Source: Methylophilaceae bacterium (GTDB lineage: Bacteria > Pseudomonadota > Gammaproteobacteria > Burkholderiales > Methylophilaceae). Taken from it: DNA of 64,000 nucleotides. Below are positions 1 through 64,000 of the stretch, one piece after another. The stretch spans positions 1-64,000 of the forward strand of contig JACMMS010000117.1 in NCBI GenBank assembly GCA_014378915.1. The letters run 5' to 3'. Every line of letters starts with the position of its first letter. Positions within the stretch are counted from its first letter, which is position 1. Both the position numbers and the translations under genes were made by a program. Below the pieces are notes generated by a model. It made no database searches and was not told where the DNA came from. It saw only the letters and a program-made list of their open reading frames with translations.

Positions 1-847
1 CACCCAATACCCGCTCAACCATACTGCGTATGCCTGAGTGTTGTCGATTGCGTTGCTTTTGCGCATCCGTCAGTGGCTTATTGCGATAGGCTCTTTCCAG
101 AATACAATGTTTACTGCCGCGTGCTGCGAGCAGCGCATCATGCTTCTCGCTCTTATAGGCACTGTCTGCATAGACCGCAGACTCTATACCTGCTAATAAA
201 GGCACCAAACACTTTGAGTCATGAATATTGCCTGCCGTAAACACACTAGTCTTGATGAAGCCATTTTCTTCTACTGCAATATGTGCCTTGTATCCATACG
301 TGGTCTTTTGCTTGCCGTCTGAACTCGCCTTAACGTGATAACCGGCTTCTTGATCTTGTGTGCTATTGCCATCCACCCCTTTATTCGGGCGATTCTGTTT
401 AGCTTGAATTACGCTAGCATCTATGATGCTAATTTCTCCGGCCTTGATCTACAGTTGCTGACTACTCAACTGCACATTGATTTCCTGTAACAGCGTATCC
501 CATACACCATCCGCTAACTTCTGGCGGAAGCGCCACAGCGTGCTATGGTCAGGAACACTTTGGTCTAAGCCTAAGCCAACAAAACGGCGAAACAGTCAAT
601 CACGTGCCAATTGCTTTTCCAGTTGTGGATCGGAGAGCTGGTACCATGACTGCAACAGTAACGCTTTGAACATCATTAGTGGCGGCCAAGCCTTTTCGCC
701 ACTGGTCTTCTTGTGAATACTGACTAAATGCGCTTGAAGCTTTGACCAGTATAGTAGTGCATGCACATCATCTAGTTCTCTTAGTGCCGCATGCTCCACT
801 AATAATGCGTCGGCTAAACTTATTTGCTTTAGATTCTTCCAAGCCAT
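1..847 (-). pseudogene. IS5-family DDE transposase with two in-frame stops
   Basis: The frame starts at 847 with MAWKNLKQISLADALLVEHA and stays recognisable as an IS5-type transposase to the window edge. It includes the DASVIQAKQNRPNKGVDG segment (first catalytic Asp), the YADSAYKS segment (second Asp) and SGIRSMVERVLG near the edge (catalytic Glu). Two stop codons interrupt the same frame: TGA at 598-596, between LARD and LFRRFVGLGL, and TAG at 451-449, between LSSQQL and IKAGEIS. No frameshift was seen, so this is a nearly intact transposase inactivated by point mutations. The stops are 147 bp apart. Confidence 0.88.
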
Positions 848-937
848 GATGGTGGTTCTCAGCTAAATTACACAGTCTCTATTATCTCATTTCAAAGGTG
901 AGCTTGCTTCAATGTTGGTGGCTCGTGCAAAGGTCTC
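1..937 (-). mobile_element. IS5-family insertion sequence, decayed, cut by window edge
   Basis: A transposase reading frame runs leftward off the window edge. Beyond its start codon is a non-coding tail to about position 937. Read on the minus strand that tail begins GAGACCTTTGCACGAG, which resembles IS5-type terminal inverted repeats. The other terminus lies outside the window, so neither the repeat pair nor a target duplication can be confirmed. The right boundary is an inference. Confidence 0.75.
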
Positions 938-1005
938 AAATGAAAATAATAAAAGTATTAAACTTGAAATATCAGAATAAAACTTAAACTATTTGATCAA
1001 CCTAC

Positions 1006-1779
1006 TTAAGCCCAAGCAGCTAAAAATTCTGCCCAATGCCTGCCGTTGTAGCCGCCTAGCGTTTCACGCACTAAGGCAATTTCACTTGCGTAAGACTCTG
1101 CATTTAGCGCGCCACGCATGAGTTGAAAGCGTAAAAATACTAAATAAGTGTTAGCAACATCCGTCTCACAGTAATCACGAATTTCTTCGATTTTACCTGC
1201 TTGGTACGCGTCCCAAACTTTACTGCCATCCATACCAAGCTTGCCGGGAAAGCCGCACAATTTGGCAATATCATCTAATGGCGCATTGGCGCGAGCGTTG
1301 TACATTGCCATTAAATCCATCAAATCTAAATGGCGCGCGTGGTAGCGGCTAATATAATTATTCCATTTAAACTCACGGTCATCTTCACCCATATCCCAAT
1401 AACGCGGCGCTTGTACGCCATGAATCAGCCCGCGGTAGTGCAATACAGGCAAATCAAAACCGCCACCATTCCATGAAACAACATTTGGTGTGTATTTTTC
1501 TATACCATCAAAAAAACGTTGAATAATTTCAGACTCAGATGAACCCGCATCACCTAATGTCCATACTTTGAAACTACTACCCTCACGCAAACTGCATGAA
1601 ATTGCGACCACTTTATGCTGATGCAAAGGCAAAAATTCTGTGCCGTTTTTGATACGGCGCTGATGAAACGCAATGTTCGCCACATCAGTCGCACTCGTTT
1701 CGACAGGTAGATCATATAAAGTTTTAAGGCCATCCGTATCGGGAATAGTCTCAATATCAAAAATTAAAGTAGGTGTCAT
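1006..1779 (-). CDS. predicted 3'-5' exonuclease (DnaQ-like, DNA_pol_B_exo2 type)
   Basis: A 257-residue protein with the three exonuclease motifs. ExoI is FDIET (Asp8, Glu10), ExoII is SWNGGGFDLPVL (Asn104, Asp109), and ExoIII is YCETDVANTYLV near residue 205. This matches the family annotated as predicted 3'-5' exonuclease related to the PolB proofreading domain; the physiological substrate is unknown. I chose the ATG at 1779 because the protein then begins MTPTLIFDIETIPD, as in relatives. The ATG at 1842 would add 21 unconserved residues and overlap the upstream ydbL-like gene. It is the last gene of the minus-strand run from dsbB. Confidence 0.82.
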   Translation of the reverse strand: MTPTLIFDIETIPDTDGLKTLYDLPVETSATDVANIAFHQRRIKNGTEFLPLHQHKVVAISCSLREGSSFKVWTLGDAGSSESEIIQRFFDGIEKYTPNVVSWNGGGFDLPVLHYRGLIHGVQAPRYWDMGEDDREFKWNNYISRYHARHLDLMDLMAMYNARANAPLDDIAKLCGFPGKLGMDGSKVWDAYQAGKIEEIRDYCETDVANTYLVFLRFQLMRGALNAESYASEIALVRETLGGYNGRHWAEFLAAWA

Positions 1780-1816
1780 TAGTAATCTATTTTGCTTGTT
1801 CAAATATTTTATTTGG

Positions 1817-2236
1817 CTATTTTCTATTCCAGCCGCTAGCATCTTGATACCACCAGCCAGATTGGGCTTTTTCTATCCAGCGGCCAGCAAAAGCATCTCG
1901 AATGCCACCTTCCCACTCTGGGTGGCCATTGCCATTAGCAATTTCTTTATATAAGGCGTTACGGTCAGCATTTTCTGCCGCGACTACCACATTGATATTT
2001 TGTCTGTCTTTTAAAGGCACAGCTGTTGCATCGTGCATCGCAATTAGACCATTATTGGTTAATCCAATCGCACCGCTAGCATAATGTGGTGCAAGACTGG
2101 TATGCCGCGCCTGCATACTATTTTTAATTGCAGAAATTGCGGGTGTGTTAACTTCTAAATCTGGCGCTGCACTGACCAGTGGCGATGTGAATATAGTGAC
2201 CATTAGCAAGGCACAAGCTATCATCCAATTTTTCAT
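1817..2236 (-). CDS. ydbL: YdbL-family DUF1318 periplasmic protein
   Basis: A 139-residue protein with a signal peptide (about residues 1-23, ending VSA-AP) and a YdbL/DUF1318 body. Conserved features include the segment GLIGLTNNG-like around residue 57, VVAAENADRNALY, and the C-terminal GRWIEKAQSGWWYQD. In E. coli YdbL is encoded with YdbH and YnbE and assists their assembly in phospholipid transport across the envelope. The same three genes are adjacent and in the same order here (ydbH, ynbE, ydbL), which supports the call. Confidence 0.85.
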   Translation of the reverse strand: MKNWMIACALLMVTIFTSPLVSAAPDLEVNTPAISAIKNSMQARHTSLAPHYASGAIGLTNNGLIAMHDATAVPLKDRQNINVVVAAENADRNALYKEIANGNGHPEWEGGIRDAFAGRWIEKAQSGWWYQDASGWNRK

Positions 2237-2285
2237 TATGCTTCCTTTAATTGTTACTTAATCATTACTTTTATATTGCCGAGTG

Positions 2286-2498
2286 CTATTTATTTGGCGG
2301 CTCCGTTTTTCCCGTAGGTTTGCCAGTTGGGCTTAATTGCCACACATCATCAATAATTTTATCGGCGGCTTTTTCGGCAGCAGCAGCTGGAAAGTAAATA
2401 TTAATAGTGACGCAAGCCGATACCAGCGATATAGTTACTAACGTGACTGCTACGAACTTGGTTGTCTTTAAGCTGAGCCTGCTAATGCTGATGTTCAT
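2286..2498 (-). CDS. ynbE: YnbE-family outer-membrane lipoprotein
   Basis: A 70-residue protein with a lipoprotein signal. The lipobox is LVSAC with the acylated Cys near residue 29, followed by VTINIYFPAAAAEKAADKIID, the typical YnbE body. YnbE family members are small outer-membrane lipoproteins that contact the C-terminus of YdbH to form a bridge between the membranes. The gene lies 39 bp after ydbH and 49 bp before ydbL. Its small size and lipobox make the assignment firm in this context. Confidence 0.88.
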   Translation of the reverse strand: MNISISRLSLKTTKFVAVTLVTISLVSACVTINIYFPAAAAEKAADKIIDDVWQLSPTGKPTGKTEPPNK

Positions 2499-2537
2499 TC
2501 ATTCTTCCTTCACGTGTTTTCAACTAATAGCTCTCCA

Positions 2538-4340
2538 CTACTCGACGATAACTTTGGTATTGCTATCGGTGATACGCTTTATTCTACCCAGTAAATCCGT
2601 TAAGTTCACACGTTGTGTATAGCCGTTGACATTGACTGAGGGTATACCCTGGCCTTTAACGATTATATAGCCTGTTGGCGTTGACTCAACCCCGCCCATT
2701 TCGCAAATATATTTTCTTAGTTTACAACTCAAACCAATTTTTTCGTAATTAAAATCCTTAAAAAACCGTAAAAACGTTCGTTGTAAAGCAGCAGCTGTTC
2801 CTTCGCCACCTAAAGCTGTAATATTTTCTACCGCGCGTTGGGAGATTTTTTTAAGTTGCTTTTCGTTAGCTGCTCCAGTACTGGTATGAATATTGGCATC
2901 CAGATTGACAGGCTTCCAATTTTCTAGCGTCATGTTGTTTACATCACCATCTAACTTACCTTCAATCGCACCAAAGCTAAAGGTACGTGTTAAATCACCC
3001 AAATCTAAATTACGCATACTTAAATCGGCGTAAAGTCTTGGCACCACACCTAATGGGTCATCAATTTTTAGATTATTCATACTGATAGTGCCACGAAATA
3101 CACTAAACGTCATGGCACCATCCATATTGAGTTGTTTATTAGCATACGTGACTAGCGGCACTGCCCCTGAAATTCTGCCTTGCATAGTCGGCCAACCTAG
3201 CGACTTACTAAACTCGTTCATGGTGATAGGATTAATAGTCATGCGTAAATGCCATACCCAATTATCAGCTAAACGTGCGGCAGAGACATCCTCTAAATTG
3301 AGCGCGCCATCTAAAATTGGCAAGGTCATTTTAGGTGTCACTAAAGAAAATCGATTAACTTCCGCTTGTAGATTGGTAGCCCCTAACGGTATCTTTAACA
3401 GATAGCCACTTTTATAATTGAGGTTAATCGTTTTAATCTCGTCATAATCCCAAGGCAAATGCGCATTAAGATGTTTAAAGGAGAATTTTCCGGTGGTATC
3501 TTCAATATTGGCATCACGTAAATTGAGTTCAAAGCTAGTAGGATGTAGGTTTTTAATATCAAACTGCCAGTCAGCTTTCCCGCTCACTTCCATACTACCA
3601 AATACTGATTTCTCAGCCAATGGCTTTAAAAATATGGAGTAAAGTCCAGCAAAATCAACATTTTGCGCAGAAACATGAATGTCCTCAATTGCTTTAGTTT
3701 TAACATTAATGCGCGAACTGGCCGACATTTCACCCACCTCGTTCACCAGCAGGCTGGCTTTGGTGATATTGAGCATAGGCTGCTGAAATGTGCCGTTAAT
3801 TTCAAATGTATTACCTGCTTTGCCAAAGTAAAAAGGCTGCCAAAACAGCTCGCCTTTGTTCCAGCTAATTAAGCCGTTCCATTGCCATTGTTCACCCTTA
3901 TTTTTGGCAGACAATTTGATTTGCCCAGTGAGTTTTTCTCCTGCATGCAAACCGGAGTCATCACTGAAGCTGGCATCATTAAAATCAATATCCATAGCAA
4001 AATCATTGGGGTAACTCACGAAATGTATATTGAACGGTGCTTTGATTTGTTTAGATGTAAACAAGCCATTTTCGCAATCGACTTGGCCTATTTTATCTGT
4101 GCCAAATCGACCACAATGCAAATCAAACTTTAAAAAATCGATGGAGTTGGTAGGCTTAACTTCTGCCTTTAATTGCAGATTAGGCTGTGCGCCTTTTAAG
4201 TCGACCTGAAAAAATGCATCTTTTAGCTTTCCTGCAGGTGCGTCGATATCGCCCACTTGAATTTGAATCGTGCTAATGGCATAAACTTGCTGTGAAAAAA
4301 ATCCGAGAACAACAAATAAGATGCGGACTAAATTTTGCAT
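2538..4340 (-). CDS. ydbH: YdbH-family AsmA-like intermembrane protein, short form
   Basis: A 600-residue protein with an N-terminal signal/anchor (about residues 1-21). The rest is a long beta-rich AsmA/TamB-like body, in which the last ~200 residues (from about GRISGAVPLV) match the YdbH C-terminal domain. YdbH, TamB and YhdP are the E. coli AsmA-like proteins with overlapping roles in moving phospholipids to the outer membrane. E. coli YdbH is about 880 residues, so this is a markedly shorter version, apparently lacking N-terminal repeats of the groove. It starts 17 bp after cysM and is followed by ynbE and ydbL. Confidence 0.83.
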   Translation of the reverse strand: MQNLVRILFVVLGFFSQQVYAISTIQIQVGDIDAPAGKLKDAFFQVDLKGAQPNLQLKAEVKPTNSIDFLKFDLHCGRFGTDKIGQVDCENGLFTSKQIKAPFNIHFVSYPNDFAMDIDFNDASFSDDSGLHAGEKLTGQIKLSAKNKGEQWQWNGLISWNKGELFWQPFYFGKAGNTFEINGTFQQPMLNITKASLLVNEVGEMSASSRINVKTKAIEDIHVSAQNVDFAGLYSIFLKPLAEKSVFGSMEVSGKADWQFDIKNLHPTSFELNLRDANIEDTTGKFSFKHLNAHLPWDYDEIKTINLNYKSGYLLKIPLGATNLQAEVNRFSLVTPKMTLPILDGALNLEDVSAARLADNWVWHLRMTINPITMNEFSKSLGWPTMQGRISGAVPLVTYANKQLNMDGAMTFSVFRGTISMNNLKIDDPLGVVPRLYADLSMRNLDLGDLTRTFSFGAIEGKLDGDVNNMTLENWKPVNLDANIHTSTGAANEKQLKKISQRAVENITALGGEGTAAALQRTFLRFFKDFNYEKIGLSCKLRKYICEMGGVESTPTGYIIVKGQGIPSVNVNGYTQRVNLTDLLGRIKRITDSNTKVIVE

Positions 4341-4357
4341 TTAGTGGCAACGAGTCA

Positions 4358-5245
4358 TTAATCAGGGAAAACACCTGTAGATAAATATCGATCACCTCGA
4401 TCGCACACAATGCTCACAATCACTGCATTTTCTACTCGCTTAGATAACTCCAAAGCCGCATATAAGCCACCGCCAGATGAAATTCCAGCAAAAATCCCTT
4501 CTTCAGTCGCTAGTTTACGGGTGAAATTCTCCGCATGTTTTTGGCTTACATAAATTAGCTCATCGACGCGTTTAGCATCAAAAATCTTCGGCATATATGC
4601 TTCTGGCCATTTGCGAATTCCTGGGATTTGCGCACCCTCTTCAGGCTGAACACCAATAATTTGGATATTACGATTCTGCTCTTTTAAATAACGTGAAGTC
4701 CCCATAATCGTGCCAGTAGTCCCCATACTTGCAACAAAATGGGTGACTTTTCCATCTGTATCACGCCATATTTCAGGGCCTGTACCTTCATAATGTGCAA
4801 GCGGATTATCCTCATTACCAAACTGATCCAGCACAATACCCTCACCCTCAAGCTGCAACTTCATTGCCACATCGCGCGCCAGTTCCATACTGCCATCTTT
4901 CGGCGTTAATACCAGCTCAGCACCGTAGGCTTTCATGCTTTGACGACGCTCTATACTTTGATTTTCTGGCATAACCAATACCATTTTATAGCCACGCATA
5001 GCCGCCACCATTGCTAAAGCAATGCCTGTATTACCACTGGTGGCCTCAATCAGTGTATCGCCAGGTTTAATGTCACCACGCGCTTCAGCACGAATAATCA
5101 TGCTATACGCTGGGCGGTCTTTCACTGATCCTGCAGGATTATTACCTTCTAATTTAAGCAAAATCGTATTGCTGGTTTTCCCAGCCAATCGTTGTAATTT
5201 AACTAATGGCGTATTACCAACAAAACTATCTAATGTTTTATACAT
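4358..5245 (-). CDS. cysM: cysteine synthase B (O-acetylserine sulfhydrylase)
   Basis: A PLP enzyme of the cysteine synthase family, 295 residues. It makes L-cysteine from O-acetyl-L-serine and sulfide or thiosulfate. The PLP lysine is Lys42 in NNPAGSVKDRPA. The substrate loop TSGNTG is at residues 68-73, and the phosphate-binding GTTGT lies near residue 177. Length and the short N-terminus fit CysM rather than CysK. The acetylserine donor would come from the cysE gene at 52778. It lies 26 bp after dsbB and appears cotranscribed. Confidence 0.92.
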   Translation of the reverse strand: MYKTLDSFVGNTPLVKLQRLAGKTSNTILLKLEGNNPAGSVKDRPAYSMIIRAEARGDIKPGDTLIEATSGNTGIALAMVAAMRGYKMVLVMPENQSIERRQSMKAYGAELVLTPKDGSMELARDVAMKLQLEGEGIVLDQFGNEDNPLAHYEGTGPEIWRDTDGKVTHFVASMGTTGTIMGTSRYLKEQNRNIQIIGVQPEEGAQIPGIRKWPEAYMPKIFDAKRVDELIYVSQKHAENFTRKLATEEGIFAGISSGGGLYAALELSKRVENAVIVSIVCDRGDRYLSTGVFPD

Positions 5246-5271
5246 AAATTTTTTTTCTATTTATTTTTTAT

Positions 5272-5769
5272 TTATTTATTTAATCTGGCCAAATAAATGG
5301 CATAAATACCCAAACCAACAAAGGCGATTAAAGCTAACTGCGGCAGGGTTAATCCTAACAACTTCCAATCAATGGCTGCGCAATCACCAGTACCTTTAAA
5401 CACCAAGCTAAAGGCTTTTCTTAGCGGAAAGTTTTCAAACATGTAGTCAAAACCTACACCGCAATCAGCGATAATTTCCTCTTTATGTGCTTGTAAATAC
5501 CAATGACGAATAGCCACACCTGCGCCACCCAATGCGGCGGCCACTTGCAAAGCGGCAGATATTTTTCGCCATAAAATAGTTGGATTCACAATACAGGCAA
5601 TCAAAAATAACAAACCCACGCCCATAAACACCATACGCTGTGAAATGCACAAAGGACAAGGTTCTAGGTTATATTTCGTCTGTATAACTAAGGCTAATCC
5701 AACTAAACCAAAGCTGGCTAAAAAACCTAAAAAATAACCTGTACGGCCGCTTAAAAATCGATTAATCAT
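5272..5769 (-). CDS. dsbB: disulfide bond formation protein B
   Basis: A 165-residue inner-membrane quinone reductase that reoxidises DsbA. Four transmembrane segments are visible. The first periplasmic loop carries the Cys38-Pro-Leu-Cys41 pair and the second carries Cys103 and Cys130, the two redox pairs of DsbB. It is the first gene of the minus-strand run dsbB-cysM-ydbH-ynbE-ydbL-exonuclease and is divergent from xseA. The partner DsbA is not in the window. Confidence 0.92.
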   Translation of the reverse strand: MINRFLSGRTGYFLGFLASFGLVGLALVIQTKYNLEPCPLCISQRMVFMGVGLLFLIACIVNPTILWRKISAALQVAAALGGAGVAIRHWYLQAHKEEIIADCGVGFDYMFENFPLRKAFSLVFKGTGDCAAIDWKLLGLTLPQLALIAFVGLGIYAIYLARLNK

Positions 5770-5845
5770 AAACTTTCTCTCAAAATACTAAATCCTGACT
5801 CATGCTGAATGACAACTTTGATAATTGTAATAGATAATAGCGCTT

Positions 5846-7084
5846 ATGGAAGAAAATCAAATCGCCGCTACGCCACCCATTATACTGACAGTGAGCGAGC
5901 TTAATCGTTTAGCACGCGATGTGTTGGAACGCAGCTTTCCGCTATTTTGGGTAAGTGGTGAAATATCCAATCTCACCCGTGCGGCTTCTGGACATTGGTA
6001 TTTTTCACTAAAAGATGGCGGCGCCCAAGCACGTTGCATTATGTTTAAAGGTCGTAACAGTTATCTCGGTTGGATTCCTAAAGAAGGCGATAAAGTAGAG
6101 GCGCGTGCAACTGTCACATTGTATGAAGCACGTGGTGATTTTCAACTCACAATTGAATTTTTACAACGTGCTGGTCTGGGCACTTTATTCGAAGCCTTCG
6201 AGCTACTTAAAGCAAAATTACAGCTTGAAGGCTTATTTGATAGTCGTTTAAAAAAACCAATTCCTATACATCCACGACAAATTGGCATTGTAACTTCACC
6301 AAATGCAGCGGCTTTACGCGATGTACTCTCCACCTTAAAACGCCGTATGCCTAGCATATCCGTAGTGATTTACCCCACCCCAGTTCAAGGTAAAGGAGCT
6401 GACACTTTAATTGCAATTGCAATTAATAAAGCCAGCCAGCGTGCGGAATGTGATGTGCTGATTGTGTGTCGTGGCGGTGGTAGCATTGAAGATTTATGGC
6501 AATTTAACGAAGAAATTGTCGCGCGTGCTATTGCCAATTGTAAAATTCCGACAATTAGCGGTGTAGGCCATGAAACCGATTTTACGATAGCCGATTTTGT
6601 CGCAGATGCCCGGGCCCCTACCCCAACGGCGGCAGCGGAGCTTGCAACACCAGATCGCCAATCGATGTTGTATCAGCTCACCAGCTTGCAGCAACGACTG
6701 TCCAAACAAATAAATGATGCTATTAATCAACGCGCTCAAACTTTAGATTATTTGGCGCGACGTTTGTTATCACCAATGCAACAAGTGAAGCAGCAGGCCA
6801 ATCAAGTTACTCAACTACACATGAGGCTCAGTAGCGCCTTTAGTCAGCAATTACAAACTCAACAACAGTATGTTCTAAGTCTGAGTAATAGCTTGAAGCA
6901 ACTCAATCCGCATGCAGTGTTAGAGCGTGGTTATGCTTTTGTACAGTCGGTTAAAGGCGAGCTTGTTACAGACAGCGCACGTTTAGCCAAAAATGAAATT
7001 GTTAAAATCACTTTTTCTAAAGGTGAAGCAAATGCCCAAATCATGCCAGTAGCAAAAAATAGCAGGCAGCCCGATTTATTTTAA
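5846..7084 (+). CDS. xseA: exodeoxyribonuclease VII large subunit
   Basis: A 412-residue catalytic subunit of exonuclease VII, which degrades single-stranded DNA from both ends to oligonucleotides. The order is an N-terminal OB-fold domain (about 13-110), then the exonuclease core with CRGGGSIEDLW and GVGHETDFTIADFVADARA, then a Gln-rich coiled-coil region (about 270-350) and a C-terminal tail. The length is slightly under that of E. coli XseA (456). The small subunit xseB is not adjacent and is not in the window. Confidence 0.95.
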   Translation: MEENQIAATPPIILTVSELNRLARDVLERSFPLFWVSGEISNLTRAASGHWYFSLKDGGAQARCIMFKGRNSYLGWIPKEGDKVEARATVTLYEARGDFQLTIEFLQRAGLGTLFEAFELLKAKLQLEGLFDSRLKKPIPIHPRQIGIVTSPNAAALRDVLSTLKRRMPSISVVIYPTPVQGKGADTLIAIAINKASQRAECDVLIVCRGGGSIEDLWQFNEEIVARAIANCKIPTISGVGHETDFTIADFVADARAPTPTAAAELATPDRQSMLYQLTSLQQRLSKQINDAINQRAQTLDYLARRLLSPMQQVKQQANQVTQLHMRLSSAFSQQLQTQQQYVLSLSNSLKQLNPHAVLERGYAFVQSVKGELVTDSARLAKNEIVKITFSKGEANAQIMPVAKNSRQPDLF

Positions 7085-7124
7085 ATGATTATTTTAGATG
7101 TTGTCTAAAAACGACTATTGCTTG

Positions 7125-7148
7125 GTATTGGTTGATTGAAGCCAATAC
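7125..7148 (+). other. inverted repeat in the kup leader
   Basis: GTATTGG (7125-7131) and CCAATAC (7142-7148) are perfect 7-bp arms around a 10-nt loop, located 44-67 bp upstream of the chosen kup start. A TTG at 7132 that could extend the kup frame lies inside the loop. The function is unknown. It could be an RNA hairpin or a protein site. Confidence 0.4.
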
Positions 7149-7191
7149 ATGGCTGATAATAGCTACTCTGTTTAATTGCAATCAAATATTA

Positions 7192-9105
7192 ATGAATATT
7201 CCAATAGCACCAGAAGTTGAAACTCCAACAAATGTGGTCAAGCATGTTGCTCTTCCATCTATGGCGCTCACTGCGCTGGGTGTGGTATTTGGTGATATTG
7301 GCACTAGTCCTTTATATACAATGAAGGAAGTTTTTTCAGCAGGTCACCACCCAGTTCCTCTTACAGAAGCCAATGTTTACGGCATTTTATCGCTGATTGT
7401 GTGGGGCTTAATCATGATTGTATCAGTGAAATACGTCGCGTTTATTATGCGTGCCGATAACCGTGGGGAAGGCGGCATTATGGCGTTGTTAGCTTTAGCA
7501 AGCCGCAGTGTAGCTAATCATCCACGCAAACAAGGACTGATTATGACCTTTGGCATTTTAGGCGCTTGTATGTTTTATGCAGATGGCATGATTACTCCAG
7601 CAGTATCGGTACTAGGTGCGGTAGAGGGTTTAGAAGTGGCTGCCAGCGGCTTCAATCATTATATTTTACCCATTTCCATTTTTGTGATTTTGAGCTTGTT
7701 TTGGGTACAAAGTAAAGGCACCGCTGTCGTTGGTGCTTTTTTTGGCCCTGTCATGTTGTTATGGTTTAGTGTACTTGGTATTTTAGGCGCCATCCATATC
7801 GCTGATAATCCTGCGGTTTTAAATGCACTTAATCCAATTTATGGATTCAAGTTTTTTATGGCAAATGGTTGGCTAGGTTTTGTGGCACTTGGCGCGGTTG
7901 TTTTAGCGTTTACAGGTGCAGAAGCCCTTTATGCAGATATGGGGCATTTTGGTCGAAAACCGATCCATTTAGTATGGTTTGCTTTTGTTTTACCCTCGCT
8001 AGTGCTTAACTATTTTGGCCAGGGCGCGCTTATTTTGGCTAATCCAGAAGCTATTAAAAATCCGTTCTACTTGATGGCACCCGCATGGGCTTTATATCCT
8101 TTGATTATTTTAGCCACTATGGCAGCAGTTATCGCCTCGCAAGCAGTCATTTCAGGCGCCTTTTCACTATCTCGCCAAGCCTTGCAGTTGGGTTATTTGC
8201 CACGTATGCATATTGAGCATACCTCCGACAGCCATGAAGGACAAATTTACCTGCCGCGTGTCAATTGGATACTGATGATAGGCGTACTCATTTTAGTACT
8301 TGGCTTCAGGTCATCTGGAAACTTGGCGGCGGCTTATGGCATTGCAGTGACAGGTAATATGGTCATTACTACAATTTTAGCTGGCGTTGTTTTTTACAAC
8401 ATGTGGGGCTGGAGTAAGTTAAAAGTTGGTTTAGCCATCACGATATTTTTAACCATCGATTTAGCCTTTTTTGGTGCGAATGTACTCAAAATACCGGATG
8501 GTGGGTGGGTACCACTACTCATTGGCATGGTAATTTTTACGCTCATGACCTCATGGAAAACTGGTCGCACTCTATTATTTAAAATCTTAAAATCAGAATC
8601 TATGTCGTTAGAGCCATTTATTGAAGCCATAGGCGCACATCCACCGGCGCGTGTGCCAGGCACGGCGTTGTTCATGACACCTAACCCAGATGGTGTGCCA
8701 CACGCCATGTTGCATAACCTAAAACATAACAAAGTACTCCATGAAAAAGTAGTTATTTTAACGGTTAAATTTTTAGATTATCCAAACTCGTCGGCCGAAG
8801 AGCGTATTGAAATAGAAAAATTACCGCATGAGTTCTATCGCATCACTGTGCGTTACGGTTTTAAAGATGAGCCTGATTTACCGCGCGACCTAGCTGCTTG
8901 TATTAATGAAGGTCTAGCACTCGATACCATGGATACCTCGTTCTTTATCGGTAAAGAAAGTCTGATTTTGGCAAATAATGGAGAAATGCCCTACTGGCGT
9001 AAAAAGATTTTTACTGGGCTTTTCCGCAGTGCAGAAACCATTACTAACCAATTTAAACTACCGCCTAACCGTGTGGTTGAATTGGGTGCGCAGGTTACTT
9101 TTTAA
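7192..9105 (+). CDS. kup: KUP-family potassium uptake protein
   Basis: A low-affinity K+/H+ symporter, 637 residues from this start. The N-terminal core carries the KUP signature ALGVVFGDIGTSPLYTMKE and about 12 transmembrane segments to roughly residue 450. A soluble C-terminal domain follows. I chose the ATG at 7192 (MNIPIAPEVE) because it gives a length close to the family norm (~620-630). A TTG at 7132 in the same frame would add 20 residues with no family resemblance. The ribosome-binding site is weak. No operon partner is evident. Confidence 0.92.
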   Translation: MNIPIAPEVETPTNVVKHVALPSMALTALGVVFGDIGTSPLYTMKEVFSAGHHPVPLTEANVYGILSLIVWGLIMIVSVKYVAFIMRADNRGEGGIMALLALASRSVANHPRKQGLIMTFGILGACMFYADGMITPAVSVLGAVEGLEVAASGFNHYILPISIFVILSLFWVQSKGTAVVGAFFGPVMLLWFSVLGILGAIHIADNPAVLNALNPIYGFKFFMANGWLGFVALGAVVLAFTGAEALYADMGHFGRKPIHLVWFAFVLPSLVLNYFGQGALILANPEAIKNPFYLMAPAWALYPLIILATMAAVIASQAVISGAFSLSRQALQLGYLPRMHIEHTSDSHEGQIYLPRVNWILMIGVLILVLGFRSSGNLAAAYGIAVTGNMVITTILAGVVFYNMWGWSKLKVGLAITIFLTIDLAFFGANVLKIPDGGWVPLLIGMVIFTLMTSWKTGRTLLFKILKSESMSLEPFIEAIGAHPPARVPGTALFMTPNPDGVPHAMLHNLKHNKVLHEKVVILTVKFLDYPNSSAEERIEIEKLPHEFYRITVRYGFKDEPDLPRDLAACINEGLALDTMDTSFFIGKESLILANNGEMPYWRKKIFTGLFRSAETITNQFKLPPNRVVELGAQVTF

Positions 9106-9168
9106 ATAGTTACTTTTTTAAATAGCCAGTTTTTAAGTGGTTAATATTGTTAAATTTGGAGTTAAAAA

Positions 9169-10008
9169 ATGAAAAAAATACTCATCGTTTTACTTGCTAT
9201 AACTAGCTTACAACTCAGTGGATGCGCCACAACCAGCACCACACAATCAGGCGCTGTAGGTGTAGATCGCAAACAGTATGTAGGGTTAGTTTCAGAAAAA
9301 GAAGCGGAAAAGGAATCTGCACTTGCATATCAACAAACCATTAAAGAAGCGGAGTCTAAAAAATTACTCAATACTGATAGTAAAGAAACGCAACGTGTAC
9401 GAGCTATTGCAAAGCGACTGATTGCTCAGGTTGGAGTGTTTAGACAAGATGCACTTAAATGGAACTGGGAAGTCAACGTGCAAGAAAGTAAAGAAGTAAA
9501 TGCTTATTGCATGGCTGGGGGAAAAATTATGGTCTACACAGGCTTAATTGACCAAATCAAACCAACGGATGATGAACTAGCTGCAGTAATGGGTCATGAA
9601 ATGTCGCATGCGCTACGCGAACATGTCCGCGAGCAAATGTCACGTACTAAAGCCCAACAATATGGCTTGTTAGGGCTTGCGGCTGTGATTGGCGTTGCCA
9701 CAAATAATGCTGACAATGCCGCAACTACTCTTGCTTTAGGTGGCTCGGTTGCTGCCGTTGCCTTAACATTACCCAATAGCCGTACTGCGGAAAATGAAGC
9801 TGATGAAATGGGTTTAGAACTAGCCGCACGTGCTGGTTACAACCCAGACGCCGCAGTGACTCTGTGGCAAAAAATGGCGGCATTAGGTGGCTCAAAGCCA
9901 CCTGAGTTTTTAAGTACTCACCCAGCGGACGGAACACGTATCCAAAATCTGCAGGCAATAGCGCCTAAAGTACGCCCTTTCTACCTTGCTGCTAAAGCTG
10001 GAAAATAA
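9169..10008 (+). CDS. M48-family metalloprotease lipoprotein (LoiP/BepA-like)
   Basis: A 279-residue zinc protease with a lipoprotein signal, lipobox LSGC at Cys19. The catalytic HEMSH motif is at residues 143-147, and the third zinc ligand is probably in AENEADEMG near residue 210. Members of this group (E. coli LoiP, BepA) act on outer-membrane proteins in the periplasm and are tethered to the outer membrane. There is no TPR tail of the BepA kind, so it is closer to LoiP. The gene is followed by a strong hairpin terminator before dapD. Confidence 0.87.
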   Translation: MKKILIVLLAITSLQLSGCATTSTTQSGAVGVDRKQYVGLVSEKEAEKESALAYQQTIKEAESKKLLNTDSKETQRVRAIAKRLIAQVGVFRQDALKWNWEVNVQESKEVNAYCMAGGKIMVYTGLIDQIKPTDDELAAVMGHEMSHALREHVREQMSRTKAQQYGLLGLAAVIGVATNNADNAATTLALGGSVAAVALTLPNSRTAENEADEMGLELAARAGYNPDAAVTLWQKMAALGGSKPPEFLSTHPADGTRIQNLQAIAPKVRPFYLAAKAGK

Positions 10009-10035
10009 AGACTAGTTCTTGATTTACAAAAGATT

Positions 10036-10073
10036 AGGGTAAAATAGCGTCTTCGCTTTTTTACCCTTTTTTT
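10036..10073 (+). terminator. intrinsic terminator between the M48 protease gene and dapD
   Basis: GGGTAAAA (10037-10044) pairs with TTTTACCC (10059-10066). Inside this, AGCG (10046-10049) pairs with CGCT (10054-10057) around a TCTT loop, and a run of seven T follows (10067-10073). The structure separates the protease gene from dapD, whose start is only 23 bp further on. Confidence 0.88.
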
Positions 10074-10095
10074 CATTTTGGAAACACCTAAGAAC

Positions 10096-10923
10096 ATGAG
10101 TCAACTACAACAAATCATTGAAGCCGCATTTGAAGACCGCGCAAATATTAACCCAACTAATGCAAGCAAGGAAGTTAAAGAGGCTGTATTTAGCGTTATC
10201 GCTGATTTAGATAGCGGAAAACTACGTGTTGCTACTCGCGTTGGTGATACTCAGCAATGGGAGACACATCAATGGCTTAAAAAAGCCGTATTGTTATCAT
10301 TCCGTTTAGAAGACAACTATTTAATGGATGGCGGATGCACTCAATATTTTGATAAAGTGCAGCCTAAATTTGCTGATTACACAGCAGAAGACTTTAAAGT
10401 AGGTGGTTTCCGCGTGGTGCCAAACGCGATTGTGCGTCGCGGTTCATTTATCGGTAAAAATGCCGTGCTCATGCCTTCATATGTCAACATTGGCGCTTAT
10501 GTGGACGAAGGTAGCATGGTGGATACTTGGGCAACGGTTGGTTCATGTGCACAAATTGGCAAAAACGTGCATTTATCTGGCGGCGTGGGTATTGGCGGTG
10601 TACTAGAGCCAGTTCAGGCTGGCCCAACCATTATCGGCGATAACTGCTTTATTGGCGCACGCTCTGAAGTAGTAGAAGGCGTAGTGGTTGAAGATAACTG
10701 TGTGATCTCTATGGGCGTGTACATTGGTCAAAGCACTAAAATTTACGATCGCGAAACAGGTGAAGTATTTTACGGTCGCGTACCAGCAGGTTCAGTTGTG
10801 GTTGCAGGCAACTTGCCATCAAAAGATCTTAGCTACAGCTTATATTGCGCAGTAATTGTTAAAAAAGTAGATGCAAAAACATTAGGTAAAGTAGGTATTA
10901 ACGAACTACTACGCGGCATTTAA
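10096..10923 (+). CDS. dapD: tetrahydrodipicolinate N-succinyltransferase
   Basis: Transfers succinyl from succinyl-CoA to tetrahydrodipicolinate in the succinylase route to diaminopimelate and lysine. The protein has 275 residues, close to the usual 273. A helical N-terminal domain is followed by a left-handed beta-helix of hexapeptide repeats containing [18 protein letters not shown] and [18 protein letters not shown] chose the ATG at 10096 ([15 protein letters not shown]), which matches relatives. A TTG at 10078 would add six residues and start inside the upstream terminator tail. The pathway partner dapE is at 13983. Confidence 0.95.
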
Positions 10924-11003
10924 CATGAACTAATATTCGAGTTCGCTAGGTAGCAATCTTTTTAAAATGATATATTTAGTCGCTGTCTTATTAAATTTAA
11001 AGT

Positions 11004-11043
11004 AAAAAACCAGTTTCTGATTTAATCATAGACTGGTTTTTTT
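11004..11043 (+). terminator. intrinsic terminator downstream of dapD
   Basis: AAAAAACCAGT (11004-11014) pairs with ACTGGTTTTTT (11032-11042) around a 17-nt loop, and the arm ends in a T run. It lies 80 bp after the dapD stop and isolates dapD from the downstream signalling gene. Confidence 0.85.
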
Positions 11044-11375
11044 ATTGTTAACTTTAGGCTAGCTAAATATAAAACACATTTATTGCTCGATATTGCACTG
11101 CAGTTTGAAGGTTGAAGAGCAAAAATGGTTAAAAATCATTACTTTAAACAAAAAAATAAATTAATAAATTGTCATTTTTTCAACACCAATGTGTATAACG
11201 CCAGCCTTATTGATTATTTTTAAGATTAATCATACTTTTAAAAAAACGCTTAATCATAATTAAATAGCCAGTCTTAAGCCTGTTTCTATAAATAATGTCT
11301 AAATGGCATATATTTTGCAAACTATACTAATAAGTATATTATTAAATAATAATAAGGGCGTTTAGCATCATCATA
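11044..11375. other. AT-rich intergenic region upstream of the GGDEF-EAL gene
   Basis: 332 bp with no plausible gene and no RNA gene recognised. It is strongly AT-rich with several A/T runs. A small inverted repeat ATACT-AATA-AGTAT is seen near 11324-11338, close to where the promoter of the downstream gene would be expected. I could not assign a specific operator. Confidence 0.5.
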
Positions 11376-13511
11376 ATGATACAAGCGAATAACAATTTCA
11401 CATTAATTGCATTAGCACTCTTAGTGTCTAGCGTTTCTATATTGATTAATATAGAAATTATTAAACGACTATTTACTGGCGATAATTATATTAAAAATCG
11501 CTTATTTCAAATTTGTGCACTATTCGTAGGTTCGTCGCTAATGGGCATGCACTTTTTAGATCTCTTAGCGTTCCCACCTATCCGTTATATTAATTTAAAT
11601 TACTCGCCGTACGACTTATCGCTTACTTGGTTATTTGCAATTGTCATTGGATTTGTCGCCGTTTATATTCCCAGCCAAAAAACTTTACCCGCCATTACGC
11701 TAGTTAGTGCAAGTAGCCTATGTGGGGTTTGTGGCTGTGCAATCTATTACTTTAGCGTTACAGATTTGGAGTTATATCCAGCGGTCAGTTTTAATACTGG
11801 CATGAGCTTGTTTGCATTATTAATCACCAGCGTATTTGCTGCACTGTACTTAATTGCGTTATTTTGGCTTAAGAACTATGTAGGCGGAAAAGTATTAGTG
11901 ATGAAAGTAGTATTTTCGATATTTGCTGGGGTCTGTACCACTGGTGTACACGCAGCGTATAACTCAAATGTTGAAATTAGCAACCGTGCAACCAGCTTAA
12001 ACTCTTTATTATCAAACAACGTATTATTAGCTATTACTATCGCACTATGCTGTATTTTTATATTTTGCATTATTTTTATAATTGCTATTTTTTACGACAA
12101 ATTAGATGATGGCAGCTTTAGATTTAATCGACTAAAAGAACTAAATCATTATGAGCTAAGTAAATTAGCGATGATAGATTCACTCACCAAACTTCCTAAC
12201 CGTCGCGCGCTGCAGCAAAATTTAGAAGCTGGAATAAGGCGCTGTCAGCGGACTGATTCAAAGATGGCTATTGCATTTATCGATTTAGATAACTTTAAGC
12301 CAATTAACGACAACTATGGCCATTCAACGGGTGATGATCTATTAGTGCAAGTGGCTAATAGACTCAATACCGCAGTACGAAACTGCGATGTGGTCACGCG
12401 TACTGGTGGCGATGAATTCATCGCATTGATTGAAAACATTAAATCCAGCGAAGATATTGTGCCAATTTTAGAACGTATTGTGCATTCAATTAACGAGCCA
12501 TTTTTAATTAATGATCATCAATTGTTTATTTCAGCCTCTGTTGGCGTTGCAATGCACCCTAAGGACGGTGATTTAGATCAGCTAATATCCTGTGCTGACG
12601 CTGCCATGTACCGAGCCAAGGCTGAAGGTAAAAATAGATTTAGATTTTTTGATACGACGATTGAGTTGGCTTCTGACAATATGCTAGAAATGCAAAAAGA
12701 TCTTAAAAATGCATTAGCAAATGACGAGTTCAAACTACAGTTTCAACTCAAAATAGATAGTGTTACGCAAATACCGGTAGGTGCAGAAGCGCTGGTACGC
12801 TGGGAGCACCCAAGTAAAGGCGTCATGCTGCCGTATTCTTTTATAGAGGAAGCCGAACGTTTTGGGTTAATTGCACAAATAGGTAGCTGGGTAATAGATG
12901 AAACTTGCCGCATTTTGCACCGCATGCGACAGCATGGTATAGACATGAGCATTTCAGTTAATTTATCTGCCCAGCAATTACGTAACCCAAACTTATCTGA
13001 CGATATTAAAGCCGTGTTAGATCGCTTTGAGTTGCCAAGTACCAGCATCGTGTTCGAAATTAGTGAGTCTATTGCGCTTAAAAATCCCGTCTTACTCAAT
13101 ACCGTATTCTCCAGTTTTAGAAACTCACACATCAAAGTAGCCATCGATAACTTTGGTGCCAGCCCATTTAATTTAGCTTATTTAAAAAATCTAGAAATTA
13201 ATGAGCTTAAGTTAGATAAAGATTTCACTATGGACGTAGGCAATAATCAGGAAAGTTATGCCATTGTAGAGGCTGTCATTAAGCTGGCGCACGCACTACA
13301 GCTCAGCGTAACAGCTGAGGGTGTAGAGACAGAAAATCAACGCAAAACATTGGCTGCTTTGGGTTGTAATCAAATGCAAGGTTATTTATTCTCTAGGCCG
13401 CTTACAGAAATTAAACTCATTGAAATGATACGCAAACTAAACTCTGGCTTTTTAACAGACGATACTTTATTTGTTAAAGACTATCTAAAAACCTTAAATA
13501 ACTCACAGTAA
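11376..13511 (+). CDS. membrane GGDEF-EAL protein with MHYT-like sensor
   Basis: A 711-residue cyclic-di-GMP signalling protein. About seven transmembrane segments (residues 8-240) carry degenerate MHYT-like motifs (MGMHFLDLL at 56-64, a Val-His near 191), suggesting a membrane redox or ligand sensor. The diguanylate cyclase domain (about 260-430) has an intact GGDEF at 344-348 and an inhibitory RxxD site at 335-338. The EAL domain (about 437-690) keeps Glu471, Asn529, Glu564 and Glu648. The usual Asp-Asp-Phe-Gly of loop 6 is Asp591-Asn592-Phe-Gly, and the rest of the loop is also unusual. Expected activity is c-di-GMP synthesis with weak or absent hydrolysis; this is an inference. Confidence 0.88.
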   Translation: MIQANNNFTLIALALLVSSVSILINIEIIKRLFTGDNYIKNRLFQICALFVGSSLMGMHFLDLLAFPPIRYINLNYSPYDLSLTWLFAIVIGFVAVYIPSQKTLPAITLVSASSLCGVCGCAIYYFSVTDLELYPAVSFNTGMSLFALLITSVFAALYLIALFWLKNYVGGKVLVMKVVFSIFAGVCTTGVHAAYNSNVEISNRATSLNSLLSNNVLLAITIALCCIFIFCIIFIIAIFYDKLDDGSFRFNRLKELNHYELSKLAMIDSLTKLPNRRALQQNLEAGIRRCQRTDSKMAIAFIDLDNFKPINDNYGHSTGDDLLVQVANRLNTAVRNCDVVTRTGGDEFIALIENIKSSEDIVPILERIVHSINEPFLINDHQLFISASVGVAMHPKDGDLDQLISCADAAMYRAKAEGKNRFRFFDTTIELASDNMLEMQKDLKNALANDEFKLQFQLKIDSVTQIPVGAEALVRWEHPSKGVMLPYSFIEEAERFGLIAQIGSWVIDETCRILHRMRQHGIDMSISVNLSAQQLRNPNLSDDIKAVLDRFELPSTSIVFEISESIALKNPVLLNTVFSSFRNSHIKVAIDNFGASPFNLAYLKNLEINELKLDKDFTMDVGNNQESYAIVEAVIKLAHALQLSVTAEGVETENQRKTLAALGCNQMQGYLFSRPLTEIKLIEMIRKLNSGFLTDDTLFVKDYLKTLNNSQ

Positions 13512-13621
13512 TTCACAACAATTCACTTTCAAACCTCTATTAGCGCATTAGTCTTGCTACTGTTAGAATATATCTATTATTTAGTTACCAACCATAAGGC
13601 TCGTTTTTGACTTGTAAGTAG

Positions 13622-15116
<1,495 letters not shown>

Positions 15117-15160
15117 TCAATAAGCATCATCAAGCTTAACAATACTTTGAAATCATAAAA

Positions 15161-16066
15161 ATGAATGATTACCCAAGCTTAAACGAAGAACTATATACCA
15201 TCCGCGATTGGCTGCGCTTTAGCGTAAGTCGCTTTGAGGCATCAGATATTTTTTATGGCCACGGTACCGACAACAGCTATGACGAAGCAGTTTGGCTAAT
15301 CATGAGTGCACTGCATTTGCCTATGGAGACACTAGAAAACTTCTTAGATGCGCGAATTACAGAGCGTGAACGTCAACATCTAGCTAATCTCATTGAGCGC
15401 CGCATTTCAGAGCACACACCGACAGCTTATTTGGTGAATGAAGCTTGGTTACAAGGTTTTAAATTCTATGTAGATGAACGCGTCATAGTACCGCGCTCTT
15501 TCATTGCAGAGCTCTTAGAAAGCGGTTTAAGCCCTTGGATTGAATATCCAGAAATGATAGAAAATGCAGCCGATATTTGTACTGGAAGTGGTTGCCTAGG
15601 TATTTTGTTGGCGAAAAGCTTTCCAAATGCCATGATTGATGTCATTGATATATCGCCAGATGCGATTGATGTCGCAAATATCAACATTCATAACTATGGG
15701 CTAGAAGAACAAATTACAGCGCTAAAATCCGATATGTTTACCGAGCTAAAAGGTAAAACTTACGATTTAATAATCAGCAACCCGCCATATGTAGATGCCC
15801 CTAGCATGGCGCAATTGCCAGCAGAATATAAACGCGAGCCTCAATTAGCGCTAGGCAGCGGTTACGATGGCTTAGATCACACACACACAATTCTACGTCA
15901 AGCCGCTAAGCATTTAAATGATGATGGTATTTTAATTGTAGAGATCGGCCACAACCGTGAAGCTTTATTAGAAGCTTACCCAAACGTGCAGTTTGTCTGG
16001 TTAGAAGTAAGCTCGGGTGATGAGTTTGTGTTTTTACTATCTAAGAATCAGTTACTTAGACTGTAA
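15161..16066 (+). CDS. prmB: ribosomal protein L3 glutamine methyltransferase
   Basis: A 301-residue SAM-dependent N5-glutamine methyltransferase. An N-terminal helical domain is followed by the SAM site DICTGSGCLGILLA (about 138-151) and the catalytic NPPY at 207-210. PrmB methylates a Gln of ribosomal protein L3; the paralogue PrmC acts on release factors. The segment VIVPRSFIAELL before the SAM domain favours PrmB over PrmC, and the dapE neighbour agrees. Confidence 0.92.
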   Translation: MNDYPSLNEELYTIRDWLRFSVSRFEASDIFYGHGTDNSYDEAVWLIMSALHLPMETLENFLDARITERERQHLANLIERRISEHTPTAYLVNEAWLQGFKFYVDERVIVPRSFIAELLESGLSPWIEYPEMIENAADICTGSGCLGILLAKSFPNAMIDVIDISPDAIDVANINIHNYGLEEQITALKSDMFTELKGKTYDLIISNPPYVDAPSMAQLPAEYKREPQLALGSGYDGLDHTHTILRQAAKHLNDDGILIVEIGHNREALLEAYPNVQFVWLEVSSGDEFVFLLSKNQLLRL

Positions 16067-16130
16067 GAAAAATATTAGTTACCAGATAATTAAGCCGGAG
16101 ATATAACGGTGAAAGGTAAACATTCAAATG

Positions 16131-16270
16131 TTATTCGGCACGAGACCTGCCTCCTACAAAAAAGGGGCTTGGTTTTTGATGTTGATCTTTTAGCTTATCG
16201 TCTTAGCAAATCTACTACAGCCCCTAAATTTAGTCACGCTCCCCATAGGAGCGATGCCCTTCTCGAAAAC
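16131..16270. repeat. REP-like inverted pair, copy A
   Basis: The left unit (16131-16158, ending CTGCCTCCTACA) is in inverted orientation to the right unit (16244-16270, beginning CATAGGAGCGATGCC). Between them a second nested inverted repeat occurs, AGGGGCT at 16163-16169 and AGCCCCT at 16219-16225. The left unit and its flank closely resemble 52181-52217 (shared ATTcAAATGtTATTCGG). The right unit resembles 52121-52149. The element sits between the convergent genes prmB and rluB. Confidence 0.65.
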
Positions 16271-16278
16271 GATGTTAA

Positions 16279-17607
16279 TTAGCGTTTTGCTTTAGGTTGT
16301 GTATCCACAATATCACTTGCTTGCCTAATGCGCTTATTCGGATTCTTTTTAGGGCCAACTGGTTTTCTTGGTCTAACATCTGCGCCACGACCTGTTTTAG
16401 ATTCTCTTTCAGCCGTTGCAATATCTGAAGTTTGTCTTTCAAAAGCATGTCGATCTATTGAGTTTCTGCCACGCGGCTTGCGCTCAGTTCCTGTGAGGCG
16501 CTCAGCTAAACTAGGGCCTGCGCCACGTCTCACACTTCCTCTCGTATCATTTTCTCTTCCGCTGCTCTCTTTTAAACCACGCCGCGTTTCACCATCTACT
16601 TCTTTAGGTGCGTTACGCTGTTCATAGCTAGTAAGCTCTGTTACTTGAGCCTCAACGCCGGATAAACGTTGTTGTGCTTGTTTACTTAATTTGGGCGTAA
16701 ATGGTGCGGCAGCTTTTTCAATTTCACGCGCGCTGCGTTGACGTAATGGTGCTTTAGGCGCTTCTAAACCTGCCCATTCCAATAAATTAATCACTTCCTT
16801 AGGCTCAAGCTCCATCATCATGCCGCGTTTGATGCGTGGTGGTAGATTAACGGGACCAAATCTCACGCGCATCAAACGGCTTACGGGCAATTGAAATGCT
16901 TCAAATAAGCGACGAACTTCGCGGTTTCTACCTTCGCGTAGAATTACTTGATACCAGTGATTTGAACCCTCACCACCTTGCGGTGAAATATGGTCAAAAT
17001 TCGCTGGTCCGTCTTCTAGCTCAATACCTTCTTTAAGTTGCAGTATTTGACCTTCGGTCAATTCGCCAAAAATACGCACGGCGTATTCACGTTCGACTTC
17101 ATAGCGTGGATGCATAAAACGATTCGCTAGCTCGCCAGAGGTGGTAAATAATAATAAGCCTGAGGTATTGATATCCAAGCGGCCAATGGCAATCCATTTT
17201 GCGCCTTTTACCCGTGGCAACTTATCGAACACACTCGCGCGTTTTTCTGGGTCGTCCTGGCTGACGATTTCACCTTCAGGTTTATGGTAAATCAAGACCT
17301 TAGCAAGCTCAGCTTCAAATGGCAGTTGTATTGGACGACTGTCTAAACGCACCACATCGTTAGCCGAAACGCCTGCGCCTATACTAGCCACTACACCATT
17401 AATAGTAATACGACCACTTCCTACAAGCGCCTCCATATCACGCCGCGACCCTAACCCGGCTAAAGCTAGCAGCTTATGCAAGCGCTGCGTAGGTTGTGCT
17501 GGGGCATCAGGATCAGCCTCCAACTTAGTAAAACTGGTGGTTGGACGTTTTACTGGAGTTTTGATGCCGCGTTGCGGGTCACGCTGCTGCTTAAAGGGAC
17601 GAGCCAT
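16279..17607 (-). CDS. rluB: 23S rRNA pseudouridine synthase RluB
   Basis: A 442-residue pseudouridine synthase that modifies U2605 of 23S rRNA. An S4 RNA-binding domain (about 41-100) is followed by the catalytic core with GRLDINTSGLLL, catalytic Asp145. The last ~170 residues are a low-complexity, Arg/Lys-rich tail, consistent with extra RNA binding. The core makes RluB the best match rather than RluE/RluF, and the scpAB neighbours are typical. Confidence 0.92.
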   Translation of the reverse strand: MARPFKQQRDPQRGIKTPVKRPTTSFTKLEADPDAPAQPTQRLHKLLALAGLGSRRDMEALVGSGRITINGVVASIGAGVSANDVVRLDSRPIQLPFEAELAKVLIYHKPEGEIVSQDDPEKRASVFDKLPRVKGAKWIAIGRLDINTSGLLLFTTSGELANRFMHPRYEVEREYAVRIFGELTEGQILQLKEGIELEDGPANFDHISPQGGEGSNHWYQVILREGRNREVRRLFEAFQLPVSRLMRVRFGPVNLPPRIKRGMMMELEPKEVINLLEWAGLEAPKAPLRQRSAREIEKAAAPFTPKLSKQAQQRLSGVEAQVTELTSYEQRNAPKEVDGETRRGLKESSGRENDTRGSVRRGAGPSLAERLTGTERKPRGRNSIDRHAFERQTSDIATAERESKTGRGADVRPRKPVGPKKNPNKRIRQASDIVDTQPKAKR

Positions 17608-17719
17608 GATGTGTGTATTCTTTGGTAAGGCAATGTTAAGTAAGCAATTTTACCACTTTTAATGAATTAGCTATAGAAAACGCGAGGCGTCAACATTTTA
17701 AAAGGGTAATTACTTACGA

Positions 17720-18283
17720 TTAGAAATCCAGCTGCATTTCTGGATGGACAAAATCATCCATCGCAGGCAACTCACCAAGCGAGCGCAAATTTAGGTCATC
17801 AAGAAAATGTTTGGTAGTGGCATATAATGATGGTCGACCTGGTACATCACGTTGTCCAACAATATCTATCCAATCGCGTTCTTGTAGTTGGCGTATACTA
17901 TTTGGGTTAACCGCGACACCGCGAATCTCCTCAATATCACCGCGCGTAACTGGCTGACGATAGGCAATAATTGCCAATGTTTCCATGGTAGCGCGTGAAT
18001 ATTTCTGCTGTTTTTCTGGATTTAATCGCGTAAGAAACGGTGCATATTTCTCACGCGCTTGAAAGCGATAGCCCGTTGCCACTTGCACCAGTTCCATCGT
18101 AGCCTTTTGCGAATCTGGCGCCCAATCTGCTTTCAGCTCATCGAGCAACATACGTAAAGTGGCACGCTCCATACGTTCTGCAAATAAATGCAACAGGTCA
18201 TCTAGCGATAATGGCTCACCAGCCGTTAATAGTGCAGCTTCTAGTATTAGCTTGATTTCTACGATATTTTTGGGCTCATTCAT
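17720..18283 (-). CDS. scpB: segregation and condensation protein B
   Basis: A 187-residue subunit of the SMC-ScpAB condensin, with two winged-helix domains. Recognisable segments are ALLTAGEPLSLDDL near the N-terminus and ETLAIIAYRQPVTRGDIEEI in the second domain. ScpB dimers bind ScpA at the SMC heads. Its ATG overlaps the scpA stop by one base (TAATG), indicating translational coupling. The smc gene is not in the window. Confidence 0.94.
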   Translation of the reverse strand: MNEPKNIVEIKLILEAALLTAGEPLSLDDLLHLFAERMERATLRMLLDELKADWAPDSQKATMELVQVATGYRFQAREKYAPFLTRLNPEKQQKYSRATMETLAIIAYRQPVTRGDIEEIRGVAVNPNSIRQLQERDWIDIVGQRDVPGRPSLYATTKHFLDDLNLRSLGELPAMDDFVHPEMQLDF

Positions 18284-19098
18284 TACGCACTATGACCTAC
18301 TTGCAAATAAATGGGTGAAAAAGCCGCTTGCTGAGTAATACGCAACAAGCCCTCACGTGTTAATTCTAATATGGCTAAAAAATACACCACTAATTTAGGT
18401 ATGCCGTCATTTAATACATCAAATAATTGTGAAAACTCGACCAAGCTTTCACCATTAGTCAAGGCATCGCGTAGTTTTCGCAAAATAATACTCATGTGTT
18501 CACGTACCGATAGTTCCATGCGTCCGACTTGGTGATGCTGAAAATGGCGAGCGCGTTTAAGTACGTTTTTCCATGCATCCATTAAATCGTCTAAAGAAAC
18601 TTCTGGCGGTGCAACAATACTAATTTGATGATAATGTGCGTCAGCAACCAGAATATTTCGCCCAACTTGCGGCAACTCATCCAAACGCTGTGCTACAAGC
18701 TTAATTGCCTCATACTCTACTAAGAGGCGTACCAATTCTGCGCGTGGATCATCTTCGAATATAACATCAGCGGGGTTAGGTAATAACATCCGTGATTTAA
18801 TCTCGATGAGCATCGCAGACATCAACAAATAATCACCAGCCAACTCAAGCTTTATCGCTTGCATTCTCTCAACGTACAGCATGTATTGGCGAGTTAATTC
18901 TGCCATCTGAATATTTAAAATATCCAAATTGTGTTTGCGGATTAAATACAAGAGTAAATCGAGTGGCCCTTCAAAGGCTTCAAGGTATACGGCGAGTGCA
19001 TCAGGTGGAATATATAAATCTTGAGGTAAATGGGCTAGTAACTCGCCATGGATGCGCGCTTCCATCGATGGTTTAGACTGTGGTAGTTCGGTTTGCAT
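18283..19098 (-). CDS. scpA: segregation and condensation protein A
   Basis: The 271-residue kleisin of the SMC-ScpAB complex. The N-terminal SMC-neck binding helix region contains AFEGPLDLLLYLIRKHNLDI, followed by YLLMSAMLIEIKSRMLLP, and there is a C-terminal winged helix that binds the SMC head. It is translationally coupled to scpB. A broken SMR transporter gene lies between scpA and trpS. Confidence 0.94.
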   Translation of the reverse strand: MQTELPQSKPSMEARIHGELLAHLPQDLYIPPDALAVYLEAFEGPLDLLLYLIRKHNLDILNIQMAELTRQYMLYVERMQAIKLELAGDYLLMSAMLIEIKSRMLLPNPADVIFEDDPRAELVRLLVEYEAIKLVAQRLDELPQVGRNILVADAHYHQISIVAPPEVSLDDLMDAWKNVLKRARHFQHHQVGRMELSVREHMSIILRKLRDALTNGESLVEFSQLFDVLNDGIPKLVVYFLAILELTREGLLRITQQAAFSPIYLQVGHSA

Positions 19099-19103
19099 TA
19101 ATG

Positions 19104-19434
19104 TTAATGGTTAACCGATGTTGAGAACAAGTTAATCACAAGAACCCCCGCAATAATTAAACCCAAACCTAGTATAGCTGGGTTATCCAGCGTTTGTTTG
19201 TAAACCAACCAATAAGCAGTGATACCAATATAATGCCCGTGCCTCACAAAATTGCATACATAATGGCAACAGGCAATACGCGCAAGCTGATGGTCATAAA
19301 ATAAAAACAACCCCATAGCCAATGACCACAATAGTTGAAGGTATTAATAAAGTAAATTCCTTTGATGCCTTTAGTGAAGTAGTTGCAATCACTTCTGCGA
19401 TAATTGCAATGCCAATAGCAAGCCAGTGATTCAT
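19104..19434 (-). pseudogene. SMR-family (EmrE/SugE-like) small transporter, frameshifted
   Basis: From the ATG at 19434 the frame reads MNHWLAIGIAIIAEVIAT, TSLKASKEFTLLIPSTIVVI, GYGVVFIL and then stops. The family pattern continues in another frame (TISLRVLPVAIMYAIL, stop, GTGIILVSLLIGW). It then shifts again to YKQTLDNPAILGLGLIIAGV and VLVINLFS, ending at 19104. These are successive transmembrane segments of one four-helix small multidrug resistance transporter, so at least two frameshifts and one stop have broken it. An ORF covering 19104-19331 alone is not a real product. Confidence 0.82.
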
Positions 19435-19435
19435 C

Positions 19436-20638
19436 TTAGCTATAATTCAAGCCCATTACATCACGAACATCACGCATCGTTTCACGGGCTAGTTTACGTG
19501 CTTTTTCACAGCCTTCGGCGACAATACTTTTCACTAAAGTTGGATCTTCTGCGTATTGTGCAGCACGCTCTTGAATTGGTTTTAACTCAGTCAAAATACT
19601 TTCAATCAGTGGTGTTTTACACTCAATACAGCCTATACCTGCAGTCTTACAGCCGTTTTGTACCCATTGCTGCGTCGCCTCATTAGAATATATTTCATGA
19701 AGCTGCCATACAGGGCATTTGGCGGGATCACCTGGATCCGTGCGACGAATTCGCGCAGGATCTGTTGGCATGGTTTTGACCTTTTTCGCAACAGAATCAA
19801 CTGACTCACGCAGTGAAATGGTGTTGTTGTAAGATTTAGACATTTTCTGACCATCTAAACCTGGCATTTTTGAGGCTGGAGTCAGCTTATGCTCTGGCTC
19901 GACTAAAATAATTTTGCCACCACCTTCCAAATAGCCTAACAAACGCTCTTTATCACCCAAACTCATGCCTTGTTGTTCTTCAATCATGGCGCGGGCAGAC
20001 TCTAACGCCTCTTCATCACCACTAGTTTGATAGGCGCTACGCATTTCTTCATAAAATGCGCCACGTTTATTACCCAGTTTTTTAATCGCAGCTTCAGCTT
20101 TCTCTTCAAAGCCTTTTTCTTTACCATAGATATGATTAAATCGACGTGCGATTTCACGCGTAAACTCGATATGCGGCACTTGATCTTCACCAACAGGAAC
20201 TTGCGTTGCTTTATAAATAAGAATATCTGCACTTTGTAATAATGGGTAGCCTAAAAAACCATATGTAGACAAATCTTTGCTGGCTATTTTTTCTTGTTGG
20301 TCTTTATAAGTTGGTACACGCTCTAACCAGCTGAGGGGGGTAATCATTGACAGCAATGTATGCAACTCAGCGTGTTCTGGCACACGGCTCTGAATAAAAA
20401 TAGTGGCATTTGCAGGGTCTACGCCAGCGGCAAGCCAATCGATGACCATTTCCCAAACGCTTTCTTCAATGACTTCTGGCGTGTCGTAATGCGTGGTAAG
20501 TGCGTGCCAATCGGCAACAAAAAACAGACATTCATGCTCATGTTGTAAGCGCAACCAGTTTTTAAGTACGCCGTTGTAATGCCCTAAATGTAAACTACCT
20601 GTTGGGCGCATGCCCGATAAAACGCGTTCAACCGCCAT
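19436..20638 (-). CDS. trpS: tryptophanyl-tRNA synthetase
   Basis: A class I aminoacyl-tRNA synthetase, 400 residues, charging tRNA-Trp. The HIGH-type motif is HLGH at 17-20, and KMSKS is at 265-269. The region of about residues 175-245 is an insertion relative to the ~330-residue E. coli enzyme, a form common in Betaproteobacteria. The stop codon is adjacent to the start of the SMR pseudogene. Confidence 0.95.
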   Translation of the reverse strand: MAVERVLSGMRPTGSLHLGHYNGVLKNWLRLQHEHECLFFVADWHALTTHYDTPEVIEESVWEMVIDWLAAGVDPANATIFIQSRVPEHAELHTLLSMITPLSWLERVPTYKDQQEKIASKDLSTYGFLGYPLLQSADILIYKATQVPVGEDQVPHIEFTREIARRFNHIYGKEKGFEEKAEAAIKKLGNKRGAFYEEMRSAYQTSGDEEALESARAMIEEQQGMSLGDKERLLGYLEGGGKIILVEPEHKLTPASKMPGLDGQKMSKSYNNTISLRESVDSVAKKVKTMPTDPARIRRTDPGDPAKCPVWQLHEIYSNEATQQWVQNGCKTAGIGCIECKTPLIESILTELKPIQERAAQYAEDPTLVKSIVAEGCEKARKLARETMRDVRDVMGLNYS

Positions 20639-20755
20639 AATGTGTGAAAAACCTTAAAAGAATTATTGCTATTATACAAATAAGTAAGAGGCTTAGGCTT
20701 GTTTAAAACCGACTTGAAAATAAAAGCTGGCTAGAAATCCGCTACCGAGTACTGA

Positions 20756-21379
20756 CTAAAGGCCAAATGGTGCAACATCACCAGCACCTTGCCTAATGAG
20801 CACGGGCACCTCATCAGTCAAATCAATAATGGTGGATGGCTTAGCTTGACAAGCACCAGCATCTATCACGCAATCTACGCTGTGCTCTAACCTTTCGCGA
20901 ATATCCCAGCCAACATTCATTGACTCATCATCGCCCTCAATATGCAAGGTCATGCTAAGCATGGGTTCATTTAGCGATTCTAGCATCGCTTGCGCGACAG
21001 TGTGTTGTGGTACCCGAATACCAACTGCGTTGCGTTTGGGGTGCTGCAAGCGTTTGGGCACTTCTCTTGAAGCCTTCAAAATAAAGGTATAAGCCCCTGG
21101 GGTATTGGCTTTTAACAGGCGAAACTGGCTGTTATCAACTTGTGCGTAGTTAGCTAACTCACTTAAATTACGACAAATTAACGTGAATAAATGCTCATCA
21201 TCCACACCGCGAATTCGCCTTATGCGATCTTGCGCGTCTTTATGTCCTAATGCGCAACCTAGGGCATAACTAGAGTCAGTAGGATAAGCGACAACCCCAC
21301 CATTGCGCAAAATTTCAACCGCTTGATTAATTAAACGTGATTGTGGGTTATCTGGATGAATTACAAAGTATTGCGCCAA
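20756..21379 (-). CDS. yciO: YciO-type Sua5/YrdC family protein
   Basis: A 207-residue protein with the YrdC/Sua5 fold: AYPTDSSYALGC at the nucleotide site, and IRGVDDEHLFTLICRNLSELA. YrdC and Sua5 make threonylcarbamoyl-AMP for tRNA t6A. The YciO branch is a paralogue whose role is less certain. The LFTLIC segment and the rnm neighbour point to YciO. Its start overlaps the end of the rnm gene by 19 bp, so the two are coupled. Confidence 0.87.
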   Translation of the reverse strand: MAQYFVIHPDNPQSRLINQAVEILRNGGVVAYPTDSSYALGCALGHKDAQDRIRRIRGVDDEHLFTLICRNLSELANYAQVDNSQFRLLKANTPGAYTFILKASREVPKRLQHPKRNAVGIRVPQHTVAQAMLESLNEPMLSMTLHIEGDDESMNVGWDIRERLEHSVDCVIDAGACQAKPSTIIDLTDEVPVLIRQGAGDVAPFGL

Positions 21380-22383
21380 TTGAAACTTTCTAACTTTTTG
21401 ATTGTTTTTTCTAAAATATTAGAGGTTGAGCTATTTGCGCTATTCTCCCCACTACTTGCAGTATTGCCTAGGCTTGCAATTGCGCTAGCACAAGCGTTCA
21501 AAGTCATGTCATCCATAGGCGATTGACCGCTCTCAATCAATATTTTCGCCTCTGGCCAATCATGCCATACTGGAATGCAGCCAACTGGTAAGGGTGGTAA
21601 ATAACCCATTTCCATATATGAGGAGCCTTTACCATGATAATCCGAGCCCTGTGATGCGAGCAGCCCAAACATCTTGGCATACTTGGCATACTCTTGGTAC
21701 ATCGGCGGCGTATGGCTTCCCGTTACAACCTCAAGCGCTTTTCCGCCTAACGCCCTAAATTCTTCAATGAGCAACAACATATTGGTACGCCCCAGCTCGT
21801 AGCGGCCAGGGTGTGCAATGACAGGAATACCTCCGCTATCTTTAATCCAAGTCACCGCTTGCTCTAAACTAGCCCATTCATGCTCATGAAACCCAGGCTT
21901 GCCTTTGACTAAGTATTTTTTAAATACACTTTTAGTATCTTTTGCATAACCTTTTTCAACTAAAAACCGCGCAAAATGTGTACGACTAATAATGCCTTCT
22001 TTAGCAAATTGATATGCACCTTCCAAGCTGCCGTGAATACCTGTTTTAGATAAACTTATTGCCATATGTTCTGCACGCGTATGGCGACCAAGCCTAATTG
22101 CCTCTAGACCATGCTTTAATGGGGCGTAATCAGGGTCTATTTTAAGGCCAACGATATGTAAAGTACGGCGCTTCCAAGTCACAGAAATTTCTACGCCATT
22201 AATAAGCTGCAACCCCAATGGCTCTGCAGTGGCACGAGCAATGCCTAATCCGCGTGTATCATCATGATCTGTTAATGCTAGAATTTTGACGCCATGGCTT
22301 GCAGCATGCGCAATTAGCTCAACCGCAGGTAAAATACCGTCAGATATAGTAGAATGGCTGTGGAGATCAATCGTTGAATACAT
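21361..22383 (-). CDS. rnm: PHP-domain phosphoesterase, RNase AM (YciV)-like
   Basis: A 340-residue metal-dependent phosphoesterase. The PHP motifs are DLHSHSTISDG (His8, His10) and LTDHDD (about 37-42); further ligands are in VIAHPGRY and SQGSDYHG. E. coli YciV trims the 5' ends of rRNAs and hydrolyses 3',5'-bisphosphate nucleotides. The ~45-residue C-terminal tail after PEAKIL is poorly conserved. It is divergent from yciB and coupled to yciO. Confidence 0.86.
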   Translation of the reverse strand: MYSTIDLHSHSTISDGILPAVELIAHAASHGVKILALTDHDDTRGLGIARATAEPLGLQLINGVEISVTWKRRTLHIVGLKIDPDYAPLKHGLEAIRLGRHTRAEHMAISLSKTGIHGSLEGAYQFAKEGIISRTHFARFLVEKGYAKDTKSVFKKYLVKGKPGFHEHEWASLEQAVTWIKDSGGIPVIAHPGRYELGRTNMLLLIEEFRALGGKALEVVTGSHTPPMYQEYAKYAKMFGLLASQGSDYHGKGSSYMEMGYLPPLPVGCIPVWHDWPEAKILIESGQSPMDDMTLNACASAIASLGNTASSGENSANSSTSNILEKTIKKLESFNWRNTL

Positions 22384-22521
22384 AGAATCCGTGGTGTTTA
22401 AAACAAGTTTTAATAGGTTGCCAAGTGTTTAATCCGTTGATGTATCATAACAAAATATGCATTTAACTTACAGTGCAGGTTTTTAATTGCTCAATATGTT
22501 GCACATAAGTATGAGGTTGTA

Positions 22522-23160
22522 ATGAAATTTTTGTTCGATTTGTTTCCAGTCATTTTATTTTTTATCACATTAAAGATAGCCGAAAAAACAGCTTCTGCCA
22601 GTTTGGTGCTTAGTAAGACATTAGGCTTTTTCGGCATTGCAGTAAATGTTAAGCCAGATTTAGTACCCATTATGCTAGCAACTGTAGTGGTGATTGTGGC
22701 TAGTTTATTGCAAATAATCTGGGTAAAATTGCGCCATGGCAAAGTAGATAAAACCCTATGGTTTAGTGCAGGCTTGGTGACTGTTCTAGGCAGCATGACT
22801 TTATATTTTCAAAACGCTAATTTTATTAAATGGAAACCTACGATTTTATATTGGGCATTTTTTGTAACACTCATCGCATCTGAGCTTATTTTTAAAAATA
22901 ACATTATTAAAAGCATGGTCGGTAAAGAGATGCAGTTGCCAAATGCAATATGGAAAAAACTTAACCTTGCTTGGGCGGTATTTTTTTTAGGTCTAGGCTG
23001 TTTAAATCTTTACGTAGCTTTTCATTACTCAACCGACACTTGGGCAAGCTTTAAACTTTTTGGCACGATGGGCTTAATGTTCGCGTTTGTCATTGCCCAA
23101 AGTTTAGTGCTTAATAAGTATATTGTTGAAGAAAAAACATCTACTAAGGATAATCAATAA
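22522..23160 (+). CDS. yciB: inner-membrane septation protein A family (YciB)
   Basis: A 212-residue integral membrane protein with about five transmembrane segments, beginning MKFLFDLFPVILFF as in YciB/IspZ. It is linked in enterobacteria to cell envelope synthesis and septation, without a known reaction. It is the first gene of yciB-yciI-bolA-ppi, and its TAA overlaps the yciI ATG by one base. The last ~20 residues are charged. Confidence 0.9.
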   Translation: MKFLFDLFPVILFFITLKIAEKTASASLVLSKTLGFFGIAVNVKPDLVPIMLATVVVIVASLLQIIWVKLRHGKVDKTLWFSAGLVTVLGSMTLYFQNANFIKWKPTILYWAFFVTLIASELIFKNNIIKSMVGKEMQLPNAIWKKLNLAWAVFFLGLGCLNLYVAFHYSTDTWASFKLFGTMGLMFAFVIAQSLVLNKYIVEEKTSTKDNQ

Positions 23161-23492
23161 TGTGGTACGCCATTGTTACCGAGGATGCGCCCAATAGCCT
23201 AGAAAAACGCATGGCAGCTCGCGCTGCTCATTTAGCAAGGTTACAAGCGATGCAAGATGAAGCGCGGTTGTTACTAGCAGGACCTTTCCCTTCAATTGAT
23301 AATGAAGACCCAGGTGAAGCAGGTTACTCTGGTAGCTTAATCGTGGCAGCATTTATTAGCTTGCAGGATGCCATTATTTGGGCGAATGCTGACCCCTTTG
23401 TAACGGCAGGCGTTTATGCCAAAGTCACCGTTAAGCCATTTCGTAAAACACTACCAGCCATGCCTGTTTTACCTGATTTAGAGGTCTATTAG
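23160..23492 (+). CDS. yciI: YciI-family protein
   Basis: A 110-residue alpha/beta-barrel domain of the YciI type. It begins MWYAIVTEDAPNSLEKR and has AHLARLQAMQDEARLLLAGP and an NADPFVTAGVY segment. Family members resemble muconolactone isomerase and have a conserved His-Asp pair, but no established cellular role. It is translationally coupled to yciB and 1 bp from bolA. Confidence 0.9.
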   Translation: MWYAIVTEDAPNSLEKRMAARAAHLARLQAMQDEARLLLAGPFPSIDNEDPGEAGYSGSLIVAAFISLQDAIIWANADPFVTAGVYAKVTVKPFRKTLPAMPVLPDLEVY

Positions 23493-23493
23493 T

Positions 23494-23763
23494 ATGCAAA
23501 CACCACTTACTAATATAATCAAAAGTCGATTAGCAATACTAGAACCAAGCCTGTTAGAGATTGAAGACGATAGCGCAGCCCATGCAGGGCACAAAGGTAA
23601 TGGCGGCGGCGGTCACTTTAGTGTAAAAATAGTCAGTTCGCATTTTTTACAAAAATCACAGATAATACGGCATCGTTTGATTTATCAAACCCTTGCTGAT
23701 TTAATGCCACAACAAATTCATGCATTAAGCATACTTGCAATTGCACCCAATGAACCCCATTGA
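23494..23763 (+). CDS. bolA: BolA-family protein
   Basis: An 89-residue BolA-like protein. The class II KH-like fold carries GGGGHFSVKIVS, a conserved His for Fe-S sharing with monothiol glutaredoxins, and the C-terminal HALSILAIAP. BolA proteins take part in Fe-S cluster handling and sometimes in transcription control. The segment HAGHKGNGG gives it a His/Gly-rich loop. Confidence 0.9.
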   Translation: MQTPLTNIIKSRLAILEPSLLEIEDDSAAHAGHKGNGGGGHFSVKIVSSHFLQKSQIIRHRLIYQTLADLMPQQIHALSILAIAPNEPH

Positions 23764-23797
23764 AAAAATTGTATATATAAAATTTAAAGGACTTTTA

Positions 23798-24595
23798 ATG
23801 AAATTTAAACAAACACTTGTTGCTATTGCTTTAATTTCAATTTCACTGCCAAGCATGGCAGCAGATAGTGTAGCTACTGTTAATGGCAAGCCAATTAAAC
23901 AATCTTTACTAGATTACATCATTAAAGATGCTGGCGCACACGGTCAAAAAATTGATGACAATACTAAACAAATCATCATCAATAAATTAGTAGGTACAGA
24001 GTTGGTTTACCAAGAAGCACAACGCTTAGGATTTGATAAACAACCAGACTTTATAGCACGTAACGAGCTTGCTAATCGTGAAATGTTAGTCAACACCTAT
24101 CTTCAAGACTACCTCAAGAAAAACCCAATTACAGATGCTGACACTAAAGCAGCTTACGACCAGTACAAAAAAGAGTTAGGCGATAAAGAATATAGCGCAC
24201 GCCATATTTTGGTAAAAACTGAAGTTGAAGCAAAAGACATTATTGCCCAGTTACAAAAAGGTGGCGATTTTGCAAAAATTGCCAAAGAAAAATCATTAGA
24301 TCCAGGCTCTAAAGAAAAAGGTGGCGATTTAGGCTGGTTCTCACCTGCGGGGATGGTTAAACCATTCAGCGATGCGCTCATCGCTTTACCGAAAGGTAAA
24401 ACAACTGCAACACCAGTTCAAACACAATTCGGCTGGCATGTAATTAAGCTAGAAGATACTCGTGCTACACAAGCACCAGCTTACGATAAGGTAAAAGAAG
24501 GTTTAGAGAAAACTTTGCAACAACGTAAATTGGAAAAAATGATGACAGATTTACGTGCTAAAGCAAAAATTGTAGACAATTCTAAAGTTAATTAA
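23798..24595 (+). CDS. periplasmic parvulin-type peptidyl-prolyl isomerase
   Basis: A 265-residue protein with a signal peptide (residues 1-21, ending SMA-AD), a SurA-like N-terminal helical chaperone domain, and a PpiC/rotamase domain. That domain includes YSARHILVKTEVEAKDI, DPGSKEKGGDLGWFSP and TQFGWHVIKLEDTR. Likely role is outer-membrane protein folding in the periplasm. I chose the ATG at 23798, which has an AAAGG ribosome site and a clean signal peptide; the longer frame from 23735 would overlap bolA. A terminator follows. Confidence 0.9.
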   Translation: MKFKQTLVAIALISISLPSMAADSVATVNGKPIKQSLLDYIIKDAGAHGQKIDDNTKQIIINKLVGTELVYQEAQRLGFDKQPDFIARNELANREMLVNTYLQDYLKKNPITDADTKAAYDQYKKELGDKEYSARHILVKTEVEAKDIIAQLQKGGDFAKIAKEKSLDPGSKEKGGDLGWFSPAGMVKPFSDALIALPKGKTTATPVQTQFGWHVIKLEDTRATQAPAYDKVKEGLEKTLQQRKLEKMMTDLRAKAKIVDNSKVN

Positions 24596-24608
24596 CTTTA
24601 GAATTGAT

Positions 24609-24641
24609 AAAAAACGGCTTACTTAGGTAAGCCGTTTTTTT
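24609..24641 (+). terminator. intrinsic terminator after the parvulin gene
   Basis: AAAAAACGGCTTAC (24609-24622) pairs perfectly with GTAAGCCGTTTTTT (24627-24640) around a TTAG loop, ending in a T run. It separates the yciB operon from feoAB. Confidence 0.92.
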
Positions 24642-24737
24642 ATACTCATTGCCAACTAATTGGATTTATAAAGTATTTTAATTAACAACTAATACCAACG
24701 AGTGTAATTTATGCAACTTAGCTTAATTATATGTAAT

Positions 24738-24756
24738 AATAAGAACTATTCTTATT
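24738..24756. promoter_or_regulatory. probable Fur box upstream of feoA
   Basis: AATAAGAACTATTCTTATT is a palindrome with 8-bp perfect arms around CTA. It resembles the 19-bp Fur consensus, especially the AATGAGAATNATTCTCATT variants. It ends 19 bp before the feoA start, where a repressor would block transcription. The site and palindrome are seen directly; Fur binding is an inference from the ferrous-iron transport genes downstream. Confidence 0.8.
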
Positions 24757-24775
24757 CGCTTTTGTCACATATTTT

Positions 24776-25000
24776 ATGAAACCTCTTAATGATTTAAATA
24801 CTGGCGACTACGCTACAATTCACGCAATTGATGCCGAACAGTCTTTACATCAACGCTTGCTGGCACTGGGTTTTCGTGTTGGAAAAAAAATTGAGCTGAT
24901 ACGTCGCGCTAGTTTTAACGGGCCATTACATGTACGCATCGGCTCTACTGATGTCATTTTAAGAGCATCTGAAGCGCAACTTATTCAAATTTCACATTAA
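24776..25000 (+). CDS. feoA: ferrous iron transport protein A
   Basis: A 74-residue SH3-like cytosolic protein needed for FeoB-dependent Fe2+ uptake. Recognisable segments are LNDLNTGDYATIHAI, LHQRLLALGFRVGKKIEL and the C-terminal ILRASEAQLI. Its start lies just after a Fur-like palindrome, and feoB follows after 80 bp. Confidence 0.92.
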   Translation: MKPLNDLNTGDYATIHAIDAEQSLHQRLLALGFRVGKKIELIRRASFNGPLHVRIGSTDVILRASEAQLIQISH

Positions 25001-25080
25001 TTTTTTATGTTTTGGGTCGTGTAACACCCAGATCTATCTCTTTTATTTAACTCTCAGCTCAACCTCACTGTAACCCATTA

Positions 25081-26871
25081 ATGAAACGAATCGCGCTACT
25101 AGGCATGCCCAATACAGGGAAATCTACCTTGTTTAATCGCATCACAGGAGCATCTGCACGTGTAGGTAATTGGCCAGGTATTACAGTAGATTTAATGAGT
25201 GCTAAAGTATTAATGGGTGGACATATTGTAGAACTTATTGATTTACCTGGACTTTATGATTTACATGGATTTTCAGACGATGAACAAGTAGTACGTCACT
25301 TTTTAAGCAATAACGAAGTTGATTTACTCATGATAGTGCTCAATTCATCACAAATCGATCGCCAATTATCACTTGCCTTGCAAATTCGGAATCTCGGCTT
25401 GCCGACAGTTTTGTTGCTCAATATGCAGGATGAAGCAAAACGTTCTGGCATCACCATTGATAGCGCTTCAATGGCCGCAAAACTCAATATGCCAGTATTA
25501 CAAATCAGCGCAAAATATGGTGATGGTTGCCCAGCTGCTTTGCAAAAAGCATCACAGCAGTTATCCGTTGTTAATGCAAAAATTTTGCCAGAAGAAATTT
25601 CAAGGCGCCTGGAAGCTGAGAATCAAATTGAAGCTGAAATGCAGGCAATTGTTAAAACCACGGTACAACTACCTCTTAAATTGGCAGACGAAACGACCGA
25701 TAAAATTGATAAGGTTTTACTGCATCCACTACTTGGCTTACCCTTATTTTTTATTGCCATGTTTTTGTTGTTTCAGTTCATATTTACTGTTGGTACGCCC
25801 TTGCAAGGCGGTATGGCCTGGTTACTTGGCGAGTTCCGCACTTTAGCACTTGAGCCGCTATTAGCTAATTTACCCACATGGCTAAACGGCTTATTGCTTG
25901 ATGGTATTTATAACGGCATTAGCACCGTGGCAGCATTTGTTCCTATCATTATTTTGTTTTTTTTAGTTATGACCATGGTAGAAGATAGCGGTTATTTATC
26001 TCGTGCCGCTTTTTTAATGGATGCATTTATGGCAAAACTCGGGCTTGATGGACGTGGCTTTGTCATGATGCTCATGGGATTTGGTTGCAACGTCCCTGCA
26101 CTGATGGGCACGCGTGTGATGCGTTCACGTGGCATGCGCTTGCTTACAATGCTCACCATTCCACTGTCGCTTTGCTCCGCACGTTTGCAAGTATTTTTAT
26201 TTATGATCGCTGCATTATTTACCGCTAAACAAGCGCCCTGGGTCATGTTTGCGTTATATATGGTTAGTTTCGGCACCATATTTCTAACGGCTGTGTTATT
26301 CAAAAATCAATTCCAAAACAAAGAGCCATTTATTTTGGAGTTGCCTCCTTATCGCTTTCCTACAGCGATGCAAATTTGGCTGCGCGGCTGGCAAGAAGTA
26401 AAATATTTTTTAAAACGCGCGACTAAGTTTATTGTGTTTGGTGTGGTCATGGTATGGGCACTCACGCACTATCCAACCGATGTTCCACCAGCGAGTATGG
26501 GTACACTAGCAGGTCAAATTGGTGCACTATTTGCCCCAATACTCAACCCATTAGGCATTGACACACAACTCGCCATCGCTCTGATTTTTGGCTTTGTTGC
26601 AAAAGAGATTGTAGTAGGTTCACTAGCTGTCATTTACGGTTTACAAGGCGATGCACTAATGCACCATATGGCATTGAGCTTGGATTGGGTGCAAGCCATG
26701 AGCTTTATGTTGTTCACCTTAATTTACACGCCTTGCTTATCGACCATTGCAACGCTAAAAAGTGAGTCAAAAAGCTCAGGATTTATGTGGCTATCTATTA
26801 TTTGGTCACTAGCATTAGCTTGGCTAGTCAGCTTTATTTTCTATCAAAGTGCACGGGCATTAGGTTTTTAA
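25081..26871 (+). CDS. feoB: ferrous iron transport protein B
   Basis: A 596-residue GTP-gated Fe2+ transporter of the inner membrane. The G domain has GMPNTGKS (8-15), DLPGLYDL and NMQD. A helical linker follows, then two Gate domains with about eight transmembrane segments. These carry GFGCNVPALMGTR and the second-half FVAKEIVVGSLAVIYG and CLSTIATLKSE signatures. At 596 residues it is a short form relative to E. coli FeoB (773), and no FeoC gene follows. It is convergent with the oxidase cluster. Confidence 0.94.
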   Translation: MKRIALLGMPNTGKSTLFNRITGASARVGNWPGITVDLMSAKVLMGGHIVELIDLPGLYDLHGFSDDEQVVRHFLSNNEVDLLMIVLNSSQIDRQLSLALQIRNLGLPTVLLLNMQDEAKRSGITIDSASMAAKLNMPVLQISAKYGDGCPAALQKASQQLSVVNAKILPEEISRRLEAENQIEAEMQAIVKTTVQLPLKLADETTDKIDKVLLHPLLGLPLFFIAMFLLFQFIFTVGTPLQGGMAWLLGEFRTLALEPLLANLPTWLNGLLLDGIYNGISTVAAFVPIIILFFLVMTMVEDSGYLSRAAFLMDAFMAKLGLDGRGFVMMLMGFGCNVPALMGTRVMRSRGMRLLTMLTIPLSLCSARLQVFLFMIAALFTAKQAPWVMFALYMVSFGTIFLTAVLFKNQFQNKEPFILELPPYRFPTAMQIWLRGWQEVKYFLKRATKFIVFGVVMVWALTHYPTDVPPASMGTLAGQIGALFAPILNPLGIDTQLAIALIFGFVAKEIVVGSLAVIYGLQGDALMHHMALSLDWVQAMSFMLFTLIYTPCLSTIATLKSESKSSGFMWLSIIWSLALAWLVSFIFYQSARALGF

Positions 26872-26902
26872 AGTCAGCTGCAAAGTAATTTACATATATT
26901 AT

Positions 26903-27496
26903 TTACCCTCTCATTTCACTAGCCGCCAACTCCTGTTTTATCTTCCAAAACAAAAATAACAGTAATGCGCTAGCAACAATTATCAAGCCGGATCCTGTAA
27001 TTTTCTGAGACTCTATCAAGTAGGCATTGCATAAGCGCACATCAGATTGTTGATAATTAAAGCCCGCAAAAAATAGCATCATCACCGTGCTACCTATAAA
27101 AAATAGGGCAAGTAATCGGTGTGATTGGAACACCACTTTTAATACAATGCCTGTTATCAATAGGGTTAATATTTTAAATATATCCCAAACTGGATAAATA
27201 AGTGCCTTATCTAAACTAATGGGCAACATCCAAAACATAGTAGTCAGATATATCCAAAGCCATTGTGCTGCCGATGTATTGAGCTTATATGATACTTTTT
27301 GCTTAGTAATATCGAATGAATAACCCGCAAAAATAAGTAAAGGCATTTGAACTAACATATGAACCGCCATGCTAGATTCAATTAAATGCCGCACCTGGGG
27401 TAGTGACAATCCAATAGCTAATATTAGCATAAATATTGGCAGTGCTTTTTTAAGGTAGGCTGGATAATGATTTTTACTGAACGCAGGGGTTAACAT
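26903..27496 (-). CDS. multi-spanning membrane protein, possibly CtaG-like
   Basis: A 197-residue protein with about six hydrophobic segments (residues 19-37, 45-62, 74-95, 105-125, 127-147, 170-190). The segment SSMAVHMLVQMPLLIFAGY has the His-Met pattern seen in CtaG-type oxidase assembly proteins, and His37 and His46 are candidate metal ligands. I cannot assign the family with certainty. It lies 8 bp after the SCO gene and at the end of the cbb3-like gene run, so a role in copper delivery or oxidase assembly is the best inference. Confidence 0.55.
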   Translation of the reverse strand: MLTPAFSKNHYPAYLKKALPIFMLILAIGLSLPQVRHLIESSMAVHMLVQMPLLIFAGYSFDITKQKVSYKLNTSAAQWLWIYLTTMFWMLPISLDKALIYPVWDIFKILTLLITGIVLKVVFQSHRLLALFFIGSTVMMLFFAGFNYQQSDVRLCNAYLIESQKITGSGLIIVASALLLFLFWKIKQELAASEMRG

Positions 27497-27504
27497 AAGC
27501 GATT

Positions 27505-28146
27505 TTAATGGCTGAGTTTTAAAGCAAGCGCTATCGCTTCACTCATTTCATCTGTATCGAAAATACCAATGAGATGCCCTGTTTTAGCAATCACTAAAAA
27601 TGCGCTATTGTGTACAAAACCCTGCTTTACATCTGGCACTACAATTAAGCCCATCTTACTGCGAGCTGCCTCTAAAACACTGGCATCTTTCATGGTGAGT
27701 AATGCCCACACATTTGGGTCAGCATGCATACGCTTGCGGTAAACTTCTAGGGTATTGGGAGTTTCGTGATCTACATCGAAACTGATGCTTACTAGGCCTA
27801 ACTTTTTATCTAGGCTTTTTTCAATGATTTCTGCCTGTGTTTGCTGAAAAACATCGCCAAGTGATAGGCAAATCGCTCTACATTGAGTATAAATAAATTC
27901 AGCTATCAGTGTTTTTTGTTGATTTTTAGCGAGCTGCGCTAAGTTGGAAATATGACCGTTATCATCCACCGTTTGTAAAAAAGATAATTCGGGTTGCTGG
28001 CTAAAAAGCGCATCGCGCCTTTCTGATTCCAGAGTAATATTTGAAAACTGATGTGTAATCAAGTTAAAAAAAGCCAGCCAAAACGCAATCACCAATATTG
28101 GCATGAGCCCTGACCAGCTTTTTATTTTGTTAGCTATATTCCACAA
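27505..28146 (-). CDS. SCO1/SenC-family copper chaperone
   Basis: A 213-residue protein with an N-terminal membrane anchor (about 13-32) and a thioredoxin-fold domain. The copper-binding Cys89-x3-Cys93 is in FIYTQCRAICLSLGD, and the third ligand is His178 in GFVHNSAFLV. SCO proteins insert copper into oxidases. The sequence diverges from the usual Cys-Pro pattern but keeps all three ligands. The gene lies 51 bp downstream of the oxidase subunit genes. Confidence 0.85.
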   Translation of the reverse strand: MWNIANKIKSWSGLMPILVIAFWLAFFNLITHQFSNITLESERRDALFSQQPELSFLQTVDDNGHISNLAQLAKNQQKTLIAEFIYTQCRAICLSLGDVFQQTQAEIIEKSLDKKLGLVSISFDVDHETPNTLEVYRKRMHADPNVWALLTMKDASVLEAARSKMGLIVVPDVKQGFVHNSAFLVIAKTGHLIGIFDTDEMSEAIALALKLSH

Positions 28147-28197
28147 AATTTAAGGTTTAACTGCCACTATTTAAATCCCAATATTTCTGTAGAAAAG

Positions 28198-28806
28198 TTA
28201 AAGTTTAGATAAATCTTCATCACCATTCCATGGGCCAGTATGAGATTTAGTCGCTTCACGGACTTTCTTCACAGTCTCTTCTGTCACAGCCTCAGCCTTA
28301 TTACCCCATTGACTGCGAATATGCGTTAATACCGCAGCAATTTCAGCATCTGTGAGTAAATCAGCAAATACTGGCATCATGCCGTTATAAGTGGCGCCTT
28401 TAACAGTTAGCTTACCTTGTATGCCATGCAGTGGAATAGCGGCCAGTTTTTCTGCCTTGCCCAACACATACTCTGAGCCCGCCAGTGGTGGAAATACTCC
28501 AGGAACTCCACCACCATTTGCTTGGTGACAAGCTACGCATTTGCCTTGGTACACTTCACCACCATCTATCGCTGGGCCTGCGGCACCGGCCACTGCCGCG
28601 ACTTCCATTGTTCGGTTGTCACCCTCAAAAGAGTTAACGCCCATGTAAGCATGGCTAATGTAAAACAAACCCCACATAAACAATGCACCCATGGCCATGG
28701 TGATATACCACGGAAGCGGGTTCGCACTCTCATCTGGGTCTGTAAGTTCCCTAAGTTGCGAAGCACTAGATTGGTGTTTTAACTGGTTTTTAGATACGGG
28801 TTTCAT
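28198..28806 (-). CDS. monoheme cytochrome c subunit of the cbb3-type oxidase (CcoP-like)
   Basis: A 202-residue protein with one transmembrane segment (about 34-54) and one cytochrome c domain. The heme motif Cys90-Val-Ala-Cys93-His94 is followed by GGGVPGVFPPLAGSEYV, and a Met in GMMPVF is the likely axial ligand. CcoP of standard cbb3 oxidases has two hemes c; this has one. Its ATG overlaps the stop of the preceding CcoO-like gene by one base. The C-terminal ~35 residues are charged. Confidence 0.85.
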   Translation of the reverse strand: MKPVSKNQLKHQSSASQLRELTDPDESANPLPWYITMAMGALFMWGLFYISHAYMGVNSFEGDNRTMEVAAVAGAAGPAIDGGEVYQGKCVACHQANGGGVPGVFPPLAGSEYVLGKAEKLAAIPLHGIQGKLTVKGATYNGMMPVFADLLTDAEIAAVLTHIRSQWGNKAEAVTEETVKKVREATKSHTGPWNGDEDLSKL

Positions 28807-29456
28807 TATTTAGCCTCCTTGGTATGATCTTCAGTGACTAAACTCACTTTATCAAAGCTCTCTTTAACAGTTTTTTTAATTTTGTAAGTGTGATCCATAC
28901 CTTTTAGATACTCAACCAAATTCACCGCATCTTGTGAAGCAATTATCGTAACCCCAGGCTTTGCGTAAGCAGGTGGCAAATTGACGACAACCTCACCAGG
29001 CATAGCCTTTCCTTTACGCTCTACAAATAAGAACTTAAACGCTGGCATGATAGAGCCTGGTGTATAGCCACGTGGCTGGTATAAATGCCCTAAATGCCAG
29101 TCTGCAGAAGGCTGTCTAGCACCAATGTTAAACAAATCTGGTCCTGTACGCATCGTACCAAGCAAATGCACTTGGTCGTATACGTAATCTGCCGCAACTG
29201 ATGGTCTACCCCAGCCACGTTTACCATCTGGACCTAAATTAGCATCACGTGGTTGTTGGCTATGACAGTAAACACAACCATTGGCAATGTAGACTTTGCG
29301 GCCCAAAGCTTGTTGGTCTGTATAAGGTTTTAATCCTTCAGGTGCCTCAAGTTTTTTTAACTGCACAAAAGGCAATATAACTAATGCAACTGTTGCAAAA
29401 GTGATAATAACTAACGCACCTAATACGATTTTTTTCTCAGTAATTAGTCCACTCAT
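28806..29456 (-). CDS. ccoO: cbb3-type oxidase monoheme subunit (CcoO-like)
   Basis: A 216-residue membrane-anchored cytochrome c. One transmembrane helix (about 10-31) is followed by GCVYCH (Cys61, Cys64, His65) and the CcoO hallmarks SQQPRDANLG, RTGPDLFNIG, and GSIMPAFKFLF with the axial Met. It passes electrons towards CcoN. The gene lies 2 bp after ccoN and overlaps the CcoP-like gene. Confidence 0.92.
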   Translation of the reverse strand: MSGLITEKKIVLGALVIITFATVALVILPFVQLKKLEAPEGLKPYTDQQALGRKVYIANGCVYCHSQQPRDANLGPDGKRGWGRPSVAADYVYDQVHLLGTMRTGPDLFNIGARQPSADWHLGHLYQPRGYTPGSIMPAFKFLFVERKGKAMPGEVVVNLPPAYAKPGVTIIASQDAVNLVEYLKGMDHTYKIKKTVKESFDKVSLVTEDHTKEAK

Positions 29457-29458
29457 GA

Positions 29459-31108
29459 TTAGGCTCCTTTCACTCTACTTTTAATTAGCTTTTCAATGAA
29501 CGGTGCCGCTAATACAACCTCAGTTTTTCTTGACCCATAACGAAGCGCTAATAAAATAAAGTGTACAGCAAATACAAGATGCCCTAATACCATGAGAGAT
29601 CCACCTACAGATCGTGCTTTTAAGTAAGGGATGGTCACCAAAACCGAATCCATAAATGGCTTGGCTGCATCCAACATATCCCTACCTTGCAACCAACCAC
29701 CTATGGATAAGCCAATGAAATAAATTGCAAACCCAATTGTAACTAACCAAAAGTGTGCACTAATCATCCAAGGGTAAGGCCATTCCCAGCCGACTACTCG
29801 TGGCATAATAAAGTAAATTGCACCAAACATAATCATTGTGAAAAAGCCGTAATTGCCTAAGTGAGCATGTGCAACGGTAAAGTGCGTAAAGTGTGTAGTC
29901 TGATTAACGAAACGTAACGCTTCCATTGAACCTTGTACCGAAGCGGCGACGTATAACATTGAACCCAGTACAATAAAACGCAATGTTGGTGAGTGAATCA
30001 CCGCTTTGAAATTACCGCCCACTGTCATGTGGTGATTCACTGCAACTGCATACACAGGAATAATCATCATCACAGATTGAACAATAGACAAAGTGATTAA
30101 CCATGATGGCAATGGCCCGCCGATTAAGTGGTGACCACCAACTTGCGAGTAAAAGAATGCAAGCGACCAGAAACCTAGCAATGACAAGTTGTATGAATAA
30201 ATCGGCTTGCCTAATACTTTGGGAATAAAGTAATAAGCGGTTGCTAAAGCTAATGGCGTAAACCATAAACCTAGTACGTTATGACCGAACCACCAATTCA
30301 TAGCCGCACCCTGTGCACCACTACCTAAACCAGGGAGATTAGCAATAAAGAATAGTATTGGAAACCAAATCAACGCACCGCCAATATACCAAACAGATAC
30401 ATACAGATGATCAACATTACGATTTGCAAATGTCTTAAATAATGGCACTGCAGCTAATGCCCCACCTACTACAAACAACATACCGATTTGCCAAGGTATT
30501 TCTAACCATTCCATACCAGCAGAGTACCCTTGCGCAATGGCGTTCTCACCTAAAATAACGCCAACATGCCAGAACAACGCACCCCAAAGTGCATACTTTG
30601 CGCCAACCAGAGGTGTTTTAAGTAGCCGAGGAATCATCCATAAAGCAACGCCAATACCCACCATTGACGACCAACCATAACCTACACCAGTTAGATGCAT
30701 GACACGTAAACGACCAAATGTTAACCAAGCTTGATCTGTTAACCAATCGGGTTGGTGTAATTTAATTGATGAAATCAAGCCTGCAAATGATGCCAACACC
30801 AGCCAAACAACACCGCCTGTTATCCAAGCAAATGCTGGTAATGCAGATGATGCATCAGCCATTTGCCTATCCTTAATTTCTTGTACCGATAAACTTGCGC
30901 TCGTCTCGCCCACGTCGCCTTGCAACTCTGCTGTATTTTCTACAGCGGGATCTTCAACCAAACCAATTTCATCTTTACCAAAAATAACATTGGCACCCGT
31001 TCCAGAGTTACTACCAAAAAAACCTTTTGACATCGACCAGATGAATACCATCAACCCGAGCACAGATAAACCGAAAGCGAGCAATAATACTAGCCCTGTA
31101 TTTTCCAT
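29459..31108 (-). CDS. ccoN: cbb3-type oxidase catalytic subunit with N-terminal CcoS-like domain
   Basis: A 549-residue fusion. Residues 1-55 form a single transmembrane segment followed by VIFGKDEIGL, matching the small assembly protein CcoS (helix plus an acidic ILFDDD-type motif). A linker (about 56-85) leads into the heme-copper oxidase core. The core keeps ligands for heme b (RVMHLTGVGYG), CuB and the active site (WWFGHNVLGLWF, FFYSQVGGHHLIGG) and heme b3 (FTVAHAHLGNYG). Standard CcoN is about 470-480 residues, so the extra length equals the CcoS domain. Reaction: four-electron reduction of O2. Confidence 0.9.
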   Translation of the reverse strand: MENTGLVLLLAFGLSVLGLMVFIWSMSKGFFGSNSGTGANVIFGKDEIGLVEDPAVENTAELQGDVGETSASLSVQEIKDRQMADASSALPAFAWITGGVVWLVLASFAGLISSIKLHQPDWLTDQAWLTFGRLRVMHLTGVGYGWSSMVGIGVALWMIPRLLKTPLVGAKYALWGALFWHVGVILGENAIAQGYSAGMEWLEIPWQIGMLFVVGGALAAVPLFKTFANRNVDHLYVSVWYIGGALIWFPILFFIANLPGLGSGAQGAAMNWWFGHNVLGLWFTPLALATAYYFIPKVLGKPIYSYNLSLLGFWSLAFFYSQVGGHHLIGGPLPSWLITLSIVQSVMMIIPVYAVAVNHHMTVGGNFKAVIHSPTLRFIVLGSMLYVAASVQGSMEALRFVNQTTHFTHFTVAHAHLGNYGFFTMIMFGAIYFIMPRVVGWEWPYPWMISAHFWLVTIGFAIYFIGLSIGGWLQGRDMLDAAKPFMDSVLVTIPYLKARSVGGSLMVLGHLVFAVHFILLALRYGSRKTEVVLAAPFIEKLIKSRVKGA

Positions 31109-31313
31109 AATAAAATTCCTAAGTTCTTAATGCATAACAGCAAGCATTTTATTGTTAATTTAACACTAGTAAATAGACGATAGGGAATGCTAATTAGTTG
31201 CAATTTAACAAGCGTACACGCGTATTAAGCACAACGAAGTGATAAATTAATTAACCCTTACCTAACCAACCATCAAGGTTAATCAATTTGAAGGCAATCA
31301 TTAATTGATATAT

Positions 31314-31727
31314 TTAAACTAAAGGTGGTGCCTGGGAAGGGTTTGCGGTTTGATAAAAATCTCGCGCAACAGGCGTTGCATAAGCATTAATGTGATGAAT
31401 TAGCTTTGATTCAATTGCGATGAAACTTGCATAGTAATTTGCAACGGTTAATTGCGCCTCGTCTGCTATACAGAGTGGGCAGTTACCATTATGTAAACGC
31501 GAATCTTTTTCAACAGGAACTTGTGCTTGATTTTGGACTTTTACACCCACAATCACATTGTCAATACGCTTGGTAGAGCCTGCGCTGCAAATTTCTACAC
31601 TAAATGGCTTAGCTTCTGCATTTGACGACATCGCCTGAGCAACACTAGGCATAAGCGAAGTCAGTAAAGTCGCCACTAGTGCGAGCTTGCTAATGAGTCG
31701 TAAATAATTTTTTCCAAACATGGACAT
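31314..31727 (-). CDS. DUF2946-like secreted protein
   Basis: A 137-residue protein with a signal peptide (about 1-32, ending AQA). It has Cys47 in VEICSAG, a Cys83-Pro-Leu-Cys86 pair and a C-terminal SQAPPLV, all typical of DUF2946 proteins. These are often found near copper or TonB-linked genes, but their role is unknown. The gene is 205 bp upstream of the oxidase operon in the same direction. A metal role for the Cys pair is only an inference. Confidence 0.7.
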   Translation of the reverse strand: MSMFGKNYLRLISKLALVATLLTSLMPSVAQAMSSNAEAKPFSVEICSAGSTKRIDNVIVGVKVQNQAQVPVEKDSRLHNGNCPLCIADEAQLTVANYYASFIAIESKLIHHINAYATPVARDFYQTANPSQAPPLV

Positions 31728-31943
31728 AATTTTACGCTAATTTTTTTTGGCTTTCAACGCGCCAAACTATTATTTGATTAAATACCAGGCAATTTATTGT
31801 TACTGAATTGCTACGTTAATGTTAATTAATATCTCGATGATTGTTTTTTCATTGATAGCAACAACACAAAGCGACACTTTTATCTTTCTGTTAAAATAGA
31901 AATTATATTTAATGTAGTTCAAGTGTTAAAGGCTATTCCAATC

Positions 31944-34900
31944 ATGCTCACCATCCGCGGCAGTGTCGCACTTTCATCATTTCGATTAGAAAAAATCCTC
32001 AAACAACTTAGCATTAGCGCACCGCGTGTTAACAGTTTTTATGCAGAATTTGTACATTTTGCTTGGTTTAATAAAACACTCACAGATGAGCAACACACTA
32101 CGCTTGGTAAGATTTTAACCTATGGCGCTAAAAGTGAAGTTGCTCCTAAAAATCAACTAGGTGAAACACTTTTTTTAGTTATTCCACGTTTAGGTACCAT
32201 TTCACCATGGTCGTCCCGTGCCACGGATATTGCGCGCCATTGTGGCTTAGATCATATACAAAGGTTAGAACGTGGCATTATTTATACCGTGGCAACAGAT
32301 AATGGCAATCCCCTTAGTGAGGCAGAAAACGGGGCTATTAAAGCGTTAATCCACGACCGCATGACCGAAGCTGTATTCAGCGATTTAAACGATGCAGAAA
32401 AGCTATTTCATACGGCATCTCCTGCACCGCTTAATACGATTAATGTATTAGTTGGCGGTAAAGTTGCATTAAATTCAGCTAATAGTGAATTAGGTTTAGC
32501 GCTGTCACCCGATGAAGTCGATTATCTGTTTGATAACTTTACTAAAATTAAGCGCAATCCAACCGATGTTGAGTTAATGATGTTTGCTCAGGCCAACTCT
32601 GAACATTGTCGTCATAAAATATTTAATGCAGATTGGGTGATTGATGGTATTACCCAAGCACAAACTTTATTTGGCATGATACGTAACACGCATAAATTGA
32701 ATCCAGGTAATACCGTGGTTGCCTACTCTGACAACTCGTCCATTGTCTCTAGCCATATCAATGGTGAAACAACTAAGCGTTTTTACCCGCAAAACAATGC
32801 CGACAATGAGCACAGTTATGGCTTTGTGGAAGAACAAACACACTATTTAATGAAGGTAGAAACACACAACCACCCCACTGCAATTTCTCCATTTGCCGGA
32901 GCTGCAACTGGTGCAGGTGGTGAGATTCGTGATGAAGGTGCAACGGGCACTGGCTCTAAACCTAAAGCTGGCTTAACGGGCTTTTCTGTTTCTAATTTGA
33001 ATATTCCTAACTTTGTTCAATTATGGGAAAAAAATGAGCAGCATGCACAATATGGCAAACCTAGCCGTATTGCATCGCCATTACAAATCATGACAGATGG
33101 CCCATTAGGTGGTGCAGCATATAACAACGAATTTGGTCGCCCTAATATTGCTGGCTACTTCCGTACGTTAGAAATTGAAGTTGCTGGTGAAGTGCGTGGT
33201 TACCATAAGCCAATTATGCTAGCTGGCGGTGTAGGTAATATTTCCGCTCAACACGCTAAGAAAAGTCCGATTCCAGCAGGCTCAGCTTTAATTCAGCTTG
33301 GTGGTTCAGCCATGTTAATAGGCTTGGGTGGCGGCGCTGCGTCCAGCATGGATACTGGTAGCAATGCCGAAAACCTCGATTTTGATTCGGTACAACGTGG
33401 CAACCCAGAACTTGAACGTCGCGCGCAAGAGGTGATTGATCGTTGCTGGCAAATGGGTGAAAACAACCCGATTTTAAGTATTCATGATGTAGGTGCGGGC
33501 GGCATTTCAAACGCTTTCCCAGAACTGGTGAACGATGCTGGCGTAGGCGGGTTGTTTCAGTTGCGTAATGTGCATAACGAAGAACCTGGTATGTCGCCGC
33601 GTGAGTTGTGGAGCAACGAAGCACAAGAGCGTTATGTATTAGCAGTTCCGCAGGCTAGTTTGGCTTTATTTAGCGAAATTTGCGCGCGCGAACGCTGTCC
33701 TTTTGCTGTAGTAGGCACTGCAACTGAAGAGCGCCATTTAACCGTGGCAGATAGTCATTTTGATAACAAACCAGTGGATATGGAGTTATCCGTATTACTT
33801 GGTAAACCGCCAAAAATGACGCGTAATGTGGCAAGTTTTGAGCGCGAATTAACCGTATTTGATACCGCAAAAATTGATTTAAAAGAGGCGGCGGCACGTG
33901 TATTGCGCTTGCCCGGCGTTGCAGATAAAACTTTTTTGATTACGATTGGTGACCGTTCTGTCACTGGCTTAATCGCCCGCGACCAAATGGTTGGCCCATG
34001 GCAAGTGCCAGTAGCAGATGTGGCAGTCACATTGGCAGGTTTTGAAACTTACGCAGGTGAAGCTTTTGCAATTGGTGAAAAAGCCCCTCTCGCTTTAATC
34101 AACGCACCAGCTTCTGGCCGCATGGCGGTTGGTGAAGCACTGACTAACATTGCTGCAAGTCTTATTAACGACATTAGTGATTTGAAATTATCTGCCAACT
34201 GGATGGCACCTGCGGGCCATGCAGGTGAAGATGCTGCACTGTATGCGACCGTAGAGGCTGTGGGCATGGAGCTTTGCCCTGAGCTAGGCATTAGCATACC
34301 TGTTGGTAAAGACTCCATGAGCATGAAAACTGTGTGGACAGATGAAAATAACGTCAATAAAGCGGTAACATCGCCCATCTCGTTAGTTGTAACTGCATTT
34401 GCCACCACATCAGATGCGCGCAAAACACTTACACCACAAATGCATACTGATAAAGGCAACACCAACCTTATTTTAATTGATTTAGGTGCTGGTAAAAACC
34501 GCATGGGCGGATCAGCTTTGGCACAAGTCTATGGTGAAACAGACAATAGTGCGCCAGATGTGGATGATGCCGCTTTATTGAAAGCATTTTTTGTTGAAGT
34601 TCAACGTTTAAATAGTCAGTCCAAAATACTCGCTTACCATGACCGTTCAGATGGCGGCTTATTTATCACTTTAGCAGAAATGGCTTTTGCAGGTCGCTGT
34701 GGTATTGATATTGATATCAGCCACTTAACTGGCAATGTAGCTGATATTTTATACAATGAAGAGCTAGGGGCAGTGCTGCAAGTGCGCGCTACCGATACAA
34801 ATGTAATCTTGGCAGAGTTACAAGCTGCTATGCCGAAATGTGTGTCTATTATTGGTTCGGCAGTGACCAATAATCACGGCATTGTGATTCGTCAATATGG

Positions 34901-35897
34901 TGATGTCGTTTTTGCAGAGCTACGTACAAACCTACATCGTATGTGGTCTGAAACAACCTATCACATGCAAAAAATGCGCGATAACCCATTATGTGCTCAA
35001 CAAGAATACGACCGTATTTTGGATATGACGGACGTAGGTTTGCATCAACATATTACTTTTGATATTGCAAATAATATTAGTGCGCCCTACATTAGCAGTG
35101 GCGTGCGTCCAAAAATGGCTATATTGCGTGAGCAAGGTGTTAATGGTCACTATGAGATGGCAGCCGCATTTGATCGCGCAGGTTTTGCCGCTCACGATGT
35201 ACATATGAGCGATATTATTGCTGGACGCGTATCTTTGGCCGATTTTTCTGGATTAGTAGCTTGTGGTGGGTTCTCATATGGTGATGTACTAGGTGCTGGC
35301 GAAGGCTGGGCAAAATCTATCCTGTTTAACTCTCGTGCACGTGAGGAGTTTTCTGCATTTTTCCAACGCACAGACTCCTTTGCATTAGGCGTATGTAATG
35401 GCTGTCAAATGATGAGTAATTTGCATGACATCATTCCAGGTAGCGAGCATTGGCCACATTTTGTGCGTAATAAATCTGAGCAGTTTGAGGCGCGTGTCGC
35501 GATGGTTGAAATTTTAGACTCACCATCTCTGTTTTTTAGCGGCATGGCTGGAAGCCGCATGCCAATTGCGGTGGCACATGGTGAAGGTTATGCGGAATTT
35601 ATTTCAGAAAACGCTGTCAATGAATCGTTGGCTAAAAAACTAGTCAGTATGCGATTTGTAAATAATCAATTGGCAGTAGAAGGTCAGTCAACGGCAACTG
35701 AGATTTACCCGTTAAACCCAAATGGATCTCCACAAGGGATTACAGGATTAACTACCCAGAACGGACGCTTTAGCATTATGATGCCGCATCCGGAACGGGT
35801 TTTTAGAGTGGTGCAAAATTCATGGCATATAGAAACTGACCATGAAGATTCACCTTGGATGCGCATGTTTCGCAATGCAAGAAAATTTATTAATTAG
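31944..35897 (+). CDS. purL: phosphoribosylformylglycinamidine synthase
   Basis: The large single-chain PurL (1317 residues), which converts FGAR to FGAM in purine synthesis using glutamine. The N-terminal PurS-like region is followed by the synthetase domains with [15 protein letters not shown] and [20 protein letters not shown]. The C-terminal class I glutaminase has [13 protein letters not shown] with the nucleophilic Cys. I chose the ATG at 31944 ([14 protein letters not shown]), which matches relatives. A GTG at 31923 would add seven residues. Confidence 0.96.
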
Positions 35898-35921
35898 AAT
35901 AATCTTTGGAGAAGAAACAAC

Positions 35922-36401
35922 ATGAAAATGATTAAAGCAGTTTTAGCAATTTTAGCATTGAGTTTTTCGTTACATGCCATGGCAATCACAGATGATGAGT
36001 CTGTAGAGTTCACGGGTGCATGTAATGATGGCAATTTAAAAATTGTTAAAAAATATGTAGAGCACGGTTTAAATGTGAATGAGCTGTATTTTGGTTGGTC
36101 ACCATTACAAATGGCGGCAACTAAGGGCCATTTAGATATTTTCAAATATTTATTAGCACATGGTGCTGATATCAACTATACACATCCAGTTTCTAAAATG
36201 AACTCATTTCATTTAGCTGCTTTCGATAACCATGCAGATATTGTGAAATTCATCGCAGAAAAAGGTGGTGATGTTAACCAAAAAATGAAGGGCGATGTCT
36301 CTTTGGTTCGAGTGATTCGTGATGAAGGTAATACAAAAATGGTTGATTTACTGTTATCACTTGGTGTTAAAGATGATGGTTGTGAAGACAAATGTTTCTA
36401 G
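35922..36401 (+). CDS. secreted ankyrin-repeat protein
   Basis: A 159-residue protein with a signal peptide (about 1-21, ending AMA). Three to four ankyrin repeats follow, e.g. WSPLQMAATKGHLDIFKYLL with HGADIN, and NSFHLAAFDNHADIVKFIA with KGGDVN. Ankyrin repeats are protein-binding modules; the partner is unknown. The C-terminus ends DGCEDKCF with a Cys pair. It lies 24 bp after purL with a GGAGAAG ribosome site. A second secreted ankyrin protein is at 49075. Confidence 0.88.
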   Translation: MKMIKAVLAILALSFSLHAMAITDDESVEFTGACNDGNLKIVKKYVEHGLNVNELYFGWSPLQMAATKGHLDIFKYLLAHGADINYTHPVSKMNSFHLAAFDNHADIVKFIAEKGGDVNQKMKGDVSLVRVIRDEGNTKMVDLLLSLGVKDDGCEDKCF

Positions 36402-36498
36402 TAATTTAGCACTTAATTCATGCTTAATTGATTAGGCACACTAACTTTTAGCGCGTAAACTATTTAGAATAGGTTTGTTAGTCTCGGATTAAATCACC

Positions 36499-36942
36499 AT
36501 GCTGAGTAGTCATACACTTAACAATAAACGACTACGCCTGGCATACTTTGATTGTGTATTAACTTCTAGTGTTTTATTAATAATGTCAACATTAATAACC
36601 TCAGTAGCGCAAGCAGCTGAGGTTATTTCTATTAAGCCAGCGCCAAATCTACATATACGCACATTAGCAGCCTCCTGTGCGGCTTGTCACGGTACAAATG
36701 GCAACCCAATTAATGTTAAGAACTTTACAGCTTTACCAATTTTAGCAGGGTTGGATACTCAATATTTTATTACGCAGATGTTAGCATTTAAGAGCGGAGA
36801 GCGCCCAGCCACTGTCATGCATCATCATGCAAAAGGCCTAACTATTGATGAAATCAATCTGTTAGCGATTTATTTCTCCCAACAAAAACGCATCTCAGGC
36901 ATCAGCCCAAAACCACAACTACTAAAGGCTGACCATGAGTAA
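36499..36942 (+). CDS. monoheme cytochrome c, FccA-like subunit
   Basis: A 147-residue periplasmic cytochrome c with a signal peptide (about 1-39) and one heme motif, Cys60-Ala-Ala-Cys63-His64 followed by GTNG, as in cytochrome c553/FccA. It overlaps the FccB-like gene by 8 bp, so it is likely the electron-accepting subunit of that flavoprotein. FccA of Allochromatium has two hemes; this has one, as in other sulfide dehydrogenases. Confidence 0.82.
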   Translation: MLSSHTLNNKRLRLAYFDCVLTSSVLLIMSTLITSVAQAAEVISIKPAPNLHIRTLAASCAACHGTNGNPINVKNFTALPILAGLDTQYFITQMLAFKSGERPATVMHHHAKGLTIDEINLLAIYFSQQKRISGISPKPQLLKADHE

Positions 36943-38296
36943 ATCACATCCTACATTTGATAAGCTTGACCCTCTCAATCCATCTGCTAACCAGCACTTG
37001 CTAAACCGTCGTAATTTTATTAAATCTCTTAGTTTAGGTAGCTACGGATTAATGGCTAATGGATTAATTGCAACGGGCTTACTCGGCTCTCAAAATGCGA
37101 TGGCACTTGCTAGCAAGCCACCATTAGGTCATGTAGTGATTATTGGCGGCGGCTATGCTGGCACCACAGCTGCCAAATATATTCGGATGTGGAGTTTGAA
37201 TAATATTGCCGTCACAGTAATTGAAAAGTCATCTCAATTTGTGTCGTGTCCAGTTAGTAATTTAGTGTTGGGTGGTAGCAAAAATATTAACGAGCTCACT
37301 TTTGGCTACGATTTAGTACAAAAAAATCACGGTATTGAATGGGTGCATGATGAAGTCACAGGGATTGATACAGTGGCAAGAAAAGTAAAAATGGCACGTG
37401 GTGAAATTAGCTATGACCGCTTGATTATTGCACCTGGCATTGATTTTATGTATGAAAGCTTACCAAACCTAGCTACAGAAGAAGCCCAACAGTTGGTGCC
37501 TAACGCATGGAAGGCAGGCTGGCAAACAGTCAATCTACGTAAACAGCTAGAAGCATTATCTGACGGTAGTATATTCGTCATGAGCATTCCCAAAGCGCCC
37601 TACCGCTGCCCGCCTGGCCCTTATGAACGGGCCTGCCAAGTTGCTAGCTACTTTAAAGCACATAAGCCCGCCTCTAAAGTGATTGTATTAGATGCTAATG
37701 CTGAAATTATCTCTAAAAAAGCCTTGTTTACTAAAGTCTTTAATGAGATGTATGCAAACATGATTGATTATCGCCCTAACAGCTTAATAGTGGAAGTAGA
37801 TGTGGCAAACAAAACCGCCAAAACTGAGTTTGAAACGGTTGAAGCCGACGTGCTTAATATCATACCGCCGCAACGTGCAGGCAAAGCTGCACAAATACTA
37901 AGCTTAAATAACATTGATAAACGCTGGTGCGAGGTAGATTTTTTGACTTATGAATCAAAAATAGCTGCCAATGTGCATGTCATTGGAGATTCTGTATCTT
38001 CCGGCTTACCTAAATCTGCCCATATGGCAACCAGCCAAGCACGTGTATGTGCCAGTGCAATTGTTGCCTTAATGAGCCAGCAACAACCAGACCCAGCACC
38101 GGTATTTGCCAATACTTGCTACAGTTATGTGAACGATAAAATGGCGATTCATGTGGCAAATGTATACCGCTATGATGCAACTAAAAAAATAATGCTGGCA
38201 GCCGATGGTGGTGGTGTCTCAGATAAACCTTCAGAATTGGAAGCAAGCTATGCAGCGGCTTGGGCAAATAATATCTGGTCTGATGTACTCACATAA
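36935..38296 (+). CDS. FccB-like flavocytochrome c sulfide dehydrogenase, flavoprotein subunit
   Basis: A 453-residue FAD protein with a twin-arginine signal (NRRNFIKSLSLGSYG, Arg25-Arg26) and the Rossmann motif VVIIGGGYAGTTAAKYI. The cysteines of the FccB family are kept. Cys105 (FVSCPVSNLVLGG) is the equivalent of the covalent FAD site. Cys225 (YRCPPGPYERA) and Cys332 (WCEVDFLTYES) are equivalents of the redox disulfide. These support sulfide oxidation to sulfur with electrons passed to the adjacent cytochrome. The true substrate is inferred, not proven. Confidence 0.87.
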   Translation: MSKSHPTFDKLDPLNPSANQHLLNRRNFIKSLSLGSYGLMANGLIATGLLGSQNAMALASKPPLGHVVIIGGGYAGTTAAKYIRMWSLNNIAVTVIEKSSQFVSCPVSNLVLGGSKNINELTFGYDLVQKNHGIEWVHDEVTGIDTVARKVKMARGEISYDRLIIAPGIDFMYESLPNLATEEAQQLVPNAWKAGWQTVNLRKQLEALSDGSIFVMSIPKAPYRCPPGPYERACQVASYFKAHKPASKVIVLDANAEIISKKALFTKVFNEMYANMIDYRPNSLIVEVDVANKTAKTEFETVEADVLNIIPPQRAGKAAQILSLNNIDKRWCEVDFLTYESKIAANVHVIGDSVSSGLPKSAHMATSQARVCASAIVALMSQQQPDPAPVFANTCYSYVNDKMAIHVANVYRYDATKKIMLAADGGGVSDKPSELEASYAAAWANNIWSDVLT

Positions 38297-38300
38297 CCCC

Positions 38301-39512
38301 ATGGTTTATTTCGTAAAAACAAAGTTATTTGCAGTTTTACTATCAACAAGTTTACTGTATGCAATAGCTTTTGCAGAAGTTGCACCATCTAATGAAACTG
38401 CACAAAACGTAAGTAATGTGATTAGCCTTCCTGCAGGTTTCAAACTCAATATTTTTGCTAAATTAAAACCTGGCGGTGATGATTTTTTTCATGGTCCACG
38501 CATGATGGCATTTGATCAACAAGATAATTTATATGTATCTACAGGCCTAGACAATCAAGTTTGGATGCTGCCAGATGCTAATCACGATGGCATTGCAGAT
38601 AGTCAGGTATTAATTTCTGACCAGTTGGATGCGCCACAAGGCTTGGTATTTGTAAACGGAAAACTACTAGTTGCTAATCAAAATGGTGTTGTACAGCTTG
38701 AGCAAAGTAATGGAAAAGCTAGCGTTAAGCCATTCATTAAAAATTTACCCAGTGGCGGGCACACGCTTAAAAATATCAAACTTGGTCCAGATGGTTATTT
38801 GTATGTCAATGTAGGTTCAAGTTGCAATGTTTGCATAGAAACAGAACCAGTTCGTGCGACAATTTTGCGGTATACCGTCGATGGAAAAGCTGCCGGTGCG
38901 CTTGTTACATTAGGGCGACACACTCCAAGCCCAATCTACGCCTATGGCTTACGAAACTCACAAGGCTTTAGCTGGCAAGCTGAAACAGGCACCATGTTTG
39001 CCACTAACGAAGGGTCAGATATGCGTTCTGATACCAAAAATGGCAAGGTCAATGACCATATTCCGCCCGAACATTTAAATATCATTCAAGCTGGTAAACA
39101 CTACGGTTGGCCGTTTTGCTGGGGCAACCAAGTCACAGACACAAACTTTGCAGGTGAAGATGGCTTTTGTAAAACTACGCAAGCCCCTGCCATCACTTTT
39201 GATTCGCACTCCACTCCAATTGGTATCACTTTTTTAAATAAAGCCAATGTGCCTACAGCCTTTAAAAATGATGCGATTGTAGCCCTACATGGCTCTTGGA
39301 ACAGAGAAGAAGCCAGTGGCTATAAACTTGTGCGTGTAAAATTTAAGGATAGCCAACCAATCGCCGTAGAAGATTTTGCCACAGGATGGTTGAAAAATAA
39401 CCAAGCTTGGGGGCGCCCTGTAGATGTAATTGTTGCACCAGACGGCGCAATTTTGGTGACAGATGATCGTGCGGGCTTGATTTATCGTATCACTTACCCC
39501 AAGTTAAATTAG
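38301..39512 (+). CDS. GSDH/sorbosone dehydrogenase-family beta-propeller protein, PQQ-type
   Basis: A 403-residue secreted six-bladed propeller of the glucose/sorbosone dehydrogenase family. A signal peptide of about 22 residues leads to SLPAGFKLNIFAKL. The body has GSSCNVCIETEPVRATILRY, YAYGLRNSQGFSW and PPEHLNIIQAGKHYGWPFCW. Members often oxidise aldoses or aldehydes with PQQ, but many are uncharacterised. I chose the ATG at 38301, four bases after the fccB stop; an ATG at 38283 would overlap fccB. Cotranscription with fccAB seems likely. Confidence 0.82.
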   Translation: MVYFVKTKLFAVLLSTSLLYAIAFAEVAPSNETAQNVSNVISLPAGFKLNIFAKLKPGGDDFFHGPRMMAFDQQDNLYVSTGLDNQVWMLPDANHDGIADSQVLISDQLDAPQGLVFVNGKLLVANQNGVVQLEQSNGKASVKPFIKNLPSGGHTLKNIKLGPDGYLYVNVGSSCNVCIETEPVRATILRYTVDGKAAGALVTLGRHTPSPIYAYGLRNSQGFSWQAETGTMFATNEGSDMRSDTKNGKVNDHIPPEHLNIIQAGKHYGWPFCWGNQVTDTNFAGEDGFCKTTQAPAITFDSHSTPIGITFLNKANVPTAFKNDAIVALHGSWNREEASGYKLVRVKFKDSQPIAVEDFATGWLKNNQAWGRPVDVIVAPDGAILVTDDRAGLIYRITYPKLN

Positions 39513-39556
39513 GCAGTCACCCACTGTAAATAGCAGTTTTTAATAAAGTAAACCTT

Positions 39557-40177
39557 ATGCTCAAGATCAAAAAATTTTCTTTAGTCGCTGCAGTTTTAAC
39601 ATTAATGAGTTTGGGATTAGCTAATCATGCAATTGCTGATGGAGATGCTCAGCCAAGCAAAACTAAGCAATCCAACAGCACTAACATGATGCTGTATATC
39701 AATCCCATGTTTTATGAACATCCAGTACGCATGTTGCATCCTTATTTAGATATTTGGCATTTAAGAGGCCCAATGTTTGAAAAGGTTGCTCTAAAAGCAC
39801 TCAATAGTAGTAGCCAAAACAGCCAAACTAGCGCCCAAATTTGCAAATCTAACGTGGATGTTAATTTAACAATATCGCTGGAACCCTACATGTTTTATAA
39901 CCCACAAATGCGAGTTTTTCATGCAGAAGTCTTAGCTACACTATATGCAGGTAAGCTTGATGCCGTTGCCAGCTTCAAAGCGAAAGCACAACAACAAGGC
40001 GAGCTTAACAATGCAGCAGATTATTATTTTAAAAAAGCTTACGCTAAAGCCATGCAAGATATTGTGAAGCAGTTAAATAACGAGATTGCTGCGCATCCAG
40101 TCACTTCAAGTTCGTTAGAAAACAACTTATGCACTTTACTTGCCACTGTTCCTCTTACCAAAAAGTATTTTAATTAA
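39557..40177 (+). CDS. unrecognised secreted protein in the fcc cluster
   Basis: A 206-residue protein I do not recognise. It has a signal peptide (about 1-27, ending AIADG). A Met/His/aromatic-rich stretch (LYINPMFYEHPVRMLHPYLD, about residues 46-65) is followed by WHLRGPMFEKV. Then come two Cys (in AQICKSN and NNLCTLL) and a helical, Lys/Ala/Gln-rich second half. It lies 44 bp after the GSDH-like gene and 52 bp before the SMP-30-like gene, so it probably belongs to this periplasmic redox cluster. Confidence 0.72.
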   Translation: MLKIKKFSLVAAVLTLMSLGLANHAIADGDAQPSKTKQSNSTNMMLYINPMFYEHPVRMLHPYLDIWHLRGPMFEKVALKALNSSSQNSQTSAQICKSNVDVNLTISLEPYMFYNPQMRVFHAEVLATLYAGKLDAVASFKAKAQQQGELNNAADYYFKKAYAKAMQDIVKQLNNEIAAHPVTSSSLENNLCTLLATVPLTKKYFN

Positions 40178-40229
40178 GTTTGTGTCCAAAAAAAATTTGA
40201 ATCTCTTATTGAAAGTGAAAAACATCATC

Positions 40230-41078
40230 ATGAAAACATCATTAAAAATAGTAGCGCTTATTACAGGCATTTATTTAAGCAGCAACCTTGCACTGGCTGG
40301 AGAAATGCAAAAAATTACAGGGTTAAAAACGCCAGAATCGGCTATTCAAGCTAAAGATGGACGTATTTTTGTATCAGAAATTAATGAATTTAGTAAAGAT
40401 GGTGATGGACAAATTAGCGTTATAGATCAACATGGCAACGTATCAGTATTTGCTTCTGGCTTGGATGATCCTAAAGGCTTAGCCATCATTGGTGATAAGC
40501 TTTATGTGGCTGACAAAAATCGTGTATTAGAAGTATTTCCTGATGGGACTTGGGCGGTGTATGGCGCACAAATGGCCTTTCCTAGTACCCCAGTATTTTT
40601 AAATGACTTGGTAGCAGATGGTGCTGGTAATTTATATGTTAGCGATAGTGGTAGCTTAAAAGACGGTGGTCAGATTTTTAAAATCAACCCAAATGGTGAA
40701 GTTAGCTTAGTTGTTGATAGTAAAAATCCAGATATCCTCGCACCCAATGGTTTACTCATGGATGGCAAAAATTTACTCGAAATAGATTTTGCATCGGGTA
40801 TTCTGTATCGCGTAGATTTAAAAACAGGTGCAACTACCAAAGTGGCAGAAGGCTTTGGTGGCGGTGATGGCTTAGTGAGAACCAAAACTGGCAAACTCAT
40901 TATTAGTGATTGGAAAAATGGCAAAATTTACCAAGTAGTCGGTAAAACAGCTAAATTAATCAAAGAAGGTTATAAAGCATCAGCAGACATTGTACTGAGC
41001 AATGACGGTAAAACGTTGATTGTTCCTGATATGAAAGCTGGTGAACTAGACTTTTTACCTATCAGCCTATTTAAATAA
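40230..41078 (+). CDS. secreted SMP-30/gluconolactonase-like beta-propeller
   Basis: A 282-residue protein with a signal peptide (about 1-22, ending LALAG). Propeller blades follow, with repeats such as SVFASGLDDPKGLAIIGDKL, VADGAGNLYVSDSG and VLSNDGKTLIVPDM. These are typical of SMP-30/gluconolactonase or NHL-like folds. I chose the ATG at 40230 because it starts a clean signal peptide; a longer frame from 40140 lies inside the upstream gene. A bidirectional terminator follows. The substrate is unknown. Confidence 0.8.
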   Translation: MKTSLKIVALITGIYLSSNLALAGEMQKITGLKTPESAIQAKDGRIFVSEINEFSKDGDGQISVIDQHGNVSVFASGLDDPKGLAIIGDKLYVADKNRVLEVFPDGTWAVYGAQMAFPSTPVFLNDLVADGAGNLYVSDSGSLKDGGQIFKINPNGEVSLVVDSKNPDILAPNGLLMDGKNLLEIDFASGILYRVDLKTGATTKVAEGFGGGDGLVRTKTGKLIISDWKNGKIYQVVGKTAKLIKEGYKASADIVLSNDGKTLIVPDMKAGELDFLPISLFK

Positions 41079-41096
41079 ACAGTAATTTTTGGCAAT

Positions 41097-41125
41097 AAAA
41101 AAAGGCTGCGGTAGCAGCCTTTTTT
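41097..41125. terminator. bidirectional intrinsic terminator
   Basis: GGCTGC (41104-41109) and GCAGCC (41114-41119) form a stem with a GGTA loop, flanked by seven A on the left and six T on the right. It ends the propeller gene on the plus strand and the small Asr-like gene on the minus strand. Confidence 0.92.
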
Positions 41126-41157
41126 GATCATTCAGCTTTTGGCTAAATGACTTTAAA

Positions 41158-41412
41158 TTACTTAGCTTCTGGAGACGGAGTTGCTGCCTCAGCTGCTTTA
41201 TCAGCAACTGGTTTAGCTGCTTTTTTGTGGTGATGTTTAGCTTTTTTAGCTGGAGCTGCTGTATGTTTTTCCATGTCAGTTGCTGGAGTTGCTGGAGTTG
41301 CTGCTGCTGCTGGTGCTTCAACTTTAGCCGCTGCTGGCGCGACATCTGCTGCAAATGCATTGACTGATACTGCAAAAAAACCAACTAATAATGCTGATAC
41401 GATTTTGTTCAT
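41158..41412 (-). CDS. Asr-like small secreted Ala/Lys/His-rich protein, paralogue 1
   Basis: An 84-residue protein. The signal peptide MNKIVSALLVGFFAVSVNAF ends AA-D, followed by an Ala/Pro/Lys-rich disordered body with KKAKHHHKKAAKPV. The composition resembles the E. coli acid-shock protein Asr, a periplasmic disordered protein; this is resemblance in composition only. The paralogue at 41580-41834 has the same length and a near-identical signal peptide. Three direct-repeat boxes lie upstream at 41442-41571. Confidence 0.75.
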   Translation of the reverse strand: MNKIVSALLVGFFAVSVNAFAADVAPAAAKVEAPAAAATPATPATDMEKHTAAPAKKAKHHHKKAAKPVADKAAEAATPSPEAK

Positions 41413-41441
41413 GGTAGTTTCCTTTAAATTAAATTCAAATG

Positions 41442-41571
41442 TCTTAACGACGCCTTACAATAAAATTGCATAGTTGGTAAATAGCGGCATTACTAAGACT
41501 GGTAATTCTTAATTGCTACTTACGGCCCATGTTGCTTACGTTACACCTTCAATCTTACGCCAGCCTTACAA
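41442..41571 (+). promoter_or_regulatory. three 11-bp-period direct-repeat boxes upstream of the Asr-like gene
   Basis: Three 19-bp sites each hold two CTTA(A/C) half-sites exactly 11 bp apart, all in the same orientation. They are TCTTAACGACGCCTTACAA (41442-41460), TCTTAATTGCTACTTACGG (41507-41525) and TCTTACGCCAGCCTTACAA (41553-41571). Further CTTAC half-sites occur, e.g. at 41535. An 11-bp direct repeat is the typical layout for OmpR/PhoB-family response regulators such as PmrA. The nearby response regulator (41974) is the obvious candidate; binding is an inference. Confidence 0.65.
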
Positions 41572-41579
41572 GCTAACAA

Positions 41580-41834
41580 TTACTTAGTGGTTGATGTTGC
41601 TTCTGTTTTAACTTCTGCTACTTTTAATGCTTTGTCAGCTTTTTTAGATGCAACGTGATTTGCTTTTTTAGCTGGGGCTGTTGCATGTTTTTCAGTTTCC
41701 ACTTTTGCTGCTGGTGTTGCAGCTTCAACTTTTACTGGCTCAACTTTAGCTACTGCTGGAGCTGCATCAGCAGCAAAAGCATTAACTGATACTGTAAAAA
41801 AAACAACTAATAATGCTGAAACGATTTTATTCAT
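41580..41834 (-). CDS. Asr-like small secreted Ala/Lys-rich protein, paralogue 2
   Basis: An 84-residue paralogue of the 41158-41412 product. The signal peptide MNKIVSALLVVFFTVSVNAF is nearly identical, and the body is Ala/Lys/Val/Glu-rich with HATAPAKKANHVASKKADKA. It lacks the triple His of its neighbour. I chose the ATG at 41834, which gives the same start and the same length as paralogue 1; an upstream ATG at 41864 would add ten residues. It is divergent from the response regulator gene, with 139 bp between them. Confidence 0.75.
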   Translation of the reverse strand: MNKIVSALLVVFFTVSVNAFAADAAPAVAKVEPVKVEAATPAAKVETEKHATAPAKKANHVASKKADKALKVAEVKTEATSTTK

Positions 41835-41954
41835 GATCAATTCCTTAAAGTTAAATGACTGCATGGCTTCAATGGTTCGCTTTAGTACTCAATCTTTAAA
41901 CATAGATGTTCTGTTTGCCACTCACCGTCCATGAGTGTCACAATACGCTCTCAC

Positions 41955-41973
41955 TCTTACATGAATCTTACAT
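41955..41973 (+). promoter_or_regulatory. direct-repeat box at the response regulator start
   Basis: TCTTACATGAATCTTACAT contains two TCTTACAT units 11 bp apart, matching the three boxes at 41442-41571. It ends at the base before the response regulator ATG. It may be used in autoregulation or for the divergent small gene. Confidence 0.6.
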
Positions 41974-42663
41974 ATGCGTTTATTAGTAGTTGAAGACGAT
42001 AAAATGTTAGCCGCTGGTTTAATCCAAGCACTCACACAAGCTGGTTATGCGGTAGACCATGCTGAAAACGGTGATGTTGCTAATGCATTATTACAACAAG
42101 CGCCCTATGATTTATTAGTACTCGATTTAGGCCTGCCTAAACTAGATGGCTTTGAAGTATTAAAACGCTTACGTAATCGCGGCGATACTGTTGCAGTGAT
42201 GATTCTCACCGCGCAAGATGCCGTTGAAAGCCGGGTAAAAGGTTTAGATTTAGGTGCAGATGATTATTTAATCAAACCATTCAATTTAACAGAGCTTGAG
42301 GCACGAGTCCGTGCACTTATTCGCCGCGGCAAACTAGGTAGCAACACAGCATTAATATGTGGAGCTCTAACCTTTAACGCGAGTGATAAGAATGCTTTTT
42401 ATAGTGATGCCAATAACAAGCACCAAGTGATTAACTTATCCGCGCGCGAGTTTGCTTTATTAGAAACCTTGATGCACAAACAAAATAAAGTAGTGAGCAA
42501 AGAGCAATTATTAGAATCACTTTGTAATTGGGATAATGAATTGGGTGATAACGCGATTGAAGTATATGTTCATCGCTTACGTAAAAAAATTGCAGTTGCT
42601 AATGTACAAGTCCGAACAATACGTGGCTTGGGGTATTTATTAGAAAACGGTTTAAAAATATAA
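41974..42663 (+). CDS. OmpR-family response regulator
   Basis: A 229-residue two-component regulator. The receiver domain has acidic residues Glu7-Asp8-Asp9, phospho-acceptor Asp51 in LLVLDLGLPKLDG, and a Lys in DYLIKPFN near residue 101. A winged-helix DNA-binding domain follows (SAREFALLETLM to RTIRGLGYLLE). It is closest to the QseB/PmrA/TctD type. The kinase gene starts 3 bp later. A direct-repeat box abuts its start codon and no clear ribosome site is seen. Confidence 0.93.
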   Translation: MRLLVVEDDKMLAAGLIQALTQAGYAVDHAENGDVANALLQQAPYDLLVLDLGLPKLDGFEVLKRLRNRGDTVAVMILTAQDAVESRVKGLDLGADDYLIKPFNLTELEARVRALIRRGKLGSNTALICGALTFNASDKNAFYSDANNKHQVINLSAREFALLETLMHKQNKVVSKEQLLESLCNWDNELGDNAIEVYVHRLRKKIAVANVQVRTIRGLGYLLENGLKI

Positions 42664-42666
42664 TCA

Positions 42667-44166
42667 ATGCAAAATAGCACTTCAAACCAATTATTTGAAA
42701 CCAAAGGGAGTCAGTCCTACTCTTTAAGTGGTCAATTATTGTTGTGGCTCATGCTATGTTTGTTTGTCATATTATCAATTAGTGCAGTTGTTTCTTACTC
42801 GCGCGCCTATCTATTTGCTAACCTAGCTTACGACAGGTCAATTTACCGTGCCGCACTCGCGTTAGCTGATCAAGTGGACGTGGTCAACAACAAGGTAAAG
42901 GTGGATTTGCCACAAATCGCAGAAAATTTGCTTGAGTATGACCAACACGATTATATTAGTTACCGCATTTCTGCCCCTAATGGCAAATTTGTTGCTGGCG
43001 ATGATGAGTTGGATTTACCCACGCAAAAAGTCCCTAGCGGTAAGCATATTTACTACGATGACGTACTTAATGAGGACAAAGTGCGGGTTGTAGCCTACGC
43101 ACTGCCCATTATCAACTCCAAATTAAAAGGTGATTTACTGATACAAGTATCAGAAACACGTGAAAAACGTGAAATCATGGTACGAGAAATTATTGAAGAA
43201 ATGCTGGTTCCGCAAATACTCATTATGTTAATCACCGCCTTAGTGATTTTTTTCAGCGTTAAACATAGCTTAAAGCCGCTTAACCGTTTAAAAAATGCAC
43301 TAGCCTCTAGGTCGCATAGCGACTTCAGTGCTATACAAACGACGAATACGCCATTAGAAATCACTCCTCTACTTGATGAAATGAACGCTTTAATGCGGCG
43401 GGTGGAGGAGAGTGTGATGTTTCAAAAAGCATTTGTTGCAGATGCCTCACATCAACTGCGTACACCATTAGCCATACTACAAAATCAGGCTGAATTAGCA
43501 TTGCGTGAAGATGTTTCTAGCCATACACAACATGCTTTGCAAAACATTGCGACCAGTACCGAACATTTATCACACTTAGTGCATCAGCTTCTGACGCTGG
43601 CGAGAGTGGAGCCTAGCACTAACAGCAACTTCAGCTATACACCGTTCGATTTAAGTAATTTAGCAAAAGAAGTAACAAAAGAGTGGGTACCACGGGCGCT
43701 AGAAAAAGAGATAGATTTAGGTTTTGATATTACAAATATTGATGTTACCACTAGTGATAGTTCTCACATGGTGATGGGTAATGCCTTTATGTTAAAGGAA
43801 ATGCTCAGTAATTTAATTGACAACGCCATCCGCTATACACCTTCACATGGCGAAGTAACGGTATCAGTCAAACAAAATCAGCTTCATGTGCTATTGCAGG
43901 TGAGAGATACCGGTATTGGTATACCACCTGAGCAAAGGCAACAAGTATTTAAGCGTTTTTATCGTATTCAAAACACTGTAGATGGCTGTGGTTTGGGTTT
44001 AGCTATCGTCAAAGAAATTGCAAATAGTCACGACGCTGAAGTGTTTATTACAGGAAATGCAGAAATCAATACCCATGCAAATAACAATCCAATTACTAAC
44101 AAAACGGTTGGCTGTATTTTTAATGTGCAATTTCAATTATTTCCTCATGTAAACTCACATGATTAA
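42667..44166 (+). CDS. sensor histidine kinase (QseC/TctE-like)
   Basis: A 499-residue inner-membrane kinase, partner of the adjacent regulator. Two transmembrane segments (about 23-45 and 181-198) flank a periplasmic 2CSK_N-like domain (about 46-180). A HAMP-like linker, the HisKA domain with phospho-acceptor His262 in DASHQLRTP, and the ATPase domain (LIDNAIRYTP, DTGIGIP, GLGLAIVKEI) follow. The signal is unknown. A long tail after the G boxes includes an Asn-rich stretch. Confidence 0.92.
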   Translation: MQNSTSNQLFETKGSQSYSLSGQLLLWLMLCLFVILSISAVVSYSRAYLFANLAYDRSIYRAALALADQVDVVNNKVKVDLPQIAENLLEYDQHDYISYRISAPNGKFVAGDDELDLPTQKVPSGKHIYYDDVLNEDKVRVVAYALPIINSKLKGDLLIQVSETREKREIMVREIIEEMLVPQILIMLITALVIFFSVKHSLKPLNRLKNALASRSHSDFSAIQTTNTPLEITPLLDEMNALMRRVEESVMFQKAFVADASHQLRTPLAILQNQAELALREDVSSHTQHALQNIATSTEHLSHLVHQLLTLARVEPSTNSNFSYTPFDLSNLAKEVTKEWVPRALEKEIDLGFDITNIDVTTSDSSHMVMGNAFMLKEMLSNLIDNAIRYTPSHGEVTVSVKQNQLHVLLQVRDTGIGIPPEQRQQVFKRFYRIQNTVDGCGLGLAIVKEIANSHDAEVFITGNAEINTHANNNPITNKTVGCIFNVQFQLFPHVNSHD

Positions 44167-44220
44167 TTCACAGATAAACTTCCAGATTGATTTATAGATA
44201 AACTCATAGCAATCGTTCAT

Positions 44221-45042
44221 ATGTCTGATATTGCAACTACTACTCCAGCTAATCAATACAACCTGCGTGAGCACGCTCTAGCTTTATTAATTGAGTCAAC
44301 GCCACAAATAAAGTGTGGAGGATTGGCAAACTTGCTAAGCCATTTTCAACAAAATAAGGTATTAGTTGACACAACCCAATTCCTAACAACAACTAAAACA
44401 ATCCCTGGATGTCCAGCCAAACCAGTGCTGGTTTCACCGCGTGGCGTTAAACGACGCGCCATGAATACAATAGAAGGCCGTGCTGCGCTAATTCACGCAC
44501 TTGCACATATCGAATTTAATGCCGTCAATTTGGCATTAGATGCTGTTTGGCGATTTGCCGACATGCCAGCACGGTATTATGAAGATTGGCTAAAGGTGGC
44601 TAGTGAAGAAGCCTGTCACTTCGGTTTGTTGAACTCACATCTGCATCATATAGGTTATGAATATGGTAGTTTTGATGCCCATAACAGCTTGTGGGAAATG
44701 GTCGACAAAACCAAAGCAGATGTATTGGTGCGTATGGCATTAGTACCGCGCACGATGGAGGCACGAGGACTTGATGCCTCACCCGCACTGCGCGCAAAAC
44801 TGACGCAGGCAGGTGACCATGCAGCTGCAGATATCTTAACCATTATTTTGCGTGATGAAATTGGCCATGTGGCGATAGGTAATATTTGGTATAACTGGCT
44901 ATGCGAGCAACGCGGTTTAGAACCAGTTGCAACATTTAAACAGCTTTGTGCGGAATACGAAGCACCTAAACTTAAACCACCTTTTAATATGGAAGCAAGG
45001 CGAGAGGCTGGGTTCAGCGACGCAGAGTTAGCTTTGCTCTAA
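44221..45042 (+). CDS. DUF455 ferritin-like domain protein
   Basis: A 273-residue protein with a ferritin-like helical bundle and the expected metal-binding residues, spread over HALAHIEFNAVNLALDA, KVASEEACHFGLLNSHL, MEARGLDASP and ILRDEIGHVAIG. DUF455 proteins are widespread and their reaction is not established, though a di-iron site is likely. It is on the same strand as the two-component genes, 54 bp later, but a functional tie is not shown. Confidence 0.88.
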   Translation: MSDIATTTPANQYNLREHALALLIESTPQIKCGGLANLLSHFQQNKVLVDTTQFLTTTKTIPGCPAKPVLVSPRGVKRRAMNTIEGRAALIHALAHIEFNAVNLALDAVWRFADMPARYYEDWLKVASEEACHFGLLNSHLHHIGYEYGSFDAHNSLWEMVDKTKADVLVRMALVPRTMEARGLDASPALRAKLTQAGDHAAADILTIILRDEIGHVAIGNIWYNWLCEQRGLEPVATFKQLCAEYEAPKLKPPFNMEARREAGFSDAELALL

Positions 45043-45213
45043 ATGCTCTAGTCATACAAGACTTTTTTACAATAGGGTTTCTCTATAAATTTAAATTTCT
45101 AAGTTAAACAACTCGCGATTAAAAAATAACGACGCAACATATGTACTATATATAAAGAGTCATTTTTTTGAGCAACACAGTCAAATGACAAAAGTTAAAT
45201 TCATAGTAATGCC

Positions 45214-46053
45214 CTAAACTGTAAACAACCCTATAACACCTTCCAAGCCTACAAAATTTAAGGCATAAGTCGATTGTTGTTGAACGACAGGTTTTGCATG
45301 ATATGCCACGCCGACACCAGCAACCCTCATCATTTTCAAATCATTTGCACCATCACCAATCGCAATAGTTTGACTAACAGATAGTCCTAGCTTATCCCGT
45401 AATTTGAGTAAATGATCAGCTTTTGCTTGTGCATCAATAATATTGCCTAAGATTTTGCCGGTGAGTTTGCCATCTATAATTTCCAAGGTATTGGATATTG
45501 CATCATCTAAACCCAGCATCTCTTTTACTTTATCGGCAAAGAAAGTAAATCCGCCCGAAACCAGCATCGTTGTAATACCAAACTTTTTACAAGTATCGAT
45601 CCATTCCGTCGCACCAGGGTTAAGCTTCAGACGCTCATCTACCACGCGATGCAAAGCAGACTCTTCTAGCCCTACTAGCAGTGCCACGCGTTTTTTAAGA
45701 CTTTCAGCAAAGTCAATTTCGCCACGCATCGCGCTTTCAGTAATGGCAGCCACTTGTGGTTTAAGTCCCGCTAAATCTGCAATTTCATCGATACATTCAA
45801 TGCTAATCAATGTTGAATCCATGTCCATCACACATAAGCCAAAATTGCTTAAACGTTGTTTATCATCAACTAACGCGCAGTCAATGTTTTGCTCATTACA
45901 GAAGGTTTTAACCTCAGTAAACTCTATTGCGCTAACTTGTAAATAATAGGCATGCTCAGCTATCTGCATAAATGAAGAAGTCACACCGCATAATTGATGA
46001 ATATGTTGCAAATGTGGCGTGCGAATTGCAGCACCCTGAAGGACTAAACGCAT
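45214..46053 (-). CDS. serB: phosphoserine phosphatase
   Basis: A HAD-superfamily phosphatase, 279 residues, that makes serine from phosphoserine. The nucleophile and acid are Asp77 and Asp79 in VMDMDSTLIS. Ser is in MLVSGGFTFF, and the Mg2+ site is in IGDGANDLKMM. The N-terminal ~70 residues are a divergent regulatory region. Serine is the substrate of CysE (52778), so this is part of cysteine supply. Confidence 0.93.
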   Translation of the reverse strand: MRLVLQGAAIRTPHLQHIHQLCGVTSSFMQIAEHAYYLQVSAIEFTEVKTFCNEQNIDCALVDDKQRLSNFGLCVMDMDSTLISIECIDEIADLAGLKPQVAAITESAMRGEIDFAESLKKRVALLVGLEESALHRVVDERLKLNPGATEWIDTCKKFGITTMLVSGGFTFFADKVKEMLGLDDAISNTLEIIDGKLTGKILGNIIDAQAKADHLLKLRDKLGLSVSQTIAIGDGANDLKMMRVAGVGVAYHAKPVVQQQSTYALNFVGLEGVIGLFTV

Positions 46054-46108
46054 GAAATAACCACCAAAAAAATAACGCGTTGATTATATCATTGCGTTTT
46101 TAACCGGC

Positions 46109-46138
46109 TTTGTAAATCTAGAGCAAATAGTTTACAAA
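46109..46138. other. AT-rich inverted repeat between serB and the isochorismatase gene
   Basis: TTTGTAAA (46109-46116) and TTTACAAA (46131-46138) form perfect 8-bp arms with a 14-nt spacer, just after the isochorismatase stop and 56 bp upstream of the serB start. It could be an operator for serB or a weak terminator; no T run follows directly. Confidence 0.4.
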
Positions 46139-46155
46139 CAAAAATTTAGTGTTTT

Positions 46156-46758
46156 TTAATTAGCCAAACCATCAATATTATCCACCACAACTGCATACAA
46201 ATCTCGCGTTGAAGCCAAAGCGCTTTCATGCACGTGTTGGGCAGAGATTACAACCCCATTGGGTCCTTGTAACGCGCGCGTTGCAGTCGCGCTGGCAACA
46301 ACGGTTGGTTTAAAGCCTAGATTAAAACCACCATGCGCCGTTGAATTGACACACATATGTGTCATAAATCCTGCCAACACAATATGCTCTACGCCTAACG
46401 ATTTCAAATAAGCCTCCAACTCAGTTTGCACAAATGCGTTGGGATAGTTTTTAACCACTACTTTTTCACCATTTTTAGGCGCCACTTCTACCGAAATTGC
46501 ACCTATATCAGCAGTAATATCATACGGCGTGCCTGCACCAGCATCATGCTGGATATGAATAATAGGAGATTTTAAAACGCGTGCCATTTTTAACAATTTT
46601 TGACACTCTAAAATGGCAGCTTCAACGCCTGTTAATTGCATAACACCTTGTCGGTAGGTATTTTGGCAATCAATCATGATCAATGCTGCATCCTTCAAGC
46701 TAGCTGGGTAGTGACCCATACCAGTAATGTCACGTAAACCGAGTAAAGCAGTTGCCAT
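46156..46758 (-). CDS. isochorismatase-family cysteine hydrolase
   Basis: A 200-residue hydrolase of the isochorismatase-like superfamily with the catalytic triad Asp30 (ALIMIDCQNTY), Lys103 (VVVKNYPNAF) and Cys136 (AGFMTHMCVNST). Substrates in this group include nicotinamide, carbamoylsarcosine and ureidoacrylate; this one cannot be named. The start has a strong AGGAGA ribosome site. It is divergent from sucC. Confidence 0.85.
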   Translation of the reverse strand: MATALLGLRDITGMGHYPASLKDAALIMIDCQNTYRQGVMQLTGVEAAILECQKLLKMARVLKSPIIHIQHDAGAGTPYDITADIGAISVEVAPKNGEKVVVKNYPNAFVQTELEAYLKSLGVEHIVLAGFMTHMCVNSTAHGGFNLGFKPTVVASATATRALQGPNGVVISAQHVHESALASTRDLYAVVVDNIDGLAN

Positions 46759-46872
46759 GTTATTTCTCCTAAAATGTTCCGTACTAATAAAAATTATTTT
46801 TTAATGTTATTTTGTGTGCAAATGAGTTTAATACAACTCAATAGCCAACTCAAGCCTGCCATCCGTACTAAA

Positions 46873-46905
46873 TTAGGCGCTATTACTGTAAATACTAGCG
46901 TCTAA
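46873..46905. other. inverted repeat upstream of sucC
   Basis: TTAGGCGCTA (46873-46882) and TAGCGTCTAA (46896-46905) pair with one G-T mismatch over 10 bp, 67 bp before the sucC start. It may be a promoter-proximal operator or a leader hairpin. Confidence 0.4.
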
Positions 46906-46971
46906 ACTACTTTTAAGCGAAAATTACATTATTAGAAACTTGTATAAAAAAATAGAAAAATTGAGAGTTTT

Positions 46972-48138
46972 ATGAATTTGCATGAATTTCAAGCGAAACA
47001 ATTACTACAACGTTACGGCCTGCCAGTTCCAAATGGGCAAGTCGTACAATCAGAAGAGGCTGCTGCCGCTGCGACTAAAGAAATAGTCGGCGATGCTTGG
47101 GTGGTTAAAGCCCAAGTCCATGCAGGTGGGCGCGGTAAAGCAGGCGGGGTAAAAGTTGTAAAATCAGCGAGTGAAGCACAATCAGTCGCGGGCAACCTGC
47201 TAGGCAAGGTGTTGGTAACTTATCAAAATGCACCAGATGGCCAGCCTGTTCATCAAATTTTGGTGGAAGAAACACTGCCAATCGCTCGTGAGCTATATTT
47301 GTCGCTGTTAGTAGATAGAGGTTTAGAGCGTGTTGTGATGATGGCATCTAGCGCTGGAGGGATGGATATTGAAGATATCGCAATTACTCATCCAGAATTA
47401 ATATTGCAAGAAATATGTAGCCCCCTGAATGGTTTAGTTGATTACCAAGCGCGTAACTTGGCTTTCAAACTAGGTTTAAGTGGCGATCAAATCGGAGCAT
47501 TTACAAAAATAGCTAAGGGCTTGTATAAGTTATTTAAAGAAAATGACTTAGCCATGTTGGAAATCAACCCCTTAATTGTTACAACTGAAGGTAAACTATT
47601 TGCGCTTGATTGCAAAATGAGCGTGGATGACAACGCGCTTTACCGTCAGAAATCACTTGCCGAGCAACGTGATTGGTCACAAGACGATGCTAAAGAAGCC
47701 GTTGCACATCATGCTGGGCTTAATTACATCGCGCTCAATGGCAACATCGGCTGTATGGTGAATGGTGCAGGCTTAGCGATGGCGACTATGGATTTAATCA
47801 AGCTACATGGCGGTATGCCAGCAAACTTCCTGGATGTAGGGGGCGGTGCTACGGCTGAAACAGTGGCTAAAGCATTTAAAATTATATTATCTGACAGCAA
47901 TGTAAAAACTATTCTAGTCAATATTTTCGGCGGCATTATGCGCTGTGACATTATTGCTGAAGGCATTATGACGGCAGTAAAAGAAGTAGGCATCCAAATC
48001 CCCGTAGTCGTTCGTTTAGAAGGCACTAACGTTGAGTTGGGTAAAAAAATGCTGCGTGAAAGTGGCTTAAATATTATTTCTGCTGAAAATCTAACTGATG
48101 CGGCACAACAAGCAGTCGCAGCTGTAAAGGCTTTATAG
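46972..48138 (+). CDS. sucC: succinyl-CoA synthetase beta subunit
   Basis: A 388-residue ATP-grasp subunit that forms the nucleotide and CoA-dependent active site with SucD. Recognisable segments are [61 protein letters not shown] and [15 protein letters not shown]. The related malate thiokinase subunit MtkA was considered, but the sequence matches SucC of Beta/Gammaproteobacteria better and no serine-cycle genes are near. The gene is 2 bp before sucD. Confidence 0.92.
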
Positions 48139-48140
48139 AA

Positions 48141-49031
48141 ATGGCGATTTTAGTTAATAAAAATACAAAAGTGTTGTGCCAAGGCTTTACTGGCAAACAA
48201 GGCACTTTTCACTCAGAGCAAGCGCTGGCTTACGGCACCCAAATGGTGGGTGGGGTAACTCCAGGCAAAGGGGGGCAAATACATCTAGGCTTGCCTGTAT
48301 TTAATACGATGCGCGATGCTGTGCGCACAACGGCTGCAACTGCTTCTGTGATTTATGTACCGCCGCCATTTGCTGCAGATTCTATTTTAGAAGCTTGTGA
48401 GGCAGGCATTGAGCTGATTATTTGCATTACAGAAGGTATTCCAGTGTTGGATATGCTCAATGTTAAAGCGGCACTTAAAGCCAATGGCGTAAAAATGATA
48501 GGTCCCAACTGCCCTGGTGTGATTACACCAGACGAATGTAAAATCGGCATCATGCCTGGGTTTATTCATTTACGCGGCAAAGTAGGTATTGTATCTCGCT
48601 CTGGCACCCTCACCTATGAAGCAGTACACCAAACTACTGCGCTAGGGCTAGGTCAAAGTACTTGTGCAGGCATCGGTGGTGATCCTATTAAAGGACTAAA
48701 TTTCATTGAATGCTTAGGTATGTTTGAAGCAGACCCACAAACAGAAGCTATTATCATGGTGGGTGAAATAGGCGGTAGTGACGAAGAAGCGGCTGCGGAT
48801 TATATTAAAAATTACGTAACCAAACCTGTAGCGGCTTATATAGCAGGGCAAACAGCTCCAAAAGGCAAGCGGATGGGCCATGCAGGTGCGATTATTACTG
48901 GTGGCAGCGGCAAAGCAGAAGATAAAATTCGCGCTTTAGAGCTTGCAGGCGCTATAGTGGCTAGCTCACCAGCAACATTGGGCGAAGCTGTGCAAACGGC
49001 TATTAATTTAAAACGTTCAAAAATAAGTTAA
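48141..49031 (+). CDS. sucD: succinyl-CoA synthetase alpha subunit
   Basis: A 296-residue subunit carrying the CoA-binding Rossmann domain ([18 protein letters not shown]) and the phosphohistidine, His247 in [13 protein letters not shown] (E. coli His246). With SucC it interconverts succinyl-CoA and succinate with ATP/ADP. Succinyl-CoA is also the donor for DapD (10096). The gene is translationally close to sucC. Confidence 0.94.
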
Positions 49032-49074
49032 AAGTAATCATCTTCCTAAAGATAGAAAATTGAAGGATAGAAAA

Positions 49075-50064
49075 TTGAATAAATTAGCGTTATTGGCCAT
49101 GAGTTGTAGCTTAATGCTACTAAGCATCAGCCAATCAACAACGGTAATAGCAAAGGATAAAGCGACTATATCGGCTGCTGATTCAGCTGATATTAATTAT
49201 CTGTTAACTGTAAGCGCAAAAGGTGACATCGCCACTGTACAAGCCATGTTAGATAGTGGTGCAAATCCTAATATTAAAGATGCTGATGATGTAACCGCAC
49301 TCATGTTCGCCGCGCGCAAAGATCAGTCAGCTATTGCCAATGCCTTATTAAACAAAGGCGCAAACGTCAACGCAGTAGACAAAGGTGGTTGGACAGCTCT
49401 GATGTATGCTGCAAAAAAAGGTTATATTGCCACAAGCAAAGTATTGCTAGATAAAGGTGCAGACCCTAAGCTACGCGACCCATCAGGTTGGAGTGCATTC
49501 GGAATGGCTGCAACTAGTGGATTTAGCGAAATTATCAACATGATGTTAAGTCATGGTATAGACGCCAATGCCAAAAGTGATGATGGCAAAACTGTCCTTA
49601 TTTATGCAGCTAAAAGTGGTGATGTTGCAACAATTACCACAATTCTTGCTCATGGCGCCAATACTAATACAAAAGATCGCTTAGGAGCTACGGCACTGAT
49701 GTATGCCGCCCGAGCTGGATTTGCGCCCGCTGTTGAAGTAATTTTAGATAATGGTGCAAAAGTAGATGACCAAGATAACGCAGAATGGACAGCCCTCACT
49801 TGGGCGGTAAAAAAATCACAATTGGATACCGCTAAAGTATTGTTAACCAGCGGTGCAAACCCAAATCACACTGACTCTGAAGGTACGCCATTGCTGCAAT
49901 TTGCCACTAGCAACAAATCTGCCAGCATGGTAGATTTACTGATCAAATCGGGCGCCAACGTAAAAGCGAAAGATCAGTATGGTTTAACTGCTTTAGTTTA
50001 TGCGTTAAAAGGTAAAAATACTGACATTATTAAAATGATAAAAGATGCAGGCGGTAGCTATTAA
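49075..50064 (+). CDS. secreted ankyrin-repeat protein with TTG start
   Basis: A 329-residue protein with a signal peptide (about 1-25) and about eight ankyrin repeats, with consensus blocks such as GWTALMYAAKKGYIATSKVL with DKGADPK and TALMYAARAGFAPAVEVILD. I chose the TTG at 49075, which sits 7 bp after a GAAGGA ribosome site. An upstream TTG at 49060 is possible. The sequence around the two TTG codons is duplicated (GATAGAAAATTGAA twice). The gene lies between sucD and nadE. Confidence 0.83.
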   Translation: MNKLALLAMSCSLMLLSISQSTTVIAKDKATISAADSADINYLLTVSAKGDIATVQAMLDSGANPNIKDADDVTALMFAARKDQSAIANALLNKGANVNAVDKGGWTALMYAAKKGYIATSKVLLDKGADPKLRDPSGWSAFGMAATSGFSEIINMMLSHGIDANAKSDDGKTVLIYAAKSGDVATITTILAHGANTNTKDRLGATALMYAARAGFAPAVEVILDNGAKVDDQDNAEWTALTWAVKKSQLDTAKVLLTSGANPNHTDSEGTPLLQFATSNKSASMVDLLIKSGANVKAKDQYGLTALVYALKGKNTDIIKMIKDAGGSY

Positions 50065-50086
50065 ATGGCTAAATGATGCTTAACTC

Positions 50087-51697
50087 ATGAAAATAGCTAT
50101 AGCCCAAATTAATTGCACAGTGGGTGATTTAAGCGGAAATCGAATTAAAATCACTGATTATGCACGCCGTTCTCAACTATTAGGTGCCAGCCTGCTGATT
50201 ACGCCCGAGTTAGCACTATCGGGTTACGCTCCAGAAGACTTACTATTGCGTGATGACTTTAACGCGGTTTGTGAGATAGAGCTGACTAAACTAAGCATTT
50301 CAACACCAGAAATAACACTCGTTGTAGGGCATCCGCATCAATTTAATGGTCAGTTATTCAATGCTGCATCAGTTCTCCAAAACGGGAAAATAACAGCCAC
50401 ATACCATAAGCATGCATTACCAAATCATAGCGTATTTGATGAGTTGCGTTATTTCACCGCGGGTAACGAGGCCTTAGTATTTGACCACTTAGGCACAAAA
50501 TTTGGTGTATTGATTTGTGCAGATGTATGGGAGGAAAATCCTGCTCAAATGGCAAAAAAAGCGGGCGCAGAATTTTTACTCGCGCTTAATGCTTCACCTT
50601 ACCATATCGACAAACTCACCACGCGTGTCGAAATACTAAGCGAGCGTGTTAAAGAAACTGGCTTAGCCATTATCTACGCCAATATGGTCGGTGGACAAGA
50701 TGAGTTAGTATTCGATGGTGCTTCATTTGTGCTCAATAATGCTGGTCATATTACACAACAGCTCCCTGCTTTTGAGGAAACATTAAGTATCGTCGAGATT
50801 ATTGATCATTGTCCAGTAACAGTTGCTCCTGCGCCAGCACTAACTTTAGAAGCTTCTGTTTATAACGCCCTTAAACTAGGCTTGTGCGATTATGTCAATA
50901 AAAATGGTTTTCCTAGCGTTGTTTTAGGACTATCTGGTGGTATAGATTCTGCATTAACACTCGCAATCGCCGTCGATGCCCTAGGTGCAAAACGCGTAAA
51001 AGTAGTAATGATGCCATCACAGTTCACTGCTGATATCAGCATCAATGATGCGCAAAAAATGGCTCAATTAGTGGATGTAGCATACAGCGAGCTGCCAATA
51101 AAAGGCTTATTTGAGCTATTTCGTGAAACACTATCACCTGAATTTAAAAACTTACCATTTGATACCGCAGAAGAAAATCTGCAAGCGCGTATTCGCGGTA
51201 TGTTACTGATGGCGCTGTCTAATAAATTTGGCAGCATTGTGCTCACAACCGGTAACAAATCTGAAATTGCGGTTGGATACTCAACACTTTATGGAGATAT
51301 GGCAGGCGGCTTCTCGTTGCTGAAAGATGTGCCCAAAACATTGGTATACAAGCTCGCACAATATCGCAACAGCATCTCGCAAATTATTCCAGAACGTATT
51401 ATCACGAGACCACCCAGTGCCGAGCTGCGAGCTGGGCAAACCGACCAAGATAGTTTGCCAAGCTACGATATATTAGATGCCATCATGCAAGCCTATGTAG
51501 AAGAAGATTTAAGCCAGGATGAGATTATCCAGCGAGGATACAGCCTAACCGATGTAAAACGCGTGACTCAATTAATAGATAGGAATGAATATAAACGCCG
51601 CCAAGCCCCTGTGGGCGTAAGGATCACCCAACGCGGCTTTGGCAAAGATAGGCGATATCCAATCACCTGCAAGTTAGATTTTAGTAGTAAAATCTAA
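50087..51697 (+). CDS. nadE: glutamine-dependent NAD+ synthetase
   Basis: A 536-residue two-domain enzyme making NAD+ from nicotinate adenine dinucleotide. The nitrilase-like glutaminase domain has the Glu-Lys-Cys triad in LLITPELALSGY, TYHKHALPNH and GVLICADVWEENP. The synthetase domain has the ATP P-loop LSGGIDSALTLAI. It is 22 bp downstream of the ankyrin gene. The single-domain ammonia-dependent form is excluded by the N-terminal domain. Confidence 0.94.
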   Translation: MKIAIAQINCTVGDLSGNRIKITDYARRSQLLGASLLITPELALSGYAPEDLLLRDDFNAVCEIELTKLSISTPEITLVVGHPHQFNGQLFNAASVLQNGKITATYHKHALPNHSVFDELRYFTAGNEALVFDHLGTKFGVLICADVWEENPAQMAKKAGAEFLLALNASPYHIDKLTTRVEILSERVKETGLAIIYANMVGGQDELVFDGASFVLNNAGHITQQLPAFEETLSIVEIIDHCPVTVAPAPALTLEASVYNALKLGLCDYVNKNGFPSVVLGLSGGIDSALTLAIAVDALGAKRVKVVMMPSQFTADISINDAQKMAQLVDVAYSELPIKGLFELFRETLSPEFKNLPFDTAEENLQARIRGMLLMALSNKFGSIVLTTGNKSEIAVGYSTLYGDMAGGFSLLKDVPKTLVYKLAQYRNSISQIIPERIITRPPSAELRAGQTDQDSLPSYDILDAIMQAYVEEDLSQDEIIQRGYSLTDVKRVTQLIDRNEYKRRQAPVGVRITQRGFGKDRRYPITCKLDFSSKI

Positions 51698-51736
51698 TTT
51701 ATTTATTAAACTTTAATTAGATTCACACCCTTCTAG

Positions 51737-52099
<363 letters not shown>

Positions 52100-52120
52100 T
52101 TAAAATTTATTTACATCATC

Positions 52121-52217
52121 TGTAGGAGCGAATGCCTGCCGCGAAAGCCACGCTAATTAAAGCTAAGGTATGATAGTAAGTATTGAAATGCTATTCGGTT
52201 CGGGCCATACCTCTACG
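52121..52217. repeat. REP-like inverted pair, copy B
   Basis: The left unit TGTAGGAGCGAATGCCTGCC (52121-52140), followed by GCGAAAGCC, is paired with an inverted right unit (52191-52217, ending CCATACCTCTACG). The right unit and its left flank match copy A near 16121-16158. It follows glnB and precedes the DUF486 pseudogene. Confidence 0.7.
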
Positions 52218-52246
52218 AAAACTAACTTTTTAATAATTGATAAGCA

Positions 52247-52587
52247 ATGTCTGTTGTATTAAAAACTGTATTATTACTCGCTATTGCCAATGTTTTTATG
52301 ACATTTGCTTAATATTCACACCTCAAAACTTAAGTACTAAGCCTTGGATTATTGCAGTGCTTGTTAGTTGGGCAATTGCATTTGTTGAATACCTATTTCA
52401 GGTACCTGCAAACCGCACCGGGATTAGTGTGCTTAACTTAGCACAACTCAAAATCGTTCAAGAAGTGATTAAGCTATCGGTATTTATTCTTTTTGCCGTA
52501 TTTTATATTTATCAACCACTTAAGCTGGATTTTTTGTGGGCTTGCCTATGCTTAATGGGCGCCGTCTGTTTTATGTTCAGGACATAG
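52247..52587 (+). pseudogene. DUF486 (DMT-like) membrane protein, frameshifted
   Basis: From the ATG at 52247 the frame reads MSVVLKTVLLLAIANVFMTF, then A, a TAA stop, YSHLK. After a one-base deletion in a short A run near 52323-52327 it continues as NLSTKPWIIAVLVSWAIAF, VEYLFQVPANRTG and QLKIVQEVIKLSVF to 52587. The two pieces form one DUF486 protein (~113 residues, four helices). A stop where a Trp is expected plus the frameshift indicate a pseudogene. An ORF covering 52237-52587 in one frame gives a false N-terminus. Confidence 0.8.
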
Positions 52588-52777
52588 TTACAAGGTTAAC
52601 GCTACGAGAGTATTTAACTTGTTAGGATAAGTACTCAAACTAAATATCATAAGGGTAGAATCATACTATCGAGCTTAATAACCTTTTTTTGCGACAGTAA
52701 AAGCATTCCCTACCAAATTAGTCAAGTATAGTAATACTGTGGCATAATTATGTTTTATTTGCATTGCTGTAACTCAC

Positions 52778-53536
52778 ATGTTTGACCATATAAAAGAAGA
52801 CATTTCAATCGTATTTGAGCGTGACCCTGCAGCACGCACGCATTGGGAAATACTCACCACTTACCCAGGCGTACACGCGCTAATGATTCATCGCTTATCA
52901 CACTGGTTATGGAAAGCCCGCTTTTATTGGCTTGCGCGATTCAGTTCGCATATAGCACGTTGGTTGACTGGCATTGAAATCCATCCTGGCGCTACGATTG
53001 GTCACAGGGTATTTATCGACCACGGCATGGGTGTTGTCATTGGTGAAACAGCTGTCATTGGTGATGACTGTACACTTTATCATGGCGTGACTTTGGGTGG
53101 CACCTCTTGGAATAAAGGGAAACGCCATCCAACTTTAGAAAATGGTGTAGTGATTGGCGCGGGTGCAAAAGTATTAGGTCCTATTACCATTGGTGCTGGT
53201 GCAAAAATTGGTTCTAATGCAGTTGTAGTCAAAGATGTCCCCGCAAATGCCACAGCTGTAGGTATTCCCGCGCGCATTTTAGAAGAAGAAAAAGCAAAAA
53301 AACGTGATGAGACAGCGCAAAAAATTGGTTTTTCTGCTTATGCGATTGGTGATGACAGTAATGACCCAATCAACAAAGCCATTCACTCATTGCTAGACCA
53401 TGCCGCTAAGCAGGACAAGGAAATACAAGCGTTTAAAAGTCAGCTTGCCCAATTTGTTGACGAAAAATCTGATATTGATTTGGGCGAAGCATTTGCTACA
53501 AAAAAACCGCGCGCAAAAAAATCATTACTTGAATAG
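52778..53536 (+). CDS. cysE: serine O-acetyltransferase
   Basis: A 252-residue hexapeptide acyltransferase that makes O-acetylserine from serine and acetyl-CoA, the first step of cysteine synthesis. An N-terminal helical domain is followed by the left-handed beta-helix with [19 protein letters not shown] and [20 protein letters not shown]. The ~70-residue C-terminal tail after EEEKAKKR is Lys-rich. It lies just upstream of iscR, consistent with cysteine supply for Fe-S assembly. Partners are cysM (4358) and serB (45214). Confidence 0.93.
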
Positions 53537-53579
53537 TCATTTAAATCATATATAAAAATCTACTGAACCAAAGATAACA

Positions 53580-53604
53580 ATAATTGACTAAATTACTAGG
53601 TTAT
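53580..53604 (+). promoter_or_regulatory. IscR type 1-like operator over the iscR promoter
   Basis: A 25-bp site beginning ATAATTGACTAAATTA and ending TAGGTTAT matches the type 1 IscR consensus (ATASYYGACTRWWWYAGTCRRSTAT) at 21 of 25 positions by my count. It overlaps a -35 (TTGACT, 53584-53589) and lies just before a -10-like TAAAAT (53607-53612) with 17-bp spacing. Repression of iscR by its [2Fe-2S] form is the expected effect. Confidence 0.72.
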
Positions 53605-53656
53605 TATAAAATTACACTAAGGTTAATTGGGTTACTATTAAGCTATACCATACATT

Positions 53657-54148
53657 ATGAGACTTACCACTAAAGGTCGATTTGCTGTTACTGCCATGCT
53701 AGACCTTGCGATGAGTGAGAGTGACAAGCCCCTAACGCTTGCGGGAATAAGTGAGCGCCAAGCCATTTCACTCTCTTACTTAGAGCAGCTTTTCAGTCGC
53801 TTACGTAAACAAGGGTTGGTAAAAAGTGTTCGCGGCCCTGGCGGCGGTTACCAGTTGGCTAAAGCGCAGCATGAAATCAGCGTTTCGCACATTATTGCAG
53901 CCGTAGATGAGCTGATTGATGCTACACAGTGTGGTGGTGAAGAAAACTGCCATGGCGATGAAGGTCGTTGTATTACACATGATTTATGGGCATCACTCAA
54001 TAGCAAAATTTTAACGTATTTATCAGGTATTACTTTGGCAGATATTGTCAATGACCAGCGTGGCGCCAATAAAAAAGCAAGTTGCGAGCAATCTCAACAG
54101 GTTGTGTTTGGGCCACGTAAAACGCGTACAGCTGAAGTGCTTAGCTAA
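53657..54148 (+). CDS. iscR: Fe-S cluster regulator IscR
   Basis: A 163-residue Rrf2-family regulator. The winged helix (about 1-80) has [18 protein letters not shown] and [21 protein letters not shown]. The [2Fe-2S] ligands are Cys92, Cys98, Cys105 and probably His108. The second spacing is one residue longer than in E. coli (Cys104, His107). It represses the isc operon when loaded with cluster. Its stop overlaps the start of the first cysteine desulfurase by one base. Confidence 0.94.
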
Positions 54149-55362
54149 TGATTAGCCCAAACATGAGCAATGTGTATTTCGATAACAATAGTACAACCGC
54201 ACTAGACGAGCGCGTGCTAGACGCTATGTTGCCATTTATGACTATGCAACAAGGCAATGCTACTAGTCGCCATGTGTATGGCCGCACAGTGCGGGATGCC
54301 GTGGAGCAAGCGCGGGAGCAAGTCGCTAATGCAGTAGGTGCTTATCCATCACAAGTAGTATTTACTGCAAGTGGTACTGAGGCCAATAACTTTGCAATTA
54401 GCGGCATTGCCGGCAACTTGCCAAACAGTCAAATAGTAGTCAGTAGTATCGAGCATCCATGCGTTACACGCCCAACTTTTGCCATGCAAAAGCTAGGCTA
54501 CAAAACCAAAATTGTTGGTGTGGATAGTAATGGTTTACTAGATTTAGTACATTTAGAATCTATATTGAAAAACCAAGATGCTAACCCCACTTCGTTGGTA
54601 TCGGTTATGTCAGTAAATAACGAAACTGGTGTAATTCAAAATATAAGCAAGATTGCTGAGATTGTCAAAAGTTATAAAGCTTATATGCATACGGATGCTG
54701 TGCAATCATTAGGCAAAATTCCTGTAGATTTTGCAGGTTTAAACGTAAGTGCCATGACCATTTCATCACACAAAATTTATGGCCCGCAAGGCGCAGGCGC
54801 CTTGATAGTAGATAAACGTATCGATATTGCGCCACTGTTGCATGGTGGTGGGCAAGAAAAAGGTTTACGTAGTGGCACAGAAAACGTCGCAGCTATTGTA
54901 GGTTTTGGTGTGGCTTGTGATCTATCCGTAAGTGAGTTAACTAGACGCTTTAGCGCGACAAATGCTCTACGTGACCACTTAGAAAAAGGCTTAGTGCAAA
55001 TGGGTGCGGTTATGTTTGGCAACAAAGCAGCCCGTATAACTAACACAAGCTTCTTTGCCTTCCCTAATATTGAGGGTGAAACATTAGTCATGGCTTTAGA
55101 CCGTAAAGGCTTTGCAGTCGCAAGCGGCTCTGCCTGCTCTAGTGATAGTAGAGAGCCAAGCCATGTGCTATTGGCGATGGGTATATCACCAGATGTCGCG
55201 CGTGGCGCGATTCGTGTGAGTTTTGGTGCTAATCAAAAACATACAAATACTATAGAACAAGTAGACCAATTTTTGGTCACACTTAAACAAGAGTTACAAA
55301 GATTAAAACAAATGACGGGTGTGCAATTTGATACATCCGCAAATAATACAAAAGCCGCTTAA
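54148..55362 (+). CDS. cysteine desulfurase, NifS/IscS-like, first of two
   Basis: A 404-residue class V aminotransferase-fold PLP enzyme that takes sulfur from cysteine. The PLP lysine is in TISSHKIYGPQGAGAL. The catalytic Cys loop is SGSACSSDSREPS. It differs clearly from the second desulfurase (55396) and is closer to NifS-type. It is translationally coupled to iscR (TAATG). An internal ATG at 54163 (MSNVYFDNN) could also be the start. Its specific role beside IscS is unknown. Confidence 0.9.
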   Translation: MISPNMSNVYFDNNSTTALDERVLDAMLPFMTMQQGNATSRHVYGRTVRDAVEQAREQVANAVGAYPSQVVFTASGTEANNFAISGIAGNLPNSQIVVSSIEHPCVTRPTFAMQKLGYKTKIVGVDSNGLLDLVHLESILKNQDANPTSLVSVMSVNNETGVIQNISKIAEIVKSYKAYMHTDAVQSLGKIPVDFAGLNVSAMTISSHKIYGPQGAGALIVDKRIDIAPLLHGGGQEKGLRSGTENVAAIVGFGVACDLSVSELTRRFSATNALRDHLEKGLVQMGAVMFGNKAARITNTSFFAFPNIEGETLVMALDRKGFAVASGSACSSDSREPSHVLLAMGISPDVARGAIRVSFGANQKHTNTIEQVDQFLVTLKQELQRLKQMTGVQFDTSANNTKAA

Positions 55363-55395
55363 AGGCTAAACGTTTACTTTAGAGTAGGAAATAAA

Positions 55396-56667
55396 ATGTC
55401 AGCAGTACTTGAAAATTTAGATCTAGAAACAAAAGTTGAATTAGCAACGCATCATGCAGAGCGTGATCCAATTTATTTGGACTATTCTGCCACTACGCCT
55501 GTAGATCCTCGCGTGGCTGCAAAAATGATTCCATTTATTACCGAGTATTTCGGCAACCCAGCATCACGTAGTCATCCTTACGGCTGGACAGCAGAAAAGG
55601 CAGTTGAAAACGCACGCGAAGAAGTTGCAAAATTAGTCGGTGCAGATCCGCGTGAAATCGTTTGGACATCTGGCGCAACTGAATCTAACAACTTAGCCAT
55701 TAAAGGTGCGGCAAATTTCTACAGTGCCAAAGGTAAACATATTATTACTGTAGCTACTGAGCACAAAGCGGTGATTGATGCAGTGCGCGAACTTGAGCGT
55801 TTAGGCTTTGCTGCCACTTACTTAGAGCCAGAGCCAGATGGTTTGTTAGATATAGAAAAATTCAAAGCAGCCATTCGTCCAGATACTGTTTTAGCTTCAG
55901 TGATGTTAGTCAATAATGAAATTGGTGTGATTCAAGATATCACTGCAATTGGTAATATTTGTCGTGAAAACAAGATTATTTTCCACGTAGATGCTGCACA
56001 GGCAACGGGTAAAGTTGATATTGATTTAGATAACTTACCGGTCGATTTAATGAGCTTTTGTGCCCATAAAACGTATGGTCCTAAAGGCATAGGCGCCCTG
56101 TATGTACGCCGTAAACCACGTATTCGCATAGAAGCACAAATGCATGGCGGTGGTCACGAGCGCGGCATGCGATCTGGCACTCTAGCTACTCATCAAATCG
56201 TGGGCATGGGCGAAGCTTTTAAAATCGCACGTGAGGAAATGGCAGTAGAAAATGTTAAAATTCGTAAATTGCGTGATAAATTGTTGCATGGCTTGCAAGA
56301 AATTGAAGAAACCTATGTGAATGGCGATTTAGAGCATCGCGTGCCACATAACTTAAATATCAGTTTTAACTATGTTGAAGGTGAGTCACTGATTATGGCA
56401 ATCAAAGATATTGCAGTTTCAAGTGGCTCTGCCTGTACATCAGCAAGTTTGGAGCCAAGTTATGTATTGCGTGCTTTAGGTCGTAGTGATGAATTAGCGC
56501 ATAGCTCAATTCGTTTTTCTATCGGTCGTTTTACAACAGAAGCTGATGTGGATTACACCATTCAACTACTGAAAAGCAAAGTAGATAAATTACGCGAATT
56601 ATCACCACTTTGGGATATGTTCAAAGATGGGATTGATATTAGCAAAGTACAATGGGCAGCCCACTGA
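55396..56667 (+). CDS. iscS: cysteine desulfurase IscS
   Basis: The 423-residue housekeeping cysteine desulfurase that supplies sulfur to IscU and tRNA thiolation. [18 protein letters not shown] is the canonical N-terminus, the PLP Lys is in [17 protein letters not shown], and the catalytic Cys loop is [20 protein letters not shown]. The protein has about 23 extra N-terminal residues before the canonical start, preceded by a good ribosome site (AGTAGGAAATAAA). Confidence 0.95.
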
Positions 56668-56762
56668 TTACTCTTCTTTGTTCGCCTAGCGGCGTTGTCG
56701 GCATGCTATACAAACAAATATTAAATAATCAATTAAGTAAATAAATGTAATTTGAAGCAACA

Positions 56763-56790
56763 GTATTTGAATGGGAAGCAGTTCAAATAC
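56763..56790 (+). other. hairpin directly before the iscU ribosome-binding site
   Basis: GTATTTGAA (56763-56771) and TTCAAATAC (56782-56790) are perfect 9-bp arms with a 10-nt loop, ending 4 nt before the AGGAGA ribosome site (56795-56800) of iscU. As RNA it would form a stable stem at the 5' side of iscU. It may control iscU translation or mRNA stability. A small CGCC/GGCG stem lies upstream at 56683-56694. Confidence 0.6.
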
Positions 56791-56806
56791 GCATAGGAGA
56801 AATATC

Positions 56807-57205
56807 ATGGCATATAGCGATAAAGTTTTAGACCACTATGAAAATCCTCGCAATGTGGGTTCATTAGATAAAAATGATCCACAAGTTGGTACAGGGATGG
56901 TGGGTGCACCAGCTTGCGGCGACGTGATGAAGTTAATGATTAAGGTCAATGATGATGGCATTATTGAAGATGCCAAATTCAAGACTTACGGTTGCGGCTC
57001 TGCTATTGCCTCTAGTTCATTAGTAACAGAATGGCTAAAAGGCAAAACGGTCGACGAGGCATATGCAATTAAGAACTCTGCCATTGCAGAAGAACTTGCC
57101 TTACCGCCAGTAAAAATCCATTGCTCCGTACTGGCTGAAGACGCTATTAAAGCGGCTGTTGCAGATATTAAAGCTAAACAATTAGCGGCAGCGCAAGCTG
57201 CTTAA
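56807..57205 (+). CDS. iscU: Fe-S cluster scaffold IscU
   Basis: A 132-residue scaffold on which IscS sulfur and iron assemble clusters. Cluster ligands Cys37 (with Asp39 in ACGDVM), Cys63 and Cys106 are present. The LPPVK motif recognised by HscA is at about 99-103. I chose the ATG at 56807 (MAYSDKVLDHYENPRNVG), which has an AGGAGA ribosome site 6 bp upstream; an earlier ATG at 56771 falls inside a hairpin arm and is not supported. Hairpins flank this gene on both sides. Confidence 0.95.
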   Translation: MAYSDKVLDHYENPRNVGSLDKNDPQVGTGMVGAPACGDVMKLMIKVNDDGIIEDAKFKTYGCGSAIASSSLVTEWLKGKTVDEAYAIKNSAIAEELALPPVKIHCSVLAEDAIKAAVADIKAKQLAAAQAA

Positions 57206-57212
57206 TGATTAA

Positions 57213-57262
57213 CTGTTATTCTGAAGACTGTTCGAGACATTTTGTCTGTTGCAGGGTGACAG
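57213..57262 (+). other. RNA hairpin between iscU and iscA
   Basis: CTGTTATTCTG (57213-57223) pairs over 11 bp with CAGGGTGACAG (57252-57262), using three G-U pairs. Inside it, AGACA (57235-57239) pairs with TGTCT (57243-57247). The G-U pairs stabilise the plus-strand RNA but would be mismatches on the other strand, so the structure belongs to the isc mRNA. No T run follows, so it is not a terminator. Confidence 0.6.
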
Positions 57263-57294
57263 ACTAAAAGTTGAGTAAAGTTTAGAAAGTTAAA

Positions 57295-57618
57295 ATGGCA
57301 ATTACACTCACAGAAACTGCTGCAAAACGTGTTGAAAAATTCCTTAGCAATCGTGGCAAAGGTATTGGCTTGCGCTTAGGTGTTAAAACTACAGGTTGTT
57401 CTGGGATGGCTTATACACTAGAATTTGTAGATGACATGAACGCGGAAGATGCAATCTTTGAGCAACATGGTGTTAAGGTCATTATTGACCCAAAAAGCCT
57501 AGTTTATATCGATGGAACTGAGTTAGACTTCACCAAAGAAGGTCTTAACGAGGGATTTAAATTTAATAACCCTAACGTAAAAGATGAATGTGGTTGTGGT
57601 GAAAGCTTCACGGTTTAG
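57295..57618 (+). CDS. iscA: iron-sulfur assembly protein IscA
   Basis: A 107-residue A-type carrier. Conserved cysteines Cys35 (TTGCSGMAY), Cys99 and Cys101 (ECGCGESF) bind iron or clusters. It passes clusters, especially [4Fe-4S], to target proteins. Separated from iscU by an RNA hairpin and from hscB by a 177-bp gap. Confidence 0.95.
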
Positions 57619-57650
57619 TATTGGGCTGATTATTTCAGATATTACGTCCT

Positions 57651-57682
57651 TTCTCAGCAGGTCATTCCCACGAGACTGAGAA
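57651..57682 (+). other. stem-loop between iscA and hscB
   Basis: TTCTCAG (57651-57657) and CTGAGAA (57676-57682) form a 7-bp stem with an 18-nt loop. A run of seven T starts about 10 bases later (57693). The spacing is poor for a terminator. It could attenuate transcription into the chaperone genes. The remainder of the 177-bp space shows no gene. Confidence 0.45.
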
Positions 57683-57795
57683 TCATTTTCGATTTTTTTG
57701 TAAAACCCATAAAGACTTCTGCGCTCCCTTTATCATTAGCCAAGGCGACGAGCTTAAAAATAGTAGCTAGTATTGAAGTTTAACCCACAAAAACC

Positions 57796-58320
57796 ATGCA
57801 AAACTACTTTTCACTTTTTCAGCTTCCACAACAATTCGATATAGATTTGGCTCTGCTCAATACAAACTATCGTGTCATACAAACAGAATCACATCCGGAC
57901 AGATTTGTGACTGCAACATCGGCGAAAAAATTAAGTTCTATGCAAATAGCCACCACAGCAAACGAAGCCTATCAAACACTTAAAAACCCAGCGAATCGGG
58001 CCATTTACTTGCTCAAACTGCAAAATATTGATGCAATTTCAGAAACTAACACAGTATTGCCAGCCACCTTTTTAATGCAACAAATGGAGTGGCGTGAAAC
58101 ACTTGAAGATGCGAAACAAGCAAAAGATATCAATGCACTCAACTTATTGTTATCTGAAATGCGCGCAGAAACCGCTAGATTACAAGCAAACTTAGTTGAT
58201 GTATTTGATAAAAAACATGATTTAATTGCCGCAACCGATGCTACAAGGAAATTGATTTTTATTGATAAGGTATGTGCAGACGTTAGCAAGTCTATCGCAA
58301 CCTTAGAAGATAACTTGTAG
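57796..58320 (+). CDS. hscB: Fe-S assembly J-domain cochaperone HscB
   Basis: A 174-residue cochaperone of HscA. The J-domain has the HPD motif in TESHPDRFV (about residues 33-36) and ends near residue 75. A C-terminal three-helix domain binds IscU. It stimulates the HscA ATPase and delivers IscU to it. Followed by hscA after 37 bp. Confidence 0.93.
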
Positions 58321-58357
58321 ACCTCTCACTTTAAAAACTAGTACTGATAAAAATAGC

Positions 58358-60241
58358 ATGGCATTATTACAAATATCTGAACCTGGCATAAGCACTGCCC
58401 CACACCAGCACAAACTGGCAGTGGGTATTGATTTAGGCACAACCAATTCGTTGGTGGCCACAGTACGTAGTGGCTTAAGTAGCGTACTGCTAGATGAATA
58501 TGGTCATGCATTACTACCGTCTATTGTGCAATACCTAGCGAATGATGACATTATCGTCGGCCATGAAGCACAAGTACAGCAATCCCTAGATCCACAAAAC
58601 ACCATTCTTTCAGCCAAACGTTTTATGGGTCGCGGACTTAAAGACATTGGTGACTATGCCCACTTACCCTACAAGTTTGTAGATAAAGATGGCATGTTAC
58701 AACTAGAGACGCGTGCAGGCGCTAAAAGCCCTGTAGAAATATCTGCGGAGATTTTAAAGATACTTAAAGCACGCGCTGAACAGACACTTGGTGGAGAACT
58801 CGTAGGCGCGGTGATTACTGTACCTGCCTATTTTGATGATGCGCAACGCCAAGCTACTAAAGACGCAGCAAGGCTCGCAGGGTTGAATGTACTTCGATTA
58901 CTGAATGAACCTACTGCCGCCGCTGTGGCTTATGGCTTAGATAACGCTTCAGAAGGCGTTTATGTCATTTATGACTTAGGTGGTGGTACATTTGACATAT
59001 CTATTTTACGTTTATCGAAAGGCGTGTTTGAAGTACTTGCTACCAATGGTGATAGTGCTTTAGGTGGCGATGATTTTGACCAACGCATTTTTTGCTGGGT
59101 TTTAGAGCAACTACAAGCCATAGGTGCAAAAGTAACACCTCTTAACGCAAGTGATACGCGCATGTTGTTAACCAAAGCACGTGAGGCTAAAGAGTGGCTT
59201 TCCGAGCATATGTCTGCACAGATTACTAGCGTGCTCAGTAATGGCGAAGTGGTCAATTTAACGCTTAATAGCCAAGTTTTCATGGGTATGACCCAAGCAC
59301 TTGTGACAAAAACGCTTAATCCAACACGTCGCGCCATGCGCGATGCAGATTTAAATATTGAAGATGTCAAAGGCGTAGTAATGGTTGGCGGCGCAACACG
59401 CATGCCGCAAGTACGTAAAGCCGTTGCAGAGTATTTTAAGCAAGAGCTACTGACTAACTTAGATCCAGATAAGGTTGTAGCTTTGGGCGCAGCAATACAA
59501 GCGAATACGCTAGCTGGCAACCGTAGCGAAAATGAGTTGTTACTGTTAGATGTTATTCCACTATCACTCGGCCTAGAAACAATAGGCGGTTTGGCAGAAA
59601 AAGTCATTCATCGAAATAGCACACTGCCAGTAGCTCGCGCGCAAGAATTCACTACTTACAAAGATGGCCAAACAGCGATGAGCATCCACGTGGTGCAAGG
59701 CGAACGCGAATTAGTATCAGACTGTCGCTCGCTTGCTCGGTTTGAATTACGTGGCATTCCTCCCATGGTGGCAGGTGCTGCGCGTATTCGGATTACATTC
59801 ACTGTGGATGCAGATGGGTTACTCAGTGTATCAGCGCGCGAACAAACAAGCGGTATAGAATCTAATATTACCGTCAAACCATCTTATGGCTTGAGTGAAG
59901 ATGAAATTACCACCATGTTAAAAAGCTCATTTGAAAAAGCGAGCTTTGACAAAGAATCACGCGCTCTAGCTGAAGCGATTGTTGATGCTCAAAGTATACT
60001 TGAAGCCATTAATTCCGCACTAGTACAAGATGGTGATGTGCTACTAAGTGCACAAGAGCTTGCTGCAATAGAGGCTGAAATGCAGGCGCTTCGCGAACTC
60101 ACTGCAAAAACTGATAGCCACGCTATTACTCAAGCGGTTAATGCGCTTAATCATGCCACTGAAGCTTATGCAGCAAAACGTATGGATGTATCGGTTAACA
60201 AAGCATTAGCTGGCCAAAACTTGAACGAAATTAATCTTTAA
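58358..60241 (+). CDS. hscA: Fe-S assembly Hsp70 chaperone HscA
   Basis: A 627-residue specialised Hsp70. The ATPase domain has [32 protein letters not shown] and [13 protein letters not shown]. The substrate domain follows from about [16 protein letters not shown]. It acts on the LPPVK motif of IscU to drive cluster transfer. Its length and its place between hscB and fdx make it HscA rather than DnaK. Confidence 0.95.
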
Positions 60242-60279
60242 CCAATATTTTAAGTATGCGTAAGCAGTAGAAAGAAACT

Positions 60280-60621
60280 ATGCCACAAATCATTGTATTG
60301 CCACATGTAGAATTATGCCCAGATGGCGCGGCGATTGAAGCCAACACCGGCGATTCTATCTGCGACACTTTGCTGCAAAATGAAATTGATATCGACCATG
60401 CTTGTGATCAAGTATGCGCTTGCACCACTTGCCATGTGATTGTGCGCGAAGGATACAACAGCTTAAATGCATCACTAGAGAATGAAGACGATTTATTAGA
60501 TAAAGCCTGGGGATTGGAACCACAATCACGTTTATCGTGCCAAGCCATTGTTGGAACGAAGGATTTAGTGGTAGAAATACCTAAATACTCCATCAATATG
60601 GCAAAAGAAGGTCATCGCTAA
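60280..60621 (+). CDS. fdx: ISC-type [2Fe-2S] ferredoxin
   Basis: A 113-residue adrenodoxin-type ferredoxin. Cluster ligands are the Cys residues in DHACDQVCACTTCHVI and LSCQAI. It supplies electrons to cluster assembly. It is the last gene of the isc run. No iscX was found after it; the next 195 bp hold a repeat. Confidence 0.95.
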   Translation: MPQIIVLPHVELCPDGAAIEANTGDSICDTLLQNEIDIDHACDQVCACTTCHVIVREGYNSLNASLENEDDLLDKAWGLEPQSRLSCQAIVGTKDLVVEIPKYSINMAKEGHR

Positions 60622-60707
60622 ACTACCTCTTGCCCTACCACCAGCGCTAGGCATTAAATGCCTCATGAAATGCTCATGCTCACACCGTCAAGTGTCACAC
60701 TATTGTA

Positions 60708-60780
60708 GCTTTCGGGACTGGGCGTCCCTCTTAAAAAAACTTGCCACTCAGTGTAGGAATGGACGATATGTTCCGAAAGC
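60708..60780. repeat. REP-like inverted pair, copy C
   Basis: The outer arms GCTTTCGGGAC (60708-60718) and GTTCCGAAAGC (60770-60780) pair over 11 bp with one G-T mismatch. The right unit TGTAGGAATGGACGATATG (60752-60770), followed by TTCCGAAAGC, resembles copy B's TGTAGGAGCGAATGCC, followed by GCGAAAGC. A small hairpin AGGCAT/ATGCCT lies upstream at 60649-60663. The element sits between the convergent fdx and carbonic anhydrase genes. Confidence 0.6.
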
Positions 60781-60816
60781 CATGTTATCCGCTAATTGTA
60801 ACAAAATCGCAAACAC

Positions 60817-61455
60817 TTAAAACACCATGTCATCCGCAATAAAGCTTACTTGCGCTGTATCTAAATCGTAAATACCGCCCACTAGCCCTATCTTTTTTTG
60901 GTCTAATAACTCAGTCAAAATCACACTCTCACTTAGCATGCGCCTGATTTGCATATCCACATTAAGCTTACAAACTTTGGCTAGAAAGTCGATATTTTTA
61001 GAGTTACGTAATTCTGTCACCGTATGTTCTAAATTTACAGCAGGCTTAATTAAACTAGTAATTTCGCCAATATGCCCTTCTTCAAAGTTATCGCATGCCG
61101 CTTTTACTGCACCGCATCCAGTATGCCCTAGCACTACAACTAGCTTGCTGCCTAAGTGCTTACAAGCAAACTCTAAGCTGCCAATGGCTTTATTAGAAGC
61201 AATATTACCCGCCAAACGTACACTAAAAATAGAGCCTAACGCTTGATCAAATATCAACTCGGTGGGTGCGCGCGAATCGCTACAGCTTAATACACCTGCA
61301 AATGGACGTTGCTCATTTTTTGTAATGCTGGCTAGGTTACGGTGATTAACTGGCTCTACTAAATCATTAACGAAGCGATGATTACCTTCAATTAAGATAT
61401 CAAGAGCTTCTTTTGGTGTCATTTTTTCTCGATTATCTAAAGGGTGTTTATACAT
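60817..61455 (-). CDS. beta-class carbonic anhydrase
   Basis: A 212-residue zinc enzyme that interconverts CO2 and bicarbonate. The zinc ligands are Cys58 (with the Asp60-Arg62 pair in CSDSRAPTELIF), His111 and Cys114 (GHTGCGAVKAA). In a methylotroph it would supply bicarbonate to carboxylases or balance CO2 released by formate oxidation; that is an inference. It is convergent with the isc operon. Confidence 0.92.
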   Translation of the reverse strand: MYKHPLDNREKMTPKEALDILIEGNHRFVNDLVEPVNHRNLASITKNEQRPFAGVLSCSDSRAPTELIFDQALGSIFSVRLAGNIASNKAIGSLEFACKHLGSKLVVVLGHTGCGAVKAACDNFEEGHIGEITSLIKPAVNLEHTVTELRNSKNIDFLAKVCKLNVDMQIRRMLSESVILTELLDQKKIGLVGGIYDLDTAQVSFIADDMVF

Positions 61456-61563
61456 TAAAACTATCTCTCATTGTTTCGTTAATATGGTCTGAATTAAAAA
61501 TAAGTTATAGCATATTTGAACCCAATATCAAATTTTGTTTAATAAAAAACTGTTTTAGACAAT

Positions 61564-61593
61564 AAAAAGCCCTAGTAAAAACTAGGGCTTTTT
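61564..61593. terminator. intrinsic terminator after the porin gene
   Basis: AAAAAGCCCTAGT (61564-61576) and ACTAGGGCTTTTT (61581-61593) form a perfect 13-bp stem with an AAAA loop, with T runs on either strand. It lies between the porin stop and the carbonic anhydrase start, so it mainly ends porin transcription. Confidence 0.93.
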
Positions 61594-61646
61594 ATCAAAC
61601 TATAAACACTGATTTATTTTTGCAGCCTACTACAGCTAAAATATAT

Positions 61647-63116
61647 TTAGAATTTGTAAGTTAAATCAAGTTGTAACAAATCAAAGTCTTTTAAGTTTAA
61701 AGCAAGATCTTGCGCTGCACCAACAGCACCTAAGTCACCATTTTTACGCTTAGCGTGACCGTAGGCTAAGTTAACATAAACGTTATCTTCAATATTGTAT
61801 TGCGCTTTGAAGGTGGTACCTTTCATGTTAACGCGAGAATCCATAAAGTCTGAATCTACAGCATTTGGATCAACTGAGTAAACACCAACATCCTGGTACC
61901 AAACTCGGGCAGACCAATCACCTTTAGCCATTTTATTAGCTTCAAAAGCTTTAAGGTCTTTAGCTGAACCAATCGCTACACCCAACATCCATGCAGTGTC
62001 ATCGTTACCAGCGGCTTTAATTGCATCACGTTGTGTGCCAGCTGTAGCAGCTGATTGAGCGCTTTTAAAGCGATCATCACCTGTTGTGTTGTAAACATAA
62101 TCACCAAATAAACGTATGCCAACATTACTTGAAGTCATAAAGTTGATTTCACCTGGGATTTCGATTGTGTTTAAATCATTGGTGCGCGCTTGTGCGTTAG
62201 TTGCAGTATTTGCGGCATTACGGAGTGTTGGTAAGAATTTCGAACCAGCAGCACTATTTGCGCCGACACCGCTGTTATTAATAGTGGTGAAAGTTATAGC
62301 GGCCTTGGCTGAAGTTGTGTCATTAATTCCGTATCTAGCGCCACCCTGAAATGCAAACAGTTCAGTGTTAACAGTATCCGTTACAGCAGTATTTGTAATA
62401 TTAAAAGTTCTTCTATCACCTTGGTATATACCCTGCGCGGCAGTTAGGAATACATCAGCGTCTCCAAGCTTAAATTTAGCTTGTTCATTGATGCCTTCAA
62501 AGTTCAAATCAGCATCCCACACCATAGGTGTTGTATAAAGCGGGTTATTGGTACGGCCAGCTTCAAGTGTGAACCAATCTGTTGCTTTCCAGCCTATCAT
62601 AGCGCGTTTGATAAAAACTTGTTGTTTATCATCTAGGTTAGTTGAAGCAGAACTACCAAACGTCGCATTATCTGAGCGACCATTTGCACCCATTGCAAGG
62701 GCTAAGTCTGTATACCAAGGACCAGACTCTGTTTTAACACCAAGTGTTAATTTATAACGTGCACGCTCTCTTGTCGCATCAGTATTTACATTAAGCGGTG
62801 TAGCTGGGATGGTTGCTGCTGGCACACCAGAACCTTGACGGTTTTCATAACGAATACGAATATCACCATAGACCGTGGCATTATCTATAGCATCTGAAAC
62901 TTTAAGTTTAGTGGCTTTTTTCATTGCTTTTTCTTGACCTAATTGCTCACCTTCACGTCCTTTAAGCAAGAGGTTACCTTCTTCTTCTGTTAGTACGCCT
63001 TTTGTTACTAAAGCATTCACAATGTCAGTGGTTGAGTCGGCCATGGCGTTTGCGCCAAAGCCCATAATAAGCGCTGCTGTCGTTGCAGCGGCAATACTGC
63101 GTAGTTTAAAAGTCAT
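61647..63116 (-). CDS. putative porin
   Basis: A 489-residue outer-membrane protein with a signal peptide (about 1-26, ending AMA-DS). A short acidic/Lys-rich coiled region (about 44-75) follows, then a beta-barrel with GDIRIRYENRQGSG and repeated aromatic/Asn strands, and the C-terminal Phe (LDLTYKF) needed for barrel insertion. It fits the putative porin family (Porin_5-like). The substrate is unknown. I chose the ATG at 63116 with a GGGAG ribosome site; the longer frame from 63230 has no signal. Confidence 0.85.
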   Translation of the reverse strand: MTFKLRSIAAATTAALIMGFGANAMADSTTDIVNALVTKGVLTEEEGNLLLKGREGEQLGQEKAMKKATKLKVSDAIDNATVYGDIRIRYENRQGSGVPAATIPATPLNVNTDATRERARYKLTLGVKTESGPWYTDLALAMGANGRSDNATFGSSASTNLDDKQQVFIKRAMIGWKATDWFTLEAGRTNNPLYTTPMVWDADLNFEGINEQAKFKLGDADVFLTAAQGIYQGDRRTFNITNTAVTDTVNTELFAFQGGARYGINDTTSAKAAITFTTINNSGVGANSAAGSKFLPTLRNAANTATNAQARTNDLNTIEIPGEINFMTSSNVGIRLFGDYVYNTTGDDRFKSAQSAATAGTQRDAIKAAGNDDTAWMLGVAIGSAKDLKAFEANKMAKGDWSARVWYQDVGVYSVDPNAVDSDFMDSRVNMKGTTFKAQYNIEDNVYVNLAYGHAKRKNGDLGAVGAAQDLALNLKDFDLLQLDLTYKF

Positions 63117-63279
63117 CAAATTGCTCCCGTCTAAGTTACTTAATTGCAAAAGATGTATTTTGATGAATAAATATGACAGTTTGATGACAGGACTACAAAT
63201 ATTGCATAGTCTGTAGTGAGAATACAACAAAGGAGAATTTAAAAAAGTTTTATTAAAATCAACCGGTTGCTTTAATTAT

Positions 63280-63320
63280 AAACAAACACTCAAAGCACAC
63301 TTAACTTTAAGTGTTTGTTT
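63280..63320 (-). terminator. hairpin downstream of lysS
   Basis: AAACAAACACT (63280-63290) and AGTGTTTGTTT (63310-63320) are perfect 11-bp arms with a 19-nt loop, 28 bp after the lysS stop on the minus strand. The T-rich arm on the minus strand makes a terminator likely, though a clean T run is lacking. Confidence 0.6.
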
Positions 63321-63348
63321 TATTTACAACACTTAAATGAAATATTTT

Positions 63349-64000
63349 TTACACAACTTCTGGGCGCATGTGGGGGAATAAAATCACATCACGGATACTT
63401 GGCGAATCTGTAATGAGCATGACTAATCTATCAATCCCAATACCACAGCCACCTGTAGGTGGCATGCCGTATTCTAAAGCGCGGATAAAGTCGGCATCAT
63501 AGAACATAGCTTCTGCATCACCCGCCTCTTTCGCTTTCATTTGCGCATGGAATCGTGCTGCTTGATCTTCTGCATCATTAAGTTCGCTAAAGCCGTTGGC
63601 AATTTCGCGGCCTGTTACAAAGAGCTCAAAACGCTCGGTAATTTCTGGATTAGTGTCAGAAGAACGTGCTAATGGTGATACCTCTACCGGGTAATCAATA
63701 ATATAGGTAGGCTCCCACAATTGGGCTTCTGCGACTTCTTCAAACAACGCCAATTGAAGCGCACCTAAACCAGCGTGATCAAACGGTTTTGTGCCATGTT
63801 TAAGGATTTCGGCACGTAAAAATACAGCATCATTTAATTGTGCTAAAGTATATTGCAGCGCATATTTTTGTATTGCACCAACAATGGTTAAGCGTTGGAA
63901 TGGCACGCTCAAATCGACTTCGCGGCCCTGATATTGCAAGACTGCGGTACCGCGTGCAGCAATCGCGGCTGCCCGAATACAGTTTTCAGTAAAATCCATT
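63349..64000 (-). CDS. lysS: lysyl-tRNA synthetase, C-terminal part (cut by window edge)
   Basis: The last ~217 codons of a class II lysyl-tRNA synthetase. The catalytic core includes [18 protein letters not shown] and motif 3 [16 protein letters not shown], followed by the typical C-terminal [13 protein letters not shown]. The start lies beyond the right edge of the window, so the Met at 63999 is internal. Confidence 0.93.

Follow-up and report, generated by a model that had tools for sequence, protein, structure and literature searches.

What does a direct repeat do that recurs between two genes for small secreted proteins and a divergently transcribed two-component system? The question is raised by positions 41158 to 44166 of the window, the stretch of 64,000 nucleotides of Methylophilaceae DNA that was analyzed here, and the explanation that, taken as a whole, we consider very probable is that a two-component system of the PmrA/QseB/BqsR type acts on the small secreted genes through an operator of direct repeats with an 11-bp period. 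The phosphorylated regulator would bind head to tail, as a dimer, to a pair of GTAAG half-sites (read as CTTAC from the opposite strand) that are 11 bp, or one helical turn, apart, and the bound dimer, placed 10 nt upstream of the -10 element and overlapping the -35 region, would recruit RNA polymerase (class II activation) and hence activate rather than repress. Its direct targets would be the divergent genes for small, secreted, cationic and probably disordered Ala/Lys-rich proteins, together with cphA or the gene of a secreted fasciclin protein in many relatives, and the small proteins themselves would serve as Asr-like polycations of the periplasm, protecting the envelope or its proteins. 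What the comparison of genomes establishes is the site, its spacing, its place in the promoter, its occurrence together with the regulator and the covariation of operator and recognition helix, the last of these being indirect evidence of direct binding by the phosphorylated regulator. The system adds one more member to a known type; it is the regulon that is unusual and the specificity switch that is clean. What emerges is a concrete regulon for one group of methylotrophs, with candidate DNA sites named to the base.

The Regulator and Its Kinase

An OmpR-family regulator and a kinase, divergent from the small genes, were found where the first-pass annotation had placed them, and their domains were matched in Pfam. 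The regulator (41974-42663, plus strand) is an OmpR/PhoB-type response regulator, PmrA/TctD/QseB-like, in which both the receiver (Response_reg, 103.5 bits) and the winged helix (Trans_reg_C, 77.1 bits) exceed the Pfam gathering scores of 30.2 and 26.2 bits that define the class. Its best NCBIfam models are TctD, PmrA, RppA and QseB, each scoring below its own cut-off (TctD equivalog NF012023, 235.8 bits, cut-off 337; PmrA equivalog NF007928, 231.2 bits, cut-off 330; QseB equivalog NF007663, 191 bits, cut-off 345), and the closest solved structures are those of PmrA/BasR, 4s04 and 8jo2. The membrane sensor histidine kinase (42667-44166, plus strand) consists of a periplasmic 2CSK_N domain (PF08521, 123.1 bits with a gathering score of 23.2, which makes it a 2CSK_N sensor kinase), HisKA and HATPase_c; with the QseC model it scores 186 bits, under the cut-off of 475.

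Three known systems invite comparison. Enterobacterial PmrA/PmrB (BasRS) is alike in its OmpR/PhoB regulator, in the nearest structures and in head-to-tail half-sites at an 11-bp period, which for PmrA are of the CTTAA type (PMC3973317); it differs in that no lipid A modification gene lies beside the locus here, the kinase here carries 2CSK_N and the targets are other, and the recognition helix reads EVHIHNLR in PmrA/BasR and EVYVHRLR in the present regulator. QseBC and TctDE resemble the system in that the kinase scores with the QseC model and has 2CSK_N while the regulator scores with the TctD and QseB models, but every score is under the curated cut-off and no tricarboxylate transport genes were seen beside the locus here. 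BqsRS/CarRS of Pseudomonas aeruginosa, likened by its published operator and not by regulator sequence, shares operator type and orientation and differs in its targets and in the half-site, which is GTAAG here; BqsR is an activator whose operator, TTAAG-N6-TTAAG, has a pentamer overlapping the -35 element, with extra pentamers acting additively (PMC4682146), and the signal of BqsS is Fe(II) (PMC12666569).

The genome that carries the window also encodes a paralogous regulator, 50% identical and with the same half-site, on a second contig, C95. A third related regulator survives there as a remnant, interrupted by a frameshift and by stop codons in frame and trailed by fragments of a kinase gene (G000 C95:912-1549; L033, L060); either a two-component system has decayed here or the assembly is in error.

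The Small Secreted Proteins

Small protein 1 (41158-41412, minus strand) is an A/K/H-rich protein recognized by its open reading frame and signal peptide, and matches the family profile at 2.5e-24, a value obtained with its own sequence included in the profile. Small protein 2 (41580-41834, minus strand), an A/K-rich paralogue recognized by reading frame, signal peptide and profile, starts at 41834 and not at 41864, as judged from its alignment with relatives. The two reading frames of 84 residues with near-identical signal peptides, both ending ...SVNAFAAD, are thus as first described. By inspection the signal peptides comprise 21 residues, and the mature proteins of 63 residues each are A/K/P/T-rich, especially in Ala and Lys, carry net charges of +3 and +4 for proteins 1 and 2, respectively, and are devoid of Cys and aromatics. 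No Pfam family matched either protein, and matches to a Shiga-toxin B-subunit HMM were discarded as noise, lying far under the cut-off and mainly at the signal-peptide end. The leader RNAs of both genes fold no better than shuffles, and a search of the intergenic DNA between the small genes for a terminator-like site returned none. A gene for a secreted SGL/NHL-type beta-propeller (window 40230-41078) adjoins the small genes and is also present at the locus in L061, L062, L066, L073, L076 and L080.

The proteins had been called Asr-like, a description that stands for resemblance and fails for membership. With the Asr model NF033636 (cut-off 50 bits) small protein 1 scores 16.3 bits and small protein 2 gives no match; the model matches the small proteins of 7 of 13 relatives, with a best score of 26.7 bits where 50 are required, and composition-matched shuffles reach 14.4 bits at most. 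By sequence comparison, then, the small proteins are Asr-like by resemblance and are not members of the Asr family. In common with Asr of E. coli they are predicted to be small, secreted, basic, A/K/H/P-rich proteins under an OmpR-family regulator. The E. coli gene is controlled by RstA and PhoB at operators unlike those here, the RstA box TACATNTNGTTACA having a 10-bp period (PMC4117788) and other half-sites, as compared with the 11-bp period found here by inspection.

The role of these products is the least certain step of our proposal. A protective Asr-like polycation is favored over a kinase ligand of the DbfQ kind, and the chances that the small proteins protect under a stress read by the periplasmic domain of the kinase appear to us to be about even. 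With the operator working just as proposed, the small proteins might instead be feedback ligands, made on activation, that bind the periplasmic domain and shift the kinase to phosphatase, which we regard as rather unlikely. In keeping with such a role the small secreted genes are tightly linked to the kinase in most of the orthologous loci, and the sensor region contains conserved acidic residues (D56, D68, D95, E163, E174) that could meet a cationic ligand. There is, moreover, a precedent in Vibrio cholerae, where DbfQ, a small periplasmic kinase ligand encoded beside its two-component system, acts in this way on DbfS (PMC12714742), the likeness to DbfQRS being one of arrangement, a small periplasmic protein gene beside a two-component system, and not of sequence. 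However, the small gene occurs in up to five scattered copies in one genome, which looks more like an effector, it has been kept in genomes of 1.3 Mb from which the regulator is absent, and sequences of low complexity that change rapidly fit an effector better than a specific ligand.

Operator Boxes and Promoter Geometry in the Window

Four CTTA(A/C)-N6-CTTA(A/C) boxes, at 41443, 41508, 41554 and 41956, all in one orientation and with half-sites 11 bp apart, lie in the intergenic DNA as the first-pass annotation had reported; its further statement that they occur only here does not hold, since two more exact copies are found at 17625 and 36412. The 64-kb window thus contains 6 exact sites, compared with 1.03 +/- 0.96 in shuffles (largest value 4), and four of the six are within a single 0.53-kb stretch, 41443-41971. 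Counts that tolerate one mismatch are at chance level (27 in the window against 22.6), so that only exact or near-exact sites are informative. The site at 36412-36427, CTTAATTCATGCTTAA, sits between the gene of an ankyrin-like secreted protein and a cytochrome/flavoprotein gene pair and is without the conserved -10 spacing.

The boxes at 41554 and 41956 are perfect copies of CTTAC-N6-CTTAC, each with a TAnnnT that follows at exactly 10 nt on the side of the small gene. The predicted operator-promoters, GTAAGATTCATGTAAG-N10-TATTGT for small protein 2 (41940-41971, minus strand) and GTAAGGCTGGCGTAAG-N10-TAACGT for small protein 1 (41538-41569, minus strand), match the family promoter pattern perfectly. 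The remaining two boxes, near the start of small protein 1 (41443-41458, minus strand) and between the small genes (41508-41523, minus strand), are CTTAM-N6-CTTAM sequence matches that show no -10 element at the conserved distance; the first of these is not seen in the nearest relative, L061, and both may be candidate extra sites or leftovers. A partly conserved TCA(C/T)GG..G is found just downstream of the predicted start of the small-gene transcript (window 41915-41935) and in L061, L063, L069 and L071.

We compared the upstream regions of 30 orthologous loci, our own included, from the 42 of 150 family genomes that carry a regulator orthologue at E <= 1e-70; the comparison set holds no other genome of the window's own genus. 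Read towards the small gene the arrangement is GTAAG-N6-GTAAG, then exactly 10 nt, then TAnnnT, so that the operator has two direct half-sites of the TTAAG/GTAAG type at the 11-bp period typical of PmrA/QseB/BqsR operators. In 28 of 29 loci the box is exactly 10 nt upstream of the -10 and faces the small gene, not the regulator, with counts of 0-2 at other offsets. Such a position relative to the -10 element is that of class II activators in the OmpR family. The caution that the last box abuts the start codon of the regulator is explained by the divergent orientation of the small-gene promoter.

The same abutment is what would be expected if the box were mainly the operator of the regulator gene itself, the small genes being bystanders. 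Both in the window and in the nearest relative 2 bp separate the end of the box from the regulator ATG, and a weak rightward promoter match, TTGCCA-18-CACAAT (41915-41944), would put the box just past the start point. Nevertheless, the box lies anywhere from 16 to about 100 bp from the regulator but at a fixed 10 nt from the small-gene -10, and its promoter recurs at cphA and at small genes that are unlinked. Autocontrol as the main function is therefore very unlikely, although auto-repression may occur as a side effect, and the promoter geometry supports an operator that drives the small genes.

Conservation across Relatives

Lack of conservation in relatives had been named as an outcome that would refute the boxes. 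The exact CTTAC-N6-CTTAC is found upstream of the regulator in 23 of the 30 orthologous loci, and at least 9 of 10 matches in 28, in a set of relatives that are not independent, many being from genus g19. Shuffles of the same 30 regions lead one to expect 0.34 loci, and the exact box with gaps of 0-5 or 7-15 occurs in none of the 30. Most of these loci have a small secreted basic gene divergent from the regulator; the one clear exception, L070, is missing both small gene and box. In g19 genomes another, shorter basic secreted protein (TNPSPHDQ...) is encoded beside the regulator.

The promoter also accompanies the regulator genome by genome. The complete pattern occurs at 76 sites in the 42 regulator-positive genomes, 37 of which have at least one (reversed control, 3), and at 16 sites in the 108 regulator-negative genomes (reversed control, 11), the positive genomes being larger than many of the negatives. 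Eight of these 16 belong to genus g20, where the three inspected precede a HAD-type gene whose neighbor in other genomes is the paralogous regulator. Unlinked small genes in regulator-positive genomes mostly have the promoter, often with 2-4 half-sites at the 11-bp period and with the 10-nt spacing kept, and some are without a box. In the 1.3-Mb genomes of g13 and g20 that lack a regulator orthologue the small genes have no such promoter, except in G133, which has a GTCAG-type site. A scan of named genomes gave only distant paralogues (40-50%), for none of which the filters applied returned a small gene or an upstream CTTAC-N6-CTTAC box, and outside the family only two genomes, of the same order, pass 1e-66, both with the regulator beside recA and without a small gene. 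The proposal of an 11-bp direct-repeat operator in the layout of OmpR-type regulators, with the small genes as targets, is thus supported by spacing that is conserved and by boxes that follow the regulator across genomes.

Remote small genes of G005, G025 and G038 (L210, L211, L214, L215) have four half-sites at a strict 11-bp period, with room for two regulator dimers. In g19 genomes (for example L250, L251, L255, L260 and L262) a secreted fasciclin-domain protein is found under a promoter of the small-gene type.

A Specificity Switch and Cyanophycin Synthetase

The recognition helix reads EVY[IVL]H in genomes with GTAAG operators and EV[IN]VS in four genomes of the g7 Methylotenera group (G026, G089, G095, G145), a switch that may be one event. 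In these four the operators at the small gene and at cphA are CTGAC-N6-CTGAC, with unchanged geometry. In an alignment with Klebsiella PmrA the two switched helix positions fall on His193 and His195, residues named as DNA-contacting (PMC3973317). In G095 the paralogous regulator (helix EVYIF) keeps a GTAAG site before the HAD-type gene, and the four switched genomes amount to a natural experiment on the insulation of paralogous regulators.

Cyanophycin synthetase (cphA, PF18921) is the best conserved distant target. A box precedes all 12 of the genes found and matches the helix in each case, GTAAG accompanying EVY.H, and GTCAG the altered helix of the four switched genomes, and in 7 of the 12 promoters the -10 element is at exactly 10 nt. 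Within genus g7, cphA is present in all five genomes with the regulator and absent from the five tested without it. Small cationic periplasmic proteins would in this manner be linked to cyanophycin storage via one regulator. This link argues that the system may respond to a metabolic or general stimulus, and not purely to envelope stress, and the original envelope-stress reading may be too narrow.

A limited literature search gave no account of a PmrA or acid-shock system in Methylophilaceae or Methylotenera, nor of two-component control of cyanophycin synthetase. We consider fairly likely a regulon not described before: a single two-component system would control Asr-like cationic proteins of the periplasm jointly with cyanophycin synthetase, and its DNA specificity would have switched naturally, two helix residues having changed in step with every checked operator (GTAAG to GTCAG) and the old site having been kept by a paralogue of the same genome. 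That the repeats are a chance or compositional artifact of AT-rich intergenic DNA, as the chance level of the one-mismatch motif and the two window boxes (of four) without conserved geometry might suggest, is contradicted by conservation, fixed spacing, co-occurrence and covariation and is extremely improbable.

Further Sites in the Same Genome

The genome-wide motif scan that had been recommended as a check returned 49 exact sites, compared with 12 for the reversed control. Among the 100 CTTAC-Nx-CTTAC pairs listed for spacings of 0-25, spacing 6 accounts for 14 and the other spacings for about 3.4 each. Full promoters precede the HAD-type gene (C95:6917), the gene of an outer-membrane efflux protein (C95:36650), cphA (C137:8366) and, by inspection, a secA-looking gene (C30:2900). 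Between the paralogous regulator and a fatty-acid desaturase (C95:5985-6024, L090) two overlapping, opposed boxes form a nearly symmetric divergent promoter with N10-TACATT each way. A divergent pair of boxes also separates glycosyltransferase family 9 and DUF535 genes (G000 C89:3679-3786, L091), the -10 being one mismatch off on each side. The boxes on C95 and C89, and some others in this genome, may belong to the C95 paralogue rather than to the regulator of the window. Lastly, a box at G000 C14:11869-11900 (L093, L278) precedes the reading frame of a secreted helix-hairpin-helix (ComEA-like) protein whose tail is A/K/P-rich; the frame appears to be interrupted by frameshifts and is a possible target.
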